Source of the DNA: a virus
DNA length: 55,324 bases
Strand: one strand, 5' to 3'
Virus record (IMG/VR): IMGVR_UViG_3300030419_002654
Span: 1-55,324 of that record
Shown here: in pieces, positions 1-55,324 of the stretch
How positions within the stretch are numbered: the first letter of the stretch is position 1
Layout: every line of letters begins with the position of its first letter
Notes under the pieces: model-generated
The model's database searches: none
What the model was told of the DNA's origin: nothing
What the model saw: only the letters and a program-made list of their open reading frames with translations
Position numbers and translations under genes: made by a program

Positions 1-62
1 ATGAGTAATAAGATAACCGCACGTGGATCTCGTCTTAATATAATATGAAATAGGAGACGTAT

Positions 63-320
63 ATGTCTATTTTTGATAAAGTATTCAACTCATTAGCAGT
101 TGAAGGAAACGAGAGGACAGCTGCTCAGATGGCTAACTTCTACGGTACTACTGTAGGATCTATCCAAGCACGTATCTCAGAAATGAGAACGAAAACTGGC
201 ATAGCTGTTTATGCTAATAAGAGAACTGATACTGCAGGAAGAACTAAAACTTTCTACAGAGTTGGTACTCCTAAAAGAGCAGTCGTTGCAGCAGGTTATC
301 AAGCGCTAGCTGCTTCGTAA
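63..320 (+). CDS. Small winged-helix-like DNA-binding protein candidate
   Basis: An 85-residue basic protein with an AGGAG ribosome binding site a few bases before the ATG. Residues about 18-40 (RTAAQMANFYGTTVGSIQAR) read like a helix-turn-helix, followed by a basic beta-hairpin with KTFYRV near the C terminus, as in small winged-helix proteins of marine T4-like phages. The role is not known to me; DNA binding is inferred from the pattern. It is the only gene left of the repeat-rich region and has normal base composition, unlike the genes that follow. Confidence 0.8.
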   Translation: MSIFDKVFNSLAVEGNERTAAQMANFYGTTVGSIQARISEMRTKTGIAVYANKRTDTAGRTKTFYRVGTPKRAVVAAGYQALAAS

Positions 321-371
321 GGTTATCACAACCAGGATGTCCATGAGGATGTCCACACAGAGGGACCTATC

Positions 372-383
372 TGAACTCCTTAC
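372..383 (+). promoter_or_regulatory. Anti-Shine-Dalgarno-like element, copy 1
   Basis: TGAACTCCTTAC is identical to the 12-mer at 3542-3553. It is complementary to the extended ribosome binding site GTAAGGAGT used by six genes between 1328 and 4210. A stem-loop (401-434) follows 17 nt downstream. The layout resembles the seed plus hairpin of a small base-pairing RNA, but no promoter for it is obvious. Confidence 0.4.
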
Positions 384-400
384 TTCAATAGTCCCTCACC

Positions 401-434
401 ACGCTAGGGATGTCCATGAGGATGTCCCTAGCGT
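401..434. other. Perfect 10-bp hairpin containing two repeat units
   Basis: ACGCTAGGGA (401-410) pairs with TCCCTAGCGT (425-434) around a 14-nt loop. No U tract follows, so it is a poor intrinsic terminator. It may be a structural or protein-binding site. Confidence 0.7.
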
Positions 435-505
435 ACTCTATTAGGATGTCCACAAGGATGTCCACTTGGATGTCCACCACAAGCTTTTTATATAAAATAT
501 AAAAG

Positions 506-856
506 GGTCCCCCAAAAGTATCATACTCAAAACTACATATTAATATCCGATAGGGTCCAGGCCGCATTTTATGCGCGGGTCCGTCCGTGGGTCCGGGGAG
601 GGTCAGTACCAGGGTATGATACTTTTTATACTTGAGGGTAGTACCTTATTCGGGTCGGGGGTCCGTACCTTTGGTGAGGGCAGCAGGGTCCAGGGTGGGG
701 TCCTGGCACTGAAAAGTCTACGTGTGAGGGTCTGGGGTGTTTGTGGTCATGGTTGTGGTGAGGGTCGTGGGATTGGTTGAACGCCGCATATTCTGCAGGT
801 TCCTGGTCCTGGGGCTCTATAGTGGGGTCCTGGTGCTGATCAAAAAATTCTGGTCC
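506..856. repeat. Dense GGTCC motif patch
   Basis: GGTCC occurs ten times on the + strand (506, 554, 578, 590, 660, 687, 699, 805, 826, 852), often extended to GGGTCC or GGTCCTGG, in otherwise AT-rich DNA. Roughly one copy would be expected at most. The patch ends just before the G-free zone that begins at 870. Its function is unknown. Confidence 0.8.
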
Positions 857-967
857 TGGTGCATCCCAGTACATCTCATCATTCTCATCAAATCTCACAT
901 TCTCCCATAAAACCACACTAAACACCAACAACCCTAACAAAATCCAAACATACCTAAAATCAATCAT
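626..967 (-). CDS. Putative small membrane-anchored protein with P/H/Q-rich tail
   Basis: This leftward 113-codon frame starts with a clear membrane segment (residues about 6-21, YVWILLGLLVFSVVLW) and has a GGTGA-type ribosome binding site. It lies downstream of a C-free early-type promoter on the same strand (1107-1079). Residues 1-35 contain no P, T, A, H or Q. From residue 36 on, the protein is packed with exactly those residues (for example DPHHNHDHKHPRP), because the DNA switches from C-free to the GGTCC patch. No family is recognised. The tail may be spurious or disordered, so the gene is tentative. Confidence 0.5.
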   Translation of the reverse strand: MIDFRYVWILLGLLVFSVVLWENVRFDENDEMYWDAPGPEFFDQHQDPTIEPQDQEPAEYAAFNQSHDPHHNHDHKHPRPSHVDFSVPGPHPGPCCPHQRYGPPTRIRYYPQV

Positions 968-1078
968 TTACAATCACCAAATTATTATATCAATCAAAAT
1001 TATTATTACCAATACTTTCAATATCATATTCAAAACATTATTCAAAATTTCCTCACTTATCAATTTAACATATTACAT

Positions 1079-1107
1079 ATTATATACACATCAATATTTA
1101 AAATCAA
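1079..1107 (-). promoter_or_regulatory. Leftward early-type promoter, C-free version
   Basis: On the minus strand TTGATT (1107-1102) is followed after 17 bp by TATAAT (1084-1079), with the TTTAAAT extension typical of this phage. The usual cytosines of TTGACTTTAAATC are replaced. It would transcribe the membrane-anchored protein at 967-626. Confidence 0.7.
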
Positions 1108-1144
1108 CTTTTAATTATATCGAAATAAAAAACTCCACTATTTA

Positions 1145-1193
1145 CAACACTTTACAATATAAAAATAATTAAAATAAATTAAAAAAAGTGTTG
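1145..1193. promoter_or_regulatory. Inverted repeat flanking an A/T-only core
   Basis: CAACACTTT (1145-1153) and AAAGTGTTG (1185-1193) form a perfect 9-bp inverted repeat around a core that is A/T only from 1156. The right arm overlaps the -35 region of the first rightward promoter. Its centre (about 1169) is where the G-poor + strand becomes the C-free + strand. It could be an operator shared by the divergent promoters, or an origin element. Confidence 0.6.
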
Positions 1194-1219
1194 ATTTGAA
1201 ATAAAGTTTATGATATATT
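1191..1219 (+). promoter_or_regulatory. Rightward early-type promoter, C-free version
   Basis: GTTGATTTGAAAT matches the phage consensus GTTGACTTYAAATC with C replaced. A TATATT-like -10 (1214-1219) lies 17 bp after TTGATT. It is the outermost rightward promoter of the C-free tract. Confidence 0.5.
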
Positions 1220-1279
1220 TGGGGTATGTTTTTAATTAATATTAATAATAAATTTTATAAAAATAATTTAATTAGGGTA

Positions 1280-1308
1280 TTGATTTTAAATAAGTTTTAT
1301 AGTATAAT
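1280..1308 (+). promoter_or_regulatory. Rightward early promoter, C-free version
   Basis: TTGATT (1280-1285), a 17-bp spacer beginning TTAAATA, and TATAAT (1303-1308). It lies 34 nt before the first C-free gene. Confidence 0.75.
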
Positions 1309-1342
1309 AGTTGTATATTTTAAATTAGTAAGGAGTTTTTAA

Positions 1343-1675
1343 ATGAGTAATGTTTATAGAGAATGTAATTTTTTTAATGTTATTAAATTTAGTAGTAGTG
1401 TTAGAGTTTATGATAGTGTTTTAGAATATAGTGATGTTGAGAAATTTGATAGTTTAGAAGATATATTTGAAAAGTATGTTGATGTTGAATTTGTTAAAGA
1501 TTGGTTTAATATTGATGAAGTTAAATTAGAAGATGTATTAGAAGAAAGAAATGGAATATATGTAATGAGTGTTGATGAAGATATGAGTTTATATATTTTT
1601 AAGAATGATAGTTTAGTTGATTTAATTGAGAATTATGTTTTTAGATTAGATGAAATTAGAAAAAATAATAGTTGA
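1343..1675 (+). CDS. Cytosine-free early gene 1, unknown protein
   Basis: A 110-residue acidic protein starting at ATG with GTAAGGAGT at 1328-1336. The coding strand has no cytosine, so the protein contains no Pro, Thr, Ala, His or Gln. It is rich in Asp, Glu, Val, Ser and Phe (SLEDIFEKYVDVEFVKDWF), with a likely alpha/beta fold. No homolog is recognised. Intact start, stop and ribosome binding site, and a promoter of its own at 1280, argue for a real expressed gene. A second promoter (1672) overlaps its stop codon. Confidence 0.85.
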   Translation: MSNVYRECNFFNVIKFSSSVRVYDSVLEYSDVEKFDSLEDIFEKYVDVEFVKDWFNIDEVKLEDVLEERNGIYVMSVDEDMSLYIFKNDSLVDLIENYVFRLDEIRKNNS

Positions 1676-1700
1676 TTTGAAATAAAGTTTTGTATATAAT
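1672..1700 (+). promoter_or_regulatory. Rightward early promoter, C-free version
   Basis: TTGATT (1672-1677), a 17-bp spacer beginning TGAAATAA, and TATAAT (1695-1700). It lies between the first two C-free genes and begins at the stop codon of the first. Confidence 0.75.
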
Positions 1701-1739
1701 GTGTAGTATAAATTGTTAAAAAGTAAGGAGTAATTTATA

Positions 1740-2168
1740 ATGGAAAGATTAGAAAGATATAGTGAAAGTGAAAAAATGGTTGTAAAAAATAATAGAAAGA
1801 TTTTTTATAGAAATGGGTTATATATTATTAATTGTTTATTAGAAAAGAATGGAGATGAAATTAGTTTTAGTGATTTGAAAAAGATTTTTAGAAGTAATTT
1901 ATATTTAAAAGATTTGTATTATAATATTAGTAATGTTGGTGATATGAGAAGTATGTATTGGGATTTTTATAGTTTTAGTGATAGATATATTATTAATATT
2001 AATGGAATGATTAATAGTGATTATGATAATAATATTAATATTGTTAAAAAAGGAAATAGATTATTTTTAGTTAAAGAAAATTTTAGTGTTTTGAAAGATA
2101 ATGGTTATGAAATGATTAAAGATAGTTTAGGTATTTTTAGATTTGTAAGGAGTGAAGATGTTAAGTAA
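1740..2168 (+). CDS. Cytosine-free early gene 2, unknown protein
   Basis: A 142-residue Asn/Lys/Tyr/Ser-rich protein, ATG preceded by GTAAGGAGT (1723-1731). The coding strand has zero cytosines, hence no P, T, A, H or Q. Residues 20-60 look like an alpha-helical pair (YIINCLLEKNGDEISFSDL) reminiscent of small helix-turn-helix layouts, but I recognise no family. It overlaps the next gene by 11 nt, so the two are probably translationally coupled. Confidence 0.85.
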   Translation: MERLERYSESEKMVVKNNRKIFYRNGLYIINCLLEKNGDEISFSDLKKIFRSNLYLKDLYYNISNVGDMRSMYWDFYSFSDRYIININGMINSDYDNNINIVKKGNRLFLVKENFSVLKDNGYEMIKDSLGIFRFVRSEDVK

Positions 2169-2544
2169 GGAAAATTTAGTTAAAGAAATTAAAGATAGAG
2201 TTGATATTTTAGAAGGTAGAAATATATTTGAGATATATGATATTTTGAAAGAAAGTATTGGTGAAAATTTAAGTTTAGAGAATGATAAATTTTGTTGTAG
2301 TGAAGATGATAAGTTTGTTGTTTTTGGTTGGGGAGATAGATTAGAATTTAGTGGATTTGATTTTTTTAAATTTGATTATGAAGTATATGAGTATATTGAT
2401 AATTTGATTTATGATGTTGATGAAAGTTATGATAGTTTAGAAGATATTAGTGATAATTTAGATTGTTATAAAGATTGGAAAAAAGATTTTGTATATTTTG
2501 ATATGTATGAAAGTGATAGTTATATTATAGTGAGGTTAAAGTAA
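2158..2544 (+). CDS. Cytosine-free early gene 3, unknown acidic protein
   Basis: A 128-residue, strongly acidic protein with Tyr, Phe and Asp clusters (YIDNLIYDVDESYDSLEDIS). I chose ATG 2158 because GTAAGGAGT (2145-2153) leaves 5 nt to it; the upstream GTG at 2152 would sit inside the binding site. No cytosine occurs on the coding strand and no P, T, A, H or Q in the protein. The high acidity would suit a DNA mimic or inhibitor of a nucleic-acid-binding host protein, but that is speculation. Confidence 0.85.
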   Translation: MLSKENLVKEIKDRVDILEGRNIFEIYDILKESIGENLSLENDKFCCSEDDKFVVFGWGDRLEFSGFDFFKFDYEVYEYIDNLIYDVDESYDSLEDISDNLDCYKDWKKDFVYFDMYESDSYIIVRLK

Positions 2545-2645
2545 TGGAAATTATATTTTATGTTGGAATGATTGTGTGGGGTTTTTATTTATTAGTAAAT
2601 GAAGATATTGAAGATGTTAAAAGAGATTTTGGTATAGAAGAATAG
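2544..2645 (+). CDS. Cytosine-free early gene 4, 33-residue membrane microprotein
   Basis: The frame begins at an ATG overlapping the previous stop codon (TAATG) and encodes 33 residues. There is one hydrophobic segment (IIFYVGMIVWGFYLLV, residues about 3-18) followed by an acidic tail. The gene lacks cytosine and the protein lacks P, T, A, H and Q. The C-free tract ends three bases after its TAG. It is probably a single-pass inner-membrane peptide; function unknown. Confidence 0.7.
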   Translation: MEIIFYVGMIVWGFYLLVNEDIEDVKRDFGIEE

Positions 2646-2679
2646 GATCCCGCTATACAATTTTTTTTAAATAAATCTG

Positions 2680-2707
2680 TTGACTTCAAATCAAGAATCA
2701 GTATAAT
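2680..2707 (+). promoter_or_regulatory. Early promoter
   Basis: TTGACT (2680-2685) with the TCAAATC extension, a 16-bp spacer and TATAAT (2702-2707). It is the first normal, C-containing copy after the C-free tract and serves the 2745 gene. Confidence 0.8.
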
Positions 2708-2744
2708 AGATATTATAGATTAAAAAAAGTAAGGAGTAAATCTA

Positions 2745-2966
2745 GTGAATATAAAAATACAAATTGATACTGGTTTTGTTAAAGATGGCGGGACTGGTAG
2801 TAAATGGAAAGTAATAAAAATTAACGAATCTGATTTGGAAGAATTTAGATTGAAAAGAGATTCTTTAGAACCTGATATGGGTTTAGAGGATTTTATTATA
2901 CATGATATTACTAGTCTGATTGAAAATGAGATTGATAATGGATTGTATGGAATATTTAATTATTAG
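2745..2966 (+). CDS. Hypothetical early protein, 73 residues
   Basis: Starts with GTG 8 nt after AAGGAG (GTAAGGAGT at 2729-2737), giving MNIKIQIDTGF. It is acidic, with a beta-strand N terminus (KIQIDTGFVKDGG) and amphipathic helices after residue 26. No family is recognised. It is the first gene after the C-free tract and contains normal amino acids. A short membrane gene follows at 2974. Confidence 0.75.
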   Translation: MNIKIQIDTGFVKDGGTGSKWKVIKINESDLEEFRLKRDSLEPDMGLEDFIIHDITSLIENEIDNGLYGIFNY

Positions 2967-2973
2967 GAGTAGT

Positions 2974-3066
2974 ATGGAAAATTATTTATTTGGAATTTTG
3001 TTTGTGAGTGTTGTAGTGTTTACAATATTCTTTATAATAGCTATTGATGAGGTATTCTTTAAATAA
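2974..3066 (+). CDS. 30-residue membrane microprotein
   Basis: The ATG follows TAGGAG at a short distance. The product is almost entirely one membrane helix (GILFVSVVVFTIFFIIAI). Its stop overlaps the ATG of the next gene (TAATG), which supports a coupled real gene. It parallels the 33-residue microprotein at 2544 in position and architecture. Confidence 0.6.
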   Translation: MENYLFGILFVSVVVFTIFFIIAIDEVFFK

Positions 3067-3530
3067 TGGATATGTATTCAAAACAAGAACGAGCGGAAGC
3101 TAATAAAGAACTATCTGATGCCTTAACAGGTGTCAGATGGGAAGACGAAATGATTGAAGATGGAGTCTGTCCTAATTGTGCCGGTACCGGATATCAAGAT
3201 GGTGAATATGAGATCTGGTGTGATGATGCTGAAGAGTATGTAGAAGGAAACGAATGTGATGGTTGGGGAATATTCGGTTGTGATGAAGGTGAGATGACTG
3301 GAGCAAGTTGGGTAGAAATTCTTGAGTACGATAGAAAATGTGCTGACAGAAAAGCATCACTAGAAAGATATGATTTTGATACAGCTGTTAATGAAGTAGC
3401 GGCTTATGTAAAATTTATGTCGGATCCGAGATTATGTGGACAACAAGTCAAGATTGATTATCCTCATTTAGGAAGATACGAAAGAACAAAAGTCGTAACT
3501 GAAGGAATGCGGAAAGCTGGTTTGATCTAA
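3066..3530 (+). CDS. Early protein with DnaJ-type CxxCxGxG zinc motif
   Basis: A 154-residue protein. Residues about 37-80 carry CPNCAGTGYQDG and later WC, EC and GC cysteines, like a minimal DnaJ-type zinc knuckle. The remainder is helical and charged. Zinc binding is inferred from the cysteine spacing. Its start overlaps the preceding stop. An intrinsic terminator follows (3556-3581), preceded by an anti-Shine-Dalgarno-like element in its 3' untranslated region, so this is the end of a transcription unit. Confidence 0.8.
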   Translation: MDMYSKQERAEANKELSDALTGVRWEDEMIEDGVCPNCAGTGYQDGEYEIWCDDAEEYVEGNECDGWGIFGCDEGEMTGASWVEILEYDRKCADRKASLERYDFDTAVNEVAAYVKFMSDPRLCGQQVKIDYPHLGRYERTKVVTEGMRKAGLI

Positions 3531-3541
3531 ACCACTAAAAA

Positions 3542-3553
3542 TGAACTCCTTAC
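3542..3553 (+). promoter_or_regulatory. Anti-Shine-Dalgarno-like element, copy 2
   Basis: TGAACTCCTTAC lies between the stop codon at 3530 and the terminator stem at 3556, the arrangement of a 3'UTR-derived base-pairing RNA. It is complementary to GTAAGGAGT upstream of the early genes and mimics the 16S rRNA 3' end (CTCCTTA). Confidence 0.5.
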
Positions 3554-3555
3554 GA

Positions 3556-3581
3556 CCCTGCCAATTGGCAGGGTTTTTTTT
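3556..3581 (+). terminator. Intrinsic terminator
   Basis: The perfect palindrome CCCTGCCAATTGGCAGGG (3556-3573) is followed by eight T (3574-3581). It ends the 2680-3530 transcription unit. Confidence 0.93.
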
Positions 3582-3590
3582 GTCAAATTG

Positions 3591-3619
3591 TTGACCTCAA
3601 ATCATATAGTTCAGATAAT
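3591..3619 (+). promoter_or_regulatory. Early promoter
   Basis: TTGACC (3591-3596) with the TCAAATC extension, a 17-bp spacer and GATAAT (3614-3619), starting 10 nt after the terminator. It serves 3647-4149. Confidence 0.75.
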
Positions 3620-3646
3620 AGTACTATCAATTAAGTAAGGAGTATT

Positions 3647-3835
3647 ATGGAATATTTAATGATAGAAAAGGAACAGATGGGAATTCCAGCTAGTGCTGAA
3701 TTAATATCTGAGTCTGAATTTAATGATATAATTGACAACAGTAATGTTGGTGATTATAGTCACAGTGCTGGTCTTAGTCATAGTGTATATGATTTTGAAT
3801 TGTTTATGGTTGTAGTTGATAGGAGGGATTCATAA
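3647..3835 (+). CDS. Hypothetical early protein, 62 residues
   Basis: ATG preceded by GTAAGGAGT (3635-3643), the signature ribosome binding site of this region. It is a short acidic protein (ISESEFNDIIDNS) with a hydrophobic C-terminal strand (DFELFMVVVD). No family is recognised. It ends TAATG, overlapping the next gene. Confidence 0.7.
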   Translation: MEYLMIEKEQMGIPASAELISESEFNDIIDNSNVGDYSHSAGLSHSVYDFELFMVVVDRRDS

Positions 3836-4149
3836 TGGAAAATTTAGTTGACATGATTGAAAGAATCTTAGAAAAATCTAATAGGATCCAACAAGGATTT
3901 TTAGATAGACTTGAAGCTAATGATCTTAGACTGTCTAGGTTAGAAGGACAGATCAAATCTATAGATAATAGACTTGAGGATCTTTATGCAAATCATAATA
4001 ATCAATTAGTTGTGATTGAACAATCAGCAAAATTAAATGCTGGTAATAATGATTCAATATCAAGACAGATTGATGGTATAGCAGATAGACAAAAATTAAT
4101 GTCTGGATTAATTGAAAATATTGAGGACAAGTTGATAGATATGTCTTAG
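3835..4149 (+). CDS. Coiled-coil early protein, 104 residues
   Basis: Heptad-like hydrophobic spacing runs through most of the protein (MIERILEKSNRIQ, LEGQIKSIDNRLEDLY, MSGLIENIEDKLIDMS). It has the look of an oligomeric coiled coil. It overlaps the preceding stop by one base. It is similar in style to the coiled-coil protein at 5254, which may be a distant paralog. Function unknown. Confidence 0.75.
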   Translation: MENLVDMIERILEKSNRIQQGFLDRLEANDLRLSRLEGQIKSIDNRLEDLYANHNNQLVVIEQSAKLNAGNNDSISRQIDGIADRQKLMSGLIENIEDKLIDMS

Positions 4150-4159
4150 GGCATATCTG

Positions 4160-4188
4160 TTGACTTTAAATCAACAATATTGGATAAT
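4160..4188 (+). promoter_or_regulatory. Early promoter
   Basis: GTTGACTTTAAATCA with TTGACT at 4160-4165, a 17-bp spacer and GATAAT (4183-4188). Confidence 0.8.
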
Positions 4189-4215
4189 AGTTGTATATTT
4201 AGTAAGGAGTAAAGA

Positions 4216-4404
4216 ATGAAAAAATATGAAACTAAAGAAACTAAAAATCTTGGAAACAAAGTTATTGTTTTAAGATATAATGAAGAAAATCCTTTATTAG
4301 AATTTATTGAAGCAGGTCTTCAAGAAGGTTTGTCTTATAAAGGTGAATTAGGTGAACTGTTTGAAAAGGCAGTTGATTTTTGTGTAGATAAAAGGATTAT
4401 ATAA
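4216..4404 (+). CDS. Hypothetical early protein, 62 residues
   Basis: ATG preceded by GTAAGGAGT (4202-4210). A Lys/Glu-rich small protein with a beta-hairpin-like start (KKYETKETKNLGNKVIVL) and an amphipathic helix. No family is recognised. It shares a transcript with the 196-residue gene that follows 13 nt later. Confidence 0.7.
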   Translation: MKKYETKETKNLGNKVIVLRYNEENPLLEFIEAGLQEGLSYKGELGELFEKAVDFCVDKRII

Positions 4405-4417
4405 GGGGGGCATATAT

Positions 4418-5008
4418 ATGAGTTTTTATGGAAGATTTTTTGAACCACAAGAAAAATTAACTTTTAGAAAAGTGTTAGATAGAGTTGGTTCATTTACAGC
4501 AGTAGAATGTAAGGCATATATAGAGTCTAGTAGACAGGCTCTATATGAACTTTATAAAAAAGAAGTAGATGGAAAATATGTTTTTGATAAACAAGCAAAT
4601 CACAAAGTTGATGATGATGTCCAGCCTTTTATAGACTACATAGATGAAGTGATATCTAGACAGGGCAAATCTAGTGAGGGAGATATAGACTGCTGGAATG
4701 ACCTTATATGTATCAGGGACTATATAGTGCAGGATATATTAGGGGTATATGAGGCTGATGGATATGGCTCTCATAATTATGATAATATTAAAGTCATGGA
4801 TATATTGCTAGATGATACTAGCAAGAATCTAACAATGTGGCCTTTATTACAATATGCTAGTGACTGGAATCCTAAAATGCAGGGATATAAGAAGCTGTAT
4901 AATAAGTATGTAGATTTACATTGGAAATTAATTGAAGATTCAGATTCATATGATAGTAATATGACTGTAGAGAAATTTGAATCTAAGATATTATATAATC
5001 TGTTATAA
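4418..5008 (+). CDS. Hypothetical early protein, 196 residues
   Basis: ATG preceded by AAGGGGGG. A mostly helical, aromatic-rich protein (SRQALYELYKKEVDGKYVF, YKKLYNKYVDLHWKL) with no motif I can assign. It is the last gene of the 4160 transcript. Two hairpins follow its stop (5019-5035 and 5044-5066). Confidence 0.75.
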   Translation: MSFYGRFFEPQEKLTFRKVLDRVGSFTAVECKAYIESSRQALYELYKKEVDGKYVFDKQANHKVDDDVQPFIDYIDEVISRQGKSSEGDIDCWNDLICIRDYIVQDILGVYEADGYGSHNYDNIKVMDILLDDTSKNLTMWPLLQYASDWNPKMQGYKKLYNKYVDLHWKLIEDSDSYDSNMTVEKFESKILYNLL

Positions 5009-5018
5009 GATTACTCCT

Positions 5019-5035
5019 GATCCAATTCTTGGATC
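5019..5035. other. Short hairpin after the 4418 gene
   Basis: GATCCAA (5019-5025), TTC loop, TTGGATC (5029-5035). It is a perfect 7-bp stem without a U tract, upstream of the stronger hairpin at 5044. Confidence 0.55.
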
Positions 5036-5043
5036 ACTACTAA

Positions 5044-5070
5044 GAGAGAGCACTAGTTGCTCTCTCGCTT
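5044..5070 (+). terminator. Probable intrinsic terminator
   Basis: GAGAGAGCA (5044-5052) pairs with TGCTCTCTC (5058-5066) around a 5-nt loop. A weak T-containing tail follows (GCTTTATAT). It closes the 4160 transcript. Confidence 0.7.
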
Positions 5071-5196
5071 TATATGCGGCCCTGGCAGGTAGGTAAATTT
5101 GATACCGCATACCATATACCTTCTTTGGAATATAGCACGGATCATATGCGGCGTGTTTTGAAATTTTTTCTGAAAAATTTTTTGGTGTGAAAACTG

Positions 5197-5225
5197 TTGA
5201 CTTTAAATCGTCGTTGTTGTATAAT
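5197..5225 (+). promoter_or_regulatory. Early promoter
   Basis: TTGACT (5197-5202) within GTTGACTTTAAATCG, a 17-bp spacer and TATAAT (5220-5225). It likely drives the overlapping gene run 5254-7105. Confidence 0.85.
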
Positions 5226-5253
5226 GGATGCATATTAATTAAGGAGTTTAGTT

Positions 5254-5502
5254 ATGAGTGAAATAGAACATTTAGCAAATATGATTGACAAGTTGATCGA
5301 TAAGGTTGATACGCTTGACAATAAACTTGATACGTTAGAATCTAGTATTGATGATATTAGAATTGAATGCACAAGCACTGAAAGTATGCTAAGTACTATA
5401 GACAGTGAAGTATCTAGTATTTACTCTCAAGTATCTAGTTTAGAAAGTGAGATAACAAGTATCGGATCTACTGTAGATAATATAGACGCGAGGATTGAAT
5501 GA
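5254..5502 (+). CDS. Coiled-coil early protein, 82 residues
   Basis: ATG preceded by TTAAGGAGT. Almost the whole protein is a regular heptad coiled coil with Ile/Leu at a and d positions (IDKLIDKVDTLDNKLDTLES, SEVSSIYSQVSSLESEI). It is acidic and Ser-rich. It resembles trimeric phage coiled coils. Function unknown. The stop overlaps the next start (ATGA). Confidence 0.8.
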   Translation: MSEIEHLANMIDKLIDKVDTLDNKLDTLESSIDDIRIECTSTESMLSTIDSEVSSIYSQVSSLESEITSIGSTVDNIDARIE

Positions 5503-5663
5503 GTAAGCCAGATATTAAAGACACGTTTATCGACGATAGTGGTGTAGTGCATCATATAGATGACTTTAGACCTAGTGAAGATGAAGTGCTACAAGAGGGG
5601 CAGTGCATTTGCGGGGCTTTTGATTGCGACGAAGAATACGCGCATTGGACATCAGGATGGTAG
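5499..5663 (+). CDS. 54-residue Cys-containing early protein
   Basis: The ATG overlaps the upstream stop (ATGA). The protein is acidic with a cysteine cluster CICGAFDC at residues about 36-43 and ends HWTSGW. A small metal site is possible. The next gene starts inside its last codons (ATGGTAG), consistent with a tightly packed operon. No family is recognised. Confidence 0.65.
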   Translation: MSKPDIKDTFIDDSGVVHHIDDFRPSEDEVLQEGQCICGAFDCDEEYAHWTSGW

Positions 5664-5917
5664 AGTCAGTATTCTTAATGTTAACTATTACGGTTTCGAC
5701 TATTGACGAACCTATTGAGTTTGGTATTAGACAGCCGGACATGGTGTCGTGCGTGGCGGAGCTAGATGGGTTTGATGGTGCTCCGTTCAGTTTATTATTT
5801 ATGGGGCAAAGCATTGATATTAAGACTCAGTGTATAGCGCGCCCTATTGCTAACCAGGTTGTCAATAATGGTAAACCTATTAATGTGTTAGTTAAGGCAA
5901 ATTGTGAGACGAAGTAA
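5657..5917 (+). CDS. Hypothetical early protein, 86 residues
   Basis: I chose ATG 5657, which overlaps the upstream stop, rather than the non-ATG codon at 5624. The protein looks all-beta (VFLMLTITVSTIDEPIEFG). The local sequence is richer in G and C than its neighbours. No family is recognised. Confidence 0.6.
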   Translation: MVESVFLMLTITVSTIDEPIEFGIRQPDMVSCVAELDGFDGAPFSLLFMGQSIDIKTQCIARPIANQVVNNGKPINVLVKANCETK

Positions 5918-6284
5918 TCTATTTGATATACCTATGAGAAGAGTAAATATGCTAGGCGAGGATTTAACATTGAAAGAGCAGATGTTGGCTGGCCCTGATG
6001 TATTGTTTCCAGATAGCGATTGGAAAGATGAGAAGAGTGTTGACAATGATAAGTATGGTATGAAAGTTCAACATATGATAGGACCTTTTAGTAATGGTTA
6101 TCAGATGAGTGTTATTAAAGGACCTTTTACAATTGGAGGACCTAGCGGGCTATGGGAGATTGCTCCTATGGATATAGGTAGACATTTTATTGGCCAGGCG
6201 TTGCTTGATTGGGGTGATGATGTTATGGGGAGACTTACACTTGACCAAGTATATGAACAATGTAAATTATTGGAGCAGCTATGA
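5904..6284 (+). CDS. Hypothetical early protein, 126 residues
   Basis: GTG start placed 6 nt after AAGG; an internal ATG at 5934 is an alternative. A region of Gly/Pro-rich turns (MIGPFSNGYQMSVIKGPFTI) is followed by a C-terminal helix. No family is recognised. Its stop overlaps the next ATG. Confidence 0.65.
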   Translation: MRRSNLFDIPMRRVNMLGEDLTLKEQMLAGPDVLFPDSDWKDEKSVDNDKYGMKVQHMIGPFSNGYQMSVIKGPFTIGGPSGLWEIAPMDIGRHFIGQALLDWGDDVMGRLTLDQVYEQCKLLEQL

Positions 6285-6415
6285 CAAGAGCTAGATGGAA
6301 GAAAGGTGTTGCCAAAAGAAGAGCAGGTGCACTAGATAGATTGCTAAAGGTTAAAGAACCTAACGAAAGACAATCAAAAGAAATTGAAGTGTTACAGAAA
6401 AGGATAAATAGATAA
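6281..6415 (+). CDS. 44-residue basic early protein
   Basis: The ATG overlaps the upstream stop (ATGA). It is highly basic (MTRARWKKGVAKRRAGALDR) with a helical tail, like small conserved proteins of marine T4-like phages. Nucleic-acid binding is possible. It is followed two bases later by a membrane-protein gene. Confidence 0.7.
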   Translation: MTRARWKKGVAKRRAGALDRLLKVKEPNERQSKEIEVLQKRINR

Positions 6416-6416
6416 T

Positions 6417-6608
6417 ATGTTAGATTGGATCTACTTAGATTGGTACATAGTATTATTACCTGTAGCTTTCTTACACGGATGGTTTGTTGGTAGAAGTCAT
6501 GGCGTAAGAAAAGGTGCAGCTGATATGTTCGACCACCTATACGATAAAGGAACAAGAGTTAAAGGAAAACAACATACAAAGATTATTGAAATTAGTTTAG
6601 ATGAGTAA
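6417..6608 (+). CDS. Small membrane protein, 63 residues
   Basis: One N-terminal membrane segment (WYIVLLPVAFLHGWFVG, residues about 9-25) is followed by a basic cytoplasmic tail (GVRKGAADMFDHLYDKG). Proteins of this type occur in cyanomyovirus gene strings; the role is unknown. It overlaps the next gene by 8 nt. Confidence 0.75.
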   Translation: MLDWIYLDWYIVLLPVAFLHGWFVGRSHGVRKGAADMFDHLYDKGTRVKGKQHTKIIEISLDE

Positions 6609-6816
6609 TGCGACAAGTAAACCTATACACGAATATAGGTATGAATACAAAGGAAAGCAAAGATGGGCTCAAGTCTATGTTAATGAAGATTCTTTTGATA
6701 TCCATTGTTTTGTGGATAACGTTTTTCAAGGTATAAGAAATATAAAGGGACACAGTGAACTGTATGCAGAGAATGCTGCAGAGAATTTTGTAATGGGATT
6801 ATATGACACCCCGTAA
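6601..6816 (+). CDS. Hypothetical early protein, 71 residues
   Basis: A soluble alpha/beta small protein (YEYKGKQRWAQVYVNEDSFD) with no recognised family. It overlaps both neighbours (8 and 14 nt), which supports translation as part of the 5254-7105 operon. Confidence 0.7.
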   Translation: MSNATSKPIHEYRYEYKGKQRWAQVYVNEDSFDIHCFVDNVFQGIRNIKGHSELYAENAAENFVMGLYDTP

Positions 6817-7105
6817 CCAAGAATTTCATCCAGAAGAAATAGAGAACAGTAAGCGGATATTCAAATCTGCTACTCCCAAGTATACAGCAGACTGGTACAT
6901 TAAATGGGTATCAAGTGTGTTCGTATTAGCGGCCATGTCTATGAGAGGTGTAGAAGGTTATCAATTATATGACCTATATCTTTCTATTGTAGGTATTACA
7001 GGTTGGCTTATAGTATCAGTGTTATGGAAAGACAGAGCATTAATTATACTAAATAGCTTTGGACTTTTGTTCTTATTAAGAACATTGTTCACTACATTAA
7101 CTTAA
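6803..7105 (+). CDS. Membrane protein with about three TM segments
   Basis: A 100-residue protein. WYIKWVSSVFVLAAMSMRGV, a central segment around LYLSIVGITGWLIVSVLW, and a C-terminal ILNSFGLLFLLRTLF are hydrophobic. The WYIKW...WKDRAL pattern resembles a small membrane family common in marine bacteria and their phages (DUF6552-like, from memory). It is the last gene of the 5254 operon. Function unknown. Confidence 0.75.
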   Translation: MTPRNQEFHPEEIENSKRIFKSATPKYTADWYIKWVSSVFVLAAMSMRGVEGYQLYDLYLSIVGITGWLIVSVLWKDRALIILNSFGLLFLLRTLFTTLT

Positions 7106-7129
7106 AAGAGATTTATTTTAGGAGACAAA

Positions 7130-8176
7130 ATGGCTGGATTATTATACCAGGGTGATTGGTTAAATCACCATACCAAGATGATCAGCGAAGGATTTAAAGT
7201 TGATCATATCATAGCAGACGTACCTTCGTTCGAAGGAAGATGGCTTGGACTACATGGACCACAAGGTCATGGTACTATTAGAGACTTAGTATCAGCAACG
7301 TGTGTCGCAGCTGAAAAGATGATTGACAATGCAGACGGAACATTAACTATTTCGTGTACTGGTATTGCTCAAGAAAAATTAAACGAATGGGTTAGCACTC
7401 AAGGAGATGACGGTTGGGAATTAATACCTGACAGTACATACGCAATGTTTAGACCTTATATTAGGCTAACAGAATCTAACAAACATTTTTGGGGAAGGAG
7501 AGACGACTGGACTTTCGTACAAACATTTAGAAAGAAAGGTTCATCAGTGACTTTAAATAGAGCTGGATGGCCAGGAAGTACAGCACACGCTAACGCATTT
7601 GATGACTTTCCAATGCCAGCATCAATGAATGATGTTGAAATGTCAGCTTTCAGATCACCATATCATAAAGGTGAGCATGCAGCTAAAGAAAGACAGAAGT
7701 GGTTAGGTAAGCACGGTATCTCTTATGAAGAGGTAGAAAGACTTGACGGAGTTAAAGTTGTAAGTCAATTAGGTTCAGGTGCTCACTTCACTGATGGATA
7801 TATTGTACAGTTTAGTACAGATCCAAAAGACTGGTATCACATTACAAAAAGAATAACACAAATAATGGAGCTTGGTCTTACTACACAGATTAAAGAAATG
7901 TTTGAGAACAATACTCACAGAGGTTGTAGACAATTAGCAGGTGGTAATCATAAACACGTTATGTTTTCTATGTTCCAACTTGCTATTCATACAAAGAAAG
8001 GTGATAAAGTGTTAGATCCTTTCTGCGGAATGGGATCAATGGGAGCAGCATGTGCTATAATGGGAAGAGACTTTGTCGGTGTTGAAATGAACAAGACAAG
8101 AAAAGACATTGCACAGAATGCATTTGACGAACTACTACTACAGGCAAATATAGAGAACGGAGTCTCTGGAAGTTGA
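7130..8176 (+). CDS. DNA methyltransferase, beta-class layout
   Basis: A 348-residue protein. The catalytic region is N-terminal (ADVPS at residues 29-33, in place of the usual D/N-P-P-Y/F). The AdoMet-binding motif I is C-terminal (DPFCGMGSMGAA, about residue 296) followed by VGVEMN. This IV-before-I order is that of beta-class N6-adenine or N4-cytosine methyltransferases. Motif IV is degenerate (DVPS), so activity or target base is uncertain. A modification role in avoiding restriction is the family expectation. RBS TAGGAG; an early promoter follows the stop. Confidence 0.85.
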   Translation: MAGLLYQGDWLNHHTKMISEGFKVDHIIADVPSFEGRWLGLHGPQGHGTIRDLVSATCVAAEKMIDNADGTLTISCTGIAQEKLNEWVSTQGDDGWELIPDSTYAMFRPYIRLTESNKHFWGRRDDWTFVQTFRKKGSSVTLNRAGWPGSTAHANAFDDFPMPASMNDVEMSAFRSPYHKGEHAAKERQKWLGKHGISYEEVERLDGVKVVSQLGSGAHFTDGYIVQFSTDPKDWYHITKRITQIMELGLTTQIKEMFENNTHRGCRQLAGGNHKHVMFSMFQLAIHTKKGDKVLDPFCGMGSMGAACAIMGRDFVGVEMNKTRKDIAQNAFDELLLQANIENGVSGS

Positions 8177-8201
8177 CTTTAGTTAGTAAATAAAGTATAA
8201 T
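8173..8201 (+). promoter_or_regulatory. Early promoter of rpsU
   Basis: TTGACT (8173-8178), a 17-bp spacer and TATAAT (8196-8201). The rpsU ATG is at 8214, so the expected transcript start leaves a leader of only about 5-6 nt. Confidence 0.85.
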
Positions 8202-8213
8202 ATACATTACATT

Positions 8214-8450
8214 ATGCCAAGAGTGACACCAAAATACAAACAAGAACCGTTTGATAAAATGTTAAGGCGCTTTCGCAACCAATGCGAACGCGCTGGCATT
8301 GTTAAGCGCGTACGTGAAAAAGAATTCTACGTTAAACCTAATCAAAAGAAACACAAAAAGAATCAAGAGATAAAACGCACTCGCGAGAACAACGCTCGTA
8401 AAGAATTAGCAGCAGAACAAAGAAGAAGACAACAATCGCATTGGAGATAG
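8214..8450 (+). CDS. rpsU: Ribosomal protein bS21, phage-encoded
   Basis: A 78-residue basic protein with the bS21 core EPFDKMLRRFRNQCERAG, then REKEFYVKP and a long basic helix, collinear with E. coli S21. bS21 sits near the mRNA exit and anti-Shine-Dalgarno region of the 30S subunit. Phage copies are known in T4-like pelagiphages and are thought to replace host S21. No ribosome binding site is visible and the promoter is only 12 nt upstream, so translation may be leaderless or nearly so. The next gene starts 1 nt after the stop. Confidence 0.95.
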   Translation: MPRVTPKYKQEPFDKMLRRFRNQCERAGIVKRVREKEFYVKPNQKKHKKNQEIKRTRENNARKELAAEQRRRQQSHWR

Positions 8451-8451
8451 T

Positions 8452-9090
8452 ATGGTAAAAATATTTGAAGAAGATAAGCCTCATCTATCAGGACGATCTG
8501 ATATATTAAATGACGTCAACAAGGATGAGAATTTAAACCAATCACTAGAAAGTTCAAGAGGAACACAAAGAAAAAGCTACGGATACTTTCTAGCAATACA
8601 AAACTTCTTTGAGACCCAACAAGAGATACATGATCTATGGCAAAAGAATAGAGAGATGGTAGACTACATTGCTAACGAAGTTGGTTATTGGAATGAAGAA
8701 ACTCTAAACTTTAATATAGATTGGAATGATTATACATTCCATTCGCTCGAAGGATTCGAAGCTGACATTAAAGATAACCCTAAGCCAGTACATTCAATAC
8801 ATGCAAGAAATTTAGGACAGACTTGTGCTAAGTGGACTGCTATTGTTAACTGTAGTGGTAGAGATGACATTCAAGGCGGAGAATTAATTTTTAGAGATTG
8901 GAAAGATCCAGCAAGAAGAGATAACTATGGCAAGGCAGTAGGTGATGATGAAACCTGTCAACCACAATGGATTAATGAACTAGGAACATTAATAATATTT
9001 CCTAGTATAGGAGCTCACGGTCACCAGCTAGTAGTATCAGGTGGCTTTAGAAGAGTGCAATTAGATTTTAAAGGACCTTCATTCAAATGA
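8452..9090 (+). CDS. 2OG-Fe(II) oxygenase-like protein, degenerate
   Basis: A 212-residue protein whose C-terminal half has the double-stranded beta-helix pattern of 2-oxoglutarate/Fe(II) dioxygenases: GGELIFRDW, LGTLIIFPS, then GHQLVVSGGFRRVQLDFKGP with the distal His and the 2OG-binding Arg. The proximal HxD is not clear (HAR is seen), so catalysis is uncertain. It is structurally parallel to the better-preserved oxygenase at 9542. The substrate is unknown. Confidence 0.65.
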   Translation: MVKIFEEDKPHLSGRSDILNDVNKDENLNQSLESSRGTQRKSYGYFLAIQNFFETQQEIHDLWQKNREMVDYIANEVGYWNEETLNFNIDWNDYTFHSLEGFEADIKDNPKPVHSIHARNLGQTCAKWTAIVNCSGRDDIQGGELIFRDWKDPARRDNYGKAVGDDETCQPQWINELGTLIIFPSIGAHGHQLVVSGGFRRVQLDFKGPSFK

Positions 9091-9257
9091 TAAACATAAA
9101 CATAGACGTACCACTAACTATAGAAGATCAAGATGCATTACAAGAACTTTATGTTCGCCAAGGTGATGGATTGACCTTTGGTGAGTTTTGTAAGAAAATA
9201 CTTCAGCAAGAAATTCGCTGGGCATTAGATAATAGTATAAAACATGGGACAACATAG
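9087..9257 (+). CDS. 56-residue hypothetical protein
   Basis: The ATG overlaps the preceding stop (ATGA) and the 3' end overlaps the next gene by 14 nt. Sequence MININIDVPLTIEDQDALQE is followed by a helix with Cys. No family is recognised. Gene packing and normal codon use support it. Confidence 0.65.
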   Translation: MININIDVPLTIEDQDALQELYVRQGDGLTFGEFCKKILQQEIRWALDNSIKHGTT

Positions 9258-9558
9258 AGACAAGGTAGAATACCAAGCACTTAAACTAGATGCAGAAGAG
9301 TGGGCTAAAGGTATTAAACAAATACACGTACATCAATTAACTTCTTTATGGTATGAAACTAAAGAGAGCATTAAGGACCTAGAAGAAGGTCATGTCACAG
9401 ACACAATATATAATGATGGCCGTATAGAGAGATCTCAAAACGGCAAAGTAATTAGAACTTTCGGTGATGTGCTAACAGGAGAAGACTTAGTACACGAGTA
9501 TGGAAAGTATAATTTAGTTGGTAAAAACTGGGCTCAATTGTATGACGTCACCACCTGA
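9244..9558 (+). CDS. Hypothetical protein, 104 residues
   Basis: A soluble charged protein, helical at the N terminus (ALKLDAEEWAKGIKQIHVHQ) with a beta-hairpin NDGRIERSQNGKVI. No family is recognised. Its end overlaps the start of the next oxygenase by 17 nt. Confidence 0.7.
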   Translation: MGQHRDKVEYQALKLDAEEWAKGIKQIHVHQLTSLWYETKESIKDLEEGHVTDTIYNDGRIERSQNGKVIRTFGDVLTGEDLVHEYGKYNLVGKNWAQLYDVTT

Positions 9559-10156
9559 AGTATTAGATAATTGCATTTATATTTTTAAAAACCTTCTTAC
9601 AGAACAAGAGTGTGATGAGATAATACAGCACTTTGATTCAATACAATCTAAACAAGCAACAGTTGTTGATTATAATTTTACAAACAACAAAGGAAACACT
9701 TCCCACACCGACCGTCAAGACCATTCATACAGAAAAGGTTCAGTAAAGTTTTCAAAAGATATTCCTAATGTAGAAAAAGCATTAATGGCAATGGAGTTCG
9801 TTGCTAGTGACACAGGTATAGTATTAACTCAAGATATGGTTGACTTTCAATTAGGAATATATGATAATGTAGGTGATTACTTTAGTTGGCATCCAGATCA
9901 TAAAGTGCAAGCAGCTACGTTTTATCAACAAGTTAGAAAGCTCTCTGCATCATTACAACTTACTGATCCTACAGAGTATCAAGGATGTGAATTGCAAGTA
10001 AGAACAGAAGAAGTGTCTGGTAGAAGTTATACGTGCTCTAAGAAGAAAGGAGACTTTATAGTATTTCCTTCTTGGCTAAGTCACAGAGTAACAAAGTTAG
10101 AAAGCGGACACAGAGATTCATTAGTGTTATGGTACAAAGGACCTGAATCAAGATGA
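9542..10156 (+). CDS. Prolyl-4-hydroxylase-type 2OG-Fe(II) oxygenase
   Basis: I chose ATG 9542 (MTSPPEVLDN); a TTG at 9518 is less likely. The domain shows the Fe(II) triad as HPD (in FSWHPDHK) and a distal His in SHRV, with a downstream Arg (HRDSLVLW) for 2-oxoglutarate. PKHD/P4H-like phage enzymes hydroxylate proteins or small molecules; this substrate is unknown. The stop overlaps the denV start. Confidence 0.85.
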   Translation: MTSPPEVLDNCIYIFKNLLTEQECDEIIQHFDSIQSKQATVVDYNFTNNKGNTSHTDRQDHSYRKGSVKFSKDIPNVEKALMAMEFVASDTGIVLTQDMVDFQLGIYDNVGDYFSWHPDHKVQAATFYQQVRKLSASLQLTDPTEYQGCELQVRTEEVSGRSYTCSKKKGDFIVFPSWLSHRVTKLESGHRDSLVLWYKGPESR

Positions 10157-10563
10157 CAAGAATTAATATAATACCAACATCAGAGTTAGCAGACCAACAT
10201 TTGGTTGCTGAGTATAGAGAACTATTCATGGTTGGTAGTGCATTAGTAAGAACTCTCAAATCTAAAAATGCTGCTAAAACACTCAGTTCGCTACCAGAAA
10301 AATACACATTAAACACTGGACACGTAAAATTCTTTTACAATAAAGGCAAATACCTCCATAAAAGATACAAAGAACTTATTGCTGAAATGAAAGCAAGAGG
10401 TATGAATCCAGATCCGGAACGCAAGTTTAAAAGAGAACAATGGCCAGACATTTTATATAATGATTGGACACCTTCACCAGAAGAACAATTGATAGTTCGT
10501 CAAAGAATTCAAGAGCGAATTGACCAGAAACCTGACTGGTATAGATGGACAAAAACAAGTTGA
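10153..10563 (+). CDS. denV: Pyrimidine dimer DNA glycosylase (T4 endonuclease V)
   Basis: Collinear with T4 DenV: MTRIN...TSELADQHLVAEYREL at the N terminus, then GHVKFFYNKGKYL and the C-terminal RIQERIDQKPDWYRW. The catalytic N-terminal Thr2 (Schiff base after Met removal), Arg3, Arg22 and Glu23 are present. The 136-residue length matches T4 (138). It repairs UV-induced cyclobutane dimers in the phage genome, which suits a surface-ocean phage. Confidence 0.96.
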   Translation: MTRINIIPTSELADQHLVAEYRELFMVGSALVRTLKSKNAAKTLSSLPEKYTLNTGHVKFFYNKGKYLHKRYKELIAEMKARGMNPDPERKFKREQWPDILYNDWTPSPEEQLIVRQRIQERIDQKPDWYRWTKTS

Positions 10564-10588
10564 CTTTCGTCAAGATTCAAGGTATAAT
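10560..10588 (+). promoter_or_regulatory. Early promoter
   Basis: TTGACT (10560-10565) overlaps the denV stop, with a 17-bp spacer and TATAAT (10583-10588). Confidence 0.85.
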
Positions 10589-10599
10589 ATATAAGTACG

Positions 10600-10619
10600 A
10601 ATGATCTAAGAAGATCATT
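10600..10619 (+). other. 5' leader hairpin
   Basis: AATGATCTAAGAAGATCATT forms a perfect 8-bp stem with an AAGA loop, about where transcription from the 10560 promoter would begin. It may protect the transcript 5' end. Confidence 0.6.
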
Positions 10620-10656
10620 TAAAATTATAATTTAATTTAATAAATTTAAGGAAACT

Positions 10657-10836
10657 ATGACCACTACTGCGCTTCGGGCAGTGAAGTTCGTAGGAAGTAG
10701 AATTGACAAATTTAGAGATAATCAATCCTTAAGCGATTTCGGAAAGAGCGTTGAAGAAGTACTAAAATTCGGGCTATACCTATTCGGACCGATCCTGCTC
10801 CCATGGCTAATAATATATCTTGAAGGTCTTAACTAA
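10657..10836 (+). CDS. Small membrane protein, 59 residues
   Basis: ATG preceded by TAAGGAAAC. A basic amphipathic N-terminal half (RAVKFVGSRIDKFRD) is followed by one membrane segment (FGLYLFGPILLPWLIIYL). It is downstream of a strong early promoter with a structured leader. Codon use is richer in C and G than neighbours (ACC ACT ACT GCG). Function unknown. Confidence 0.7.
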   Translation: MTTTALRAVKFVGSRIDKFRDNQSLSDFGKSVEEVLKFGLYLFGPILLPWLIIYLEGLN

Positions 10837-10854
10837 TAGTTGAGGGGGATAACT

Positions 10855-11115
10855 ATGAAAAAACTATTCGCAATAGCAGTTTGCTGCATGTTCGTTGGAA
10901 ACGTATTTGCCGACGATTGGAGAATGAAAAAATACGACATTAACAGTGACGGTTCAGTCACTCACCAAGAACTACTTGACAAAGGATGCAAATTAAGAGC
11001 AGGTCTCTTTAAGCATGCTGATAAAAGTGGTGACGGTGTCTTATCTCAAAAGGAGCTGAGAAAAGGTTCTACATATCTGTTAAGCAGATGCCCAAAGACT
11101 AGAATCAGAGGGTAA
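10855..11115 (+). CDS. Exported EF-hand calcium-binding protein
   Basis: I chose ATG 10855 with GAGGGGG upstream. Residues 1-19 form a Sec signal peptide (KKLFAIAVCCMFVGNVFA) with cleavage after VFA. Two EF-hand loops follow: DINSDGSVTHQE and DKSGDGVLSQKE, with acidic residues at positions 1, 3, 5 and 12. The mature protein is short (about 67 residues) with two Cys, possibly a disulfide in the periplasm. A periplasmic Ca2+-sensing or Ca2+-binding role is inferred; a phage role is not known to me. Confidence 0.85.
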   Translation: MKKLFAIAVCCMFVGNVFADDWRMKKYDINSDGSVTHQELLDKGCKLRAGLFKHADKSGDGVLSQKELRKGSTYLLSRCPKTRIRG

Positions 11116-11214
11116 ATGAAACGCTATACGAACAGAGAAATACAAGAAGGGCTTGAACTAGCTTGTCTAATATCTCTGTTCGTATTAACAGTTGTATCAA
11201 TGGGACTTGCGTGA
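11116..11214 (+). CDS. 32-residue membrane microprotein
   Basis: The ATG directly follows the EF-hand stop codon. A charged N terminus (MKRYTNREIQEGLE) precedes one membrane helix (LACLISLFVLTVVSMGL). The stop overlaps the next GTG start (GTGA), supporting coupled translation. Function unknown. Confidence 0.6.
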   Translation: MKRYTNREIQEGLELACLISLFVLTVVSMGLA

Positions 11215-11333
11215 AACTAGATGATATAGAAAACATCCATCCAATGAGACAGATTTTCTATGCGTCAATAATACAGGTTTGTGTATTTGGTTTTATGATG
11301 TTAGCCTTTTGGACCATAGATTTGTTTGTATAA
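11211..11333 (+). CDS. 40-residue membrane microprotein
   Basis: GTG start in a GTGA overlap with the previous stop. One membrane helix (YASIIQVCVFGFMMLAFW). Its TAA stop lies inside the late promoter TATAAATA (11329-11336), so the early and late units are fused without a gap. Confidence 0.6.
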   Translation: MKLDDIENIHPMRQIFYASIIQVCVFGFMMLAFWTIDLFV

Positions 11334-11336
11334 ATA
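11329..11336 (+). promoter_or_regulatory. T4-type late promoter
   Basis: A perfect TATAAATA, with the ATG of the next gene beginning 5 nt after its last base. Confidence 0.85.
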
Positions 11337-11341
11337 CTTCT

Positions 11342-11686
11342 ATGGCGACTAGAAACTACATTCAAACAGCGGCACCTTATGCCACAATTAATTCAACATG
11401 CTTTGTTGCATCTATACAAAAAAGCAGAGTTGGACCTAAATTACTTATTCCTGTCTATATACCTCCAGGCAAAACAGTCCCATCTAAACAAAACGATATA
11501 ATGAGAATGATTGAGGGAATAGCTGCAACTGAGGACGGAACAAAACCACTTAGTGAGATTCATTCTGATGCCTTTGAAATGTCATTTGCCAAAGGAGAAA
11601 ACGGGTCATGTATAGATGGCGCGAGAGCAGATTATGAACACGCTCAATCAGAATTGGATGCAGAAGTAGAAACGGTGAGCTTCTAA
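11342..11686 (+). CDS. Late protein of unknown function, 114 residues
   Basis: ATG 11342 lies 5 nt after a perfect late promoter, so an upstream TTG at 11279 would put codons into the promoter and is rejected. Residues 1-60 look beta-rich (YATINSTCFVASIQKSRVGP, KLLIPVYIPPG). Late timing suggests a virion or assembly role. It overlaps the next gene by one base. No family is recognised. Confidence 0.75.
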   Translation: MATRNYIQTAAPYATINSTCFVASIQKSRVGPKLLIPVYIPPGKTVPSKQNDIMRMIEGIAATEDGTKPLSEIHSDAFEMSFAKGENGSCIDGARADYEHAQSELDAEVETVSF

Positions 11687-12567
11687 TGGGTATTAGAAAC
11701 AGCGATCACGCAGCACAATATGGAGTATTAATTCACTCTTTGGAAGTTGCAGGACCACATGTGCAATGGACTGCTCCAATGGAACCAATACCTGGCACAA
11801 AGATATCAAGAACAGATTCAGGCTGGGTTAAGCAGCCATGGAGATGCATATTACAAGCAGGTGGATTAAGAGAATGCAAAGTAGCGTATGGTCCAGCTAA
11901 AGCTCAAGAGTTTAGAAATTTCTTAAACTCTACTCCAGCTCAAATGCACATGTCTAGTGAGTTTGGAAATGACTCTACAGGTTTAACACACGGCGCTCTT
12001 CAAAGATTGTTTACAATAAACAAAATAGACGGAAAGGCTGGGATCCCAGAAGCATATAAAGATAAGAAATACAGCGAGTTATTAGAATTTGATGACACAG
12101 ATTATACCGTGACATGGACTCAAGACTGGTCTTTGGGCGGTGATGGTGTAAAAGAAAGAATAAAGAGTTTAGGTATTTTAGATAAAAATAGCTTCTTCAA
12201 GAATCCAATGCCAGGCATCATTCCTAGTATGCCGTTACGTAATAGATGGAACGCAGACGATAAGGCAACTAACTGGGGAAGATCAAATCCATCTAACATT
12301 TTTTGTTGCACATTCTGGCCACATAATTTAACAACATACGATCAATTATATAAAAACTGGGGACAGTGTGGATACATTAAATTCACAGGCGAAGAGTTAG
12401 AGATTCCTAAAAGAGGAACAAAAGACATCATCTTCGTTTCTTCAGCAGTCACAAAAATGAATAAAGACTTTGAAATAGGTCCTGGAAGACCTTACGAGTT
12501 GAAGTCAGATAGAGTGACACTCACTGCTCCAAATTCCGCGATCATAATACATCTTTATCAGAAATAA
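11686..12567 (+). CDS. Late protein of unknown function, 293 residues
   Basis: Coupled to the previous gene (TAATG). It is Trp- and Pro-rich with many turns (HVQWTAPMEPIPGTKI, NRWNADDKATNWGRSNPS) and no signal peptide or membrane segment. From late timing it is likely a structural or host-surface-related protein. No family is recognised. Confidence 0.75.
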   Translation: MGIRNSDHAAQYGVLIHSLEVAGPHVQWTAPMEPIPGTKISRTDSGWVKQPWRCILQAGGLRECKVAYGPAKAQEFRNFLNSTPAQMHMSSEFGNDSTGLTHGALQRLFTINKIDGKAGIPEAYKDKKYSELLEFDDTDYTVTWTQDWSLGGDGVKERIKSLGILDKNSFFKNPMPGIIPSMPLRNRWNADDKATNWGRSNPSNIFCCTFWPHNLTTYDQLYKNWGQCGYIKFTGEELEIPKRGTKDIIFVSSAVTKMNKDFEIGPGRPYELKSDRVTLTAPNSAIIIHLYQK

Positions 12568-12569
12568 AT

Positions 12570-12577
12570 TATAAATA
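12570..12577 (+). promoter_or_regulatory. T4-type late promoter of the curli cassette
   Basis: A perfect TATAAATA 5 nt before the ATG at 12583. No terminator or other promoter is seen until 19391, so it probably drives 12583-19394. Confidence 0.85.
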
Positions 12578-12582
12578 CTCGC

Positions 12583-12876
12583 ATGAGTATTACACAATTT
12601 TTAAGTGAAGTTGGTATCCCTATTGGAAGTGCTGTAATAATGGCCTTCTTTATCTTCTTGACTTTAAAGTATATTTTGGAGTCTGTAAAGGGGCAGGTGT
12701 CCGCTCTAACCAACATTATAAACGGGTTAGAGAGTCGAGTGCGTATGATGAACAACGACATGATCAAGATTGACTTGCTAGTTTCAAGCGCGCTAGATTT
12801 AAGACCAGATATAGATAGAATAGCACGTACAGAAAATTTCGTTGAAGATGGAAGTATTGATGCTCGAAGGGATTAA
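12583..12876 (+). CDS. Holin-like membrane protein 1 (TM plus coiled coil)
   Basis: A 97-residue protein: short amphipathic N terminus (ITQFLSEVGIPIGS), one membrane segment (AVIMAFFIFLTLKYIL) and a coiled-coil tail. The layout resembles small UviB/BhlA-type holin families. It is read from a late promoter and is similar in plan to the next gene, so the two may be duplicates or a holin/antiholin pair. Holin assignment is inference. Confidence 0.6.
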   Translation: MSITQFLSEVGIPIGSAVIMAFFIFLTLKYILESVKGQVSALTNIINGLESRVRMMNNDMIKIDLLVSSALDLRPDIDRIARTENFVEDGSIDARRD

Positions 12877-13145
12877 TGGACAAGGTAGCACAACTAATAT
12901 CCGAGTTCGGATTTCCAGTAGTACTGGCACTCGGAATGGGCTACTTTATATACTTTGTATGGAAGTTTGTAACGCTTGAGTTAAAGCCTCAGCTAGGCAA
13001 ATCTTCCACTGAGCTGATCCGACTTCTGGATCAAATTAGAATGTTAGATAATGATTTGATTAGACTTCAACAGAAAGTTGATACTGTATTGGAGTATAAA
13101 GAGACGCAAGAGAAAAAAGCGTTAGAGGTAAAGAAGAAGAAATGA
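12876..13145 (+). CDS. Holin-like membrane protein 2 (TM plus coiled coil)
   Basis: An 89-residue protein with ISEFGFPVVLALGMGYFIYF (membrane segment) and a coiled-coil tail (LLDQIRMLDNDLIRLQQKVD) ending in a Lys-rich tip (KKALEVKKKK). The N-terminal I-S-E-x-G-x-P motif and the MLDNDLI/MMNNDMI core are shared with the preceding gene. The start overlaps the preceding stop (TAATG) and the end overlaps csgF by 4 nt. Confidence 0.6.
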   Translation: MDKVAQLISEFGFPVVLALGMGYFIYFVWKFVTLELKPQLGKSSTELIRLLDQIRMLDNDLIRLQQKVDTVLEYKETQEKKALEVKKKK

Positions 13146-13654
13146 AAAGACTTTTAATATTATTACTATGTGCACCAATGGTCAATGCAGACATTGTGCA
13201 CAAATTCAAAAACCCATCCTTTAGTGGACAAGGCACTGGGGCGCATTATTTGACTATAGAGAACCAGGAATTCTCAAGAAAGAAAGCGATAGAAGAGGCT
13301 CTCGAGGCAGCTCGTAAAGCAGCAGAAAGAGAAGCTAACAATACAACTCTGGCAAAATTCATCAGAAATTTAGAGAGCAGGATCTATGCACAAATGGCAA
13401 AGCAATTAGTCGAGTCAATGTTCTCTAACGATACAGCAGCAAGTTATGGGTCATTTATATTAGAAGGATCCACAGTCACCTGGCAAGTAATAACAGGTGA
13501 AGACGGAACAGATTATATCCGTTTAACAATTGTTGCAGAAGATGGTACAACAACAGAAATAGAGATACCTGTAGGAACAGGATACTTTGGAGGAGATGTA
13601 GATGATAGCGGCGGTTCGAGCGACGGCGGCGGTGGTTCTGACGGCGGTTCTTAG
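13142..13654 (+). CDS. csgF: Curli assembly protein CsgF-like
   Basis: A 170-residue protein with signal peptide (residues 1-16, ending VNA) and then the CsgF N-terminal signature FKNPSFSGQGTGAHYL, which in E. coli CsgF inserts into the CsgG channel. A helical neck follows, and a C-terminal beta region (VTWQVITGEDGTDYIRLTIV). The Gly/Ser/Asp-rich tail (SGGSSDGGGGSDGGS) is unusual and arises where the DNA also encodes the CsgG signal peptide in another frame. It should act at the cell surface with CsgG. Confidence 0.9.
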   Translation: MKRLLILLLCAPMVNADIVHKFKNPSFSGQGTGAHYLTIENQEFSRKKAIEEALEAARKAAEREANNTTLAKFIRNLESRIYAQMAKQLVESMFSNDTAASYGSFILEGSTVTWQVITGEDGTDYIRLTIVAEDGTTTEIEIPVGTGYFGGDVDDSGGSSDGGGGSDGGS

Positions 13655-14498
13655 TAGCTGCGCTTCAATACCACAGTGGTCAGACAATCCACAAGATTGC
13701 ACACCAGATCCAGTAGTAGACGTAGTCACTGCTGTTAAGTATCCGTTTAAAAGAAACTATATCTGTGTTAATGAACCAGAGGTAGTTAAACTACCATCAT
13801 ACATTCAATTATTAGAACTACCACCAGCAGAAACTAAGCCGGTAGTTGCAGTATATAAATTTTTAGACAAGACAGGACAAAGAAAAGAAGCTCCAAATAT
13901 TGCATTGTTTTCAACAGCAGTGACACAAGGTGGAGTTGAAATGTTAATAGATGCTCTAAAGACAGCAGGTGGAGGTACCTGGTTTAGAGTAGTAGAAAGA
14001 CAAGGGATTGATCATCTAGTTAGAGAAAGGCAGATCATTAGAAGTGCAAGAGATGAAGCTGCTAAGAAACTAGGTGAAGAATCTAAAGGGGTTGGCCCAC
14101 TGTTATTCGCAGGAATAATAATTGAGGGCGGCGTAATAGGTTATGATAGTAATGTCAGAACGGGAGGACGTGGAGCACGTTATCTCGGAATTGGCAGAAC
14201 GAAGCAATATCGAGAAGATGTTGTTACAGTTTCATTAAGAGCAGTTTCTGTTCTTAGTGGAGAAGTTTTATTAAACGTCCAGAGTACAAAGACTATTCTA
14301 AGTTATGGATCCAGCGGTGATATTTTTAGATTTATTGAGCAGGGTACAAGATTAGTTGAGTATGAGGATGGTGTCGGTAATAATGAGTCAGTGACATACG
14401 CAGTACGAACAGCAATTGAAGCTGCAGTACTGGAATTAGTATACCAGGGCGACGAACGTGGCTTCTGGACAATTAAAGAGGAAAATGAAAATGAATAA
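13602..14498 (+). CDS. csgG: Curli secretion channel lipoprotein CsgG
   Basis: A 298-residue protein with a lipoprotein signal peptide (MIAAVRATAAVVLTAVLSSC, lipobox Cys20) that overlaps csgF by 53 nt. The core matches E. coli CsgG throughout: FSTAVTQ, WFRVVERQGIDHLVRERQII, IIEGGVIGYDSNVRTGG, GARYLGIG, STKTILSY, GDIFRFIE and ERGFW. CsgG forms a nonameric outer-membrane pore for curlin export. In the constriction loop the Phe before STAV is kept, but the residue aligned with E. coli Asn55 is Leu. It is followed by its likely substrates. Confidence 0.96.
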   Translation: MIAAVRATAAVVLTAVLSSCASIPQWSDNPQDCTPDPVVDVVTAVKYPFKRNYICVNEPEVVKLPSYIQLLELPPAETKPVVAVYKFLDKTGQRKEAPNIALFSTAVTQGGVEMLIDALKTAGGGTWFRVVERQGIDHLVRERQIIRSARDEAAKKLGEESKGVGPLLFAGIIIEGGVIGYDSNVRTGGRGARYLGIGRTKQYREDVVTVSLRAVSVLSGEVLLNVQSTKTILSYGSSGDIFRFIEQGTRLVEYEDGVGNNESVTYAVRTAIEAAVLELVYQGDERGFWTIKEENENE

Positions 14499-15219
14499 AT
14501 TTATATTAGGCCTAAGTTTAATCATGTTTCCATTCTTTACATATGCTGCTGCCACTGATGATAACGAAATTAATATAGACCAAGTTGGTGACACTCTTGT
14601 TCTATACATTGACCAAATCGGTTATGGTAACAAAATGGGACTGAATAACTTTTCAAGTGGTTCAAGTGCTATGCCAATAACTGGTTCGTCTTTAACCTTC
14701 AATATCGATCAGATTGGTAATGAAAATTTGCTTTATGGAGAGGTTACAGCGGATAGTTCATCTTACACTTTAGAGTGGAATGGTGATTCTAACGTATGGG
14801 ACTGGATGATTGGTGATTCAGGTAGTTCAGATAACTCGAACTTCCTAGTAGACATCACTGGTGATTCCAATACTATGGATCTCGACCAAGGGACAAATTT
14901 ATCAGCTGAAAGATTGGATCTTGATTTAACCGTCATAGGTGACTCAAACGTATTTGATGTAGACATTGACGTAGATGATGCTGTTTGGAACATGGACATT
15001 ACAGGTGGTTCAAACAACATAAACACAATGCAGAAAGATGGAGCTGAACAAGAAATTAATTTAACACTTGTTGGTTCTTCTGCTGATGTTGATATCAACC
15101 AAATGAGTGGAACATGCCCTCAAGGTATTTCTACTTGTAATGGTATCATAACATTAGACATTGATTCAGAAAATGCTACTATTCAAATCAATCAGAAAGA
15201 CGCTACTAACGACAGTTAG
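14491..15219 (+). CDS. Secreted curlin-repeat protein 1 (CsgA/CsgB-like)
   Basis: I chose ATG 14491, giving a signal peptide (MNKFILGLSLIMFPFFTYA). The mature protein has curlin-type repeats of the form I-D-Q-x-G-x-x-N (IDQVGDT, IDQIGYGN, IDQIGNEN), then GDSN repeats. It ends in CPQGISTC and INQKDATNDS. Such Q/N/G beta-strand repeats build amyloid fibres exported by CsgG. Only some repeats keep the full Q-x-G-x-N, so nucleator or fibre-cap roles are possible. The last 47 nt also encode the FecR signal peptide. Confidence 0.85.
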   Translation: MNKFILGLSLIMFPFFTYAAATDDNEINIDQVGDTLVLYIDQIGYGNKMGLNNFSSGSSAMPITGSSLTFNIDQIGNENLLYGEVTADSSSYTLEWNGDSNVWDWMIGDSGSSDNSNFLVDITGDSNTMDLDQGTNLSAERLDLDLTVIGDSNVFDVDIDVDDAVWNMDITGGSNNINTMQKDGAEQEINLTLVGSSADVDINQMSGTCPQGISTCNGIITLDIDSENATIQINQKDATNDS

Positions 15220-16327
15220 TGTTGCAACGATAACTGTGGGTTCGCTCTATGCGAGTGAGCCCATAGGTTCTATCACCGAACACAAAGGTGAAGCATACCT
15301 TACAAGAGACTTAGACGAAACACCAATAGCAGTTGGTGATGTTATTCCTGAGGTGTTATTAAACGACACAGCAGAAACAAAAGACGGAAGGATGCTAATT
15401 AAGTTTTTAGATGATGCACAATTAGATATGACTGAATGGACAAAAGCATATCTTGACAAAGTATATTATGACCCAGATCCAAGTAAGTCTAAAATGACAA
15501 TGCGTTTCGTTCAAGGAACAGCAAGATTTACTTCAGGTAGATTAGGAATGGTTCCTAAAAAGAACATTGATCTATCAACACCAACAGCACAGATAGCAGT
15601 TAGAGGAACAGACTTCACAACTACAATTGATGAGTTGGGGAGAACATTAGTTATATTATTACCAGACAAGTGGGGAGGCCCATCAGGAGTTATAGATGTT
15701 TTTAATGATGGTGGATCAATAACTTTAGACCAAGCATATCAAGCTACAATGGTTTCCAGTTTCGATTCTCCACCAACACCACCAGTAACAATAGCGAACT
15801 TAACTATTAGTATGATCGATAATATGTTTATTGTCAATCCTCCAAACGAAGTTAAGAAAGCAATACAAGAACAAGTAGCAGATGACTTAGAACAAGATAA
15901 AGGAATTTTAGATGTAGACTTTTTAGAGTTTAATGAGTTAGAAGGAGATGCAGGATTATCAAATGATGCACTAGATGAGTTTAGTGAGTTAGATATTGAT
16001 GCATTAAATGTTGACTTCTTACCAGACTTATTAGATGTTGTAGAAGAGTTAGTTAGAACGACAGCTAAGTTAGAAGATAAACAAGCTGGCCAGGTAGGTA
16101 CATTTAATTTAGATGGAGCTACTGGAGGCTTTAATAAAGATTCACAATATAATATCTTTGAACAAGATGGAGATATTGTATTCTTCAGAGATGTTAATGG
16201 TACGATTAGATTACAATTTGCAACGGACGCATCTGTAAGATTAGATACCTTTACAGAAACATACGAAGGAACTATATTATTAAATGGTGGTGACGATATT
16301 TTAATTGTCATTACTCAAAGGAACTAA
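15173..16327 (+). CDS. Exported FecR-domain protein
   Basis: ATG 15173 gives a signal peptide ending SLYA, read in a frame overlapping the curlin gene. Residues about 30-150 match FecR-type domains: GSITEHKGEAYLTRD, then DGRMLIKFLDDAQLDM, and the signature STPTAQIAVRGTDF. FecR domains act as periplasmic regulatory or ligand-binding modules. In bacteria, FecR-domain genes often neighbour CHASE2-cyclase genes, as here (17282). The Asp/Glu/Leu-rich C-terminal half is unassigned. Confidence 0.85.
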   Translation: MLLFKSIRKTLLTTVSVATITVGSLYASEPIGSITEHKGEAYLTRDLDETPIAVGDVIPEVLLNDTAETKDGRMLIKFLDDAQLDMTEWTKAYLDKVYYDPDPSKSKMTMRFVQGTARFTSGRLGMVPKKNIDLSTPTAQIAVRGTDFTTTIDELGRTLVILLPDKWGGPSGVIDVFNDGGSITLDQAYQATMVSSFDSPPTPPVTIANLTISMIDNMFIVNPPNEVKKAIQEQVADDLEQDKGILDVDFLEFNELEGDAGLSNDALDEFSELDIDALNVDFLPDLLDVVEELVRTTAKLEDKQAGQVGTFNLDGATGGFNKDSQYNIFEQDGDIVFFRDVNGTIRLQFATDASVRLDTFTETYEGTILLNGGDDILIVITQRN

Positions 16328-16345
16328 ATATAACAGAGGTACAAA

Positions 16346-16561
16346 ATGTTAGAAAGAATATTAGCAGAAAGATTAGATGTAGATGCAGATTCTATATCAG
16401 ATGAAAAAAATATAGTAGAGGACTTAGGAGCAGACTCATTATCAGTAGTTGAGATAATTATGGATATAGAAAGTGAGTTTGATATTAGCATTCCAGACGA
16501 AGATGCAGAAGAGCTTCATACTGTAGGACAATTAAGAGAGTACATTGAAAACTATGCGTAA
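16346..16561 (+). CDS. acpP: Acyl carrier protein
   Basis: A 71-residue acidic four-helix protein with the 4'-phosphopantetheine attachment motif DLGADSLSVVEI (Ser in DSL) and the usual helix III/IV region (PDEDAEELHTVGQLREYI). It is slightly shorter than E. coli AcpP (78) at the N terminus. It may redirect host fatty-acid or lipid-A/lipoprotein acylation, or carry acyl chains for modification of the exported proteins; its place between FecR and curlin genes is unexplained. Its end overlaps the next ATG. Confidence 0.93.
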   Translation: MLERILAERLDVDADSISDEKNIVEDLGADSLSVVEIIMDIESEFDISIPDEDAEELHTVGQLREYIENYA

Positions 16562-17198
16562 GTTATTGTTATTACTATTATTATCTACGCCAGTGTTTGC
16601 TGGAGATAATCACGTGCACGTTGAGCAAGTGGGTAATGGTGGTGATAATGTTGACCTTACAATAGATCAAATTGGTTATGATAATTTAATTAACTTTTCT
16701 TTTGCTCACCAGAATAACGTATTCGAATTTATGCAATCTGGTTCAGGCAACTCTATATCTTGGGTTCCATATTGGGGATCAGGTAAGAGCTGGGGCGGTG
16801 ATGTTGATGGAACAGGTAATAGTGAAGACATAGCTCAGTATGATGGAGCAACATATGGTAGACATATATGGGGCAACAATAATACAGTTGAAGTATATCA
16901 AGATGGAGAGCATACACACTACTTAGATATACATGCTAGCTCTGTAGAAGTAGACACTCACCAAGAAGGAAGTGGCGAACATTATAGTCATGCTTATTTC
17001 TACGGTACCACTTCTAACTCAGAAGTAAACATTACACAAAAAGATAATGCAAATCATAACGCACAAATTAAAATACAAGGTAACCAACCTACAACTTTAA
17101 ATTTAACTCAACAGGGTTCAACTAATCAAAGTTATAACCTCACACAAACATGTTACACTACTGGAGGATGTACAGTAAACGTAACGCAAGGAAACTAA
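16554..17198 (+). CDS. Secreted curlin-repeat protein 2 (CsgA/CsgB-like)
   Basis: ATG 16554 gives a classic signal peptide (RKLLLLLLLSTPVFA). The mature chain has curlin-like strands (VEQVGNGGDN, IDQIGYDN, NITQKDNANHN, LNLTQQGSTNQ) and a His/Asn/Gly-rich middle. It ends TCYTTGGCTVNVTQGN. The C-terminal Cys pair parallels the one in curlin protein 1. Likely a CsgG substrate forming amyloid on the infected cell. Confidence 0.85.
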   Translation: MRKLLLLLLLSTPVFAGDNHVHVEQVGNGGDNVDLTIDQIGYDNLINFSFAHQNNVFEFMQSGSGNSISWVPYWGSGKSWGGDVDGTGNSEDIAQYDGATYGRHIWGNNNTVEVYQDGEHTHYLDIHASSVEVDTHQEGSGEHYSHAYFYGTTSNSEVNITQKDNANHNAQIKIQGNQPTTLNLTQQGSTNQSYNLTQTCYTTGGCTVNVTQGN

Positions 17199-17263
17199 TG
17201 AAGGTAAAAGCAAAACTCATGCGTTTTTTAGAATGCTGTTTGGTCAAAGTATCTAAGTGGTAG
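17198..17263 (+). CDS. 21-residue basic peptide, tentative
   Basis: The ATG overlaps the curlin stop (TAATG). Encodes MKVKAKLMRFLECCLVKVSK plus Trp, an amphipathic basic helix with two Cys. No independent evidence; the tight coupling and fit of the gap before 17282 are the only support. Confidence 0.35.
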   Translation: MKVKAKLMRFLECCLVKVSKW

Positions 17264-17281
17264 AGTGACCGAGGTTTTATT

Positions 17282-19087
17282 ATGACTAAATGGTGGACAG
17301 TTTTAATCACAATAGCCTTATTGGCATCAGTAAAGATTTGGAATCCAGATCCATTAAAATCTTTACGATACATTCAATACGATTTCTTTCAACAGAAACA
17401 GGAGCAAGTACAAGTAGATGATATTGTGCTTGTTAACATAGACGAAAAAGCAATACAACAAGAAGGACAATATCCATGGCCACGTGATATAGTTGCTAAG
17501 TATATAAACGAAGGTCCTGCAAATAGTCTTTATGTTTTGAATATGATATATTCTGAACAAGATAGATTTGGAGGCGACCAAGCATTACGAGAAGCACTAT
17601 ATCAAAAAGCTGTGGTCCTATCATCTGCACCGACCAATCAATTATCTGATGGGGTAGGAAACTTTGTTGGTGTTGCAACATTAGGACAAGATCCAGGAGG
17701 ATGGTTAAATGAATATCCAGGACTCCTTTATCCGATTGACGATCTGTCTACTGCTGCTTACGGTGTTGGCGCTACCGCTAGCGTTGGTGATGTACCCACG
17801 GGCGTCGTGCGACGTGCTCCTTTGGTCATCAGAGCCAACGGGGTTCAGTACCCTCAACTTGCACTCGACGTACTTAGAGTGTATTCAGGAGAGCCAAGCT
17901 ATTCAATCAAAGCAGGAGACAACGGAGTCGAGTGGGTAAGGATAGGTAGATTGGATCCAATCACAACTGATAGTTATAGTAATGTTCCAATAGCATTTTG
18001 GAATCAATTTAAAAGTCAGAGTATTTTGGATCCATTACCAACTGATAAGATCCTAGTGTTTGGTGTCACAGCTGAAGGCTATGCTAATCCAGTTTCAACC
18101 CCAATGGGTGCAGTGTATCCCCACGAAGTTCAAGCCCATCTGATCCAAACAATGTTATCAGGCGTTCAAATAACTGAACCCGACTGGTCTGCAATAGCAG
18201 AGCTTGGTCTTCTGGTGATCTTGTGTCTAGGAATGCTTGTAGTGGTCTATACCTTTCCCACAGCTCTTGCGGGGACATTTGGCGTTCTTCTTTTAGGCGT
18301 CGGGCCTGGAGTAAGTTATTGGCTCTGGACCGATTTAGTCTTTTTAGATGCAACTTTTTCTTTCTTTGGTTCACTAATAGTATTTGCGCAAAGTTCTTTC
18401 AATAAGTACTTTACTACTTATAAGCTGAAAGAACAAATTAAAAAGCAGTTCGGTACTTATTTATCTCCCGACATGGTTAAAATGCTACAGGACGATCCAA
18501 GTTTATTAAAGTTAGGTGGAGAAAGAAGAGAGATGAGTTTTATGTTTATGGACATATGTGGATTCACTCCCATATCAGAGCATTATAAGAATAATAATGA
18601 CCCAGAAGGTCTTGTAGAACTTGTAAACAAGTTTTTAGATTTACAAACAAAGATCATTCTAAATAATAATGGAACAGTAGACAAGTACATGGGCGATTGT
18701 ATCATGGCATTCTGGAATGCACCACTGCCTTGTGAGAATCATGCCGACATGGCAATTAAAACATCTATAGAAATCATTGAGGCAACTAAAGAATTAAATG
18801 AAGAACTTAAACCGCTTAATCTTCCTCCTATTAACGTTGGCATTGGTGTTAACACCGGCGACTGTATTGTCGGAAACATGGGATCAGAAGTTAGATTTGA
18901 CTATTCCGTCATTGGAGATGCCGTCAATCTCGCCGCTAGACTCGAAAGCCAAACAAGAAATTATGATGGGGTGGACTTGTTGCTATCAGAATTCACTCGT
19001 GAAGCAAGTACAGATGGAACATTTACAGAAGTCGATCGCATCACAGTTAAAGGCAAAACCGAGCCAGTTACAATTTACACTTACTGA
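17282..19087 (+). CDS. CHASE2-domain class III adenylate cyclase
   Basis: A 601-residue protein. An N-terminal membrane segment (residues 4-17) precedes a periplasmic CHASE2 sensor (VLVNIDEKAIQQEGQYPWPR). Three membrane segments follow (about 305-375), then a cytoplasmic cyclase domain. It has the first metal Asp (FMDICGFT, D424), adenine-specifying Lys468 and Asp472 (DKYMGD), and DYSVIGDAVNLAARLES with transition-state Asn and Arg. Ser replaces the Thr or Asp common after Tyr. The domain looks catalytically complete, so cAMP production is expected. Parts of the gene (about 17740-17880 and 18790-19080) are richer in G+C than neighbours. Confidence 0.93.
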   Translation: MTKWWTVLITIALLASVKIWNPDPLKSLRYIQYDFFQQKQEQVQVDDIVLVNIDEKAIQQEGQYPWPRDIVAKYINEGPANSLYVLNMIYSEQDRFGGDQALREALYQKAVVLSSAPTNQLSDGVGNFVGVATLGQDPGGWLNEYPGLLYPIDDLSTAAYGVGATASVGDVPTGVVRRAPLVIRANGVQYPQLALDVLRVYSGEPSYSIKAGDNGVEWVRIGRLDPITTDSYSNVPIAFWNQFKSQSILDPLPTDKILVFGVTAEGYANPVSTPMGAVYPHEVQAHLIQTMLSGVQITEPDWSAIAELGLLVILCLGMLVVVYTFPTALAGTFGVLLLGVGPGVSYWLWTDLVFLDATFSFFGSLIVFAQSSFNKYFTTYKLKEQIKKQFGTYLSPDMVKMLQDDPSLLKLGGERREMSFMFMDICGFTPISEHYKNNNDPEGLVELVNKFLDLQTKIILNNNGTVDKYMGDCIMAFWNAPLPCENHADMAIKTSIEIIEATKELNEELKPLNLPPINVGIGVNTGDCIVGNMGSEVRFDYSVIGDAVNLAARLESQTRNYDGVDLLLSEFTREASTDGTFTEVDRITVKGKTEPVTIYTY

Positions 19088-19394
19088 GCCAATCACTAAA
19101 GCACAAATAGCTACATTCGTAGCATTTCAACTTGCAGACATATACACTACTTACAAAGGACTTCAATACGAATGTGTTAGAGAATTAAATCCTTTTGTTG
19201 GCGACAGGCCATCAGTGGGAAGAATGTTTGCAACTAAAATTGCAATCCTTACACCAGCTTTTCAATATGATTATAAGCATGGTAATTTATCACCTAGAGT
19301 TATAAATGAAATGAACTTCTTAATGGCGCTTGTAATTATAAACAACCACGACGTCACTAACAAAGCATCAAAAAATTGTCAAAAAAGATCTTGA
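18798..19394 (+). CDS. Exported/membrane protein overlapping the cyclase 3' end
   Basis: A 198-codon frame, 290 nt of which overlaps the cyclase in another frame. Residues 1-25 look like a Sec signal (NLNRLIFLLLTLALVLTPAT). The unique part after 19087 (QIATFVAFQLADIYTTYKGL, RELNPFVGDRPS) resembles small phage/bacterial membrane proteins of the DUF5658 kind, from memory. The unique part is probably real; whether translation starts at 18798 or later inside the cyclase is uncertain, because no strong ribosome binding site is visible at either. Confidence 0.6.
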   Translation: MKNLNRLIFLLLTLALVLTPATVLSETWDQKLDLTIPSLEMPSISPLDSKAKQEIMMGWTCCYQNSLVKQVQMEHLQKSIASQLKAKPSQLQFTLTEPITKAQIATFVAFQLADIYTTYKGLQYECVRELNPFVGDRPSVGRMFATKIAILTPAFQYDYKHGNLSPRVINEMNFLMALVIINNHDVTNKASKNCQKRS

Positions 19395-19419
19395 CTTTAA
19401 ATCATACTTATAGTATAAT
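19391..19419 (+). promoter_or_regulatory. Early promoter
   Basis: TTGACT (19391-19396) with TTAAATCA, a 17-bp spacer and TATAAT (19414-19419). It begins the metabolic gene run. Confidence 0.88.
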
Positions 19420-19445
19420 GGAGTCATTAGTAAGGAAATCAAAAA

Positions 19446-20054
19446 ATGGTAAAATCAAAAGTTGAACAAGTAAAGAAAATAATAGTTTGTGATGTTGACG
19501 GTGTTCTTTTAAACTGGGAAGACGCTTTTCAAGTTTGGATGGAGCATCAAGGGTTCGAAAGAATTAAAGGTCACCAATTTATCTACAACGCAGCTGCTCA
19601 ATTTGGACTTTCTCCAGGAGAAGGTAAGAAATGGGTTAGGTTATTCAACCAATCAGCTGCAATAGGATTTTTACCACCACTTAGAGACGCTCAAGAAGTG
19701 TTAAAATTATTAAACAAGAACTACGGATATAGATTTGTGATATGTTCATCACTTTCTAAAGATAAAAATGCTCAAGAACTTAGGATCCGAAACTTAGAAA
19801 AGATATTTGGTGATATTTTTGAAGAGCATGTCTACTTAGACACGGGAGAAGACAAAGATGCTGCTCTTTATAAGCTAGGCAAGAAGTATAGAGGGTGTTT
19901 ATGGGTCGAAGATAAGGTAGAAAATGCGTTTGCAGGTGAAAAAGTCGACTTTGAATCGATTGTTATGGAGCATGGATACAATATGAACGAAGAACATCCG
20001 TTTTTTGTTGCAAAATCATGGGAAGACATCTACTTCAAGGTGGTAAAGGGATGA
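19446..20054 (+). CDS. HAD-superfamily phosphatase/nucleotidase-like protein
   Basis: A 202-residue protein with HAD motif I CDVDGVLLNW (nucleophile Asp and second Asp), motif II CSSLS and motif IV WVEDK. The cap region lies between. This pattern matches phage 5'(3')-nucleotidase-like HAD proteins, which dephosphorylate nucleotides; the substrate is not shown by the sequence. RBS AAGGAAATC; directly behind an early promoter. The stop overlaps the next ATG. Confidence 0.82.
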   Translation: MVKSKVEQVKKIIVCDVDGVLLNWEDAFQVWMEHQGFERIKGHQFIYNAAAQFGLSPGEGKKWVRLFNQSAAIGFLPPLRDAQEVLKLLNKNYGYRFVICSSLSKDKNAQELRIRNLEKIFGDIFEEHVYLDTGEDKDAALYKLGKKYRGCLWVEDKVENAFAGEKVDFESIVMEHGYNMNEEHPFFVAKSWEDIYFKVVKG

Positions 20055-20509
20055 TTTTCTTTCTAACTGGAGTAAAAGGTGGCGATTTTGGCAAAAAATT
20101 CGAAAAAAGACTCGAAAAAGTGTTCCATTTATGCGTAGAAGAGCTAAATTTATCGAATTTCAAGGGCGTTGTCCATGTTGAGATGCCAAGAAAGAAAGGT
20201 TTACTTGATGAAAGGTATCATGGATACGTAGAAATGGAAGATAAACAAATGATCGAAGGCACAAATTACTGGTGGGCAGTTGTAAGATTAGCTAACACTC
20301 ACAATTTTCACGACGTTGTCGAGACATTTTGTCACGAAATGGTTCATGTAAAGCAATTTTTACGTAGAGAACTAACATCAAATGGCATGAAATGGAAAGG
20401 ACAACCCAATCCTAACACAGATGATCCGTGTAATGAACCACATGAATTGGAAGCATATAAGCTAGAAAAAGTTTTATACAACAAATGCGTTGACCTTAAA
20501 CTCATATAA
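20051..20509 (+). CDS. Putative zinc metallopeptidase (HExxH)
   Basis: ATG 20051 overlaps the previous stop. The protein carries FCHEMVHVKQF (the HExxH zinc motif) and, about 60 residues on, EPHELEAYKLE, which could supply the third ligand. This is the arrangement of small SprT/gluzincin-like phage proteins. The target is unknown. 152 residues, no signal peptide, so cytoplasmic. Confidence 0.78.
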   Translation: MIFFLTGVKGGDFGKKFEKRLEKVFHLCVEELNLSNFKGVVHVEMPRKKGLLDERYHGYVEMEDKQMIEGTNYWWAVVRLANTHNFHDVVETFCHEMVHVKQFLRRELTSNGMKWKGQPNPNTDDPCNEPHELEAYKLEKVLYNKCVDLKLI

Positions 20510-20518
20510 TAGTATAAT
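20490..20518 (+). promoter_or_regulatory. Early promoter
   Basis: TTGACC (20490-20495) inside the end of the metallopeptidase gene, a 17-bp spacer and TATAAT (20513-20518). Confidence 0.78.
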
Positions 20519-20550
20519 AGCGGTTCACACATTAATTAATGGAGAAAGAA

Positions 20551-20790
20551 ATGGCAGAAAAAGATAATGATTTTTCTAATATAGACAAACAAGTCTTTGC
20601 TATCGCTGGTTTGCTAGATGCTCAATTAAGAGTAGCTGGTTTAAACGCAGGCGAGTTTTCTGAACTAGAGGTAGACTATCTTAAAAATTGGTTAAACAAA
20701 GAGCAAGATCCTTTACTAGGAACTATTGTTGCTCAATTAATTGGTTTAAGAGAACTACCTTCAAAAGAAGAAGGTGATGATAATGAGTAA
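20551..20790 (+). CDS. Hypothetical acidic protein, 79 residues
   Basis: ATG 20551 is preferred to ATG 20539 because GGAGAAAG lies between them at proper spacing. A helical acidic protein (QVFAIAGLLDAQLRVAGLNA) with no recognised family. It overlaps the peroxiredoxin start by 8 nt. Confidence 0.7.
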   Translation: MAEKDNDFSNIDKQVFAIAGLLDAQLRVAGLNAGEFSELEVDYLKNWLNKEQDPLLGTIVAQLIGLRELPSKEEGDDNE

Positions 20791-21316
20791 ACCTATGATT
20801 CGAAAAGGAGATGGGTTTCCTTTATTCAACTACCTAGACAGAAAAGCAGGTGAGTTTGTTAAAATCGATTTCAATTCTGAAATCAAAGGTAAGAAAGTTT
20901 TAATATTTGGCTTACCTGGAGCATTTACACCAACTTGCTCAAGTAAACAATTACCTGGGTACGAGAGTTTATTCAATAAATTCAATGAGTTAGGTGTAGA
21001 TCATATATACTGCACATCTGTAAATGATCCATTTACAATGAATGCCTGGTTTGATAATCAGAACATTGTAAACGTAAGATCATTACCTGATGGAAATGGA
21101 GACTTAGCACAATCACTTGGAATGTTTGTATCTAAAAGAAACCTTAACTTCGGTCATAGGTCTTGGAGATATGCATTGCTTGTTGATGGCACGTCTGGTA
21201 AAGTAATCGAAGTATTTGCAGAACCTGAAAAGAGGGACATGGCTGATGATGATAGCTATGTTGTAAGTACTCCAGAAGCAGTTCTTAAATGGTTGCAGAA
21301 CAATCCCCAGAACTAA
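20783..21316 (+). CDS. Peroxiredoxin (Prx5/AhpE-type)
   Basis: A 177-residue thioredoxin-fold protein with FGLPGAFTPTCSSKQLPGYE: the peroxidatic Cys in the PxxxTxxC motif, and the Prx5-type Arg in the RSWRYALLVD strand. It reduces peroxides with thiol electrons; the glutaredoxin at 23832 could supply them. Start ATG 20783 with AAGG upstream. A marine phage could use it against oxidative stress during infection. Confidence 0.9.
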   Translation: MSKPMIRKGDGFPLFNYLDRKAGEFVKIDFNSEIKGKKVLIFGLPGAFTPTCSSKQLPGYESLFNKFNELGVDHIYCTSVNDPFTMNAWFDNQNIVNVRSLPDGNGDLAQSLGMFVSKRNLNFGHRSWRYALLVDGTSGKVIEVFAEPEKRDMADDDSYVVSTPEAVLKWLQNNPQN

Positions 21317-21744
21317 GAAGAGTTTTAACTTGGGATGACTATAATGAGCTAGTCTCATCTATAGCGTCCCAAATGGGCGATTGGGAACCACAGGCGATAG
21401 TTGGATTAACTCGTGGCGGGTTAATTCCAGCTGTACAATTTTCACACATGTTCAATGTTAAATTATATACATTGAATATTTCACTTAGAGATGGCAAAGC
21501 ACCTTCTACCAAATTCAATTGGAAACAGTTGGAGAAATATGATAGAATTTTAATTGTTGATGATATCAATGATAGTGGTGCTACATTACATGAAGTGCAT
21601 AATCAGTTTTATGGGAATGCACTACACAATCCACGTTTTGCTACTTTACTAAGTAAGCGTTCTTCAAAAATGAATGTAGACTACGCTGGAGAACATATAA
21701 ATACTTCTAAGGAAAACGATTGGATTGTTTTTCCTTGGGAATAA
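21289..21744 (+). CDS. Phosphoribosyltransferase-like protein
   Basis: A 151-residue type I PRTase fold: IVGLTRGGLIPAVQFSHM near the N terminus and the PRPP-binding motif LIVDDINDSGATL. This is the pattern of xanthine/hypoxanthine phosphoribosyltransferases, used for purine salvage. The base specificity cannot be read off. It overlaps the peroxiredoxin gene by 28 nt. Confidence 0.87.
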   Translation: MVAEQSPELRRVLTWDDYNELVSSIASQMGDWEPQAIVGLTRGGLIPAVQFSHMFNVKLYTLNISLRDGKAPSTKFNWKQLEKYDRILIVDDINDSGATLHEVHNQFYGNALHNPRFATLLSKRSSKMNVDYAGEHINTSKENDWIVFPWE

Positions 21745-21761
21745 TAAAATAGGAGAAATCT

Positions 21762-21926
21762 ATGTTAGATTGGATAAAAGGCCGTATAGCTGAAAGAACA
21801 AGTCTTGATGGACTTGCATTAGTAGGTATATGTGGTGGATTTTTATTATTTGATGGTTTAGCTGTATTAGCTGCTTGGGCAGGTTTAATATACGGCATTT
21901 GGACTATAGTACAACCGGAGAAATAA
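21762..21926 (+). CDS. Small membrane protein, 54 residues
   Basis: ATG preceded by TAGGAG. MLDWIKGRIAERTSLDG is followed by two short hydrophobic stretches (LALVGICGGFLLF and LAVLAAWAGLIYGIW), a helical hairpin. The type is conserved in T4-like marine phages. Function unknown. Confidence 0.75.
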   Translation: MLDWIKGRIAERTSLDGLALVGICGGFLLFDGLAVLAAWAGLIYGIWTIVQPEK

Positions 21927-21929
21927 TTT

Positions 21930-22778
21930 ATGTGGAATTTATCAAAGATATTCAAAACTACTAGGTATCTAATGAAAACAGATGCAAGTGGTTTTGGTGA
22001 CCATGACAACCCTGACATGAATGGACAACACAGATTGGATCACATAGTTAATATGTACCGTGAAATGAATATTCCATTTGGTCCTATGATGGCATCAGCC
22101 AACAGAAAAACAAAAGCAGGAAGAGATATAATTTGGGCTAGAGGAGACTTTACCGAAGATAATATTGATAATGTTGTCGTACCTACTTTGATGGATTTCG
22201 AATACCTAAAGAGTTTGGCACCTAACACGGTAGGTGCCCACTACTACCATCTAGTTAAAGGATGGGGCATAGAAGAACTATACAATCAAAGGTTTAAACA
22301 TTCAGAGACAGATCTTTTAGGAGATTTTGCTGCAGAGATAAGAACGAACCTTTCAAGACACTTATTATTGAGTCACGACTTATGGCATGTGTTGTTTAGA
22401 TACGATACTTGTACAATGGGTGAAGCAATGATTCAAGAAGTCACAGCACACTTATCTAAATTTAAACCGCCAAGACTAGTATCATTTTTTGGTACTTGGA
22501 AAATGGCAAGGAAGTTAAAATCTAAACTTCCATGGAAAGTTAGAAAAGAATGTATTCAACTTTCAAGGGCATGTTCGCGAGAACTATTTTTTCAACCTCC
22601 ACTATCTCTATTAGAAAAGGATATTCAAGAGGTTAGAGACACCTACAATATTGGAGTACCAGTTTTGTACAAACAATATGTAGAAGAATTTGGTCCACTA
22701 GGTGAAGCAAGAATGGATACATTCCATCCTCAATACAATGACGCCAAGTGGAATGAAGTGGAACCAATCAGTATATAA
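21930..22778 (+). CDS. coq4: COQ4-family protein
   Basis: A 282-residue protein. The central HDLWHVLFRYDTCTMGEAMI and following QE give the COQ4 metal motif HDxxH-x11-E. COQ4 takes part in ubiquinone biosynthesis as a membrane-associated scaffold or enzyme. Flanking helices are basic, without a membrane segment. A phage copy next to Fe-S assembly and thiol genes suggests support of respiration during infection; that is inference. Confidence 0.85.
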   Translation: MWNLSKIFKTTRYLMKTDASGFGDHDNPDMNGQHRLDHIVNMYREMNIPFGPMMASANRKTKAGRDIIWARGDFTEDNIDNVVVPTLMDFEYLKSLAPNTVGAHYYHLVKGWGIEELYNQRFKHSETDLLGDFAAEIRTNLSRHLLLSHDLWHVLFRYDTCTMGEAMIQEVTAHLSKFKPPRLVSFFGTWKMARKLKSKLPWKVRKECIQLSRACSRELFFQPPLSLLEKDIQEVRDTYNIGVPVLYKQYVEEFGPLGEARMDTFHPQYNDAKWNEVEPISI

Positions 22779-22782
22779 AATT

Positions 22783-23001
22783 ATGTTTATAAAAAATGGC
22801 AAATGGGATTGGCCCATTGCGAAAAAGATTGCCGACGTTTATAAAGAACACGGTTTAATAAAATGTATACTTTACATCATACTAATCATTTTAGGTATTA
22901 AGTTAGTAGTTATAAATGCTATTATCTTTGTACTTAATCTTTTACCTTGGTTTGATATACAGTATGCACCAATATTGAGGAGTATTGGCTTAATAGGTTA
23001 A
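22783..23001 (+). CDS. Small membrane protein, 72 residues
   Basis: ATG 22783 follows the coq4 stop; an earlier in-frame ATG at 22702 would overlap coq4 by 77 nt. One long hydrophobic segment (ILYIILIILGIKLVVINAII) follows a basic N terminus. It ends in a TAATG overlap with a 20-codon frame. Function unknown. Confidence 0.7.
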   Translation: MFIKNGKWDWPIAKKIADVYKEHGLIKCILYIILIILGIKLVVINAIIFVLNLLPWFDIQYAPILRSIGLIG

Positions 23002-23063
23002 TGACAATCGAACAGATACTAGTGCTAGCTGTGGTTGTTGCAACCATTTGGGCTCTAAGTTAG
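23001..23063 (+). CDS. 20-residue membrane microprotein, tentative
   Basis: Starts in the TAATG overlap and ends immediately before the iscU ATG. The product MTIEQILVLAVVVATIWALS is a single membrane helix. Supported by exact gene packing only. Confidence 0.45.
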   Translation: MTIEQILVLAVVVATIWALS

Positions 23064-23480
23064 ATGGCATATAGTAAAAAGGTCGTAGAAAGATTCGAAA
23101 ATGTATTAAACAATCCAGAGGCTCACTCTGTAGGCCGTTTTGATCCTCAAGATCCCAATGTAGCAACAGGAATGACAGGTGCACCAGCTTGTGGTGATGT
23201 TATGAAGCTACAACTTAAACTAAACATTGATGGATTGATAGAAGATGTAAAGTTTAAAACATATGGCTGTGGTTCAGCAATAGCATCATCTACAATGTTT
23301 GTAGAAATGTTAAAAGGCAAAACCATAGAAGAAGCAAAACAAGTTAAAGATAAGGACATAGCAAAAGCATTAGAGCTACCTCCAATTAAATTGCACTGCT
23401 CAGTATTAGCAGAAGATAGTATTAAAAAAGCAATAGAGAACTGGGAGGAAAAAACGGCTCACAGGAGACATAACCAGTGA
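23064..23480 (+). CDS. iscU: Fe-S cluster scaffold IscU
   Basis: A 138-residue protein matching IscU: GAPACGD (first Cys and the Asp), KTYGCGSAIASS (second Cys), the helix-III LPPIKLHCSVLAED (His and third Cys). All three cluster ligands are present, so it should assemble [2Fe-2S] clusters. No IscS desulfurase is in the window, so sulfur would come from the host. The stop overlaps the A-type carrier start. Confidence 0.96.
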   Translation: MAYSKKVVERFENVLNNPEAHSVGRFDPQDPNVATGMTGAPACGDVMKLQLKLNIDGLIEDVKFKTYGCGSAIASSTMFVEMLKGKTIEEAKQVKDKDIAKALELPPIKLHCSVLAEDSIKKAIENWEEKTAHRRHNQ

Positions 23481-23797
23481 TCGAATTATCAGATGCAGCG
23501 ATATCTAAAGCAATTGAAAGAACGTCGCAAGCGAATAGACCGAATATACGGCTGGGTGTTACTGGTGGTGGTTGTGCTGGCTTTGAGTATATTATTGAAT
23601 ATGCTGATAGTCCTAATCAAGATGATCTGGTAGAAGATTACGGAAAGTTTAAATTAGTAGTAGATAAGATGTCATCACCTTACCTTGAAGGTGCAACGCT
23701 CGATTGGGTTAAAGATGGTATCAATGAATACTTTAAAATAATAAATCCACAAGAAGTATCTTCATGTGGATGCGGAGTAAGCGTACAATTCGGTTGA
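23477..23797 (+). CDS. A-type Fe-S carrier (IscA/ErpA/HesB family)
   Basis: A 106-residue protein with the A-type fold: RLGVTGGGCAGFEYIIEY carrying the first Cys and the C-terminal SSCGCGVSVQF carrying the CxC pair. It delivers clusters from IscU to target proteins. Placed directly after iscU with a 4-nt overlap. Confidence 0.94.
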   Translation: MIELSDAAISKAIERTSQANRPNIRLGVTGGGCAGFEYIIEYADSPNQDDLVEDYGKFKLVVDKMSSPYLEGATLDWVKDGINEYFKIINPQEVSSCGCGVSVQFG

Positions 23798-23822
23798 CTT
23801 TTATTTCTAAATAATATATAAT
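23794..23822 (+). promoter_or_regulatory. Early promoter
   Basis: TTGACT (23794-23799) at the stop of the A-type carrier gene, a 17-bp spacer and TATAAT (23817-23822). The glutaredoxin ATG is only 9 nt downstream, so this transcript may be leaderless for it. Confidence 0.78.
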
Positions 23823-23831
23823 GGAGTTATT

Positions 23832-24062
23832 ATGAGCAAGTGGTTAATATATTCAAAAAACAACTGTCCTTATTGTGATAAAGCAAAGTTTGCTTTAAAA
23901 GATGAGGATGTCGAAATTAAAAACATAAACGATAAGCCTGGATACTTACAAGAACTATTAGAAAAGAATCCTAATGCTAGAACTATGCCTCAGATCTATA
24001 AAGATGATAAACTGATCGGAGGATATGATCAACTAAAAGTCTATTTGGAATTAAATAAATGA
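23832..24062 (+). CDS. Glutaredoxin (CPYC type)
   Basis: A 76-residue thioredoxin-fold protein with the dithiol active site NNCPYCDKAK, the cis-Pro TMPQIYKD and the glutathione site GGYDQL. T4 NrdC is the functional counterpart, serving ribonucleotide reductase. Here it may also serve the peroxiredoxin or the Fe-S proteins. It overlaps the glycosyltransferase start by 4 nt. Confidence 0.95.
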   Translation: MSKWLIYSKNNCPYCDKAKFALKDEDVEIKNINDKPGYLQELLEKNPNARTMPQIYKDDKLIGGYDQLKVYLELNK

Positions 24063-25096
24063 AATTAAACATACTCGGTGATCCAAACGTACAAACAAAT
24101 GAAGTAGATAAGAATGCTATGGGTGGTACAGAGCTAATGAAGTATGCTCTGTATGATAAACTACCTAAAAACTTATTAGATCACTTCCAGATTATTCCTT
24201 CAAGGTTTAGAGGATTAGAAGATGGTAAGAAACCTATCTATTGGGTGCACGACTTAGCTTTAGATCCAGAAATGGCTCATCTTAAAGATGGTGGCTGGGA
24301 TAGATTTGAAGCAATTGTTTGTGTATCGCATTGGCAGAGACAACAAATAGAAAACTATCTTGGCGTTCCAGCTAGTAAGATGGTTGTATTACAGAATGCA
24401 ATAGAACCAATACCAGCTCACGAGAAACCAGATCCTAAAGAATGTGTTAATATAATTTATCATACAACACCACATAGAGGATTAGATTTATTAGTACCAG
24501 TTATGGATTGGATTGAAGAACAATTACCTGACATCAACTGGCACTTAGATGTTTATAGTTCATTTGGAATATATGGATGGGCAGAAAGAGATAAACCTTA
24601 TCAAGATTTATTTCAAAGAATAAAAGACCATCCTAAAATGACTTATCACGGTCATGTACCAAATGAAGAAGTACACAAAGCATTACAGAAAGCTCATATC
24701 TTTGCCTTACCTAGTATATGGCCTGAGACTTCCTGTATCGCTCTTATAGAGGCTATGAGCGCTAGATGTATATGTGTGCACAGCAGTCTTGCGGCACTGC
24801 CTGAGACAGCCGCTAATTGGACCTTACAGTATGATTTTACAGAGGACATGAAAGACCATGCAAGCAGACATGCTTTGACGTTAGCAGATGCAATGAGGTT
24901 ATGTGATGAACCTAATATGGTAGAAAGATTAAATATGCAGAAAGCATATACAGATGGTTTCTATGGTTGGGAAGTAAGATCAAAACAATGGGAAGTATAT
25001 TTAACGTCATTATTAAGTAAAGGAACAGATGGAAACGCTACAAAGTCAACAAGCAAGGGAAATAGCAAGTCTAGCACAGGAAGTAAAACAACTTAA
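24059..25096 (+). CDS. GT4-type glycosyltransferase
   Basis: A 345-residue GT-B protein: N-terminal GGTELMKYAL, central CVSHWQRQQIENYLGVPASK and the C-terminal donor-binding region ALPSIWPETSCIALIEAMSA, with the E-x7-E-like pattern of GT4. It transfers a sugar to an unknown acceptor, perhaps phage DNA, virion or host surface. The last 25 residues are Ser/Thr/Gly/Lys-rich, because another gene (25029) is encoded there in a different frame. Confidence 0.88.
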   Translation: MKLNILGDPNVQTNEVDKNAMGGTELMKYALYDKLPKNLLDHFQIIPSRFRGLEDGKKPIYWVHDLALDPEMAHLKDGGWDRFEAIVCVSHWQRQQIENYLGVPASKMVVLQNAIEPIPAHEKPDPKECVNIIYHTTPHRGLDLLVPVMDWIEEQLPDINWHLDVYSSFGIYGWAERDKPYQDLFQRIKDHPKMTYHGHVPNEEVHKALQKAHIFALPSIWPETSCIALIEAMSARCICVHSSLAALPETAANWTLQYDFTEDMKDHASRHALTLADAMRLCDEPNMVERLNMQKAYTDGFYGWEVRSKQWEVYLTSLLSKGTDGNATKSTSKGNSKSSTGSKTT

Positions 25097-25190
25097 AAGA
25101 GAAATCCAAGAGTTAGAAAAGGCTAAGTACGAAGCCTATAAAAGAATAGGTGAATTAACTAGTCAGAAACCTCGTCGTACTGCTTCCTAA
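25029..25190 (+). CDS. Small coiled-coil protein, 53 residues
   Basis: Overlaps the glycosyltransferase 3' end by 68 nt in another frame. The product is a regular coiled coil (EIASLAQEVKQLKREIQELE) ending KPRRTAS. The regular heptads suggest this frame is under selection and the glycosyltransferase tail is the by-product. Its last 32 nt overlap the opposing nuclease gene. Confidence 0.6.
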   Translation: METLQSQQAREIASLAQEVKQLKREIQELEKAKYEAYKRIGELTSQKPRRTAS

Positions 25191-25839
25191 GTTCTAAAAA
25201 TTGTAATAAGTATTGATTTCTTTCTTTAGTGTTTTTGGTAAACACTTGAGGTTCATCTTCTCCATCCACACCAATCATAATTACTAGCTGAGGTATTTGA
25301 ATGTTAGTTCTTTCCTCAAACATAAAACTATAAGCTGCGGCTTGGACAAAATAGTTTTGGATCCATGCTTCAGGTTTCTTTTTCTTTGATGTCTTAAAAT
25401 CTATTACAGATAATTTTCCATCATATTCTGCTATACAGTCAACTTGACCAGCACTACGCAAAAAGTCTGAATATAAAAAACCTTCTACACATCTAATATT
25501 ATCTACCTTAGCAGCAAGATGGTTTGACATTGCATCAAACATCTCTTTATTGCTTGGCATTAATTTAACATCATCCATTGTACCAAGAATATAATGTTCA
25601 CATAACTTATGAATAGAAGTACCTCTTGCTGAGGCTACTTTTGTGACTCTATTTGCTTCCGCTTCTCCGACTCTAGCTCTCCATTCCTGGATTGCTTTCT
25701 TCGTCATCTGACCGGTTATAGTCGTCACAGAAGGATAGAAAGATCCATCTGGTGTCTCATATAGTCTCTTACCGTCAACGTTCCTTCTAGGAAGTTTCTG
25801 AAGGTCTGAGAGCATAAGATTGAACTGTTTGTCGATCAT
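25159..25839 (-). CDS. PD-(D/E)XK nuclease (exonuclease-like)
   Basis: A 226-residue protein with GQVDCIAEYDGKLSVIDFKT, giving the D...D-x-K core of RecB/Cas4-like nucleases, plus a downstream Gln in NYFVQAAAYS. The N-terminal YPSVTTITGQMTKKA is typical of the exonucleases of marine T4-like phages. A role in phage DNA recombination or host DNA degradation is likely. It overlaps the next minus-strand gene by 4 nt. Confidence 0.85.
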   Translation of the reverse strand: MIDKQFNLMLSDLQKLPRRNVDGKRLYETPDGSFYPSVTTITGQMTKKAIQEWRARVGEAEANRVTKVASARGTSIHKLCEHYILGTMDDVKLMPSNKEMFDAMSNHLAAKVDNIRCVEGFLYSDFLRSAGQVDCIAEYDGKLSVIDFKTSKKKKPEAWIQNYFVQAAAYSFMFEERTNIQIPQLVIMIGVDGEDEPQVFTKNTKERNQYLLQFLELRKQYDEVSD

Positions 25840-26159
25840 TTTTGGTGATGCTTCCTATAAGTTGCGGATCTTTTCCATTTATCTACAGCTTTATTAACTG
25901 CGCCACCTTTAGCTGTAGTTGATTTATTGACTTCACGTCCGAAAGGTGTCTGTGGATTCTGTTCTCCAATCTTAGATAATACTTCTTGGAAACCTTCATC
26001 CGGTTTACGCAGACCATCAACACCACCTACGATCATTGGTGCACTGATTACTTGCTTGAGGTTAGGATTAGCTTTTAAAAAGTCTTCCTTCTCAGCAATT
26101 TTTAGGTTAAGCTCGAACACTTCACCTGTTTCAGTGTCTTCAAAGTCGTAGTATGGCAT
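25836..26159 (-). CDS. Conserved T4-like phage protein, FmdB-like start
   Basis: A 107-residue protein beginning MPYYDFEDTETGEVFELNL, like a conserved cyanomyovirus protein with an FmdB-type opening but no zinc cysteines. The C terminus is basic (KAVDKWKRSATYRKHHQK). Function unknown. It sits between the exonuclease and the DUF6433-like gene, as in related marine phages. Confidence 0.75.
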   Translation of the reverse strand: MPYYDFEDTETGEVFELNLKIAEKEDFLKANPNLKQVISAPMIVGGVDGLRKPDEGFQEVLSKIGEQNPQTPFGREVNKSTTAKGGAVNKAVDKWKRSATYRKHHQK

Positions 26160-26623
26160 TACTTGGTATCTTGGTTTGCTGGATCATCCAAAAAGAAGTC
26201 AGCATGGAATGCTTTCTTCACTGTTGATTTGCTACAACCTAAAATCTTTCTGTCTTTAGCTTGTATTACTAAAGCTGCATCATCAGGATCCAATTGTTCT
26301 AACAACTGAACAAAAGATTGCTCTCTTTTAGCCTGAGGCATATTAGCTTTTCCTTCTAAGAATATATACATCCTTCTCATCTCTTGTAAAAGCATTTGTT
26401 GATTATCAAATGATTTATCTAAAGGTTCGTAAGGAGGTTTTCCTTCTGGAAGTGCCCACTTCAATCTATTGTCGTATGCCAACTCAAAGATACCTCTAAG
26501 TTCTCTACTATCATTAGCTTGAAGAATTTTAATTTTCTCGTTTACAGACTTAGCTTCTTTTACTTCTTTAATAATTTCGCCTAAGCCTTTAACAATTTCA
26601 TTTACTGCCATTTTAAAACTCAC
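26159..26623 (-). CDS. DUF6433-like phage protein
   Basis: A 154-residue helical protein with RLKWALPEGKPPYEPLDKS and LEQLDPDDAALVIQAKDRKI, motifs I recall from the DUF6433 family of T4-like marine phages. Function unknown. It overlaps the RNase H gene by 11 nt, which suggests joint expression in DNA replication. Confidence 0.75.
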   Translation of the reverse strand: MSFKMAVNEIVKGLGEIIKEVKEAKSVNEKIKILQANDSRELRGIFELAYDNRLKWALPEGKPPYEPLDKSFDNQQMLLQEMRRMYIFLEGKANMPQAKREQSFVQLLEQLDPDDAALVIQAKDRKILGCSKSTVKKAFHADFFLDDPANQDTK

Positions 26624-27482
26624 TTATGTTTTCGATAAGATTATTTAATCTACTTTTAACAAAATAGTTAAACAATCCATCTCGGCCACCTGGATCTACT
26701 TCGAACTGTTGTAATATTTGTTCTTGTAGTTCATTAGGTGTGTTAATTAAATCAACTAGCACTTGATTTCTCTTGTAGCCAGTTGCCCATTCATATGAGC
26801 CATTTAGTTCTTTATTATTTTGAACTGCGCTCATAATTTCTTCTAATCTATTTGCTCGCATTGGCTTTTGACGTCCGCCACTTACAAATGTATCATCAGC
26901 TGACAAAGCATTTGGAATTCCATCACCTCTATCTCCTTTAGCAATATGCTCTAAAAGATATTGTGCTGGATCTTTATGCTTTACCATTTTCTTTCTAACT
27001 GGATCATACTGATATACATTTGAATATACTTGCAACTGTATAAAGTCTTTATCTCCACTTAGAATTAAAATCTTTTCTTTGCCGTCACCCATGACGACAC
27101 CTTCAGTATGACAGATTGTTCCTATTATATCATCTGCCTCTGCTCTGTTAACTCTTATATGTTTATATGGAAAGAATTCCTTTAGTTCATCTCTAATAAC
27201 ATTTAAACAATTAAAAATGTTTGGCCAATCTAAGTCAGATTGATCTCTATTTGTTTTTCTATGTGCTTTGTAATATGGAAAATGATCTTTTCTCCAATTG
27301 TTAGTATCATCACAACAGATAACTAACTCTCCATATTCTTCTTTGAATTTGTTTCGGTAGGAACGAATACCATTAAGAACCATATGTCTTAATAAGTCCT
27401 CATCTACCTCGTTGGATCTACTTGAGTGTAGTTGAGCCATCAGGTTAGAAATCATAACCTGGTTTAAATCAACTAATATCAT
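26613..27482 (-). CDS. rnh: RNase H / 5'-3' exonuclease (T4 Rnh, FEN-like)
   Basis: A 289-residue FEN-superfamily nuclease: MILVDLNQVMISNL with the first Asp, DDTNNWRKDHFPYYKAHR, RAEADDIIGT and LSGDKDFIQLQ with the remaining metal-binding acidic residues. T4 Rnh removes RNA primers from lagging-strand fragments. Driven by an early promoter (27537-27509) with an upstream AAG-rich leader. Confidence 0.93.
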   Translation of the reverse strand: MILVDLNQVMISNLMAQLHSSRSNEVDEDLLRHMVLNGIRSYRNKFKEEYGELVICCDDTNNWRKDHFPYYKAHRKTNRDQSDLDWPNIFNCLNVIRDELKEFFPYKHIRVNRAEADDIIGTICHTEGVVMGDGKEKILILSGDKDFIQLQVYSNVYQYDPVRKKMVKHKDPAQYLLEHIAKGDRGDGIPNALSADDTFVSGGRQKPMRANRLEEIMSAVQNNKELNGSYEWATGYKRNQVLVDLINTPNELQEQILQQFEVDPGGRDGLFNYFVKSRLNNLIENISEF

Positions 27483-27508
27483 AATATCTTCTCATATCTA
27501 AACTTACC

Positions 27509-27537
27509 ATTATACACTCTTCAGTATATAAGGTCAA
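27509..27537 (-). promoter_or_regulatory. Early promoter (leftward)
   Basis: On the minus strand TTGACC (27537-27532), a 17-bp spacer and TATAAT (27514-27509), upstream of the RNase H gene. Confidence 0.85.
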
Positions 27538-27540
27538 CTG

Positions 27541-27879
27541 TTAATCTTTATATAAATTCTGCCAAGTTGAAGTAAACACTTCACTCTCATCTTTATTAAC
27601 AACTTCTTTTACGATCGCTTGTAGTGGGTGATCGTGACCACATGCTTTGAGTAATGCCGACTTTAATGATTCACATACCATTAATAAATCTTGATCTAAA
27701 CCTTTTTCTCTCAACTTGATACCTCTTGATTCGATCTCTTCGAACAAATGGTATGTGAGCTCAATGGATGTACTAAGAGAAAGCTCAGCTTGATACCTTT
27801 TTATATTGGCAAGCCTTTCCTCCTCACTTATCGGAACACTCTCGCGCTTCATCTTCGGGAATTGAATAACTTTACCCAT
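27541..27879 (-). CDS. Late protein of unknown function, 112 residues
   Basis: I chose the ATG at 27879, 5 nt after a perfect late promoter, over an upstream ATG whose codons would run through the promoter and into the preceding gene. Helical protein (MGKVIQFPKMKRES, STSIELTYHLFEEIESRGIK). A conserved type in marine T4-like phages; function unknown. Confidence 0.75.
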   Translation of the reverse strand: MGKVIQFPKMKRESVPISEEERLANIKRYQAELSLSTSIELTYHLFEEIESRGIKLREKGLDQDLLMVCESLKSALLKACGHDHPLQAIVKEVVNKDESEVFTSTWQNLYKD

Positions 27880-27884
27880 GCAGT

Positions 27885-27892
27885 TATTTATA
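27885..27892 (-). promoter_or_regulatory. T4-type late promoter (leftward)
   Basis: TATAAATA on the minus strand (27892-27885), directly after the upstream gene's TGA and 5 nt before the ATG at 27879. Confidence 0.85.
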
Positions 27893-28510
27893 TCAGTTTT
27901 GTTTGGCTTCACGTGCCTTTCTCATTCTTTCAACAAACGCTTTCTTTTGAGCTTCAGTCATAGGTTTTCTTTTTCTAGTGGTTTTCTTTTTCTTTTTCTT
28001 ACCACCCTCAACTAAGATTGCTCCATCTTCTCTATATGTTAAAGGTTTCAAGCCCCACGAGACTCGTTCCTCATTATCTAACTCTGGTGTCCATACGTCT
28101 CTTACGTCTGGATACCAAACACCTAGCTCACGTTTAGGTCTACCATCTGGATAGTAGGCCATTGCTATACATTGTGTTTTCACTTTACGCTCCATTCTTG
28201 GTCCAGCAAATTTACTTTGCCAGTCCCCTGTTCTCAAATAGCTTTCCATTTGACCGATATAACTTTCCCAAGTTGTCTTTTTAGCAAGTGCTCCTTTAAC
28301 ACCTTGCACATGATTTCTATGCTCTGCTTGCTTTAATGCTTTAGCTTCTTTAATCCATTCACGAACATTCTTTAAACTAAATTCGTCGTCGTCTGGTTTT
28401 GCTACCACGCTTGCATCATAGTGTTTATATTTCGGTGGATTCTTTTTGAATCTTTCTTCTCTTGCTTTCGCTAGCCTATCAATTCTTTCTTGTTTATCAT
28501 TATTTGTCAT
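27893..28510 (-). CDS. Conserved hypothetical protein, very basic
   Basis: A 205-residue protein with charged ends: N-terminal RIDRLAKAREERFKKNPPKY and a C-terminal Lys run (GGKKKKKKTTRKRKPMTE). The middle has WESYIGQMESYLRTGDWQSK and VKTQCIAMAYYPDGRPKREL. It is likely nucleic-acid associated. No domain I can name. It overlaps the glycosyltransferase-like gene by 11 nt. Confidence 0.75.
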   Translation of the reverse strand: MTNNDKQERIDRLAKAREERFKKNPPKYKHYDASVVAKPDDDEFSLKNVREWIKEAKALKQAEHRNHVQGVKGALAKKTTWESYIGQMESYLRTGDWQSKFAGPRMERKVKTQCIAMAYYPDGRPKRELGVWYPDVRDVWTPELDNEERVSWGLKPLTYREDGAILVEGGKKKKKKTTRKRKPMTEAQKKAFVERMRKAREAKQN

Positions 28511-29300
28511 AGAGTTTCTCCAGTATATGAAATTGTCGCATTGTACCTTTATGATATTGAGCGTCTCCGATTTCTTCGTGATGCCTTAGAGTATTGTGGC
28601 CAGGGAAATAACATTGAGTGATAGGTGCATTTTGTAATCCAACTTTACCTTTAAGAACTCGAGTTAAGTCATTACCCATTCCTAATTTCAAATCATTATG
28701 AAGAGTGGGCCAAAGAACTCTTTGTCTTTTCTTTAAACCTAACTCAGAAAGTATTTGATGTTCTACTTTAGAGTCATAACGTCTAATATGTGCATCCCAT
28801 TCTTCTAATGCAGTCCACAATTCTGCCATAGGTCCAGCATCTATTCTATCACCGACTGTTAACCACTTCTTCATACAATACTGTGCGAACCTTACAGACA
28901 TGGAACAACATTCCATAGCCATACCAGGTATCCAAATATCTTTCTCATCCATATCATCAACTAGTTGAGTCATCTTCTTTGGATTAAGCACATAAGCATC
29001 ATGCTCTAAAATGATAACACGTTCACCAGTTTCAGCTATATGCTTCCACCAATGAAACATAGATGTTAGACATGCTTTCTCTGTTGGAGTGATCTCGTGA
29101 CGAACCTTTTTATACTTTCCCGCACTACTATACCTACCCCAATTAATTTTAAAAGGGGCATCATTAATAGTGTCGGGAGTGTAGCATTGGAATCGCTCCA
29201 CTTCAACATTCCTTACATCCTCCCAAGTCTTCAATGCTATTTTAGAATAAGCAACTGAGATTGGGTTTCTGTAATCACAAATCATTACAGCTCGAATCAT
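28500..29300 (-). CDS. Glycosyltransferase-like protein (GT25-like)
   Basis: A 266-residue protein. EITPTEKACLTSMFHWWKHI followed by RVIILEHDAYVLNP matches the GT25-type pattern (acceptor helix, then LEDD-like metal motif, here LEHD). HNTLRHHEE near the C terminus may complete the site. The acceptor is unknown. Read from its own early promoter (29340-29312) with GGAG upstream of the ATG. Confidence 0.75.
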   Translation of the reverse strand: MIRAVMICDYRNPISVAYSKIALKTWEDVRNVEVERFQCYTPDTINDAPFKINWGRYSSAGKYKKVRHEITPTEKACLTSMFHWWKHIAETGERVIILEHDAYVLNPKKMTQLVDDMDEKDIWIPGMAMECCSMSVRFAQYCMKKWLTVGDRIDAGPMAELWTALEEWDAHIRRYDSKVEHQILSELGLKKRQRVLWPTLHNDLKLGMGNDLTRVLKGKVGLQNAPITQCYFPGHNTLRHHEEIGDAQYHKGTMRQFHILEKLYDK

Positions 29301-29311
29301 ATTTAAACTCC

Positions 29312-29340
29312 ATTATACTACATTTGCGATTTGAAATCAA
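29312..29340 (-). promoter_or_regulatory. Early promoter (leftward)
   Basis: On the minus strand TTGATT (29340-29335) with TCAAATC, a 17-bp spacer and TATAAT (29317-29312). Confidence 0.85.
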
Positions 29341-29394
29341 CCATGCGTATTTCTAGGAATATATATAATAATAGAAAAATAATGCAATTAACTG

Positions 29395-29423
29395 TTGACT
29401 TTTAAGATGGAATCAACTATACT
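29395..29423 (+). promoter_or_regulatory. Early promoter
   Basis: TTGACT (29395-29400), a 17-bp spacer and TATACT (29418-29423). It is divergent from the promoter at 29340 and serves the flavodoxin gene. Confidence 0.78.
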
Positions 29424-29454
29424 CCTTCTTTGTAAGTAGGGCAGGTAATAATCA

Positions 29455-29973
29455 ATGAGTAAACTTAAAATAATAACAGGAAGCGATACTGGCAACACAG
29501 AACAAATTGCCAAGGATCTCTACGACATGATCAGCCCAGTGCACAATGTTGATGTCGATATTGTCAAGGTGCACGAAATAACTCCAGAGGATTGGACTAC
29601 ACATGATTTCTATATCCTGGGCTGTCCAACATGGTTTGATGGAGAATGCTCTCAAGACTGGAACTGGTACTTAAAAGATTTCGGAGGCGTTGACTTTGAA
29701 GGAAAGAAAGTTGCCATATATGGTCTTGGCGATCAAGTAGGTTATCCAGACTACTATTGTGATGCTATTGGTATATTAGCTAAGATAGTTTTACATAATG
29801 GTGGAGAAATAGTTGGATATACTTCTACTGCAGGACATGACTTCAATTATTCGCAAGGAATAGATGAAGGAACTGATATGTTTTACGGTTTACCTCTTGA
29901 TGAAGACAATCAACCACATCTAACTCACGAAAGATTAGAACAGTGGGTCCAAAATATTTCAATTTATTTCTAA
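29455..29973 (+). CDS. Flavodoxin
   Basis: A 172-residue long-chain flavodoxin: phosphate loop GSDTGNTEQIAKDL, the FMN-stacking Trp in CPTWFDGE, and VAIYGLGDQVGYPDYYCDAI with the second ring contact. It carries electrons for low-iron metabolism, replacing ferredoxin, and could feed ribonucleotide reduction or Fe-S assembly. Preceded by its own promoter. Confidence 0.95.
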   Translation: MSKLKIITGSDTGNTEQIAKDLYDMISPVHNVDVDIVKVHEITPEDWTTHDFYILGCPTWFDGECSQDWNWYLKDFGGVDFEGKKVAIYGLGDQVGYPDYYCDAIGILAKIVLHNGGEIVGYTSTAGHDFNYSQGIDEGTDMFYGLPLDEDNQPHLTHERLEQWVQNISIYF

Positions 29974-29980
29974 ATAACTG

Positions 29981-30009
29981 TTGACTTCAAATCGAACATT
30001 TAGTATAAT
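29981..30009 (+). promoter_or_regulatory. Early promoter
   Basis: TTGACT (29981-29986) with TCAAATCG, a 17-bp spacer and TATAAT (30004-30009). Confidence 0.9.
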
Positions 30010-30048
30010 GTACGCATATGTTAATCAATAATCAGAAGGAGATATAAG

Positions 30049-31023
30049 ATGGCACATATGGTAGAAACAATGGCTTACGCAGGGGAACTTCCTTGGCACG
30101 GGCTAGGTGTAAAAGTAGATGATGGAATCGGTGTAGATGACATGATCAAAGAAGCTGGATTAGATTGGAATGTTGAAAAAATTCCTGCTTATTCAGAATT
30201 TAATGGTACTCAGATTTATTCTGGGCACGATATGTTAGTGAGAAGTTCTGATGGACAACCACTAGACATGGTGAAAGAGAACTGGGTTCCAGTTCAAAAC
30301 GCAGAAGCGTTTGAATTTTTCAGAGAGTTTTGTGATGCTGGCGATATGGAAATGCATACTGCTGGTTCTTTACAGAACGGTAAGAGAGTATGGGCTCTTG
30401 CAAAAGTGAAAGATGATTTCACCATTAACGGAACAGATAAGGTTGATTCTTATTTGTTATTAACTAACCCTCATATGTATGGTAGAGCAGTGGATATCAG
30501 ATTCACACCAATTAGAGTTGTATGTAATAATACTTTAACTCTTTCATTGGCTCAAAAAGGAGACTATCAAGTTTCTTTAAACCATAAAAAAGCATTCGAC
30601 GTTCAAGAAGCTAAAGAGCTACTTGGAGTTGCTAAAGGCAAAATGGAGACATATAAAGATATGGCTACATTCTTATCTTCAAAAAGATATACGCCTGAAA
30701 CATTGAGAACTTATTACTCAACTGTTTTTGCTAACCAAAATCCTAAAGTTAAAGGATTACCTTTCAACCCTGCTGACACAGTAGACTTTGAAAAGTATGG
30801 TTCTAAGAATGCTAAACTTGCAATGGAAGTGACTAACACTCAACCAGGTGCACATTTAGGTGAAGGTAGTTTCTGGCAAGCATTTAATGCTGTCACATAC
30901 TTAACTGACCATCAGTTAGGTAGAGAAGCTGACTCAAGACTTAACAGTGCTTGGTACGGTGTTAATAAAGTTAAGAAAGCTAAGGCTCTCGAAACTGCAC
31001 TTGAGTTTGCACAGGCTGCTTAA
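30049..31023 (+). CDS. DUF932 phage/plasmid-like protein
   Basis: A 324-residue protein matching the DUF932 family: ELPWHGLGVKVDDG at the N terminus, YLLLTNPHMYGRAVDIRFTP and RVVCNNTLTLSL in the middle. Common on phages and plasmids; its function is not established. AAGGAG precedes the ATG, and a strong terminator follows the stop, so it is transcribed alone. Confidence 0.9.
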   Translation: MAHMVETMAYAGELPWHGLGVKVDDGIGVDDMIKEAGLDWNVEKIPAYSEFNGTQIYSGHDMLVRSSDGQPLDMVKENWVPVQNAEAFEFFREFCDAGDMEMHTAGSLQNGKRVWALAKVKDDFTINGTDKVDSYLLLTNPHMYGRAVDIRFTPIRVVCNNTLTLSLAQKGDYQVSLNHKKAFDVQEAKELLGVAKGKMETYKDMATFLSSKRYTPETLRTYYSTVFANQNPKVKGLPFNPADTVDFEKYGSKNAKLAMEVTNTQPGAHLGEGSFWQAFNAVTYLTDHQLGREADSRLNSAWYGVNKVKKAKALETALEFAQAA

Positions 31024-31041
31024 TTAGAGTGGACCTAAATA

Positions 31042-31066
31042 AAAGGGCGCACAAGCGCCCTTTTTA
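31042..31066 (+). terminator. Intrinsic terminator
   Basis: AAAGGGCGC (31042-31050), ACAA loop, GCGCCCTTT (31055-31063) and a continuing T run. It ends the DUF932 transcript. Confidence 0.93.
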
Positions 31067-31071
31067 TTATT

Positions 31072-31614
31072 ATGTATTATAAGCTAGAGAATATAATTAC
31101 CCAAGAAGACAGACATCAACTAATAGATGTTTATAGGTCTTTAAAACCTGAGTTGGCTCATCAAGATTATAATTTATTTGATGTTGATAAACGACATCCG
31201 TCCAAAGAACACATACAACGAGATTGCTTTAAAAAGATAGACCAATATGCAAGCAATTACAAACAATCATTTAGACATTATTTTTTAAACTATACAGAAG
31301 AAGGTTTTACAAAGTTTCATACAGATGATGATGGTAATGTTGGGCTAACAATAGTGACACTTATAGACAGGTCAAGGGATCTTGTAGGCGGTGAAGCATT
31401 AGCAATGCTACCTTATACAAAGAGAGAAAGACCATCAACACATTATAGAAAAGGAGACGCTCATCCACCAGGCGATAGAATAATTCCTAAAGTTATTAAT
31501 ATGGAAGTTGGTCAGTCATTAGTATATGACAAATCATTAATGCATGGTGTAGGACAAGTTGAAAAAGGCAGTCGTTTAGTACTGATAAGTTGGTATGGCA
31601 ATCCAGTTCAATAA
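31072..31614 (+). CDS. 2OG-Fe(II) oxygenase, PKHD type
   Basis: A 180-residue protein with proximal Fe ligands HTD (KFHTDDDGNV), a distal His in LMHGVGQVEKGSRLVLISWY and a conserved Arg for 2-oxoglutarate. The ATG lies 5-9 nt after the terminator with no clear ribosome binding site. Its substrate is unknown. It overlaps the next cupin-like gene by 20 nt. Confidence 0.85.
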   Translation: MYYKLENIITQEDRHQLIDVYRSLKPELAHQDYNLFDVDKRHPSKEHIQRDCFKKIDQYASNYKQSFRHYFLNYTEEGFTKFHTDDDGNVGLTIVTLIDRSRDLVGGEALAMLPYTKRERPSTHYRKGDAHPPGDRIIPKVINMEVGQSLVYDKSLMHGVGQVEKGSRLVLISWYGNPVQ

Positions 31615-32116
31615 ATTACAAGGAACAAACGTATACGATAGTTTGTTAGAAGGCTATGATGCGGGATTTAAAGTTTATAGAAACCTGGTAGATATTGATA
31701 TCACAGCAATGGATGTAGCTGAACAATATTTCCGCGCTAAAAAACAAGATGTACTAATTAAAGAAGACAAAGCTAATTATAATAATAGATGGTTCCAACC
31801 AAATTTTAAAAATGGAACTAAGCGAATACAAAGAATACATGACTATATTCAAAAGCAATATAAAACTGAACAATGTGATATCTATGCTAATTGGATAAGG
31901 GACGGACATAATTATGGTCGCCATAATGATACAATGGACGTACTAATATTACAAATATGGAACGAAGTGGCTTACTGTATAGAAAGTCCTTTTGGAGAGA
32001 AAGAACATACCTCATTTACATTATCGCCAGGTGATGCATTATATATAAGAAGTGAGGTATACCATACACCTATCATCCTAGGAGAAAGGATGACAATGTC
32101 TTTCAGTTGGGGTTGA
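31595..32116 (+). CDS. Cupin/2OG-oxygenase-like protein
   Basis: A 173-residue protein with a cupin-type core: GRHNDTMDVLILQIWNEVAY, then LSPGDALYIRSEVYHTPIIL and ERMTMSFSW. His residues in GRHND and VYHTP fit a JmjC/cupin metal site. Function unknown; it is paired with the oxygenase at 31072. The stop lies inside the next promoter. Confidence 0.7.
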   Translation: MAIQFNKLQGTNVYDSLLEGYDAGFKVYRNLVDIDITAMDVAEQYFRAKKQDVLIKEDKANYNNRWFQPNFKNGTKRIQRIHDYIQKQYKTEQCDIYANWIRDGHNYGRHNDTMDVLILQIWNEVAYCIESPFGEKEHTSFTLSPGDALYIRSEVYHTPIILGERMTMSFSWG

Positions 32117-32141
32117 CTTTTGTGAACAACCACTGTATAAT
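32113..32141 (+). promoter_or_regulatory. Early promoter
   Basis: TTGACT (32113-32118), a 17-bp spacer and TATAAT (32136-32141). It lies upstream of the structured leader. Confidence 0.88.
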
Positions 32142-32275
32142 AGACATATGAATCGGTGCACTCAGTCTGGTAGAGTTGCACCCAGCGGAAAGACAGACGG
32201 AGCGGGGGTTTGTCGGTTAATTGAGCGAGGGTCATAACGAGGGGCTACATTAACACCTAATAATGAGAGAAGTGA
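32142..32275 (+). ncRNA. Structured leader RNA candidate
   Basis: A 134-nt untranslated leader, unusually rich in G and C for this genome. Stem P1: GGTGCA (32155-32160) with TGCACC (32177-32182), extended by CTC/GAG. Stem P2: GACAGAC (32192-32198) with GTTTGTC (32208-32214). Stem P3: GGTTAAT (32215-32221) with ATTAAC/CC (32249-32257). CTGG in the P1 loop could pair with CCAG after P1. A riboswitch-like or other regulatory RNA in front of a sugar-transfer gene is likely; I cannot name the class. Confidence 0.6.
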
Positions 32276-33178
32276 ATGCCAAATAATCCACATACAGAAC
32301 TAAGAGTAGATGATCCGTTAGGGGATTCAAAGGACATTAGTGTGCGTGACACCATTAATCCTATAGTTATAAACTGGAAAGGAAAAATAGGATACGGCGA
32401 TATCATTTCTCCAATATCTTATGCATATAACATAGCAGAGAAGAATAGTACTAATGTTGTACTAAGATTTCACTGGAAAGATTCAGAACCAGTAAAGTAT
32501 AAAGAGAAAGACACAGAAACTATCCAACAATGGATAGACATTACAAACAACAATATAATAAAGCCAGCGTTCTGGGACGTAAAGATAGAGCATGTATATG
32601 ATAGTGACTTACCATATGCACATGATAACTATGATGCTAAAGATATGAAACTTCACAACATGAGGTTTTCAATTTATGGTATGAATGATGGCAAGAATGC
32701 TTATAAGACATATAATAAAATAACATTTGTCACAAGTATTAAACATAAACAATCATTACAAGAGTACGGGAAAGCATGGAAGGATCCGTTGGCAGCAACT
32801 CCTTCTGGTATGGCTTGGCCTCGTGTTGCAGATTTAATTAAGAAACGTGGTTGGGATCCAAGATTCGTTCACTATGAAACACCAATGAAGAAATGTATAG
32901 ATACTATGCTAGCTTCAAGATGTGTTATAGGATATCATGGAGCTCATATGTGGATAGCAAGGTGGCTGGGAATGCCAATGATAATATTTTCAAAAGGAAC
33001 GCTAACAGAGAAGGCTTTTCCTTGGGCAATGAAATTTGATTATTGGTCAGACTTCCATCCAGAACTAATTGAAGAGTATATTGAAAAGAGTATACAAAAA
33101 AGAGAGGAAATGATAGATGAGTACAAATACTGGCTCACAGAACCAAATTTTCATAGGCTACGACAGCAGAGAAGTTAG
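32276..33178 (+). CDS. Glycosyltransferase-like protein (GT-B/heptosyltransferase-like)
   Basis: A 300-residue protein. The N-terminal VINWKGKIGYGDIISPISYA is a GT-B style glycine-rich start. The C-terminal SRCVIGYHGAHMWIARWLGM followed by PMIIF resembles the donor-site region of ADP-heptose-type transferases. Preceded by the structured leader and GAGAGAAG. It overlaps the next glycosyltransferase by 62 nt. Assignment to a GT family is tentative. Confidence 0.65.
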   Translation: MPNNPHTELRVDDPLGDSKDISVRDTINPIVINWKGKIGYGDIISPISYAYNIAEKNSTNVVLRFHWKDSEPVKYKEKDTETIQQWIDITNNNIIKPAFWDVKIEHVYDSDLPYAHDNYDAKDMKLHNMRFSIYGMNDGKNAYKTYNKITFVTSIKHKQSLQEYGKAWKDPLAATPSGMAWPRVADLIKKRGWDPRFVHYETPMKKCIDTMLASRCVIGYHGAHMWIARWLGMPMIIFSKGTLTEKAFPWAMKFDYWSDFHPELIEEYIEKSIQKREEMIDEYKYWLTEPNFHRLRQQRS

Positions 33179-33884
33179 AGCGTATGATGTTTGCGTACAT
33201 AGTTTAAGATATTCTACACTTAAAGTAAATAAACTTTTTAGTGAAGATATAGAAGAATATAATAGAGATTGGGGAGAGCCTCAGTCTACTGATTTTACAT
33301 TTACTAGATTTTGGGTTCCATATCTTTCAGATTATAAAGGGTGGTCATTCTTTGTTGATTGTGATTTTTTATTCTTAGCAGATCCTGCTATGCTAATACC
33401 AACATTTGATAAAGACAAAGCTGCTTACGTTTGCAAGCATCCAGGATACATTCCTAACAGTCAAATAAAGATGGACGGAATTCCACAACATAGAGCATAT
33501 AGAAAAAATTGGGCTAGCTTTATGGCTTTTAATAATGAACATGAGAGTAATAAAGTACTCACTCCAGAATATTTAAACAACCATAGACCTGGTTTAGACT
33601 TCCATCAACTTAGATGGTTAAAGGACGAAGAGATTGGATCAATACCATTAGAGTGGAATTGCTTAGATGAGTATTATCATTTAGAACATCCTAAAGCTAT
33701 TCATTATACTGATGGTGGTCCGTGGTTCGAGGACTATCAAGATACGTTCTATGGAGACTTGTGGAAAGAAGCAGAACACAATTTAATTATGCAAAGAGAA
33801 TGGGAAGAAGAAAAAGGCGATAAAGATTTTAAAGAAACACAATCCAAATTAACAGATCTAAATTGGGATGGCAATGAGAGCTAA
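33117..33884 (+). CDS. GT8-like glycosyltransferase
   Basis: A 255-residue GT-A protein: IFIGYDSREVRAYDVCVHSL at the N terminus and the DxD metal motif in FFVDCDFLFLADP. The C-terminal HYTDGGPWFEDY resembles the His-containing motif of GT8. The unrelated first 10 residues lie in the overlap with the previous gene. It probably modifies a phage or host glycan. Confidence 0.82.
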   Translation: MSTNTGSQNQIFIGYDSREVRAYDVCVHSLRYSTLKVNKLFSEDIEEYNRDWGEPQSTDFTFTRFWVPYLSDYKGWSFFVDCDFLFLADPAMLIPTFDKDKAAYVCKHPGYIPNSQIKMDGIPQHRAYRKNWASFMAFNNEHESNKVLTPEYLNNHRPGLDFHQLRWLKDEEIGSIPLEWNCLDEYYHLEHPKAIHYTDGGPWFEDYQDTFYGDLWKEAEHNLIMQREWEEEKGDKDFKETQSKLTDLNWDGNES

Positions 33885-34671
33885 ATTTTTAAATGATGTC
33901 ACAGTTGTAATGACCTGGTATGGTCAGGAGAATCATTTGTTTAATCAAATGCAATTCTATAACAGAATGACTCAAACATATCCAAAGCTCACACCAAGAC
34001 TAATTGTTATTAATGACGGACATGAGAAAGGAAGAGAATACTTCCATGAAGTAATTAAAGTACATAGAGAAAGATTTGATCTTACAGGTATAGATGTATT
34101 AAAGGATGTAGGATTTAATTCACACGCATGTAGAAACTTAGGTGTTAAGCAATGCAAGACAGATTGGATGTTATTAATGGACGTTGATTGTTTTGAATCA
34201 CCTGGCATGTATAAACATTTAAGGTTCTTTAAGAACTTAGATCGTAATATGTACTATGTTCCTAAAGCAGATATGGAGATGCCAGAACACATGGGAGCAT
34301 ATGAATTATTATGTCCAAAAGGAATAGTAAAATATAAGACACATCCTAATACTTGGATAATGACTAAAGAAGCATTTTGGTCAACAGGTGGATACGATAT
34401 AGAATTTCAAGGAGTCAGGCATGGAGATGCTGAATTTTTCACAGGGATAGGTAGGCCAGGAGTAAAGGAATGGGACTATGATTTATTATCAGATGATGAC
34501 GATAAGAGAATGGTCGTTAAGGTTCCAAGAAGAGATCCATTCTACATTAGACAAGAAAGAGGAAAGCAAAAGCAAGCTAAAGAAATAATAGACTTCGTGA
34601 GAGTAAAAAATAATGATCCATATAGAAAATACAGGAAGAAGTTATGGAACACAGAATGGGAGTTTGTGTGA
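33868..34671 (+). CDS. GT2-family glycosyltransferase
   Basis: A 267-residue GT-A protein: VTVVMTWYGQENHLFNQM, IVINDGHEKG, then CRNLGVKQCKTDWMLLMDVD with the DxD-type metal motif, and a later WSTGGYDIEFQG acceptor-side segment. Third of three adjacent sugar transferases. It overlaps its neighbours on both sides (17 and 4 nt), so all are translated together. Confidence 0.87.
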   Translation: MAMRAKFLNDVTVVMTWYGQENHLFNQMQFYNRMTQTYPKLTPRLIVINDGHEKGREYFHEVIKVHRERFDLTGIDVLKDVGFNSHACRNLGVKQCKTDWMLLMDVDCFESPGMYKHLRFFKNLDRNMYYVPKADMEMPEHMGAYELLCPKGIVKYKTHPNTWIMTKEAFWSTGGYDIEFQGVRHGDAEFFTGIGRPGVKEWDYDLLSDDDDKRMVVKVPRRDPFYIRQERGKQKQAKEIIDFVRVKNNDPYRKYRKKLWNTEWEFV

Positions 34672-34928
34672 GCAAGAAACAAGTAGAACTAAAAGTTTTA
34701 AGCTCAGCTCAATTTGCGAAAGCTATTCAAGAATTAGTTGATGAGTCAGGTGGACAAATTACACACTTAGAAGCAGTTCAAGAGTTTTTAGAAACAAATG
34801 AAGAGGTAGAACCCGAAACACTAGCATCACTTATACAAAGAAATCAAAAGTTAAAAGCGATCTTATATGAAGACGCAGAAGAATTAAATTTAGTTGTTAA
34901 AGAAAGTAGACTGCCAGTAGATGAATAG
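34668..34928 (+). CDS. 33: Late transcription coactivator gp33
   Basis: I chose GTG 34668 (GTGA overlap with the previous stop, GGGAG upstream). The 86-residue protein resembles T4 gp33: FAKAIQELVDESGGQITHLE, AVQEFLETNEEVEPETLASL and a helical end. T4 gp33 bridges host RNA polymerase and the sliding clamp for late transcription, consistent with the TATAAATA late promoters here. Position before gp59-gp32 matches T4-like synteny. Confidence 0.82.
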   Translation: MSKKQVELKVLSSAQFAKAIQELVDESGGQITHLEAVQEFLETNEEVEPETLASLIQRNQKLKAILYEDAEELNLVVKESRLPVDE

Positions 34929-35508
34929 AGTGGAACCGTACGAAGCATATGTAAAATACCTAGCACTAAAGAGTCATTTTAGTGATAAGAACTATGATTA
35001 TTTCAAGTACAATGGTAAGGTTAAGGCTTGGCGTACCACATTTGAACAAAGAAAAGACAAGTATTTTTTCTATAAACTAAGCAAAAAGAAGGATCCAATT
35101 GACTATCTTGTTGCTAATTTTGTAGGATCTGACGATTTTTATATAGGAAGCATAAGAGAAGACAAGTCTGATCAGGTGTATATAGAGTGGAAAAAGAGAA
35201 AAGAAGCTCTTAGTTATACCTTCAAAAGCGACCTATCTAAAATGAAAGAGGACTTTAATTCGAACATAATAGTCCCTGAAAATGAGCATCCATATCTATT
35301 AAGGTTATACATGCGTGGAGATATTTGTATTGAAACGTTGACTTTAATTAATAAATGCTGTAAAATGTTCGCATACTGGGATAAAGAATTGAAAGATGAT
35401 ATCATGTGGCCCGATATAAAATTAAAGGCAACAAAGTATGATCCCTTCATCTCAGTTGATATAAATAAGTATAAGGGACTAATAATCTCTTATTTTAATA
35501 AAACGTAA
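34921..35508 (+). CDS. 59: Helicase loader gp59
   Basis: A 195-residue protein collinear with T4 gp59: YVKYLALKSHF, TTFEQRKDKYFFYKLSKKKD, YLVANFVGSDDFYIGSI, and the C-terminal IKLKATKYDPFISVDINKYK. gp59 loads the gp41 helicase onto gp32-coated forks. It overlaps gp33 by 8 nt and sits just before gene 32, as expected. Confidence 0.92.
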   Translation: MNRVEPYEAYVKYLALKSHFSDKNYDYFKYNGKVKAWRTTFEQRKDKYFFYKLSKKKDPIDYLVANFVGSDDFYIGSIREDKSDQVYIEWKKRKEALSYTFKSDLSKMKEDFNSNIIVPENEHPYLLRLYMRGDICIETLTLINKCCKMFAYWDKELKDDIMWPDIKLKATKYDPFISVDINKYKGLIISYFNKT

Positions 35509-35550
35509 TACAACGAATATAACGATATACAACGTATATAAGGAGAAAAT

Positions 35551-36444
35551 ATGACTGATTCGTTTGGCGCACTCAAGCGCAACAAAGCAGAGAACTTCGA
35601 CAAGTTAACTGCATCCCTCAATAAACTAAACTCTAAATCCGGCGGACCTGGACCTGATGAGCGTTTCTGGAAACCAGAAGTCGACAAAGCAGGTAATGGT
35701 TATGCTGTGATTAGATTTTTACCTGAGTCTGAAGGAGAAGATGTACCATTCGTAAGAAAATGGGATCATGGTTTCCAAGGACCTGGTGGTTGGTATATTG
35801 AAGACTCTTTGACTACTCTTGGTCAAAAAGATCCAGTATCTGAATATAACTCAATGTTATGGAACTCAGGTATTGAGTCTAACAAAGATAAAGCTAGAAA
35901 GCAAAAGCGTAGACTTTCTTTCATTAGTAATATCTATGTTGTTAAAGATCCATCTAACCCAGACAACGAAGGAAAAGTATTCCTTTACAAGTATGGTAAG
36001 AAAATCTTTGACAAATTAAACGAGGCTATGAATCCTCAGTTCGAAGATGAGTCACCTGTAAACCCATTTGATCTTTGGGAAGGCGCTGACTTCAAATTGA
36101 AGATTAGAAATGTTGAAGGATTTAGAAATTATGATAAATCTGAATTAGATGTTTCTGCACCTTTGTTTGATGACGACGAAGAACTAGAGAAAGTTTGGAA
36201 ATCACAACATGCTCTTCAAGAGTTTGTTAATCCAACTAACTTTAAAACCTACGAAGAACTTCAAACTAAACTTAACAGAGTGTTAGGTCTTGATGGAGCT
36301 GCTCCAAGCACAACTGCTGAAAGCAACTTCCAAGCTGAACCACCTGCTGAAATCCCTGAAGCTCCTGCTGCTGTACAACCAGAGGTTGCTGCATCAGAAG
36401 ATGATGAGAGTTTAGATTTCTTTAAAAAATTAGCAGAAGACTAA
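35551..36444 (+). CDS. 32: Single-stranded DNA-binding protein gp32
   Basis: A 297-residue protein aligning with T4 gp32: LKRNKAENFDKLTASLNKLN, KWDHGFQGPGGWYIEDSLTT, NIYVVKDPSNPDNEGKVFLY, an acidic C-terminal tail (EDDESLDFFKKLAED) for partner binding. The His of the T4 zinc site is kept (DHGF), but all three zinc Cys are replaced (WYIEDS; DPVS instead of CPVC), so the subdomain must fold without zinc. AAGGAG precedes the ATG. Confidence 0.95.
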   Translation: MTDSFGALKRNKAENFDKLTASLNKLNSKSGGPGPDERFWKPEVDKAGNGYAVIRFLPESEGEDVPFVRKWDHGFQGPGGWYIEDSLTTLGQKDPVSEYNSMLWNSGIESNKDKARKQKRRLSFISNIYVVKDPSNPDNEGKVFLYKYGKKIFDKLNEAMNPQFEDESPVNPFDLWEGADFKLKIRNVEGFRNYDKSELDVSAPLFDDDEELEKVWKSQHALQEFVNPTNFKTYEELQTKLNRVLGLDGAAPSTTAESNFQAEPPAEIPEAPAAVQPEVAASEDDESLDFFKKLAED

Positions 36445-38382
36445 TTAGTTAGGTACCGCGACGAATCCTCGGCCGTCTTGAGGACTGCCTGAGGATGCGT
36501 CCTCCATTATAATTGTTTTATTTGAACTGGAAGTTTGAGATCCACCTATAACAGTTTGGGTGTTATTAGTTGTTCCACTATCTTTAGCAGATGCATCTGC
36601 TTCTGCTTGAGCATCAGCTGTATCTAATGAGTCATCTCCAAGGTCTTGTCCTACTGTACTTTCATCAACACCCAACAGCTTAGCAAAGTCCATACCAGCT
36701 TCCCCTTGGGTAGGTTCGATTGGTGTTAGACTTTTCTTAGCTGCATTAGCCAACATGTTAAAGGACTGCCTGAGTGGATGGCCTGAAAGATCAACAATCT
36801 GACCAGATGGGCTATAGAAATCATAATTTCCATGTTCATCCATACTCTCTGGATCAAACATTACCTTCTTAATCACTCCGTTGGAAGCCTCAGACAAGTC
36901 CATTGAAATTAATTTTATTGGTTCACCATCTGGTGTGTCAATTGTTTCTTCTTTAAGATCATACTTTTCAACTGCCTCTTGTCTTCGCTTTTCTGCATCT
37001 TCTCTAAATTTCTTTTTATTCTTCCTTAACTTCTCAGCAGTCTTTTCATTCATCTCACCTGAATCTACTTTAGCTTGTATCTGTGCATCAATAGTTTCAT
37101 CATCTTGAGACCAGTCAATTAACTTTTTCTGTTCCTTGGATTCATCTTTTTCAATTGGATCCATTTTCATTTCTCTTACTTCATCACCCTTACCAAAGAA
37201 GTCTGCTAACCATGCAACTGCTTCAATAAGTCCATTCCACATAGCAATCAATCCATTAAAGAATCCCATAATCAGATTACCAACAAACTCAACAATCGGA
37301 GTTAATATATTAAATATTGGTAGTAGTATGGTTTCGAAAAGGAACATGAACACATCTAATACAATCTGAACAATTGGCATTAATATATCAAGTACCATTT
37401 CAATAATTGGCATTAATGCATCAACAATACTCATTATAACTGGTACTAATGCATCAACAATACTAATAATAACAGGCACTAACATATCTACAAGTGCCAT
37501 GATTGGAGGAATCAATGCATTGACTACCTGCATTCCAACATCAACTATTAGAGCAAATACATCCATTAACGGAGGCAATAACTGATTAATTAAATCAATT
37601 ATAATTCCAAATACTTGGGTCATAACAGGCAGAACCTTTTGCATAACCACACCAATTATTTGAGTAAATGCTTTCATTATAGAACCAAACAGTTCTTTTA
37701 ATTTTGTGAATATTTCTGCATTAGCTGTTAGCAATACAGCTACTATTCCTACTATGATTAAATTGAATACGCTAAATAGCTTGCCTATCTTTTTAAGGAA
37801 CTTACCAATTGCTCCAAGTCCTTTTGCTTTTTTAGGAGCCTTGCCTTCTTTTGCGCCCTCTTCACCTACATCAGGTTCAGCATCATCACCACCAGTATCT
37901 CGAGCGTCGTCTCCACTCTCTTCCATTACTGCCCTAATAGCAGCAACGTCATCAGCTATTCTTTCTAATACTGGCGTACCATCATCTTCACGAGTATCTT
38001 CTGATTCTTCTTCTGCTACCTCTGCTTGTGGTCCAAGTGTTTCCTCTTCTGGATCTACTGCATCTGCATCAGACTCCTCATCACCATCATCACCAACTTC
38101 CTCAGCATCTTTTGCAAGATGACCTTCAATCTTTTCTAATACTTTGAATGCTTGATCTTGTTTTAATTTTAGGGCTTGCGTGTGGGCATCTATAAATCCT
38201 AACTTAGGAATATAGTTTCTCATTACCTCAGTGAATGAGGATATTAATGCTAGCTGTTCTGTAAGTACACTTGATTGAGCTCCCTCTTCCTCTTTAATCT
38301 TATTCATTAAAGCGGCAGTTTCCGGGGCATCTTTAGATGGTCTGCCCTCTCTTGGATCTGTATTTGGAAGCCCTTTTGCCAT
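36445..38382 (-). CDS. Tail tape-measure-like protein (gp29-like)
   Basis: A 645-residue protein. Residues about 95-190 are acidic and low complexity (EEVGDDGDEESDADAVDPEE). A long hydrophobic zone follows (about 205-400) with repeats of about 11 residues (MLVPVIISIVDALVPVIMSI). The charged C terminus has many Ser and Thr. Tape-measure proteins combine such coiled-coil and membrane-inserting regions, and the position downstream of gp26 and gp54 fits T4 gp29. The assignment rests on pattern and synteny. Confidence 0.7.
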   Translation of the reverse strand: MAKGLPNTDPREGRPSKDAPETAALMNKIKEEEGAQSSVLTEQLALISSFTEVMRNYIPKLGFIDAHTQALKLKQDQAFKVLEKIEGHLAKDAEEVGDDGDEESDADAVDPEEETLGPQAEVAEEESEDTREDDGTPVLERIADDVAAIRAVMEESGDDARDTGGDDAEPDVGEEGAKEGKAPKKAKGLGAIGKFLKKIGKLFSVFNLIIVGIVAVLLTANAEIFTKLKELFGSIMKAFTQIIGVVMQKVLPVMTQVFGIIIDLINQLLPPLMDVFALIVDVGMQVVNALIPPIMALVDMLVPVIISIVDALVPVIMSIVDALMPIIEMVLDILMPIVQIVLDVFMFLFETILLPIFNILTPIVEFVGNLIMGFFNGLIAMWNGLIEAVAWLADFFGKGDEVREMKMDPIEKDESKEQKKLIDWSQDDETIDAQIQAKVDSGEMNEKTAEKLRKNKKKFREDAEKRRQEAVEKYDLKEETIDTPDGEPIKLISMDLSEASNGVIKKVMFDPESMDEHGNYDFYSPSGQIVDLSGHPLRQSFNMLANAAKKSLTPIEPTQGEAGMDFAKLLGVDESTVGQDLGDDSLDTADAQAEADASAKDSGTTNNTQTVIGGSQTSSSNKTIIMEDASSGSPQDGRGFVAVPN

Positions 38383-38386
38383 TTAC

Positions 38387-38773
38387 TTACTTATTACTGT
38401 TTGCGTTAGTGTCGTGTTCTTTTGCTGCACTGTTTACATATAAACCAAACCAAGCTGCACCAGCACCAACTAAGATACTAATTAAACCTGATTGTTCCAT
38501 ACTTGGTTCTGGTAATTCCATAAACCACATTGCTGCATAATAGACTAATACAATATAAACTGTTAAGAAAGCTCTTGGCCAGATTCTCCATGCATCAATT
38601 GTACGTGCTAAGTGCACCCACTTCTGCCATGGATTTACTGTATCATTTGCTTTAAGGTCCCTGATCTCATCTTTGAGAGCAGCGTTCTCTTGTATCATTT
38701 CCATGAACTTGGATAAGTCCATTTCGACTTCGTTACGTGACATATCGCCACCGAATCTATCTCTGTCGCTCAT
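38387..38773 (-). CDS. Holin-like membrane protein with two TM segments
   Basis: A 128-residue protein: acidic and coiled-coil N terminus, then two membrane segments (AFLTVYIVLVYYAAMWFM and LISILVGAGAAWFGLYV) separated by ELPEPSMEQSG. This layout recurs in holin-like proteins of marine phages. GGAGA precedes the ATG. It could alternatively be a tail-associated membrane protein, given its tail-gene neighbours. Confidence 0.65.
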   Translation of the reverse strand: MSDRDRFGGDMSRNEVEMDLSKFMEMIQENAALKDEIRDLKANDTVNPWQKWVHLARTIDAWRIWPRAFLTVYIVLVYYAAMWFMELPEPSMEQSGLISILVGAGAAWFGLYVNSAAKEHDTNANSNK

Positions 38774-38775
38774 TG

Positions 38776-39015
38776 TTATCTCCTATATCGACTAAACTGT
38801 TTAAAATTTCTTCGAGGAGGCATTTTTACACCTTGTTTCCTCTGTTCAGCTCTTTCCTTCTCTGCTTTCAAATGAGCAGATAACATAGCAACATACATCT
38901 CACGTTCGTAAGGAATGAGATTTTCTATCTCTGTTATACTATATTTATGATGCTGAACCAGTGCGAAACAAAGTTCGTAATAATTCGCTAATGTATTATG
39001 GCTCAGCAGAATTAA
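38776..39015 (-). CDS. gp26 frameshift extension (gp51-like/GT-type)
   Basis: A 79-codon frame with no start codon near its beginning. It is in the -1 frame relative to gp26 and entered at a run of eight T (39021-39014) right before the gp26 stop. It encodes NYYELCFALVQHHKYSITEI, then basic KAEKERAEQRKQG and ends PRRNFKQFSRYRR. A -1 slip on T-TTT-TTT yields a gp26 fusion of about 320 residues, as in the G/GT tail-assembly chaperones of other phages. Position fits T4 gp51. Frameshifting is inferred from the slippery run and frame. Confidence 0.7.
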   Translation of the reverse strand, partial: LILLSHNTLANYYELCFALVQHHKYSITEIENLIPYEREMYVAMLSAHLKAEKERAEQRKQGVKMPPRRNFKQFSRYRR

Positions 39016-39737
39016 AAAAAATCTGCTACACCTTGTAATACTATTTCTCTATTATTGCCTAAACTATTTGTATAAGTTAAAGTATGAGTCAGTTTTGGTG
39101 CAGTCTCAAAAAATTCTTGAACGGCCTCAAACGATTTAACATCAATACTTTGTACAAAGTTAATAGCTTCGTCTATAGTAAAGTCATCATAAACTTCTTT
39201 TGAATCCCAGACACTTTCAAGACAATGTGCAACCAACTTAAATACGCTTTCAGATTGTGACAGTTGGTCTGCACCTTCTTGTACGGTATCTAAATCCATC
39301 CCACATGCTTTAATAGCAGTCATTGTTGGATCCTTTAACTTCATCATTAGACCATTGCTGAGTTCAACTTCATAACTCCTATCTTTTACAATAGTAGGTT
39401 CTATGTCGTCAATATCAACTTCAAAGTCATAGATTTGTTCATCTTCTTTATCTTTATACTTTAATTGAACAATATTGTTTACAGACTTACCACGTAAGTG
39501 CATAAACAAATATTCAACATCTGTAGATGTCAAGTCACCAGGATTAAAATTCTTGGGACTTATAACAACGTTTTGCAAAACTTGCAACATTGCATTCATC
39601 TGATCTTGTGCGGTACCTTCCTTACCGACTAACAACACCTTTTCCTCTTTTACTAGGAAAGGTCTAAATTTTACTTTTTTTCCAATTACAGGAAGGGTAA
39701 TTTCAAACTCAGGCTGAGTTATTTTTGGTAATGCCAT
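39012..39737 (-). CDS. 26: Baseplate hub assembly protein gp26-like
   Basis: A 241-residue protein starting MALPKITQPEFEITLPVIGK followed by KVKFRPFLVKEEKVLLV, the form annotated as gp26 in marine T4-like phages. It acts in baseplate hub or tail-tube assembly. It ends VADFF followed by TAA inside the slippery T8 run, with an open -1 frame beyond. GGAGAAA lies before the ATG. Confidence 0.85.
   Translation of the reverse strand: MALPKITQPEFEITLPVIGKKVKFRPFLVKEEKVLLVGKEGTAQDQMNAMLQVLQNVVISPKNFNPGDLTSTDVEYLFMHLRGKSVNNIVQLKYKDKEDEQIYDFEVDIDDIEPTIVKDRSYEVELSNGLMMKLKDPTMTAIKACGMDLDTVQEGADQLSQSESVFKLVAHCLESVWDSKEVYDDFTIDEAINFVQSIDVKSFEAVQEFFETAPKLTHTLTYTNSLGNNREIVLQGVADFF
39014..39021 (-). promoter_or_regulatory. 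Slippery T8 run for -1 frameshifting
   Basis: Reading GAT TTT TTT TAA in the gp26 frame, a -1 slip gives TTT TTT TTA ATT CTG and enters the 79-codon frame. This is a classic homopolymeric slippery site at the very end of the upstream gene. Confidence 0.65.
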
Positions 39738-39752
39738 AATATTTCTCCATTA

Positions 39753-40646
39753 TTATCCTTTTCTACCACCGAAAGATCCCAAGAATGTCTGTGCGTTAGA
39801 TACTATGTTTATAACATCACCAACGTTGCTTGGTTTCTTCCAACTTGCTTTCAAAGCTGTTCCAGTTTGACCTATTCTTAAAAGCTGTTCCATTGGGGAC
39901 AAAGCTCTGTTTGCATATACTGCAGGATCTTGTCCTTCTGGTAACTGATGATTCTCAGCCACCCAGTTTCTTACTTGAAAGTTAATAGTCACTCTAGCTA
40001 TTTCATCATTTTGTGCCCAGCCTAAAGTCACATCACCTAATTGTGAAGGCCAGACTTCATACATTGTAGTTGTATTTATATGTTGTGCTGCCATATCAAA
40101 TGTCTTAATTCTCATTGTAGTAATGTATTCAGATCTATATGCTATTTCACCAAACGCAGCACCTTGAGGGTTGACCATTACATCTGATGCCTTTTCTGGT
40201 CCGCCCATGTATACAATATTAGATACCCAGTTTTGAAAGAAAGCTAAATTTCTTCCTCTAGCATCTAACATAAAACTTGCTGATATCTCTGATGGAACTA
40301 CTGCTTGTGCTCTTCTATCAAATGGACCAATAGTGTTTCTTCTATGGTCTACTGGAATTACTGCAGCACCTGGTATGTTAATGTTATCACAAAAGAACGA
40401 TAGACTTTGAATAGCTGATGAGTCACTAACCCAGCCACCTCGAGGTGGATCTATTTCTACAAGATATCTATTGGCTCTTGAAAAACCATTGTTCTCTTGA
40501 ACCTTACCAAGAAACGTTCCAATGTTAAATTTTCCTTCTGGTGAATCAGCACCAAGAGATGAGGAACCTTTTTTATCTTTTTCTAATGCCTTACCTTTAG
40601 CAAGATTAAAAACATCTTTGGCGATATTAAATACCTTTTTAGCCAT
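39753..40646 (-). CDS. 54: Baseplate tail-tube initiator gp54
   Basis: I chose the ATG at 40646 (MAKKVFNIAKDVFNLAKGKA), overlapping the stop of the small gene at 40639; an upstream ATG would extend it into that gene. The 297-residue tube-like protein has FSRANRYLVEIDPPRGGWV, DNINIPGAAVIPVDHRRNTI and WPSQLGDVTLGW, as in gp19-related gp54 proteins. gp54 starts tail-tube polymerisation on the baseplate. Confidence 0.82.
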   Translation of the reverse strand: MAKKVFNIAKDVFNLAKGKALEKDKKGSSSLGADSPEGKFNIGTFLGKVQENNGFSRANRYLVEIDPPRGGWVSDSSAIQSLSFFCDNINIPGAAVIPVDHRRNTIGPFDRRAQAVVPSEISASFMLDARGRNLAFFQNWVSNIVYMGGPEKASDVMVNPQGAAFGEIAYRSEYITTMRIKTFDMAAQHINTTTMYEVWPSQLGDVTLGWAQNDEIARVTINFQVRNWVAENHQLPEGQDPAVYANRALSPMEQLLRIGQTGTALKASWKKPSNVGDVINIVSNAQTFLGSFGGRKG

Positions 40647-40767
40647 TCTTGTTTTCCTCAAACCATCTATCAATTGCTTTCTTGAACGTATAGATAACTC
40701 CTATCCATACAGTAAACAAAATCCCATCTAAGTAGGATAATTCATACCACAAATTTGCTGCGTCCAT
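40639..40767 (-). CDS. Small membrane protein, 42 residues
   Basis: The ATG begins next to the stop of gene 2. Encodes MDAANLWYELSYLDGILFTV followed by WIGVIYTFKKAIDRW, one membrane segment. It overlaps the gp54 start (ATGGCTAA). Found between gp2 and gp54; function unknown. Confidence 0.65.
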   Translation of the reverse strand: MDAANLWYELSYLDGILFTVWIGVIYTFKKAIDRWFEENKNG

Positions 40768-41469
40768 TTATCTTGTTCTCTTTTTATATTTTGCTCTAGT
40801 TCTATCAGATTTCTTTCTCATACGTCTTTCCATTTGAGAATCCATCCATATTCTATTTATGCCACTCTTACGAGGCATTGCTAAAGGAAGCATGACAATT
40901 GTATCCCAACCTATTGGCGGAATATATAAAAATTGTCCTACCACTCTTTTAAAATCATACCTTTTCCACATTGGCAAGAAACTTCTCATGTCCATTCTCT
41001 TTTTCATAAACGTATAATCTAATCTTTTAACATTAACTCTAGCTCTAATAGAAGTACCAATATCTTTTCCTTCTACATTAGGGAAAATAGTAAACGGATA
41101 TATTGCATCCATTAATTCTGCTCTAAACTTTGGAGGCATATAATGAAAGTTTAACATACTAAAATAACCTTTATCTCTATTAACTCCCATACACAATCCA
41201 GCTGGAAACATATCATAGTATGGTAATTGATCTCTCATCTTAGGTAGATACTTAAAGAAGTAAAATCTACCTGGCATTAATCTTCTAGTCTTACCAGCAC
41301 CAGATAATATAGTACTCGGAGCATCTTTACTATGCTCTTCTGCCATTGCTCTAAGCCTTTCAACTGGATCACCTTGCTCAGTCTTATACAGTTGTTGCAT
41401 AGACTTGAACTTAGTATCAAATTCTTCACCTGTTAAATGTACTAAATCTTCGAAAAAATATGCTGGCAT
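40768..41469 (-). CDS. 2: DNA end protector gp2-like
   Basis: A 233-residue protein with FYFFKYLPKMRDQLPYYDMF and FSMLNFHYMPPKFRAELMDA, a pattern I associate with proteins labelled gp2 in marine T4-like phages. T4 gp2 binds packaged DNA ends and protects them from RecBCD. Position next to gp4 agrees with T4 order (2-4-53-5). The basic C terminus (RRMRKKSDRTRAKYKKRTR) fits DNA contact. Confidence 0.68.
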   Translation of the reverse strand: MPAYFFEDLVHLTGEEFDTKFKSMQQLYKTEQGDPVERLRAMAEEHSKDAPSTILSGAGKTRRLMPGRFYFFKYLPKMRDQLPYYDMFPAGLCMGVNRDKGYFSMLNFHYMPPKFRAELMDAIYPFTIFPNVEGKDIGTSIRARVNVKRLDYTFMKKRMDMRSFLPMWKRYDFKRVVGQFLYIPPIGWDTIVMLPLAMPRKSGINRIWMDSQMERRMRKKSDRTRAKYKKRTR

Positions 41470-41894
41470 TATTTGATTCCTAACTCATCTTGAGTCATTA
41501 TTTGAAATTTCATACCTTTATTTTTGCAAAATTCTTTTGCAACTTCGAACTTTCTTTGATTAACTGCGAACGTTCTCATCTCTCTAAGGTACTTTACTGT
41601 CTGTCTTTTTGGCTTTTTAGGCGGTACTAAGTGCTGTTTTGGTTTAACTTCTATCACTAATTGCTCGCCATTATTCTTTTCAACCCAGAAATCTGGGAAG
41701 TATCTATGCATCTTTCTATCAATTGGACTGCGATATGGTATGCAAAATTCTTCAGAACTCCACCTTTCTATCTGTGTGTGGTCATCTAAATACTTCATAA
41801 GTTTAAATTCCCATAAACTTCTATAAATAATATTAGAGGAATCCCCTCTATACTTGTCGGGGTTCTTGGGAACAAATTTACCAGAATAAGCCAT
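41469..41894 (-). CDS. 4: Head completion nuclease gp4
   Basis: A 141-residue protein with MAYSGKFVPKNPDKYRGDSS, IIYRSLWEFKLMKYLDDH, MHRYFPDFWVE and LVIEVKPK: the D...E-x-K nuclease core of the T4 gp4 (gp50/65) head-completion family. It trims or seals packaged DNA before neck attachment. It overlaps gp2 by 1 nt. A weak late-promoter match lies 5 nt before the ATG. Confidence 0.92.
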   Translation of the reverse strand: MAYSGKFVPKNPDKYRGDSSNIIYRSLWEFKLMKYLDDHTQIERWSSEEFCIPYRSPIDRKMHRYFPDFWVEKNNGEQLVIEVKPKQHLVPPKKPKRQTVKYLREMRTFAVNQRKFEVAKEFCKNKGMKFQIMTQDELGIK

Positions 41895-41899
41895 AAAGG

Positions 41900-41907
41900 T
41901 ATTTAGG
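41900..41907 (-). promoter_or_regulatory. Possible late promoter (leftward), weak match
   Basis: CCTAAATA on the minus strand, 6 of 8 bases to TATAAATA, 5 nt before the gp4 ATG. The spacing matches the strong copies. Confidence 0.45.
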
Positions 41908-41914
41908 ATAAAAA
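41907..41914 (+). promoter_or_regulatory. Possible late promoter (rightward), weak match
   Basis: GATAAAAA, 6 of 8 bases to TATAAATA, 5 nt before the gp48 ATG. It is back to back with the leftward copy. Confidence 0.45.
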
Positions 41915-41919
41915 ATTAA

Positions 41920-42825
41920 ATGAAATTAGGACCATATATAGGAAAATACAGCAAAAGCTCACAAGGTGGCTTAGCTCCTACAGAAAAGATTAAAAAGAAA
42001 TTAGAGGCTGGTGGTTCATACCATTTCCCTAAAGACCTTGGTGTTCATCAGTTTATGATGATTTTTCACAAATACTCATACCAAGCAGAATCAGTTAACA
42101 TAGCAGAATCGATTGTACTACCAATGCCTCAGGCATTAGTAGACACATATGGAATGGAATATGGAGCAGAAGATTTAGGAACATTAGTTGCAGCAGGAGC
42201 TAGTGCATTTGGTGACATTGTAGATAGTTTTAAAAAAGCAGGTACAGCAGAAGGTCAAAAGAAAGCAGCTGAAAGAGCCGCTGCAATGAATCCTGAAGAT
42301 ATATCTAAATCATTAAGTCAGTTAGGTATGGCTGGGATCAGGCAACAGGTAGCCAAAGCAAGTGGCGATATAGAAAAAGCAGTTGCTGTTTCAACAGGAA
42401 CAATTGTTAATCCACACACAGCATTATTATTTAATAAAGTTAATTTAAAAGAATTTGAATTTACATGGAAACTGTATCCACAAGATGTAGAAGAATCTAA
42501 AATGCTAAAAGAGATTATAAAACTTTTAAAGATGAGATCACATCCAACATTTATGAGTAAAGAAAATAACTACATGATGGACTATCCGCACGAAGTAGAT
42601 TTATATTATCTTGGTAACGGTGACAGCTTACATAGATTTAAAAGAGCTGCTATTACTGGATTAAGTTTTAATTATTCACCAGAAGGATCTCCAGCGTTCT
42701 TTGCAGGAACAGGTAATCCAGTGTTTACAGAAATGAGCGTTAAGTTTACAGAGACTCAAATCTGGACTGGTGAAGATTTTGAAGATGAGCCATCTGCAGG
42801 TGGTAATCAGGAACCAGGAGCATAG
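41920..42825 (+). CDS. 48: Baseplate tail-tube cap gp48
   Basis: A 301-residue protein. NPHTALLFNKVNLKEFEFTW followed by KLYPQDVEES, and FKRAAITGLSFNYSPEGSPA followed by FFAGTG, are the tube-like core of gp48 in marine T4-like phages. An Ala-rich helical insertion occupies about residues 90-160. gp48 caps the baseplate and with gp54 forms the platform for the tube. The next gene starts immediately after the stop. Confidence 0.88.
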   Translation: MKLGPYIGKYSKSSQGGLAPTEKIKKKLEAGGSYHFPKDLGVHQFMMIFHKYSYQAESVNIAESIVLPMPQALVDTYGMEYGAEDLGTLVAAGASAFGDIVDSFKKAGTAEGQKKAAERAAAMNPEDISKSLSQLGMAGIRQQVAKASGDIEKAVAVSTGTIVNPHTALLFNKVNLKEFEFTWKLYPQDVEESKMLKEIIKLLKMRSHPTFMSKENNYMMDYPHEVDLYYLGNGDSLHRFKRAAITGLSFNYSPEGSPAFFAGTGNPVFTEMSVKFTETQIWTGEDFEDEPSAGGNQEPGA

Positions 42826-43362
42826 ATGAGATATACTAAAGGATATTTTTCAGACTTTCCAGTTATAGAGTATGGTGGCAAGATTGCTAGAAACATTATA
42901 GCTCGTCCTGGAATTAAAGACCAGCTAATGAATAGTCCAACTGCTTTTTATGACTATGTTGTTGAAGATGGACAAAGACCAGATCAAATAGCATATCTTT
43001 ATTATGACGATCCTCAATTAGTATGGTTAATATTTTTAGCTAATGATATTGTTGATCCATATTATGACTGGCCTCTTACACAAAATCAATTTGCAGATTT
43101 TTTAATTTCGAAATACGGAACAGTTGCTGCAGCACAAGCTAAAATACTTCATTACAAACACAAGACAAAAGGAACATTAATTACAAAAGAGACATACGAT
43201 CTCAATGCTACATTTGGTAAAATAGTTGCTGGCCAATATTCACCAGTGTATGCATATAATTATGAAATGGACCTTAATGAGTCTAAAAGGAAAATAAAAT
43301 TAATTGATGCTAGATTAGCTAATAAGGCAAAGAACCTATTGCGCGAAATAATGATAGGATAA
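42826..43362 (+). CDS. 53: Baseplate wedge protein gp53
   Basis: A 178-residue protein with FSDFPVIEYGGKIARNIIAR at the start and a LysM-like middle: FYDYVVEDGQRPDQIAYLYY, then WLIFLANDIVDPYYDWPLTQ. This is the gp53 pattern, which clamps adjacent wedges in the T4 baseplate. The stop and next start are 4 nt apart. Confidence 0.92.
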   Translation: MRYTKGYFSDFPVIEYGGKIARNIIARPGIKDQLMNSPTAFYDYVVEDGQRPDQIAYLYYDDPQLVWLIFLANDIVDPYYDWPLTQNQFADFLISKYGTVAAAQAKILHYKHKTKGTLITKETYDLNATFGKIVAGQYSPVYAYNYEMDLNESKRKIKLIDARLANKAKNLLREIMIG

Positions 43363-43366
43363 TATT

Positions 43367-44839
43367 ATGAGTAGAGGGACCGTATTCATCCCAGGAAAAG
43401 GAACAGCGACAGCACCAGCAACGGATCCGTTGACTGGAAGAACAGCTGCTGAACCAACAAGTGGACCTCCAACAAGCGAGGGTGGTAGATCAGATGAAGG
43501 TACATATACTGGAGCTGGTGGTGGTGAAGGAGATAAGAATACAGATGCTCAATCAGGTCCACAAGTATATGAACCTAAAAATGTTGTTATTGACTTTTTA
43601 GAAATCAACCACAAAGACGGAACACTTAATTTAGAAAATTCTTTTCATTCAGTTATTATAACAGAAAGTATTTTTCAACCATCATTATCTTGTAGAGTAG
43701 CTGTATTAGATGCAGATGAGAAATTAGCTAATTTAGACTTAGATGGTTCAGAAGAACTTAAAATAGGATGGCACTCAGAAAAGAATAGACAATGTAAAAA
43801 TTCATATAGAGTTTATAGAGTAAACATAACACCAGATGATAGTTCTGGTTCTAAAGGTAAAGTGTATCAGTTATTTGGTATGTCTGAAGAATGGGTAGCA
43901 CAATCTACTATGGACATTAATAGATCATTTGTAGGCACAATAGATAAAGCAGCACAGTCTGTCTGGAAAGAAGTAAAAAAGAAAACTAAAACTAGAAAGA
44001 ACTTATTTGTGCACACAACTTCAGGTCACACCACAACAATTGTTCCAGGACTTACACCTTTTGAAGCAATGAGTATGTTTGAACGAAGAGCGTATAGCGG
44101 GAAGTATTCATCTTCAATTTATAAATTCTATGAAAATCAAAGAGGATACCACTTTGTAAATTTAGAAAAATTAATTGCATTTACAAGAAACAGAGCAATA
44201 AAATACAAATATAGTCCTGGTATGCCTATTGATGATCAAAAGAATATTGAAGGTCAATACACTATAGAATCAATAGATTTCCCAAAACAAAAAGACCTTG
44301 TAGCTAAAATCAAGAGTGGTGCATATGCATCAGCAGTAAAAGAGATTGATATTCTTAATCAAAAAGTAGATACAACAGAATTTAGAGTTAAAGATAACTT
44401 TAAAGATTTTTATCATTTAGACAAACCAGCAATATCATTAGATAAAAAAAGTATAATAGACGAATCACTTAATACAATTAATAGTACTAAGTGGATAAAC
44501 AAGTATGTTGACGGCAGAAGACACAGAGATAATAACTTTGGGCCAGCAATAACAAGAAGAAAATTCTATGGAGACAGCTTAGGACAAGTTAAAATGAACT
44601 GTGTTGTTCCTGGAAATTCAGATCTTGGTGTTGGCATGTGTATAGATTTAGACATGATTGAGTCATCAGCAAACAAAGAAACTGCAGATCAAGAGAAAAA
44701 AATCAGTGGTAAATACTTTATAACAGAAGTTAATCATCAAATATTAGCTAACAAATATACATGTACTTTAGCTTGTAGTAAAGAAAGCTATAGAGCAAAT
44801 GTATTTGACTCATTAAAATATGTAAAAGGTAAAAGATAA
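43367..44839 (+). CDS. 27: Baseplate hub protein gp27-like
   Basis: A 490-residue protein. A Gly/Thr/Pro-rich linker (residues 1-70) precedes the hub region (VVIDFLEINHKDGTLNLENS, FHSVIITESIFQPSLSCRVA). The C-terminal region (YFITEVNHQILANKYTCTLA) resembles the hub-domain ends of gp27/VgrG N-terminal modules. It is followed directly by the OB-fold spike gene, as gp27 pairs with gp5. Confidence 0.72.
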   Translation: MSRGTVFIPGKGTATAPATDPLTGRTAAEPTSGPPTSEGGRSDEGTYTGAGGGEGDKNTDAQSGPQVYEPKNVVIDFLEINHKDGTLNLENSFHSVIITESIFQPSLSCRVAVLDADEKLANLDLDGSEELKIGWHSEKNRQCKNSYRVYRVNITPDDSSGSKGKVYQLFGMSEEWVAQSTMDINRSFVGTIDKAAQSVWKEVKKKTKTRKNLFVHTTSGHTTTIVPGLTPFEAMSMFERRAYSGKYSSSIYKFYENQRGYHFVNLEKLIAFTRNRAIKYKYSPGMPIDDQKNIEGQYTIESIDFPKQKDLVAKIKSGAYASAVKEIDILNQKVDTTEFRVKDNFKDFYHLDKPAISLDKKSIIDESLNTINSTKWINKYVDGRRHRDNNFGPAITRRKFYGDSLGQVKMNCVVPGNSDLGVGMCIDLDMIESSANKETADQEKKISGKYFITEVNHQILANKYTCTLACSKESYRANVFDSLKYVKGKR

Positions 44840-46329
44840 TGCAAAGTGGAGTAGGAAGTTTTACTAATCTAAGATCATTCATAGGTGTAGTAGAAGATAG
44901 AAATGACCCAAACCAATTAGGTAGAGTTAAGGTCAGAATCTATTCTGTCCACAATGAAGACAGAAGTCAAATACCTACAAGAGATTTGCCATGGGCTATG
45001 GTATTACAGTCAGCAAGTAATCCATCAACAAGTGGTATTGGAATGTCAGGAACAGGTATTGTAGAAGGTACTTGGGTATTTGGTGTCTTTTTAGACGAAG
45101 GCGAATTCCAAAATCCATTAGTGTTAGGTTCTTTACATGGTAAGCCAGACTTAGGACCAAAGAAAGATCAAGGGTTTAATGATCCACGTGGCGTGTATCC
45201 AAAAGATGATGGCGATACACATACACTTGGTGAATCTTCTATATCAAGATTAGCAAGAGGAAGAAAGCATGCAGAGAAGCATGCTGTGTTAATTAGTAAA
45301 AGAGAAGGTAAAGATAAGTTAGGAGATGTTGATATCGCTAAAGGTCCAGCAATGGGCAGTGTTATTGAAAGAGCTGTTAAAAAAATATTTGAAAGAAGAG
45401 ACACATGGACAGAACCTCATCCAAGACAAGGTCAAGGCAGTTTAAAGAAATGGTGGGAAGGAAAAAACAATTATTCTACATATCCATTCTGTCATGTATG
45501 GTATACAGAAAGCGGTCATGCATTAGAAGTAGATGATACTCCTGGTGCAGAAAGATTACATTGGTATCATAGGTCAGGAACATTCCAAGAAATAATAGCT
45601 AGCGGTGATCAGATTGAAAAGGTAATTGGCGATAGCTATGAGATTGATTTAAAGAATAAACATATGTACATTGGTGGAGACTTCACCATCACAGTAGATG
45701 GAGACCATAAAGAATTAGTACATGGAAATAAAATAGTAGAAGTGGATGGAGAATATCTACTCACTGTAAGAAAAGATTATAGTAAAAAGGTCACAGGTAA
45801 TGAACTAAAAGAAATAGGTTCAGATAAGTCAACTCAAATAAACGGAAGTCATAATGAAAGAGTAAGTCAGAACTTTATTAAGACTGTAGTTGGTGCTGCG
45901 ACAGAAAGTATTAAAGGTCCATTTACAAAAACTACAAAAGGCGAAGAGAAGAGAACTAACCTTGCACAGGTGACACAAATACTACCAGACAACTATCAAT
46001 TGATAGGTGCAAATAATTTAACTATTGCAGCTGGTGGTAATTTAACAGTTAAAGCAGATGGCCAATTAAATTTAAGGTCAGAAGGAAATACAGTATCGAC
46101 AGCACAGACAGGAATTACATTTGCTGCTAATACTGGAATTATGGATATAGATGCTCCACAAATAACTATGGATGCTCCAGTCCTAAGTATTGATGGTCCA
46201 GATGGAAACATTACATCTAAAACTGTCACATTGGATACACATACACATGAGATCACTCATAAAGATTCAGGTGATGGCTCATTAAACAACTCAACTAACG
46301 AATCAGCTTCACCGACGGATGGTACATAA
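44839..46329 (+). CDS. 5: Baseplate spike gp5-like (OB fold plus beta-helix), no lysozyme domain seen
   Basis: A 496-residue protein. N-terminal OB fold (FIGVVEDRNDPNQLGRVKVR, GTWVFGVFLDEGEFQNPLVL). The C terminus has VgrG/gp5-like beta-helix repeats (KEIGSDKSTQINGSHNERVS, IAAGGNLTVKADGQLNLRSE). In T4 gp5 a lysozyme domain lies between; here the middle (about 120-230) is a different basic segment with no E-D-T lysozyme triad that I can find. It forms the cell-puncturing spike. Confidence 0.83.
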   Translation: MQSGVGSFTNLRSFIGVVEDRNDPNQLGRVKVRIYSVHNEDRSQIPTRDLPWAMVLQSASNPSTSGIGMSGTGIVEGTWVFGVFLDEGEFQNPLVLGSLHGKPDLGPKKDQGFNDPRGVYPKDDGDTHTLGESSISRLARGRKHAEKHAVLISKREGKDKLGDVDIAKGPAMGSVIERAVKKIFERRDTWTEPHPRQGQGSLKKWWEGKNNYSTYPFCHVWYTESGHALEVDDTPGAERLHWYHRSGTFQEIIASGDQIEKVIGDSYEIDLKNKHMYIGGDFTITVDGDHKELVHGNKIVEVDGEYLLTVRKDYSKKVTGNELKEIGSDKSTQINGSHNERVSQNFIKTVVGAATESIKGPFTKTTKGEEKRTNLAQVTQILPDNYQLIGANNLTIAAGGNLTVKADGQLNLRSEGNTVSTAQTGITFAANTGIMDIDAPQITMDAPVLSIDGPDGNITSKTVTLDTHTHEITHKDSGDGSLNNSTNESASPTDGT

Positions 46330-47627
46330 TGAGTAAAGATTGTGGAATAAGTGAAGGCGCAGCTAAATTAAGTGCTGGCATTGAAAGTGCTAAAGGCGAA
46401 ATAGATAGCCTTATTGGAGATGCTGTTGGCGGAATAGCTGATAGTGCTGTTAATATTAAAGATAAGATATCTGGATTAACAGATGGCATTGGAGCTGACT
46501 TAGAAAGTATGGCACCTGAAATACCAGTACCTGAATTTAAACTTCAAGATCAAATGACTAACCTGTTAAGTAATACAGGTAATCCTGCTGCAATGATTCA
46601 GCAAATGGATGAGATGAAAGAGAAGTTTGGAGATAAAGTTAATCTTGATAAAGTGTTTGATGATATAGGATTAGATTCAAAAGAATTAAATGCTATGAAT
46701 CTTGACTATAAAGATAAGTTAGCAGCTGGAACAAAACTAAAAGAAGAACAAGACAAATTAAATCTCAAAGATAAATTAGCAGGTGGATTAGGTAAAGTAG
46801 GTGAAATAGTAAACAGTGCTAAAGACAGCGAACTACTTGCTCTAGCATCAGGTGATTTAACTGCAGTAGGAAATTTAATAGGTGGTGCAGCTGATAAGTT
46901 ATTTAAAAAGTCACCAACAGATATGTTAGATAATGTTTGTAACCAAGTACCTAATTTAGAAATGGATGCAGCTGGCAAAGTAATAGAAAAAGGAATTCCA
47001 GCATTAGCAGCTACAGTGGATGCAGAAGCAGATGAGGATAGTGTAGATCCAAAGACTGATATTCTACCAGAGATTAAAGACCAAGCATTGGAAATAGCTG
47101 AAAAGATTATGGCTGAACCTAACCCAGACACAGAACCATTTGACTTTGGACCACCAATTGATCAAGAAAAGCTAACAGAAGCAAGTGAACAATATGATGC
47201 TGACCAACAAAAATTAAAAGATCACATGGAAGCTCTTAGAGAATCAAGAATAGAATATGAGAAAAAACTTAGAGTAGCAGCTTTCTTTGGCATGAGATCA
47301 GCAAAGAGTGCACTTAGTTTAGATAAAGAATTTTATCATACAGCGTACACACAATTTATTAACTACTATAAAACTAACATGGAGATTGAATATAATCAAA
47401 AAGATCCAAATGTAGAAAGAAAACTAAGTAGTGATGAATTTAAAGTACGTGACTCAGAATTTACAGCAACACCTCCACCTGATAGAAAGAAACACATAAT
47501 ACCAAAAGACCAATATGAAACATTCTTTGTTAAGGCTCCAAAGCAGACTGAAAACAAACATATACCGCTAAGAGATGAGCTACTAAAAATGAAATGGATC
47601 GAAGTAGCTGGGCTTGAGGAGGCATAA
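46329..47627 (+). CDS. Virion structural protein candidate
   Basis: A 432-residue protein, Ala/Asp/Lys-rich and helical over its first 230 residues (KLSAGIESAKGEIDSLIGDA), with a more ordered C-terminal part (RVAAFFGMRSAKSALSLDKE, FYHTAYTQFINYYKTN). It lies between gp5 and gp25 in the late operon, in the place of a marine-phage baseplate protein of unknown role. It overlaps gp5 by one base. Confidence 0.75.
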   Translation: MSKDCGISEGAAKLSAGIESAKGEIDSLIGDAVGGIADSAVNIKDKISGLTDGIGADLESMAPEIPVPEFKLQDQMTNLLSNTGNPAAMIQQMDEMKEKFGDKVNLDKVFDDIGLDSKELNAMNLDYKDKLAAGTKLKEEQDKLNLKDKLAGGLGKVGEIVNSAKDSELLALASGDLTAVGNLIGGAADKLFKKSPTDMLDNVCNQVPNLEMDAAGKVIEKGIPALAATVDAEADEDSVDPKTDILPEIKDQALEIAEKIMAEPNPDTEPFDFGPPIDQEKLTEASEQYDADQQKLKDHMEALRESRIEYEKKLRVAAFFGMRSAKSALSLDKEFYHTAYTQFINYYKTNMEIEYNQKDPNVERKLSSDEFKVRDSEFTATPPPDRKKHIIPKDQYETFFVKAPKQTENKHIPLRDELLKMKWIEVAGLEEA

Positions 47628-47630
47628 ATA
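47623..47630 (+). promoter_or_regulatory. T4-type late promoter
   Basis: CATAAATA, 7 of 8 bases, inside the stop region of the upstream gene and 5 nt before the gp25 ATG. Confidence 0.75.
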
Positions 47631-47635
47631 AAAAC

Positions 47636-48016
47636 ATGGCAATTTTTTCTGATTTTAACACATCTTTAACAGCACATCCTATTAATAAGGATCTAGCGCT
47701 TAAATCTGATGTGGAAGCAGTTAAACAGTCTATAAAGAATCTTGTATTAACTGATAAAATGGAAAGACCATTTCAACCAACGATTGGTTGTGATGTTAGA
47801 AAGGCTTTATTTGAAAACTTTACACCACAAACAGTTATGATGGTAAAGTCTTATATAGCAGAAACAATAGAACAATATGAACCTAGATGTAATCTTGTAA
47901 ACATAGAAACATCACCAGATGAGGATAACAACACATTAAACGTAACTGTTATGTTTAGTATAATAAATAGTGAGAGGATAAATCAATTAAACCTCGTTTT
48001 AGAGAGAATAAGATAA
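47636..48016 (+). CDS. 25: Baseplate wedge protein gp25
   Basis: A 126-residue protein with gp25/TssE features: DVRKALFENFTPQTVMMVKS, the EPR motif (QYEPRCNLV), and beta-strands NTLNVTVMFSI. gp25 joins gp6 and gp53 in the wedge core and helps nucleate the sheath. Preceded by a late promoter rather than a ribosome binding site. gp6 starts 1 nt after the stop. Confidence 0.95.
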   Translation: MAIFSDFNTSLTAHPINKDLALKSDVEAVKQSIKNLVLTDKMERPFQPTIGCDVRKALFENFTPQTVMMVKSYIAETIEQYEPRCNLVNIETSPDEDNNTLNVTVMFSIINSERINQLNLVLERIR

Positions 48017-48017
48017 A

Positions 48018-49811
48018 ATGGCAAACAGTGCACTATCAGTAGCAAATACAGACTTCGCAGATATCAAAGGTGAGCTTAAAACTTATCTTGAGTCGCAAAG
48101 TATACTTTCAGACTACAATTTTTCAGGATCCAACTTAAACGTCCTATTGGATGTATTGGCATATAACACATTCATGCAAAATTTTTATTTAAACCAGGTT
48201 GCATCAGAATCATTTTTAGATAGCGCACAACTAAGAGACAGTATAATGTCTCATGCTAAAACTTTAAACTACTTACCAAAGTCTCAAACATCAGCAAGAG
48301 CAGAAGTAGATATAGAAATCTTCCCAGCAAATACACCTGGTACAATTACAATGCCAAAGTACACTACATTTACAACAGCAGTAGATAGTAGCTCATATAC
48401 ATTTACAACAGACGAAGGTAAAACAATTCAAGCAGATGCTAATGGAAGATATTATGCTAATAGTGTTTCAATATATGAGGGAGAAATAGTCACAGAATTA
48501 TTCCAAGTTAATACAGCCAATACAGATCAAAGATTTGTATTAAGCAACCCAGAAATAGATACAAGCAGTTTAGCAGTTAAGATTACTACATCATCTAGTG
48601 ATACATCAAATGCAGAATGGAAGAGCAGTTTAACAACTATTGGTCTTTCTGGAACATCTAATGTATATTATATTGTACCAGCAGAAGGTGGTAAGTACGA
48701 ATTACAATTTGGTGATGGAATATTAGGTAGAGAATTAATTAATGGAAATATTGTTGAGGCTACTTATAGAAAATGTAATGCTAATACAGCAAATGAAGCA
48801 ACAGTATTTACAAACAGTGATGACATTCAAGGACACAGCAATGTTGTAGTGACAACTGTGTCAGCAGCATCAGGTGGAGGATTTGCAGAAAGCAACAACT
48901 CTGTTAAGTTTAATGCACCTAAGTCTTTAGCAATTCAAGACAGAACAGTCACAACAGATGACTATAAAACAATATTAAAACAAGAATTTAATGACATTGA
49001 AGCAATCAATGTGTATGGTGGAGAAGAAGCAAGTCCGCCTGAATTTGGTAAAGTACTAATATCAATCGATTTAAAAAATGCAGACGGTATACCAAATAGT
49101 AAGAAAAAGCTAATAGAAGACTTCGTTTCTTTAAGAGCACCTTTAGGAATAACACCAAAAGTTATTGATCCAACGTTTTTATATGTTGACGTTACAAGCA
49201 AAGTGTTGTATAATCCTAATATCACAACTAAAAGTGACAGCGAGATTGAAACAATAGTTTCAGCTGCAATTAATACACACGCAACAGACACCATAAATGA
49301 TTTTAACTCTAAATTAAGAGTATCTAAATTATCAGCAGCAATTGATGCAGCAGATGCATCAATATTAAACAGTGAGAATAGTATATTGCTACAAAAGAAA
49401 TTTACACCAACATTAAATACTAGTGGTAATCATACGTTAGATTTTGTAAACGAGATTTACAGGGAGTTACCGGACAGTTCGAGTCTGTTCGCGGATGGAT
49501 CCGCACCTGTTTCTTCTTCGTTATTTACATACTCTGGTTTAGGAGGCTGTTCATTAAGAGATAATGGCAATGGTGTATTACAAGTTGTACAACAAGAAAG
49601 CTCAGTGCTAACAGTAGTGAACAACGATATAGGAACAGTCGACTATACTAATGGAAAAGTCACAATTTCAAAATTCTTAGTATCTTCATTTGTTGGTGAT
49701 GCTATTACAGTATCAGTTAATCCAGTATCTAAAACACTAAAATCAAATAAGAATATAATACTATCTTATAACAAAACACCGAGCATAGCGATAGAACAAG
49801 AGAGAATCTAA
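48018..49811 (+). CDS. 6: Baseplate wedge protein gp6
   Basis: A 597-residue protein with the conserved N terminus LKTYLESQSILSDYNFSGSN, LNVLLDVLAYNTFMQNFYLN and SHAKTLNYLPKSQTSARAEV, and the J-domain-like region YYIVPAEGGKYELQFGDGIL. gp6 forms the dodecameric wedge ring with gp7. The stop overlaps the gp7 start by one base. Confidence 0.94.
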   Translation: MANSALSVANTDFADIKGELKTYLESQSILSDYNFSGSNLNVLLDVLAYNTFMQNFYLNQVASESFLDSAQLRDSIMSHAKTLNYLPKSQTSARAEVDIEIFPANTPGTITMPKYTTFTTAVDSSSYTFTTDEGKTIQADANGRYYANSVSIYEGEIVTELFQVNTANTDQRFVLSNPEIDTSSLAVKITTSSSDTSNAEWKSSLTTIGLSGTSNVYYIVPAEGGKYELQFGDGILGRELINGNIVEATYRKCNANTANEATVFTNSDDIQGHSNVVVTTVSAASGGGFAESNNSVKFNAPKSLAIQDRTVTTDDYKTILKQEFNDIEAINVYGGEEASPPEFGKVLISIDLKNADGIPNSKKKLIEDFVSLRAPLGITPKVIDPTFLYVDVTSKVLYNPNITTKSDSEIETIVSAAINTHATDTINDFNSKLRVSKLSAAIDAADASILNSENSILLQKKFTPTLNTSGNHTLDFVNEIYRELPDSSSLFADGSAPVSSSLFTYSGLGGCSLRDNGNGVLQVVQQESSVLTVVNNDIGTVDYTNGKVTISKFLVSSFVGDAITVSVNPVSKTLKSNKNIILSYNKTPSIAIEQERI

Positions 49812-52800
49812 TGCCGGCAGAGATTAACGATAAGATCTCGATTTTCGTAAAAGATCACTTTCCTCAATTTTATAGAGAAGACGGGCTCATGTTTGAGAAG
49901 TTCGTTGAGGCGTACTATGAGTATCTTGAACAAACTGGCCAGTCATTAGATTATGCAAGAAATCTAATAGAATATCAAGACATTGATCAATCAACAGCTG
50001 CATTTTTAGATCAATTTAAAAAGCTATACCTAGAGCAATTACCAGGATTAATAAAATCAGATGATAGATTAACTATTAAACATATACTTGATTTTTATAG
50101 AGCTAAAGGTAGTGACAGATCAATTCAATTATTATTCAGGATGGTTTTTGATCAAGATGCAAAAACAACAAATCCAGCTGATGACGTTATTAGACCTTCA
50201 ACAAGCGACTTTAGAATACCAAGATATATTGAGGTGTACGCAAGAGACTTAGACACTCTTATAGGATTAGAAGGATCAGAAATTATTGGTGCTACTAGTG
50301 GAGCAAAAGGATTCATAGAAAGCATATCAACTAAGAACATGGGAGGCGTACGAACTCATGTAATTCAATTATCAAATTTAAGAGGAAACTTTTTACGTGG
50401 TGAAATCATTGCTAAGACTTCGGATGGGCTTACGGATAACATGCCAGTGGTTACTGGTTCTCTATCTTCTGTGGACATTACTTTGGGTGGCCAAGATTTT
50501 AGTATCGGGGACACTTTCGATCTAATAGCAGACACTGGTAAGCAAGGACAGGTTAGAGTGACATCTATTGATAACGCTACTGGATTAGTAGAATATCAAT
50601 TTGCAAATGGTGGTTTTGGTTTCTCAACAAATACAAGTTTTACTACAATAAATGTTAACACACAAAACTTAGAAGTCGCTAATGTTGTTAATGCTGCTCA
50701 ATCATATTCAAACACATCTAAAGTAGACAATGCTCAATTCTTAATGAGAGAAAGAGTAGATCAAAAAGTAGAAAAGATAAGTTATCTAAGTGGCTCACAA
50801 ATGAACGAAGACATGGCCATATTAATTAATGCTGGCACAACACCTTATCTAGTTGGTAAAAAATCTGGTGGAACTGTTGTAGCAAATGGATATGTATTAA
50901 GTAGAACTACAGATGGAGCTAATGGAACATTATTCGTTGCTCCATTCACAGGTACATTTGGTGACCAATTAGCATTATCAGCAAACTTAACTGTTAACAC
51001 TCACATATTTGAAGCAGGTGAAGAACTAGATGAAGAAAGCCATGTCACGTTAAACATTACAGGAACAAGTGGTTCATTCTCAGTTGGAGATCATGTTAGA
51101 GGAGATTCAAGCAGTGCTAATGGATTAGTTAAGACAGTTAATTCAACAGTAATGACAGTTAATGGTTCATTTGGTGCTTGGTCAACTGATGACAATGTAC
51201 AAGATATAACTTCTGGTACAGCAAACACTGCAAACGTAACAGGGGTTTCAGTGACAACAACAGGTGCTAATGGTATAATAGGTACGTTTACAAACTCAAG
51301 TGCTAAAGTTTATACATTAAATATGCATGAAATATCAGGTGCTTTTACTAATGGCCAGAAATTAAAAGGTAGAAGATCAAATGCAATAGCATCACTTACT
51401 TCTAGTACAGATACAGGTGCAGCCGATATTTACATACAAGGCAACAATGGATCTAATGCAACAGTTGATACATACAGTAATGCATCAGTACATGCACAAG
51501 TTATTGGATCAAATACAACTAATGTTGGTTTTAGAAATCCATTATTCTCAAATGGAGCAACAGGAACATTCTATGCTAACGCAGCTGCATTTATAAAAGG
51601 GTTTGATTCAAATACATATGCTAATGTTGTATCAGTTGGATCAGGAACTGGATCTACTTTTAAAATAGGAACATTAGAAAACGAAGAATCAATAACAATA
51701 TACACAGACTTTATTTCAGATAACAATACAGCTAACGTAGCATTCCTTGATTGTGTAATAGCTGGACACTTATCAAATACTGCTGGAGGTAATACTGGTG
51801 TAGGTTTTGTAGACACAGTTGATATTAGAAATGCTGGTGCAGGCTCTAGCAACAAATATGCTAATGGTGAAGTAGTAACATTTTCAACAGGTGGAGCAGG
51901 TGGTGGTGCACCAACAACAAATGCAACAGCAAACGTCACAACTAATGCTGATGGTGAAATTATAAGCACAACAGTAATAACAGCAGGTGCAGGTTTCTAT
52001 AGTCAGAATATAGTAGGAACAATAGCAACATCAGCTGGTGCTGATGCAGTACTAACAGCTAATGTAGACTTTGGATATGGATTTATTAAAGATCCAAATG
52101 GAGATTACGACACTATTATTGATAACGTACTAACAAGATATAGTGGAAACATTGGATCAGTTGCAACAATAACAGACATTAACCCAGGTAATAATTATAA
52201 TTTCGATCCATTTGTATCAGTATACACACAAGGTATTGCTAAATTTGATAGAAGAGATATAGTAGTTAATTTAACATCAATGAATGAATCAACACCTGGA
52301 ACATATAAAGATTTTACATTAGGAGAAGTTGTAAACCAGACTGTCACAGAAGGAGGACAAACACTTACTCTTAATACTATTACAGTACAAAATACATCAT
52401 CATCAAGTAATACAACAACAGGAAACACACAACATTTCCCAATTGGAAGTTCGGTAATTCAAGTTAAGAACAGTACTGTTAATGCTATTGGTGATGTTGG
52501 ATCATCTAATAGTACAGTTATTAATATCAAAAACGGCAGGGTTAAGACTACTGCTGCTAATGGTCTAGTAACATTTGTTGTAAATGCTCAACCATTTACA
52601 TCTAACTCGACGATAAATGCCATTTCAATCGGGTCAGCAAATACAGCAAATAATGAAACTAATGTATACAGCACAGTAGCAAGTAATGGTTCAATATCAT
52701 TCTCATCTGTATCAAAAGGAACTGTATACAAATTTAATAATAATGGAGATGGAACAGGTGACGTTGGTATAAGAAGATTATCATTTAGCGTTGGATTTAA

Positions 52801-53296
52801 TGATACTGGATCATTAACTGGTGCTACATCTGGAGCAGGTGGAACAATTGATAGTTTATATCAAGATACTGATACTAGACCAATTGGTGACAACTTCTCA
52901 ATCAATGCTACTGCTAAAGCAGCAAACGGTATTGTGTCAAATGTAGAAGTTATTGATAGTGGTATTGGATACCAACACGGAGCAAATTTAACATTAAGAC
53001 ACACAGGAAATTCTAACATTGTTGTTAGCGGAACAGCAAATGTAACAACTACTGGTCTAGGAAATGGATATTGGGCATCATCAGAGTCTGAATTGAATGC
53101 TAAATATATACACGACAACGATTATTACCAATCTCACTCTTATGTTGTAGAGACTGGGCTTTCTCTTGATAAATATAGAGACATACTATTAAAAGCAGCT
53201 CACGTTTCAGGTACAAGATTGTTTGGTAAAGTAATTAAAGAAAGTACAGTAAACAATGCTGTGACAGTAAGTAATAGCTCAATAGGGGCAGTATAG
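49811..53296 (+). CDS. 7: Baseplate wedge protein gp7-like
   Basis: A 1161-residue protein. The N terminus matches marine gp7-like proteins (FVKDHFPQFYREDGLMFEKF, EAYYEYLEQTGQSLDYARNL). The long remainder is Asn/Thr/Gly/Ser-rich with repeated beta domains (GATSGAKGFIES, TNATANVTTNADGEIISTTV). gp7 makes the outer wedge heterotrimer with gp10 and gp8. Position between gp6 and gp8 supports this. Confidence 0.86.
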   Translation: MPAEINDKISIFVKDHFPQFYREDGLMFEKFVEAYYEYLEQTGQSLDYARNLIEYQDIDQSTAAFLDQFKKLYLEQLPGLIKSDDRLTIKHILDFYRAKGSDRSIQLLFRMVFDQDAKTTNPADDVIRPSTSDFRIPRYIEVYARDLDTLIGLEGSEIIGATSGAKGFIESISTKNMGGVRTHVIQLSNLRGNFLRGEIIAKTSDGLTDNMPVVTGSLSSVDITLGGQDFSIGDTFDLIADTGKQGQVRVTSIDNATGLVEYQFANGGFGFSTNTSFTTINVNTQNLEVANVVNAAQSYSNTSKVDNAQFLMRERVDQKVEKISYLSGSQMNEDMAILINAGTTPYLVGKKSGGTVVANGYVLSRTTDGANGTLFVAPFTGTFGDQLALSANLTVNTHIFEAGEELDEESHVTLNITGTSGSFSVGDHVRGDSSSANGLVKTVNSTVMTVNGSFGAWSTDDNVQDITSGTANTANVTGVSVTTTGANGIIGTFTNSSAKVYTLNMHEISGAFTNGQKLKGRRSNAIASLTSSTDTGAADIYIQGNNGSNATVDTYSNASVHAQVIGSNTTNVGFRNPLFSNGATGTFYANAAAFIKGFDSNTYANVVSVGSGTGSTFKIGTLENEESITIYTDFISDNNTANVAFLDCVIAGHLSNTAGGNTGVGFVDTVDIRNAGAGSSNKYANGEVVTFSTGGAGGGAPTTNATANVTTNADGEIISTTVITAGAGFYSQNIVGTIATSAGADAVLTANVDFGYGFIKDPNGDYDTIIDNVLTRYSGNIGSVATITDINPGNNYNFDPFVSVYTQGIAKFDRRDIVVNLTSMNESTPGTYKDFTLGEVVNQTVTEGGQTLTLNTITVQNTSSSSNTTTGNTQHFPIGSSVIQVKNSTVNAIGDVGSSNSTVINIKNGRVKTTAANGLVTFVVNAQPFTSNSTINAISIGSANTANNETNVYSTVASNGSISFSSVSKGTVYKFNNNGDGTGDVGIRRLSFSVGFNDTGSLTGATSGAGGTIDSLYQDTDTRPIGDNFSINATAKAANGIVSNVEVIDSGIGYQHGANLTLRHTGNSNIVVSGTANVTTTGLGNGYWASSESELNAKYIHDNDYYQSHSYVVETGLSLDKYRDILLKAAHVSGTRLFGKVIKESTVNNAVTVSNSSIGAV

Positions 53297-53300
53297 GTAA

Positions 53301-55324
53301 ATGGGTAAATTAGTAAAAACAAATCTTAACACTCACAATGCAAAACAATTTGTAGAGTCACTAAATGAGTCAGCGAACTCTCTTTACTATGTCTACTTAG
53401 GTAAACATACAACATTTAGTGATGACAGTACACCACCTACAGCTAACAACTCAGAAGAAGATTCATTCTATCAACAGTATAGAGATATGATTTATGGTAA
53501 GCAGATTACCACAAGTGATATTAAGCACATGGTTAATAAGAACGCATGGGCAAATGGAACAGTTTATACACAATACGATAATACAGAAGGTGCATTAAAA
53601 GATAAAAGTTTCTTTGTATCAGTAGAAGAAGCAAATGGAAACTTTAGTGTATTCAAATGTCTATACAATAATAAAGGTGCTGCATCAACAGATAAACCAA
53701 CTTTAACAGAAACAGCTGCTAATGATGACATTTATATTACAACTGCTGACAAATATCAGTGGAAGTATATGTACGAACTAACAGCAGCACAACACACAAA
53801 ATTTAATACAGCAGATAAAATACCATTAGTTATTGATACAAACGTAACAGGCAATGCAGTAGCCGGCGCTATTGATACAGTATCAGTTGTTAATGGTGGT
53901 ACCAGATATAATTCAGTTGCTAATGGTGTTGTAAAAGATGCTGCAGTAGGTGGTAATAATTTAATAATAGAACTTGAATCATTAGTAAGCGCTAATGTCA
54001 CAATTGCAAATACAACAGCAGCTGGATCAAATACAGCATTAGAAGTAGAAAGAATTGATCTTTGGGGCAAATTTGCAAATGGAGATTTGTATAATAGTAA
54101 TACAGATCCTAACACTTCTAACAGTGTTGCTAATGGTGTTGTAGTTTCAGCTAATAGTACAGTATTAAAAGTTGTTGATATAGCTGGAGATTTATTTGGA
54201 GCTAATTCAACTAACGTAGTAATAAAAGGACAAAGCTCAAAAGTACTAACACAAGTGTCAAGCATTGCATCAGACACTTCATCAATTTCATCAAATACAG
54301 ATTTTTATAAAGGGTCTGCTTTTACTATAGTACATGGTACTGGTAGTGGACAGACAAAAACAATTAGTGAATATATTGTCACTGGATCAGCAAGAAGAGT
54401 ATTAATTGCAAATGCATTCAGCACAACTATCGACACCACATCAAGATTTGAGATTACACCTAAGGTGACTATCACAGGTGATGGTACGGGAGCAGAGGGT
54501 AGAGCAATAGTTAATACAGCAAACTTCTCAGTTGATACAATTGAGGTGACAAACAGAGGGTCAGGTTATACATTCGCAAGTGCTCAAGTGTTGGGGAACA
54601 CAGGAATTGTAGAAAGTAATACAACTGCTCAAGCTAATAATGCAAATGTTGTACCTATTATAGGGCCACCAGGCGGCCATGGTTCTGATCCTATTAACGA
54701 ATTATATGCAGACACTGTTGGGGTATCTGTAGATTTCGTTGATGATGAAGGCGGAAACACTCCGGCACAAAATGATTTTAGAACAGTTGGTATATTAAAA
54801 GATCCACTGTTTGCAAATGTTGTACTAACATTGAACACTACAGCAAGTTCAGCTAATTCAGAAGGTACAGACTTTACAGCAGGAGAATTAATAACTCAAT
54901 CTTCTAATGCAACACATGGTGGCGCTTATGGTATAGTGTCAGCAAGAGCAACAGGAACAATGAATCTAGCAAATGTTTACGGACAATTTTCTACTGGATT
55001 ACAAATTACAGGCAATACATCAGCAAATGCATCAGCAACTGGTAATGTTCACTCAATAAAAACATCAGATAAATCAACATCAAATGCATCAACATTTGAT
55101 CAAAGACTAAGATTAACTGGCTTTGTTAATACATCTAGTGTTGCTTTTACAGCTGATGAAGTAATTAAACAGGATTCTACTGACGCGAATGGTGCTGTTC
55201 ACTTTATAAATACCTCTAGTGGATCGGTAATGTCGATTACTAATAAGAAAGGAAACTTCTTAGCAAGTGACACTGCAAGTGGTACCTACTATTATGTAAG
55301 AGGTCAATCAAGTGGAGCTGTAGG
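53301..55324 (+). CDS. 8: Baseplate wedge protein gp8, 3' end outside the window
   Basis: The frame starts at ATG 53301 (MGKLVKTNLNTHNAKQFVES) and stays open to the last base of the window, at least 674 codons. The N terminus (SANSLYYVYLGKHTTFSDDS) and DKYQWKYMYELTAAQHTKFN are typical of gp8. The later part is Asn/Thr/Ala-rich like gp7. T4 gp8 is 334 residues, so this version is more than twice as long, with extra beta-rich repeats. GGTAA precedes the ATG weakly. Confidence 0.86.
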   Translation, partial: MGKLVKTNLNTHNAKQFVESLNESANSLYYVYLGKHTTFSDDSTPPTANNSEEDSFYQQYRDMIYGKQITTSDIKHMVNKNAWANGTVYTQYDNTEGALKDKSFFVSVEEANGNFSVFKCLYNNKGAASTDKPTLTETAANDDIYITTADKYQWKYMYELTAAQHTKFNTADKIPLVIDTNVTGNAVAGAIDTVSVVNGGTRYNSVANGVVKDAAVGGNNLIIELESLVSANVTIANTTAAGSNTALEVERIDLWGKFANGDLYNSNTDPNTSNSVANGVVVSANSTVLKVVDIAGDLFGANSTNVVIKGQSSKVLTQVSSIASDTSSISSNTDFYKGSAFTIVHGTGSGQTKTISEYIVTGSARRVLIANAFSTTIDTTSRFEITPKVTITGDGTGAEGRAIVNTANFSVDTIEVTNRGSGYTFASAQVLGNTGIVESNTTAQANNANVVPIIGPPGGHGSDPINELYADTVGVSVDFVDDEGGNTPAQNDFRTVGILKDPLFANVVLTLNTTASSANSEGTDFTAGELITQSSNATHGGAYGIVSARATGTMNLANVYGQFSTGLQITGNTSANASATGNVHSIKTSDKSTSNASTFDQRLRLTGFVNTSSVAFTADEVIKQDSTDANGAVHFINTSSGSVMSITNKKGNFLASDTASGTYYYVRGQSSGAV

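Follow-up and report, generated by a model that had tools for sequence, protein, structure and literature searches.

Results

A C-free operon and its mirror-image arm

Positions 1156..2648 on the plus strand of the window, i.e. the whole stretch of 55,324 nt that was analysed, form a run of 1,493 nt with no C; the next-longest C-free run anywhere in these 55 kb is 106 nt. This island holds three promoter-like sites, a leader and four tandem ORFs amounting to 413 codons, together with the gaps between them. ORF 1 (1343..1675, +) encodes an acidic product of 110 aa and is preceded by AAGGAG at 1330-1335, ORF 2 (1740..2168, +) encodes 142 aa behind AAGGAG at 1725-1730, and ORF 3 (2158..2544, +), which overlaps the end of ORF 2, encodes 128 aa behind AAGGAG at 2147-2152; none of the three could be assigned to a family. 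The start of ORF 4 (2544..2645, +) overlaps the ORF 3 stop, and its 33-aa product has a hydrophobic start and an acidic end. Since the coding strand lacks C, the products lack Pro, Thr, Ala, His and Gln and use 15 of the 20 amino acids. An earlier note had described the four products as free of these residues and written in C-free codons only, which is true for all 413 codons, with zero C; the C-free stretch itself exceeds the 1343-2645 given there, as it includes non-coding DNA and promoter-like sites.

The promoter-like sites, of the type used by this phage and all without C, lie on the plus strand at 1191..1219 (TTGATT-17-TATATT), 1280..1308 and 1672..1700 (both TTGATT-17-TATAAT), whereas the majority of sites of the same type outside the island carry TTGAC. 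The promoter DNA at 1188-1225 has 10 G and 0 C. At the other end, the border falls 3 nt past the stop codon of the last ORF, within a possible intrinsic terminator (2632..2668, +; stem GTATAG/CTATAC followed by T8) that is weakly predicted (z -0.68) and contains the first C after the island, at 2649. To the left the asymmetry is inverted. The minus strand of 870..1155 has a single C, at position 1122, which is the sole G of the plus strand in 870-1187 and divides it into G-free runs of 870-1121 and 1123-1187. The switch takes place in a 32-bp segment of A and T only (1156..1187), such that the mirror-image skew about an A/T-rich segment that is looked for at replication origins and displaced strands is found here. 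The arm carries a divergent promoter-like site, TTGATT-17-TATAAT without C (1079..1107, -), which together with its upstream DNA (1073-1155) has 15 G and 1 C on the minus strand, and the beginning of a divergent ORF of 113 aa (626..967, -), the first 98 nt of which are C-free and encode a hydrophobic N-terminus. The C-terminal part of this ORF (626-869, -) is C-rich and encodes a segment rich in Pro, His, Asp and Gln, the opposite extreme to the adjoining operon. The outer borders of the whole arrangement, 869/870 and 2648/2649, are sharp.

The G content of the four genes, 19-25%, is undiminished and the loss of C is one-sided; thus the island is not mere AT-richness. C-containing codons make up 40% of those elsewhere in the window, and at that rate 413 C-free codons would arise by chance with a probability of ~10^-93. 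Simple-sequence or purine-repeat DNA was rejected as the nature of the island, there being no tandem arrays in 1156-2760; ordinary chance, hypermutation and sequence repeats each fail to account for a C-free operon. A purely tRNA-based cause can also be set aside, as C is avoided at the third base although NNC and NNU codons presumably share tRNAs. Because promoters, leader and intergenic DNA are included, and because the minus strand left of the island repeats the pattern in mirror image, the constraint acts on the nucleic acid and not on the proteins as such, and the 15-residue alphabet is its consequence.

The phage and its surroundings

The window comes from a T4-like myovirus, as identified by T4-type core genes for the gp6 baseplate wedge (E 3e-157), a gp32-type SSB, a gp59-type helicase loader, RNase H and a baseplate hub. 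Its nearest named phages, phiN3, phiM12 and Cr30, stand at 38-39% at the amino acid level, and from relatives and gene content, rather than from a sample record, the phage is probably marine. Downstream of the island, operons of small genes (2745..5008, +) have a reduced C content of 4-11%, compared to about 15.5% elsewhere, and the content is back to about 15% beyond 5.0 kb. The C-free and downstream genes are likely to be early genes in view of how small they are, where they lie and what promoters they have.

Several other features of the window are unusual. Seven copies of GGATGTCC, all on the plus strand and mostly 12 bp apart, lie within 335-475 and nowhere else in the 55 kb, with part of this region (401-434) forming a strong hairpin; GGGTCC occurs nine times in the window, eight times within 505-830 and there always on the plus strand; and strong RNA folding is predicted for 321-860 (z -3.35). 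Farther downstream the phage carries CsgF- and CsgG-like and curlin-repeat proteins, of curli type, with a FecR-domain protein between them (13142-17198), a protein with CHASE2 and adenylate/guanylate cyclase domains (17282-19087), and Coq4-like (21930-22778) and NifU-N-like (23064-23480) proteins.

A small protein encoded at 63-320 matches 24 related contigs. L004, the closest of these, has no C-free stretch, and the flanking genes common to both contigs are found there without the island between them. L004 also has a 399-aa ORF (5472-6671) resembling, by eye, isocitrate lyase/PEP mutase. At the edge of another relative, L005, 196 nt contain one G on the plus strand, and a C-free ORF begins there on the minus strand (MSNLKLSNYKINLIWDNNKNKIYNLYINK...); this is suggestive of a partial C-free case, but short and very A/T-rich.

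The C-free frames are genes and were not made by simple conversion

The longest ORFs counted 142, 130 and 110 codons (ORF 3 was taken as 130 codons in this comparison, its product from the ATG at 2158 being 128 aa), whereas 2,000 dinucleotide-shuffled versions of the C-free sequence gave none longer than 78. Moreover, three of the ORFs have AAGGAG at the proper distance, ORFs 2 and 3 as well as 3 and 4 overlap at stop and start, and base use varies by codon position. The C-free frames are therefore genuine genes, and the earlier suggestion that function was kept under the constraint is supported by their tandem arrangement, ribosome-binding sites and codon structure.

Convincing relatives written in the full alphabet, which the same note had proposed to look for by profile methods, were not found. 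The C-free proteins had no significant profile match in PHROGs, Pfam or PADLOC and no homolog in tblastn against annotated phages; ORF 2 had none among the viral contigs, and ORFs 2 and 3 had no significant match among PDB sequences. ORF 3 matched positions 2177-2548 of L004 weakly and locally (E 0.054 among all ORFs searched), but this match was not accepted because it spans 51 residues and was selected from many comparisons. AlphaFold2, run on single sequences with no alignment as input, gave mean pLDDT values of 45 for ORF 2 and 48 for ORF 3, too low to bear out the foldable look that the note ascribed to the proteins. The search of RNA families returned no worthwhile match, BTnc201 scoring 28 bits where the cut-off is 105.

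The five missing residues aside, the composition of the C-free proteins is near that of the other proteins of the phage. Ser, all of it AGT (34 of 413 codons), makes up 8.2%, Val 8.5% and Arg 4.8%, compared to 8.6, 8.8 and 5.1% in the phage's own proteins renormalized without Pro, Thr, Ala, His and Gln. A simulated C-to-T conversion of the other genes instead predicts 2.4% Ser, 13.5% Val and stops at 3.9% of the codons, and the AGT-Ser count has P = 6e-10 against conversion. A region hypermutated from C to T, by a deaminase or by chemical conversion, was rejected on these Ser and Val values. Because the composition fits the renormalized proteins, the island is neither a converted copy nor a sequencing artefact of the conversion type; it evolved within C-free space and not by simple conversion. 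Synonymous third positions of Val and Ile fit no simple model, since T takes up 78% of them against the 44-50% predicted by either model.

C-free genes in other viruses

Viral contigs were scanned with a pattern consisting of a ribosome-binding site, ATGAAAAA and then non-C bases, which gave two further real cases, L047 and L044, independent and in unrelated viruses. In L047 a 66-aa ORF lies within 544 nt that have 79 G and 0 C; the DNA polymerase of this virus is most similar to those of haloarchaeal tailed viruses (29% identity). L044, from a phage whose terminase is nearest that of Moorella phage MTATph1, has 414 nt with 2 C around a 117-aa ORF whose match to MazG is weak (Pfam E 0.04); the next gene encodes a polynucleotide-kinase-type 3'-phosphatase. 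The L044 stretch begins exactly at the ribosome-binding site (8616/8617) and extends past the stop codon; it retains Arg (AGR) and Leu (TTG), Val, Phe and Ile are not raised, and the gene directly follows one that contains C, no clear promoter separating the two. Neither L044 nor L047 has a mirrored arm, and L044 has no T excess.

The same scan, which used an MKK start, also returned a poly-lysine gene (L045, L046, L048) and purine repeats (L049, L050), set aside as trivial. Scans with an MSN start or a C-free promoter gave no further cases, such pattern scans reaching only genes with particular starts, and a closer search for relatives of the L005 end gene and of the L044 gene returned only themselves. 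Four complete T4-like phages had no C-free run of at least 90 nt, and ten further phages, including T4, T5, SPO1, AR9, CP220 and HTVC008M, had none of about 120 nt. Among 296 bacterial (Bacteroidota) genomes, the C-free stretches were only simple, microsatellite-like repeats. Several low-complexity C-free stretches of at least 180 nt lie on contigs 2, 7, 13 and 20 of the Belliella aquatica genome (G026) that contains L049.

Discussion

The explanation that we favour, tentatively and as a good possibility rather than a probable one, is that this early operon of four small proteins has been kept C-free by selection against each single C, giving an mRNA of A, G and U only. The operon would be active at a time when cytidine in RNA is a disadvantage, either because CTP is scarce or poisoned by a chain-terminating analogue, in which case only C-free transcripts would be completed, or because an activity of the host or the phage cuts or damages RNA at C, in which case only C-free messages would remain translatable. 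What favours such selection is the exact zero, which implies a cost for every C rather than a threshold effect, together with the recoding of the proteins, the occurrence of the same in unrelated viruses, and borders that appear to be those of expression units, running in L044 from the ribosome-binding site to past the stop and in the window to 3 nt past the last stop. The cost would be specific to the C-free genes, because C is not scarce elsewhere in the genome and the downstream operons are intermediate. The L044 gene, with a C-containing gene ahead of it and no clear promoter, fits RNA damage better than a shortage of CTP; no gene for lowering CTP or for a C-specific nuclease was identified. 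It can further be hypothesized, although we think it somewhat unlikely, that certain early genes form a class held C-free in unrelated viruses for expression while cytidine in RNA is attacked or unavailable, i.e. as a three-letter genetic channel, which would work once a C-directed weapon of the host or of the virus itself had silenced all other messages. Selection on the transcript covers the C-free promoter DNA least well, as a pure RNA explanation does not predict it, and the T excess at Val and Ile codons counts against it.

The C-free promoter DNA and the mirror arm are better met by mutation, an unlikely cause but a serious one. Here, two strands would be exposed as single strands again and again, plus beyond 1187 on the right and minus beyond 1155 on the left, having been displaced at an R-loop or replication origin with its centre at 1156-1187, and C would deaminate to U in each generation, with selection merely keeping the frames open. 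Such a process would affect promoter DNA along with genes and would produce the mirror arm, with the strand switch falling at the A/T-only segment as expected for a bidirectional origin; it is also in keeping with the T excess, with the recovery of C over about 3 kb downstream, and with the G-over-C skew of L005 and L007, which likewise decays away from the corresponding contig end. However, the composition is not that of C changed to T, as Ser is kept through AGT and Val, Ile and Leu are not in excess, so a long re-adaptation would have to follow. The borders at 869/870 and 2648/2649, and at 8616/8617 in L044, are sharper than this would give, and L044 and L047 lack the mirrored arm, and L044 the T excess. 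Selection on the transcript thus stays our preferred reading.

Three other explanations are weaker. C-free early messages might escape Rho-dependent termination and polarity, since Rho loads on C-containing unstructured RNA, and a Rho-sensitive counterpart would be provided by the divergent transcript, in its C-rich 3' part; we consider this improbable. Rho requires several C over tens of bases, such that the last few should be neutral, and neither an exact zero over 1,493 nt nor C-free promoters are predicted, while the DNA polymerase of the L047 virus is nearest those of haloarchaeal tailed viruses, and archaea are not known to have Rho. In its favour, the downstream operons are C-poor and the 3' part of the divergent ORF is very C-rich. 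Moreover, Rho uses cytidine-rich sites as anchors and keeps foreign A/T-rich DNA silent (PMC6797219), and in vitro it restricts T4 transcription to immediate-early RNA (PMC2988021). Acquisition as a cassette, from a genome or element in which all genes are C-free, so that the island was not shaped in this phage, agrees with the sharp borders, the lack of homologs and the shared flanking genes that lie without an island in the closer relative L004. We regard it as distinctly improbable, as the island shares its promoter spacing and ribosome-binding sites with the rest of the phage, the neighbouring operons are intermediate in C content, and no candidate source was found in the collections scanned. 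Finally, an artefact of sequencing, assembly or chemical conversion might be suspected of a single metagenomic contig, a 55-kb fragment, yet it is hardly credible given that the recoding of Ser to AGT excludes C-to-T conversion of the data, the ORFs are ordered, with promoters and ribosome-binding sites, and comparable islands exist on other contigs.

If selection is the cause, the operon would point to a C-directed phage-host conflict of unknown kind, with the four proteins as candidates for counter-defence, and if mutation is the cause, to an extreme, localized and mappable strand-specific loss of C. In either case, it offers a natural test of the limits of protein evolution without Pro, Thr, Ala, His and Gln. 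The open-access literature searched contained no natural multi-gene operon limited to three bases and 15 amino acids, and the nearest parallels share only parts of the pattern. In the MazF 'single protein production' system of engineered E. coli, with ACA-less genes, the message is likewise recoded to avoid what the RNase requires and goes on being translated as the other mRNAs are cleaved, but that system is engineered and lacks one trinucleotide, whereas the phage operon is natural, lacks one base entirely and has no known nuclease. C-less (G-less) cassettes for in vitro transcription share the property that a C-free transcript needs no CTP, but they are laboratory constructs and not a set of four viral protein-coding genes. 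Prokaryotic viperins, which make ddhCTP and other ddh-nucleotides, would provide a natural setting where C in RNA costs the completion of the transcript, although neither a viperin nor a counter-viperin is seen here and the link is hypothetical. T4 Alc terminates transcription on DNA with unmodified cytosine (PMC2988021), such that the C content of DNA decides transcription there too, but it acts on host DNA, and no Alc homolog is seen here. GC skew at replication origins and R-loops resembles the mirror-image loss of C on two displaced strands, but the skew of the island, at 1.00 with sharp borders, is far above that usual for origins and R-loops.
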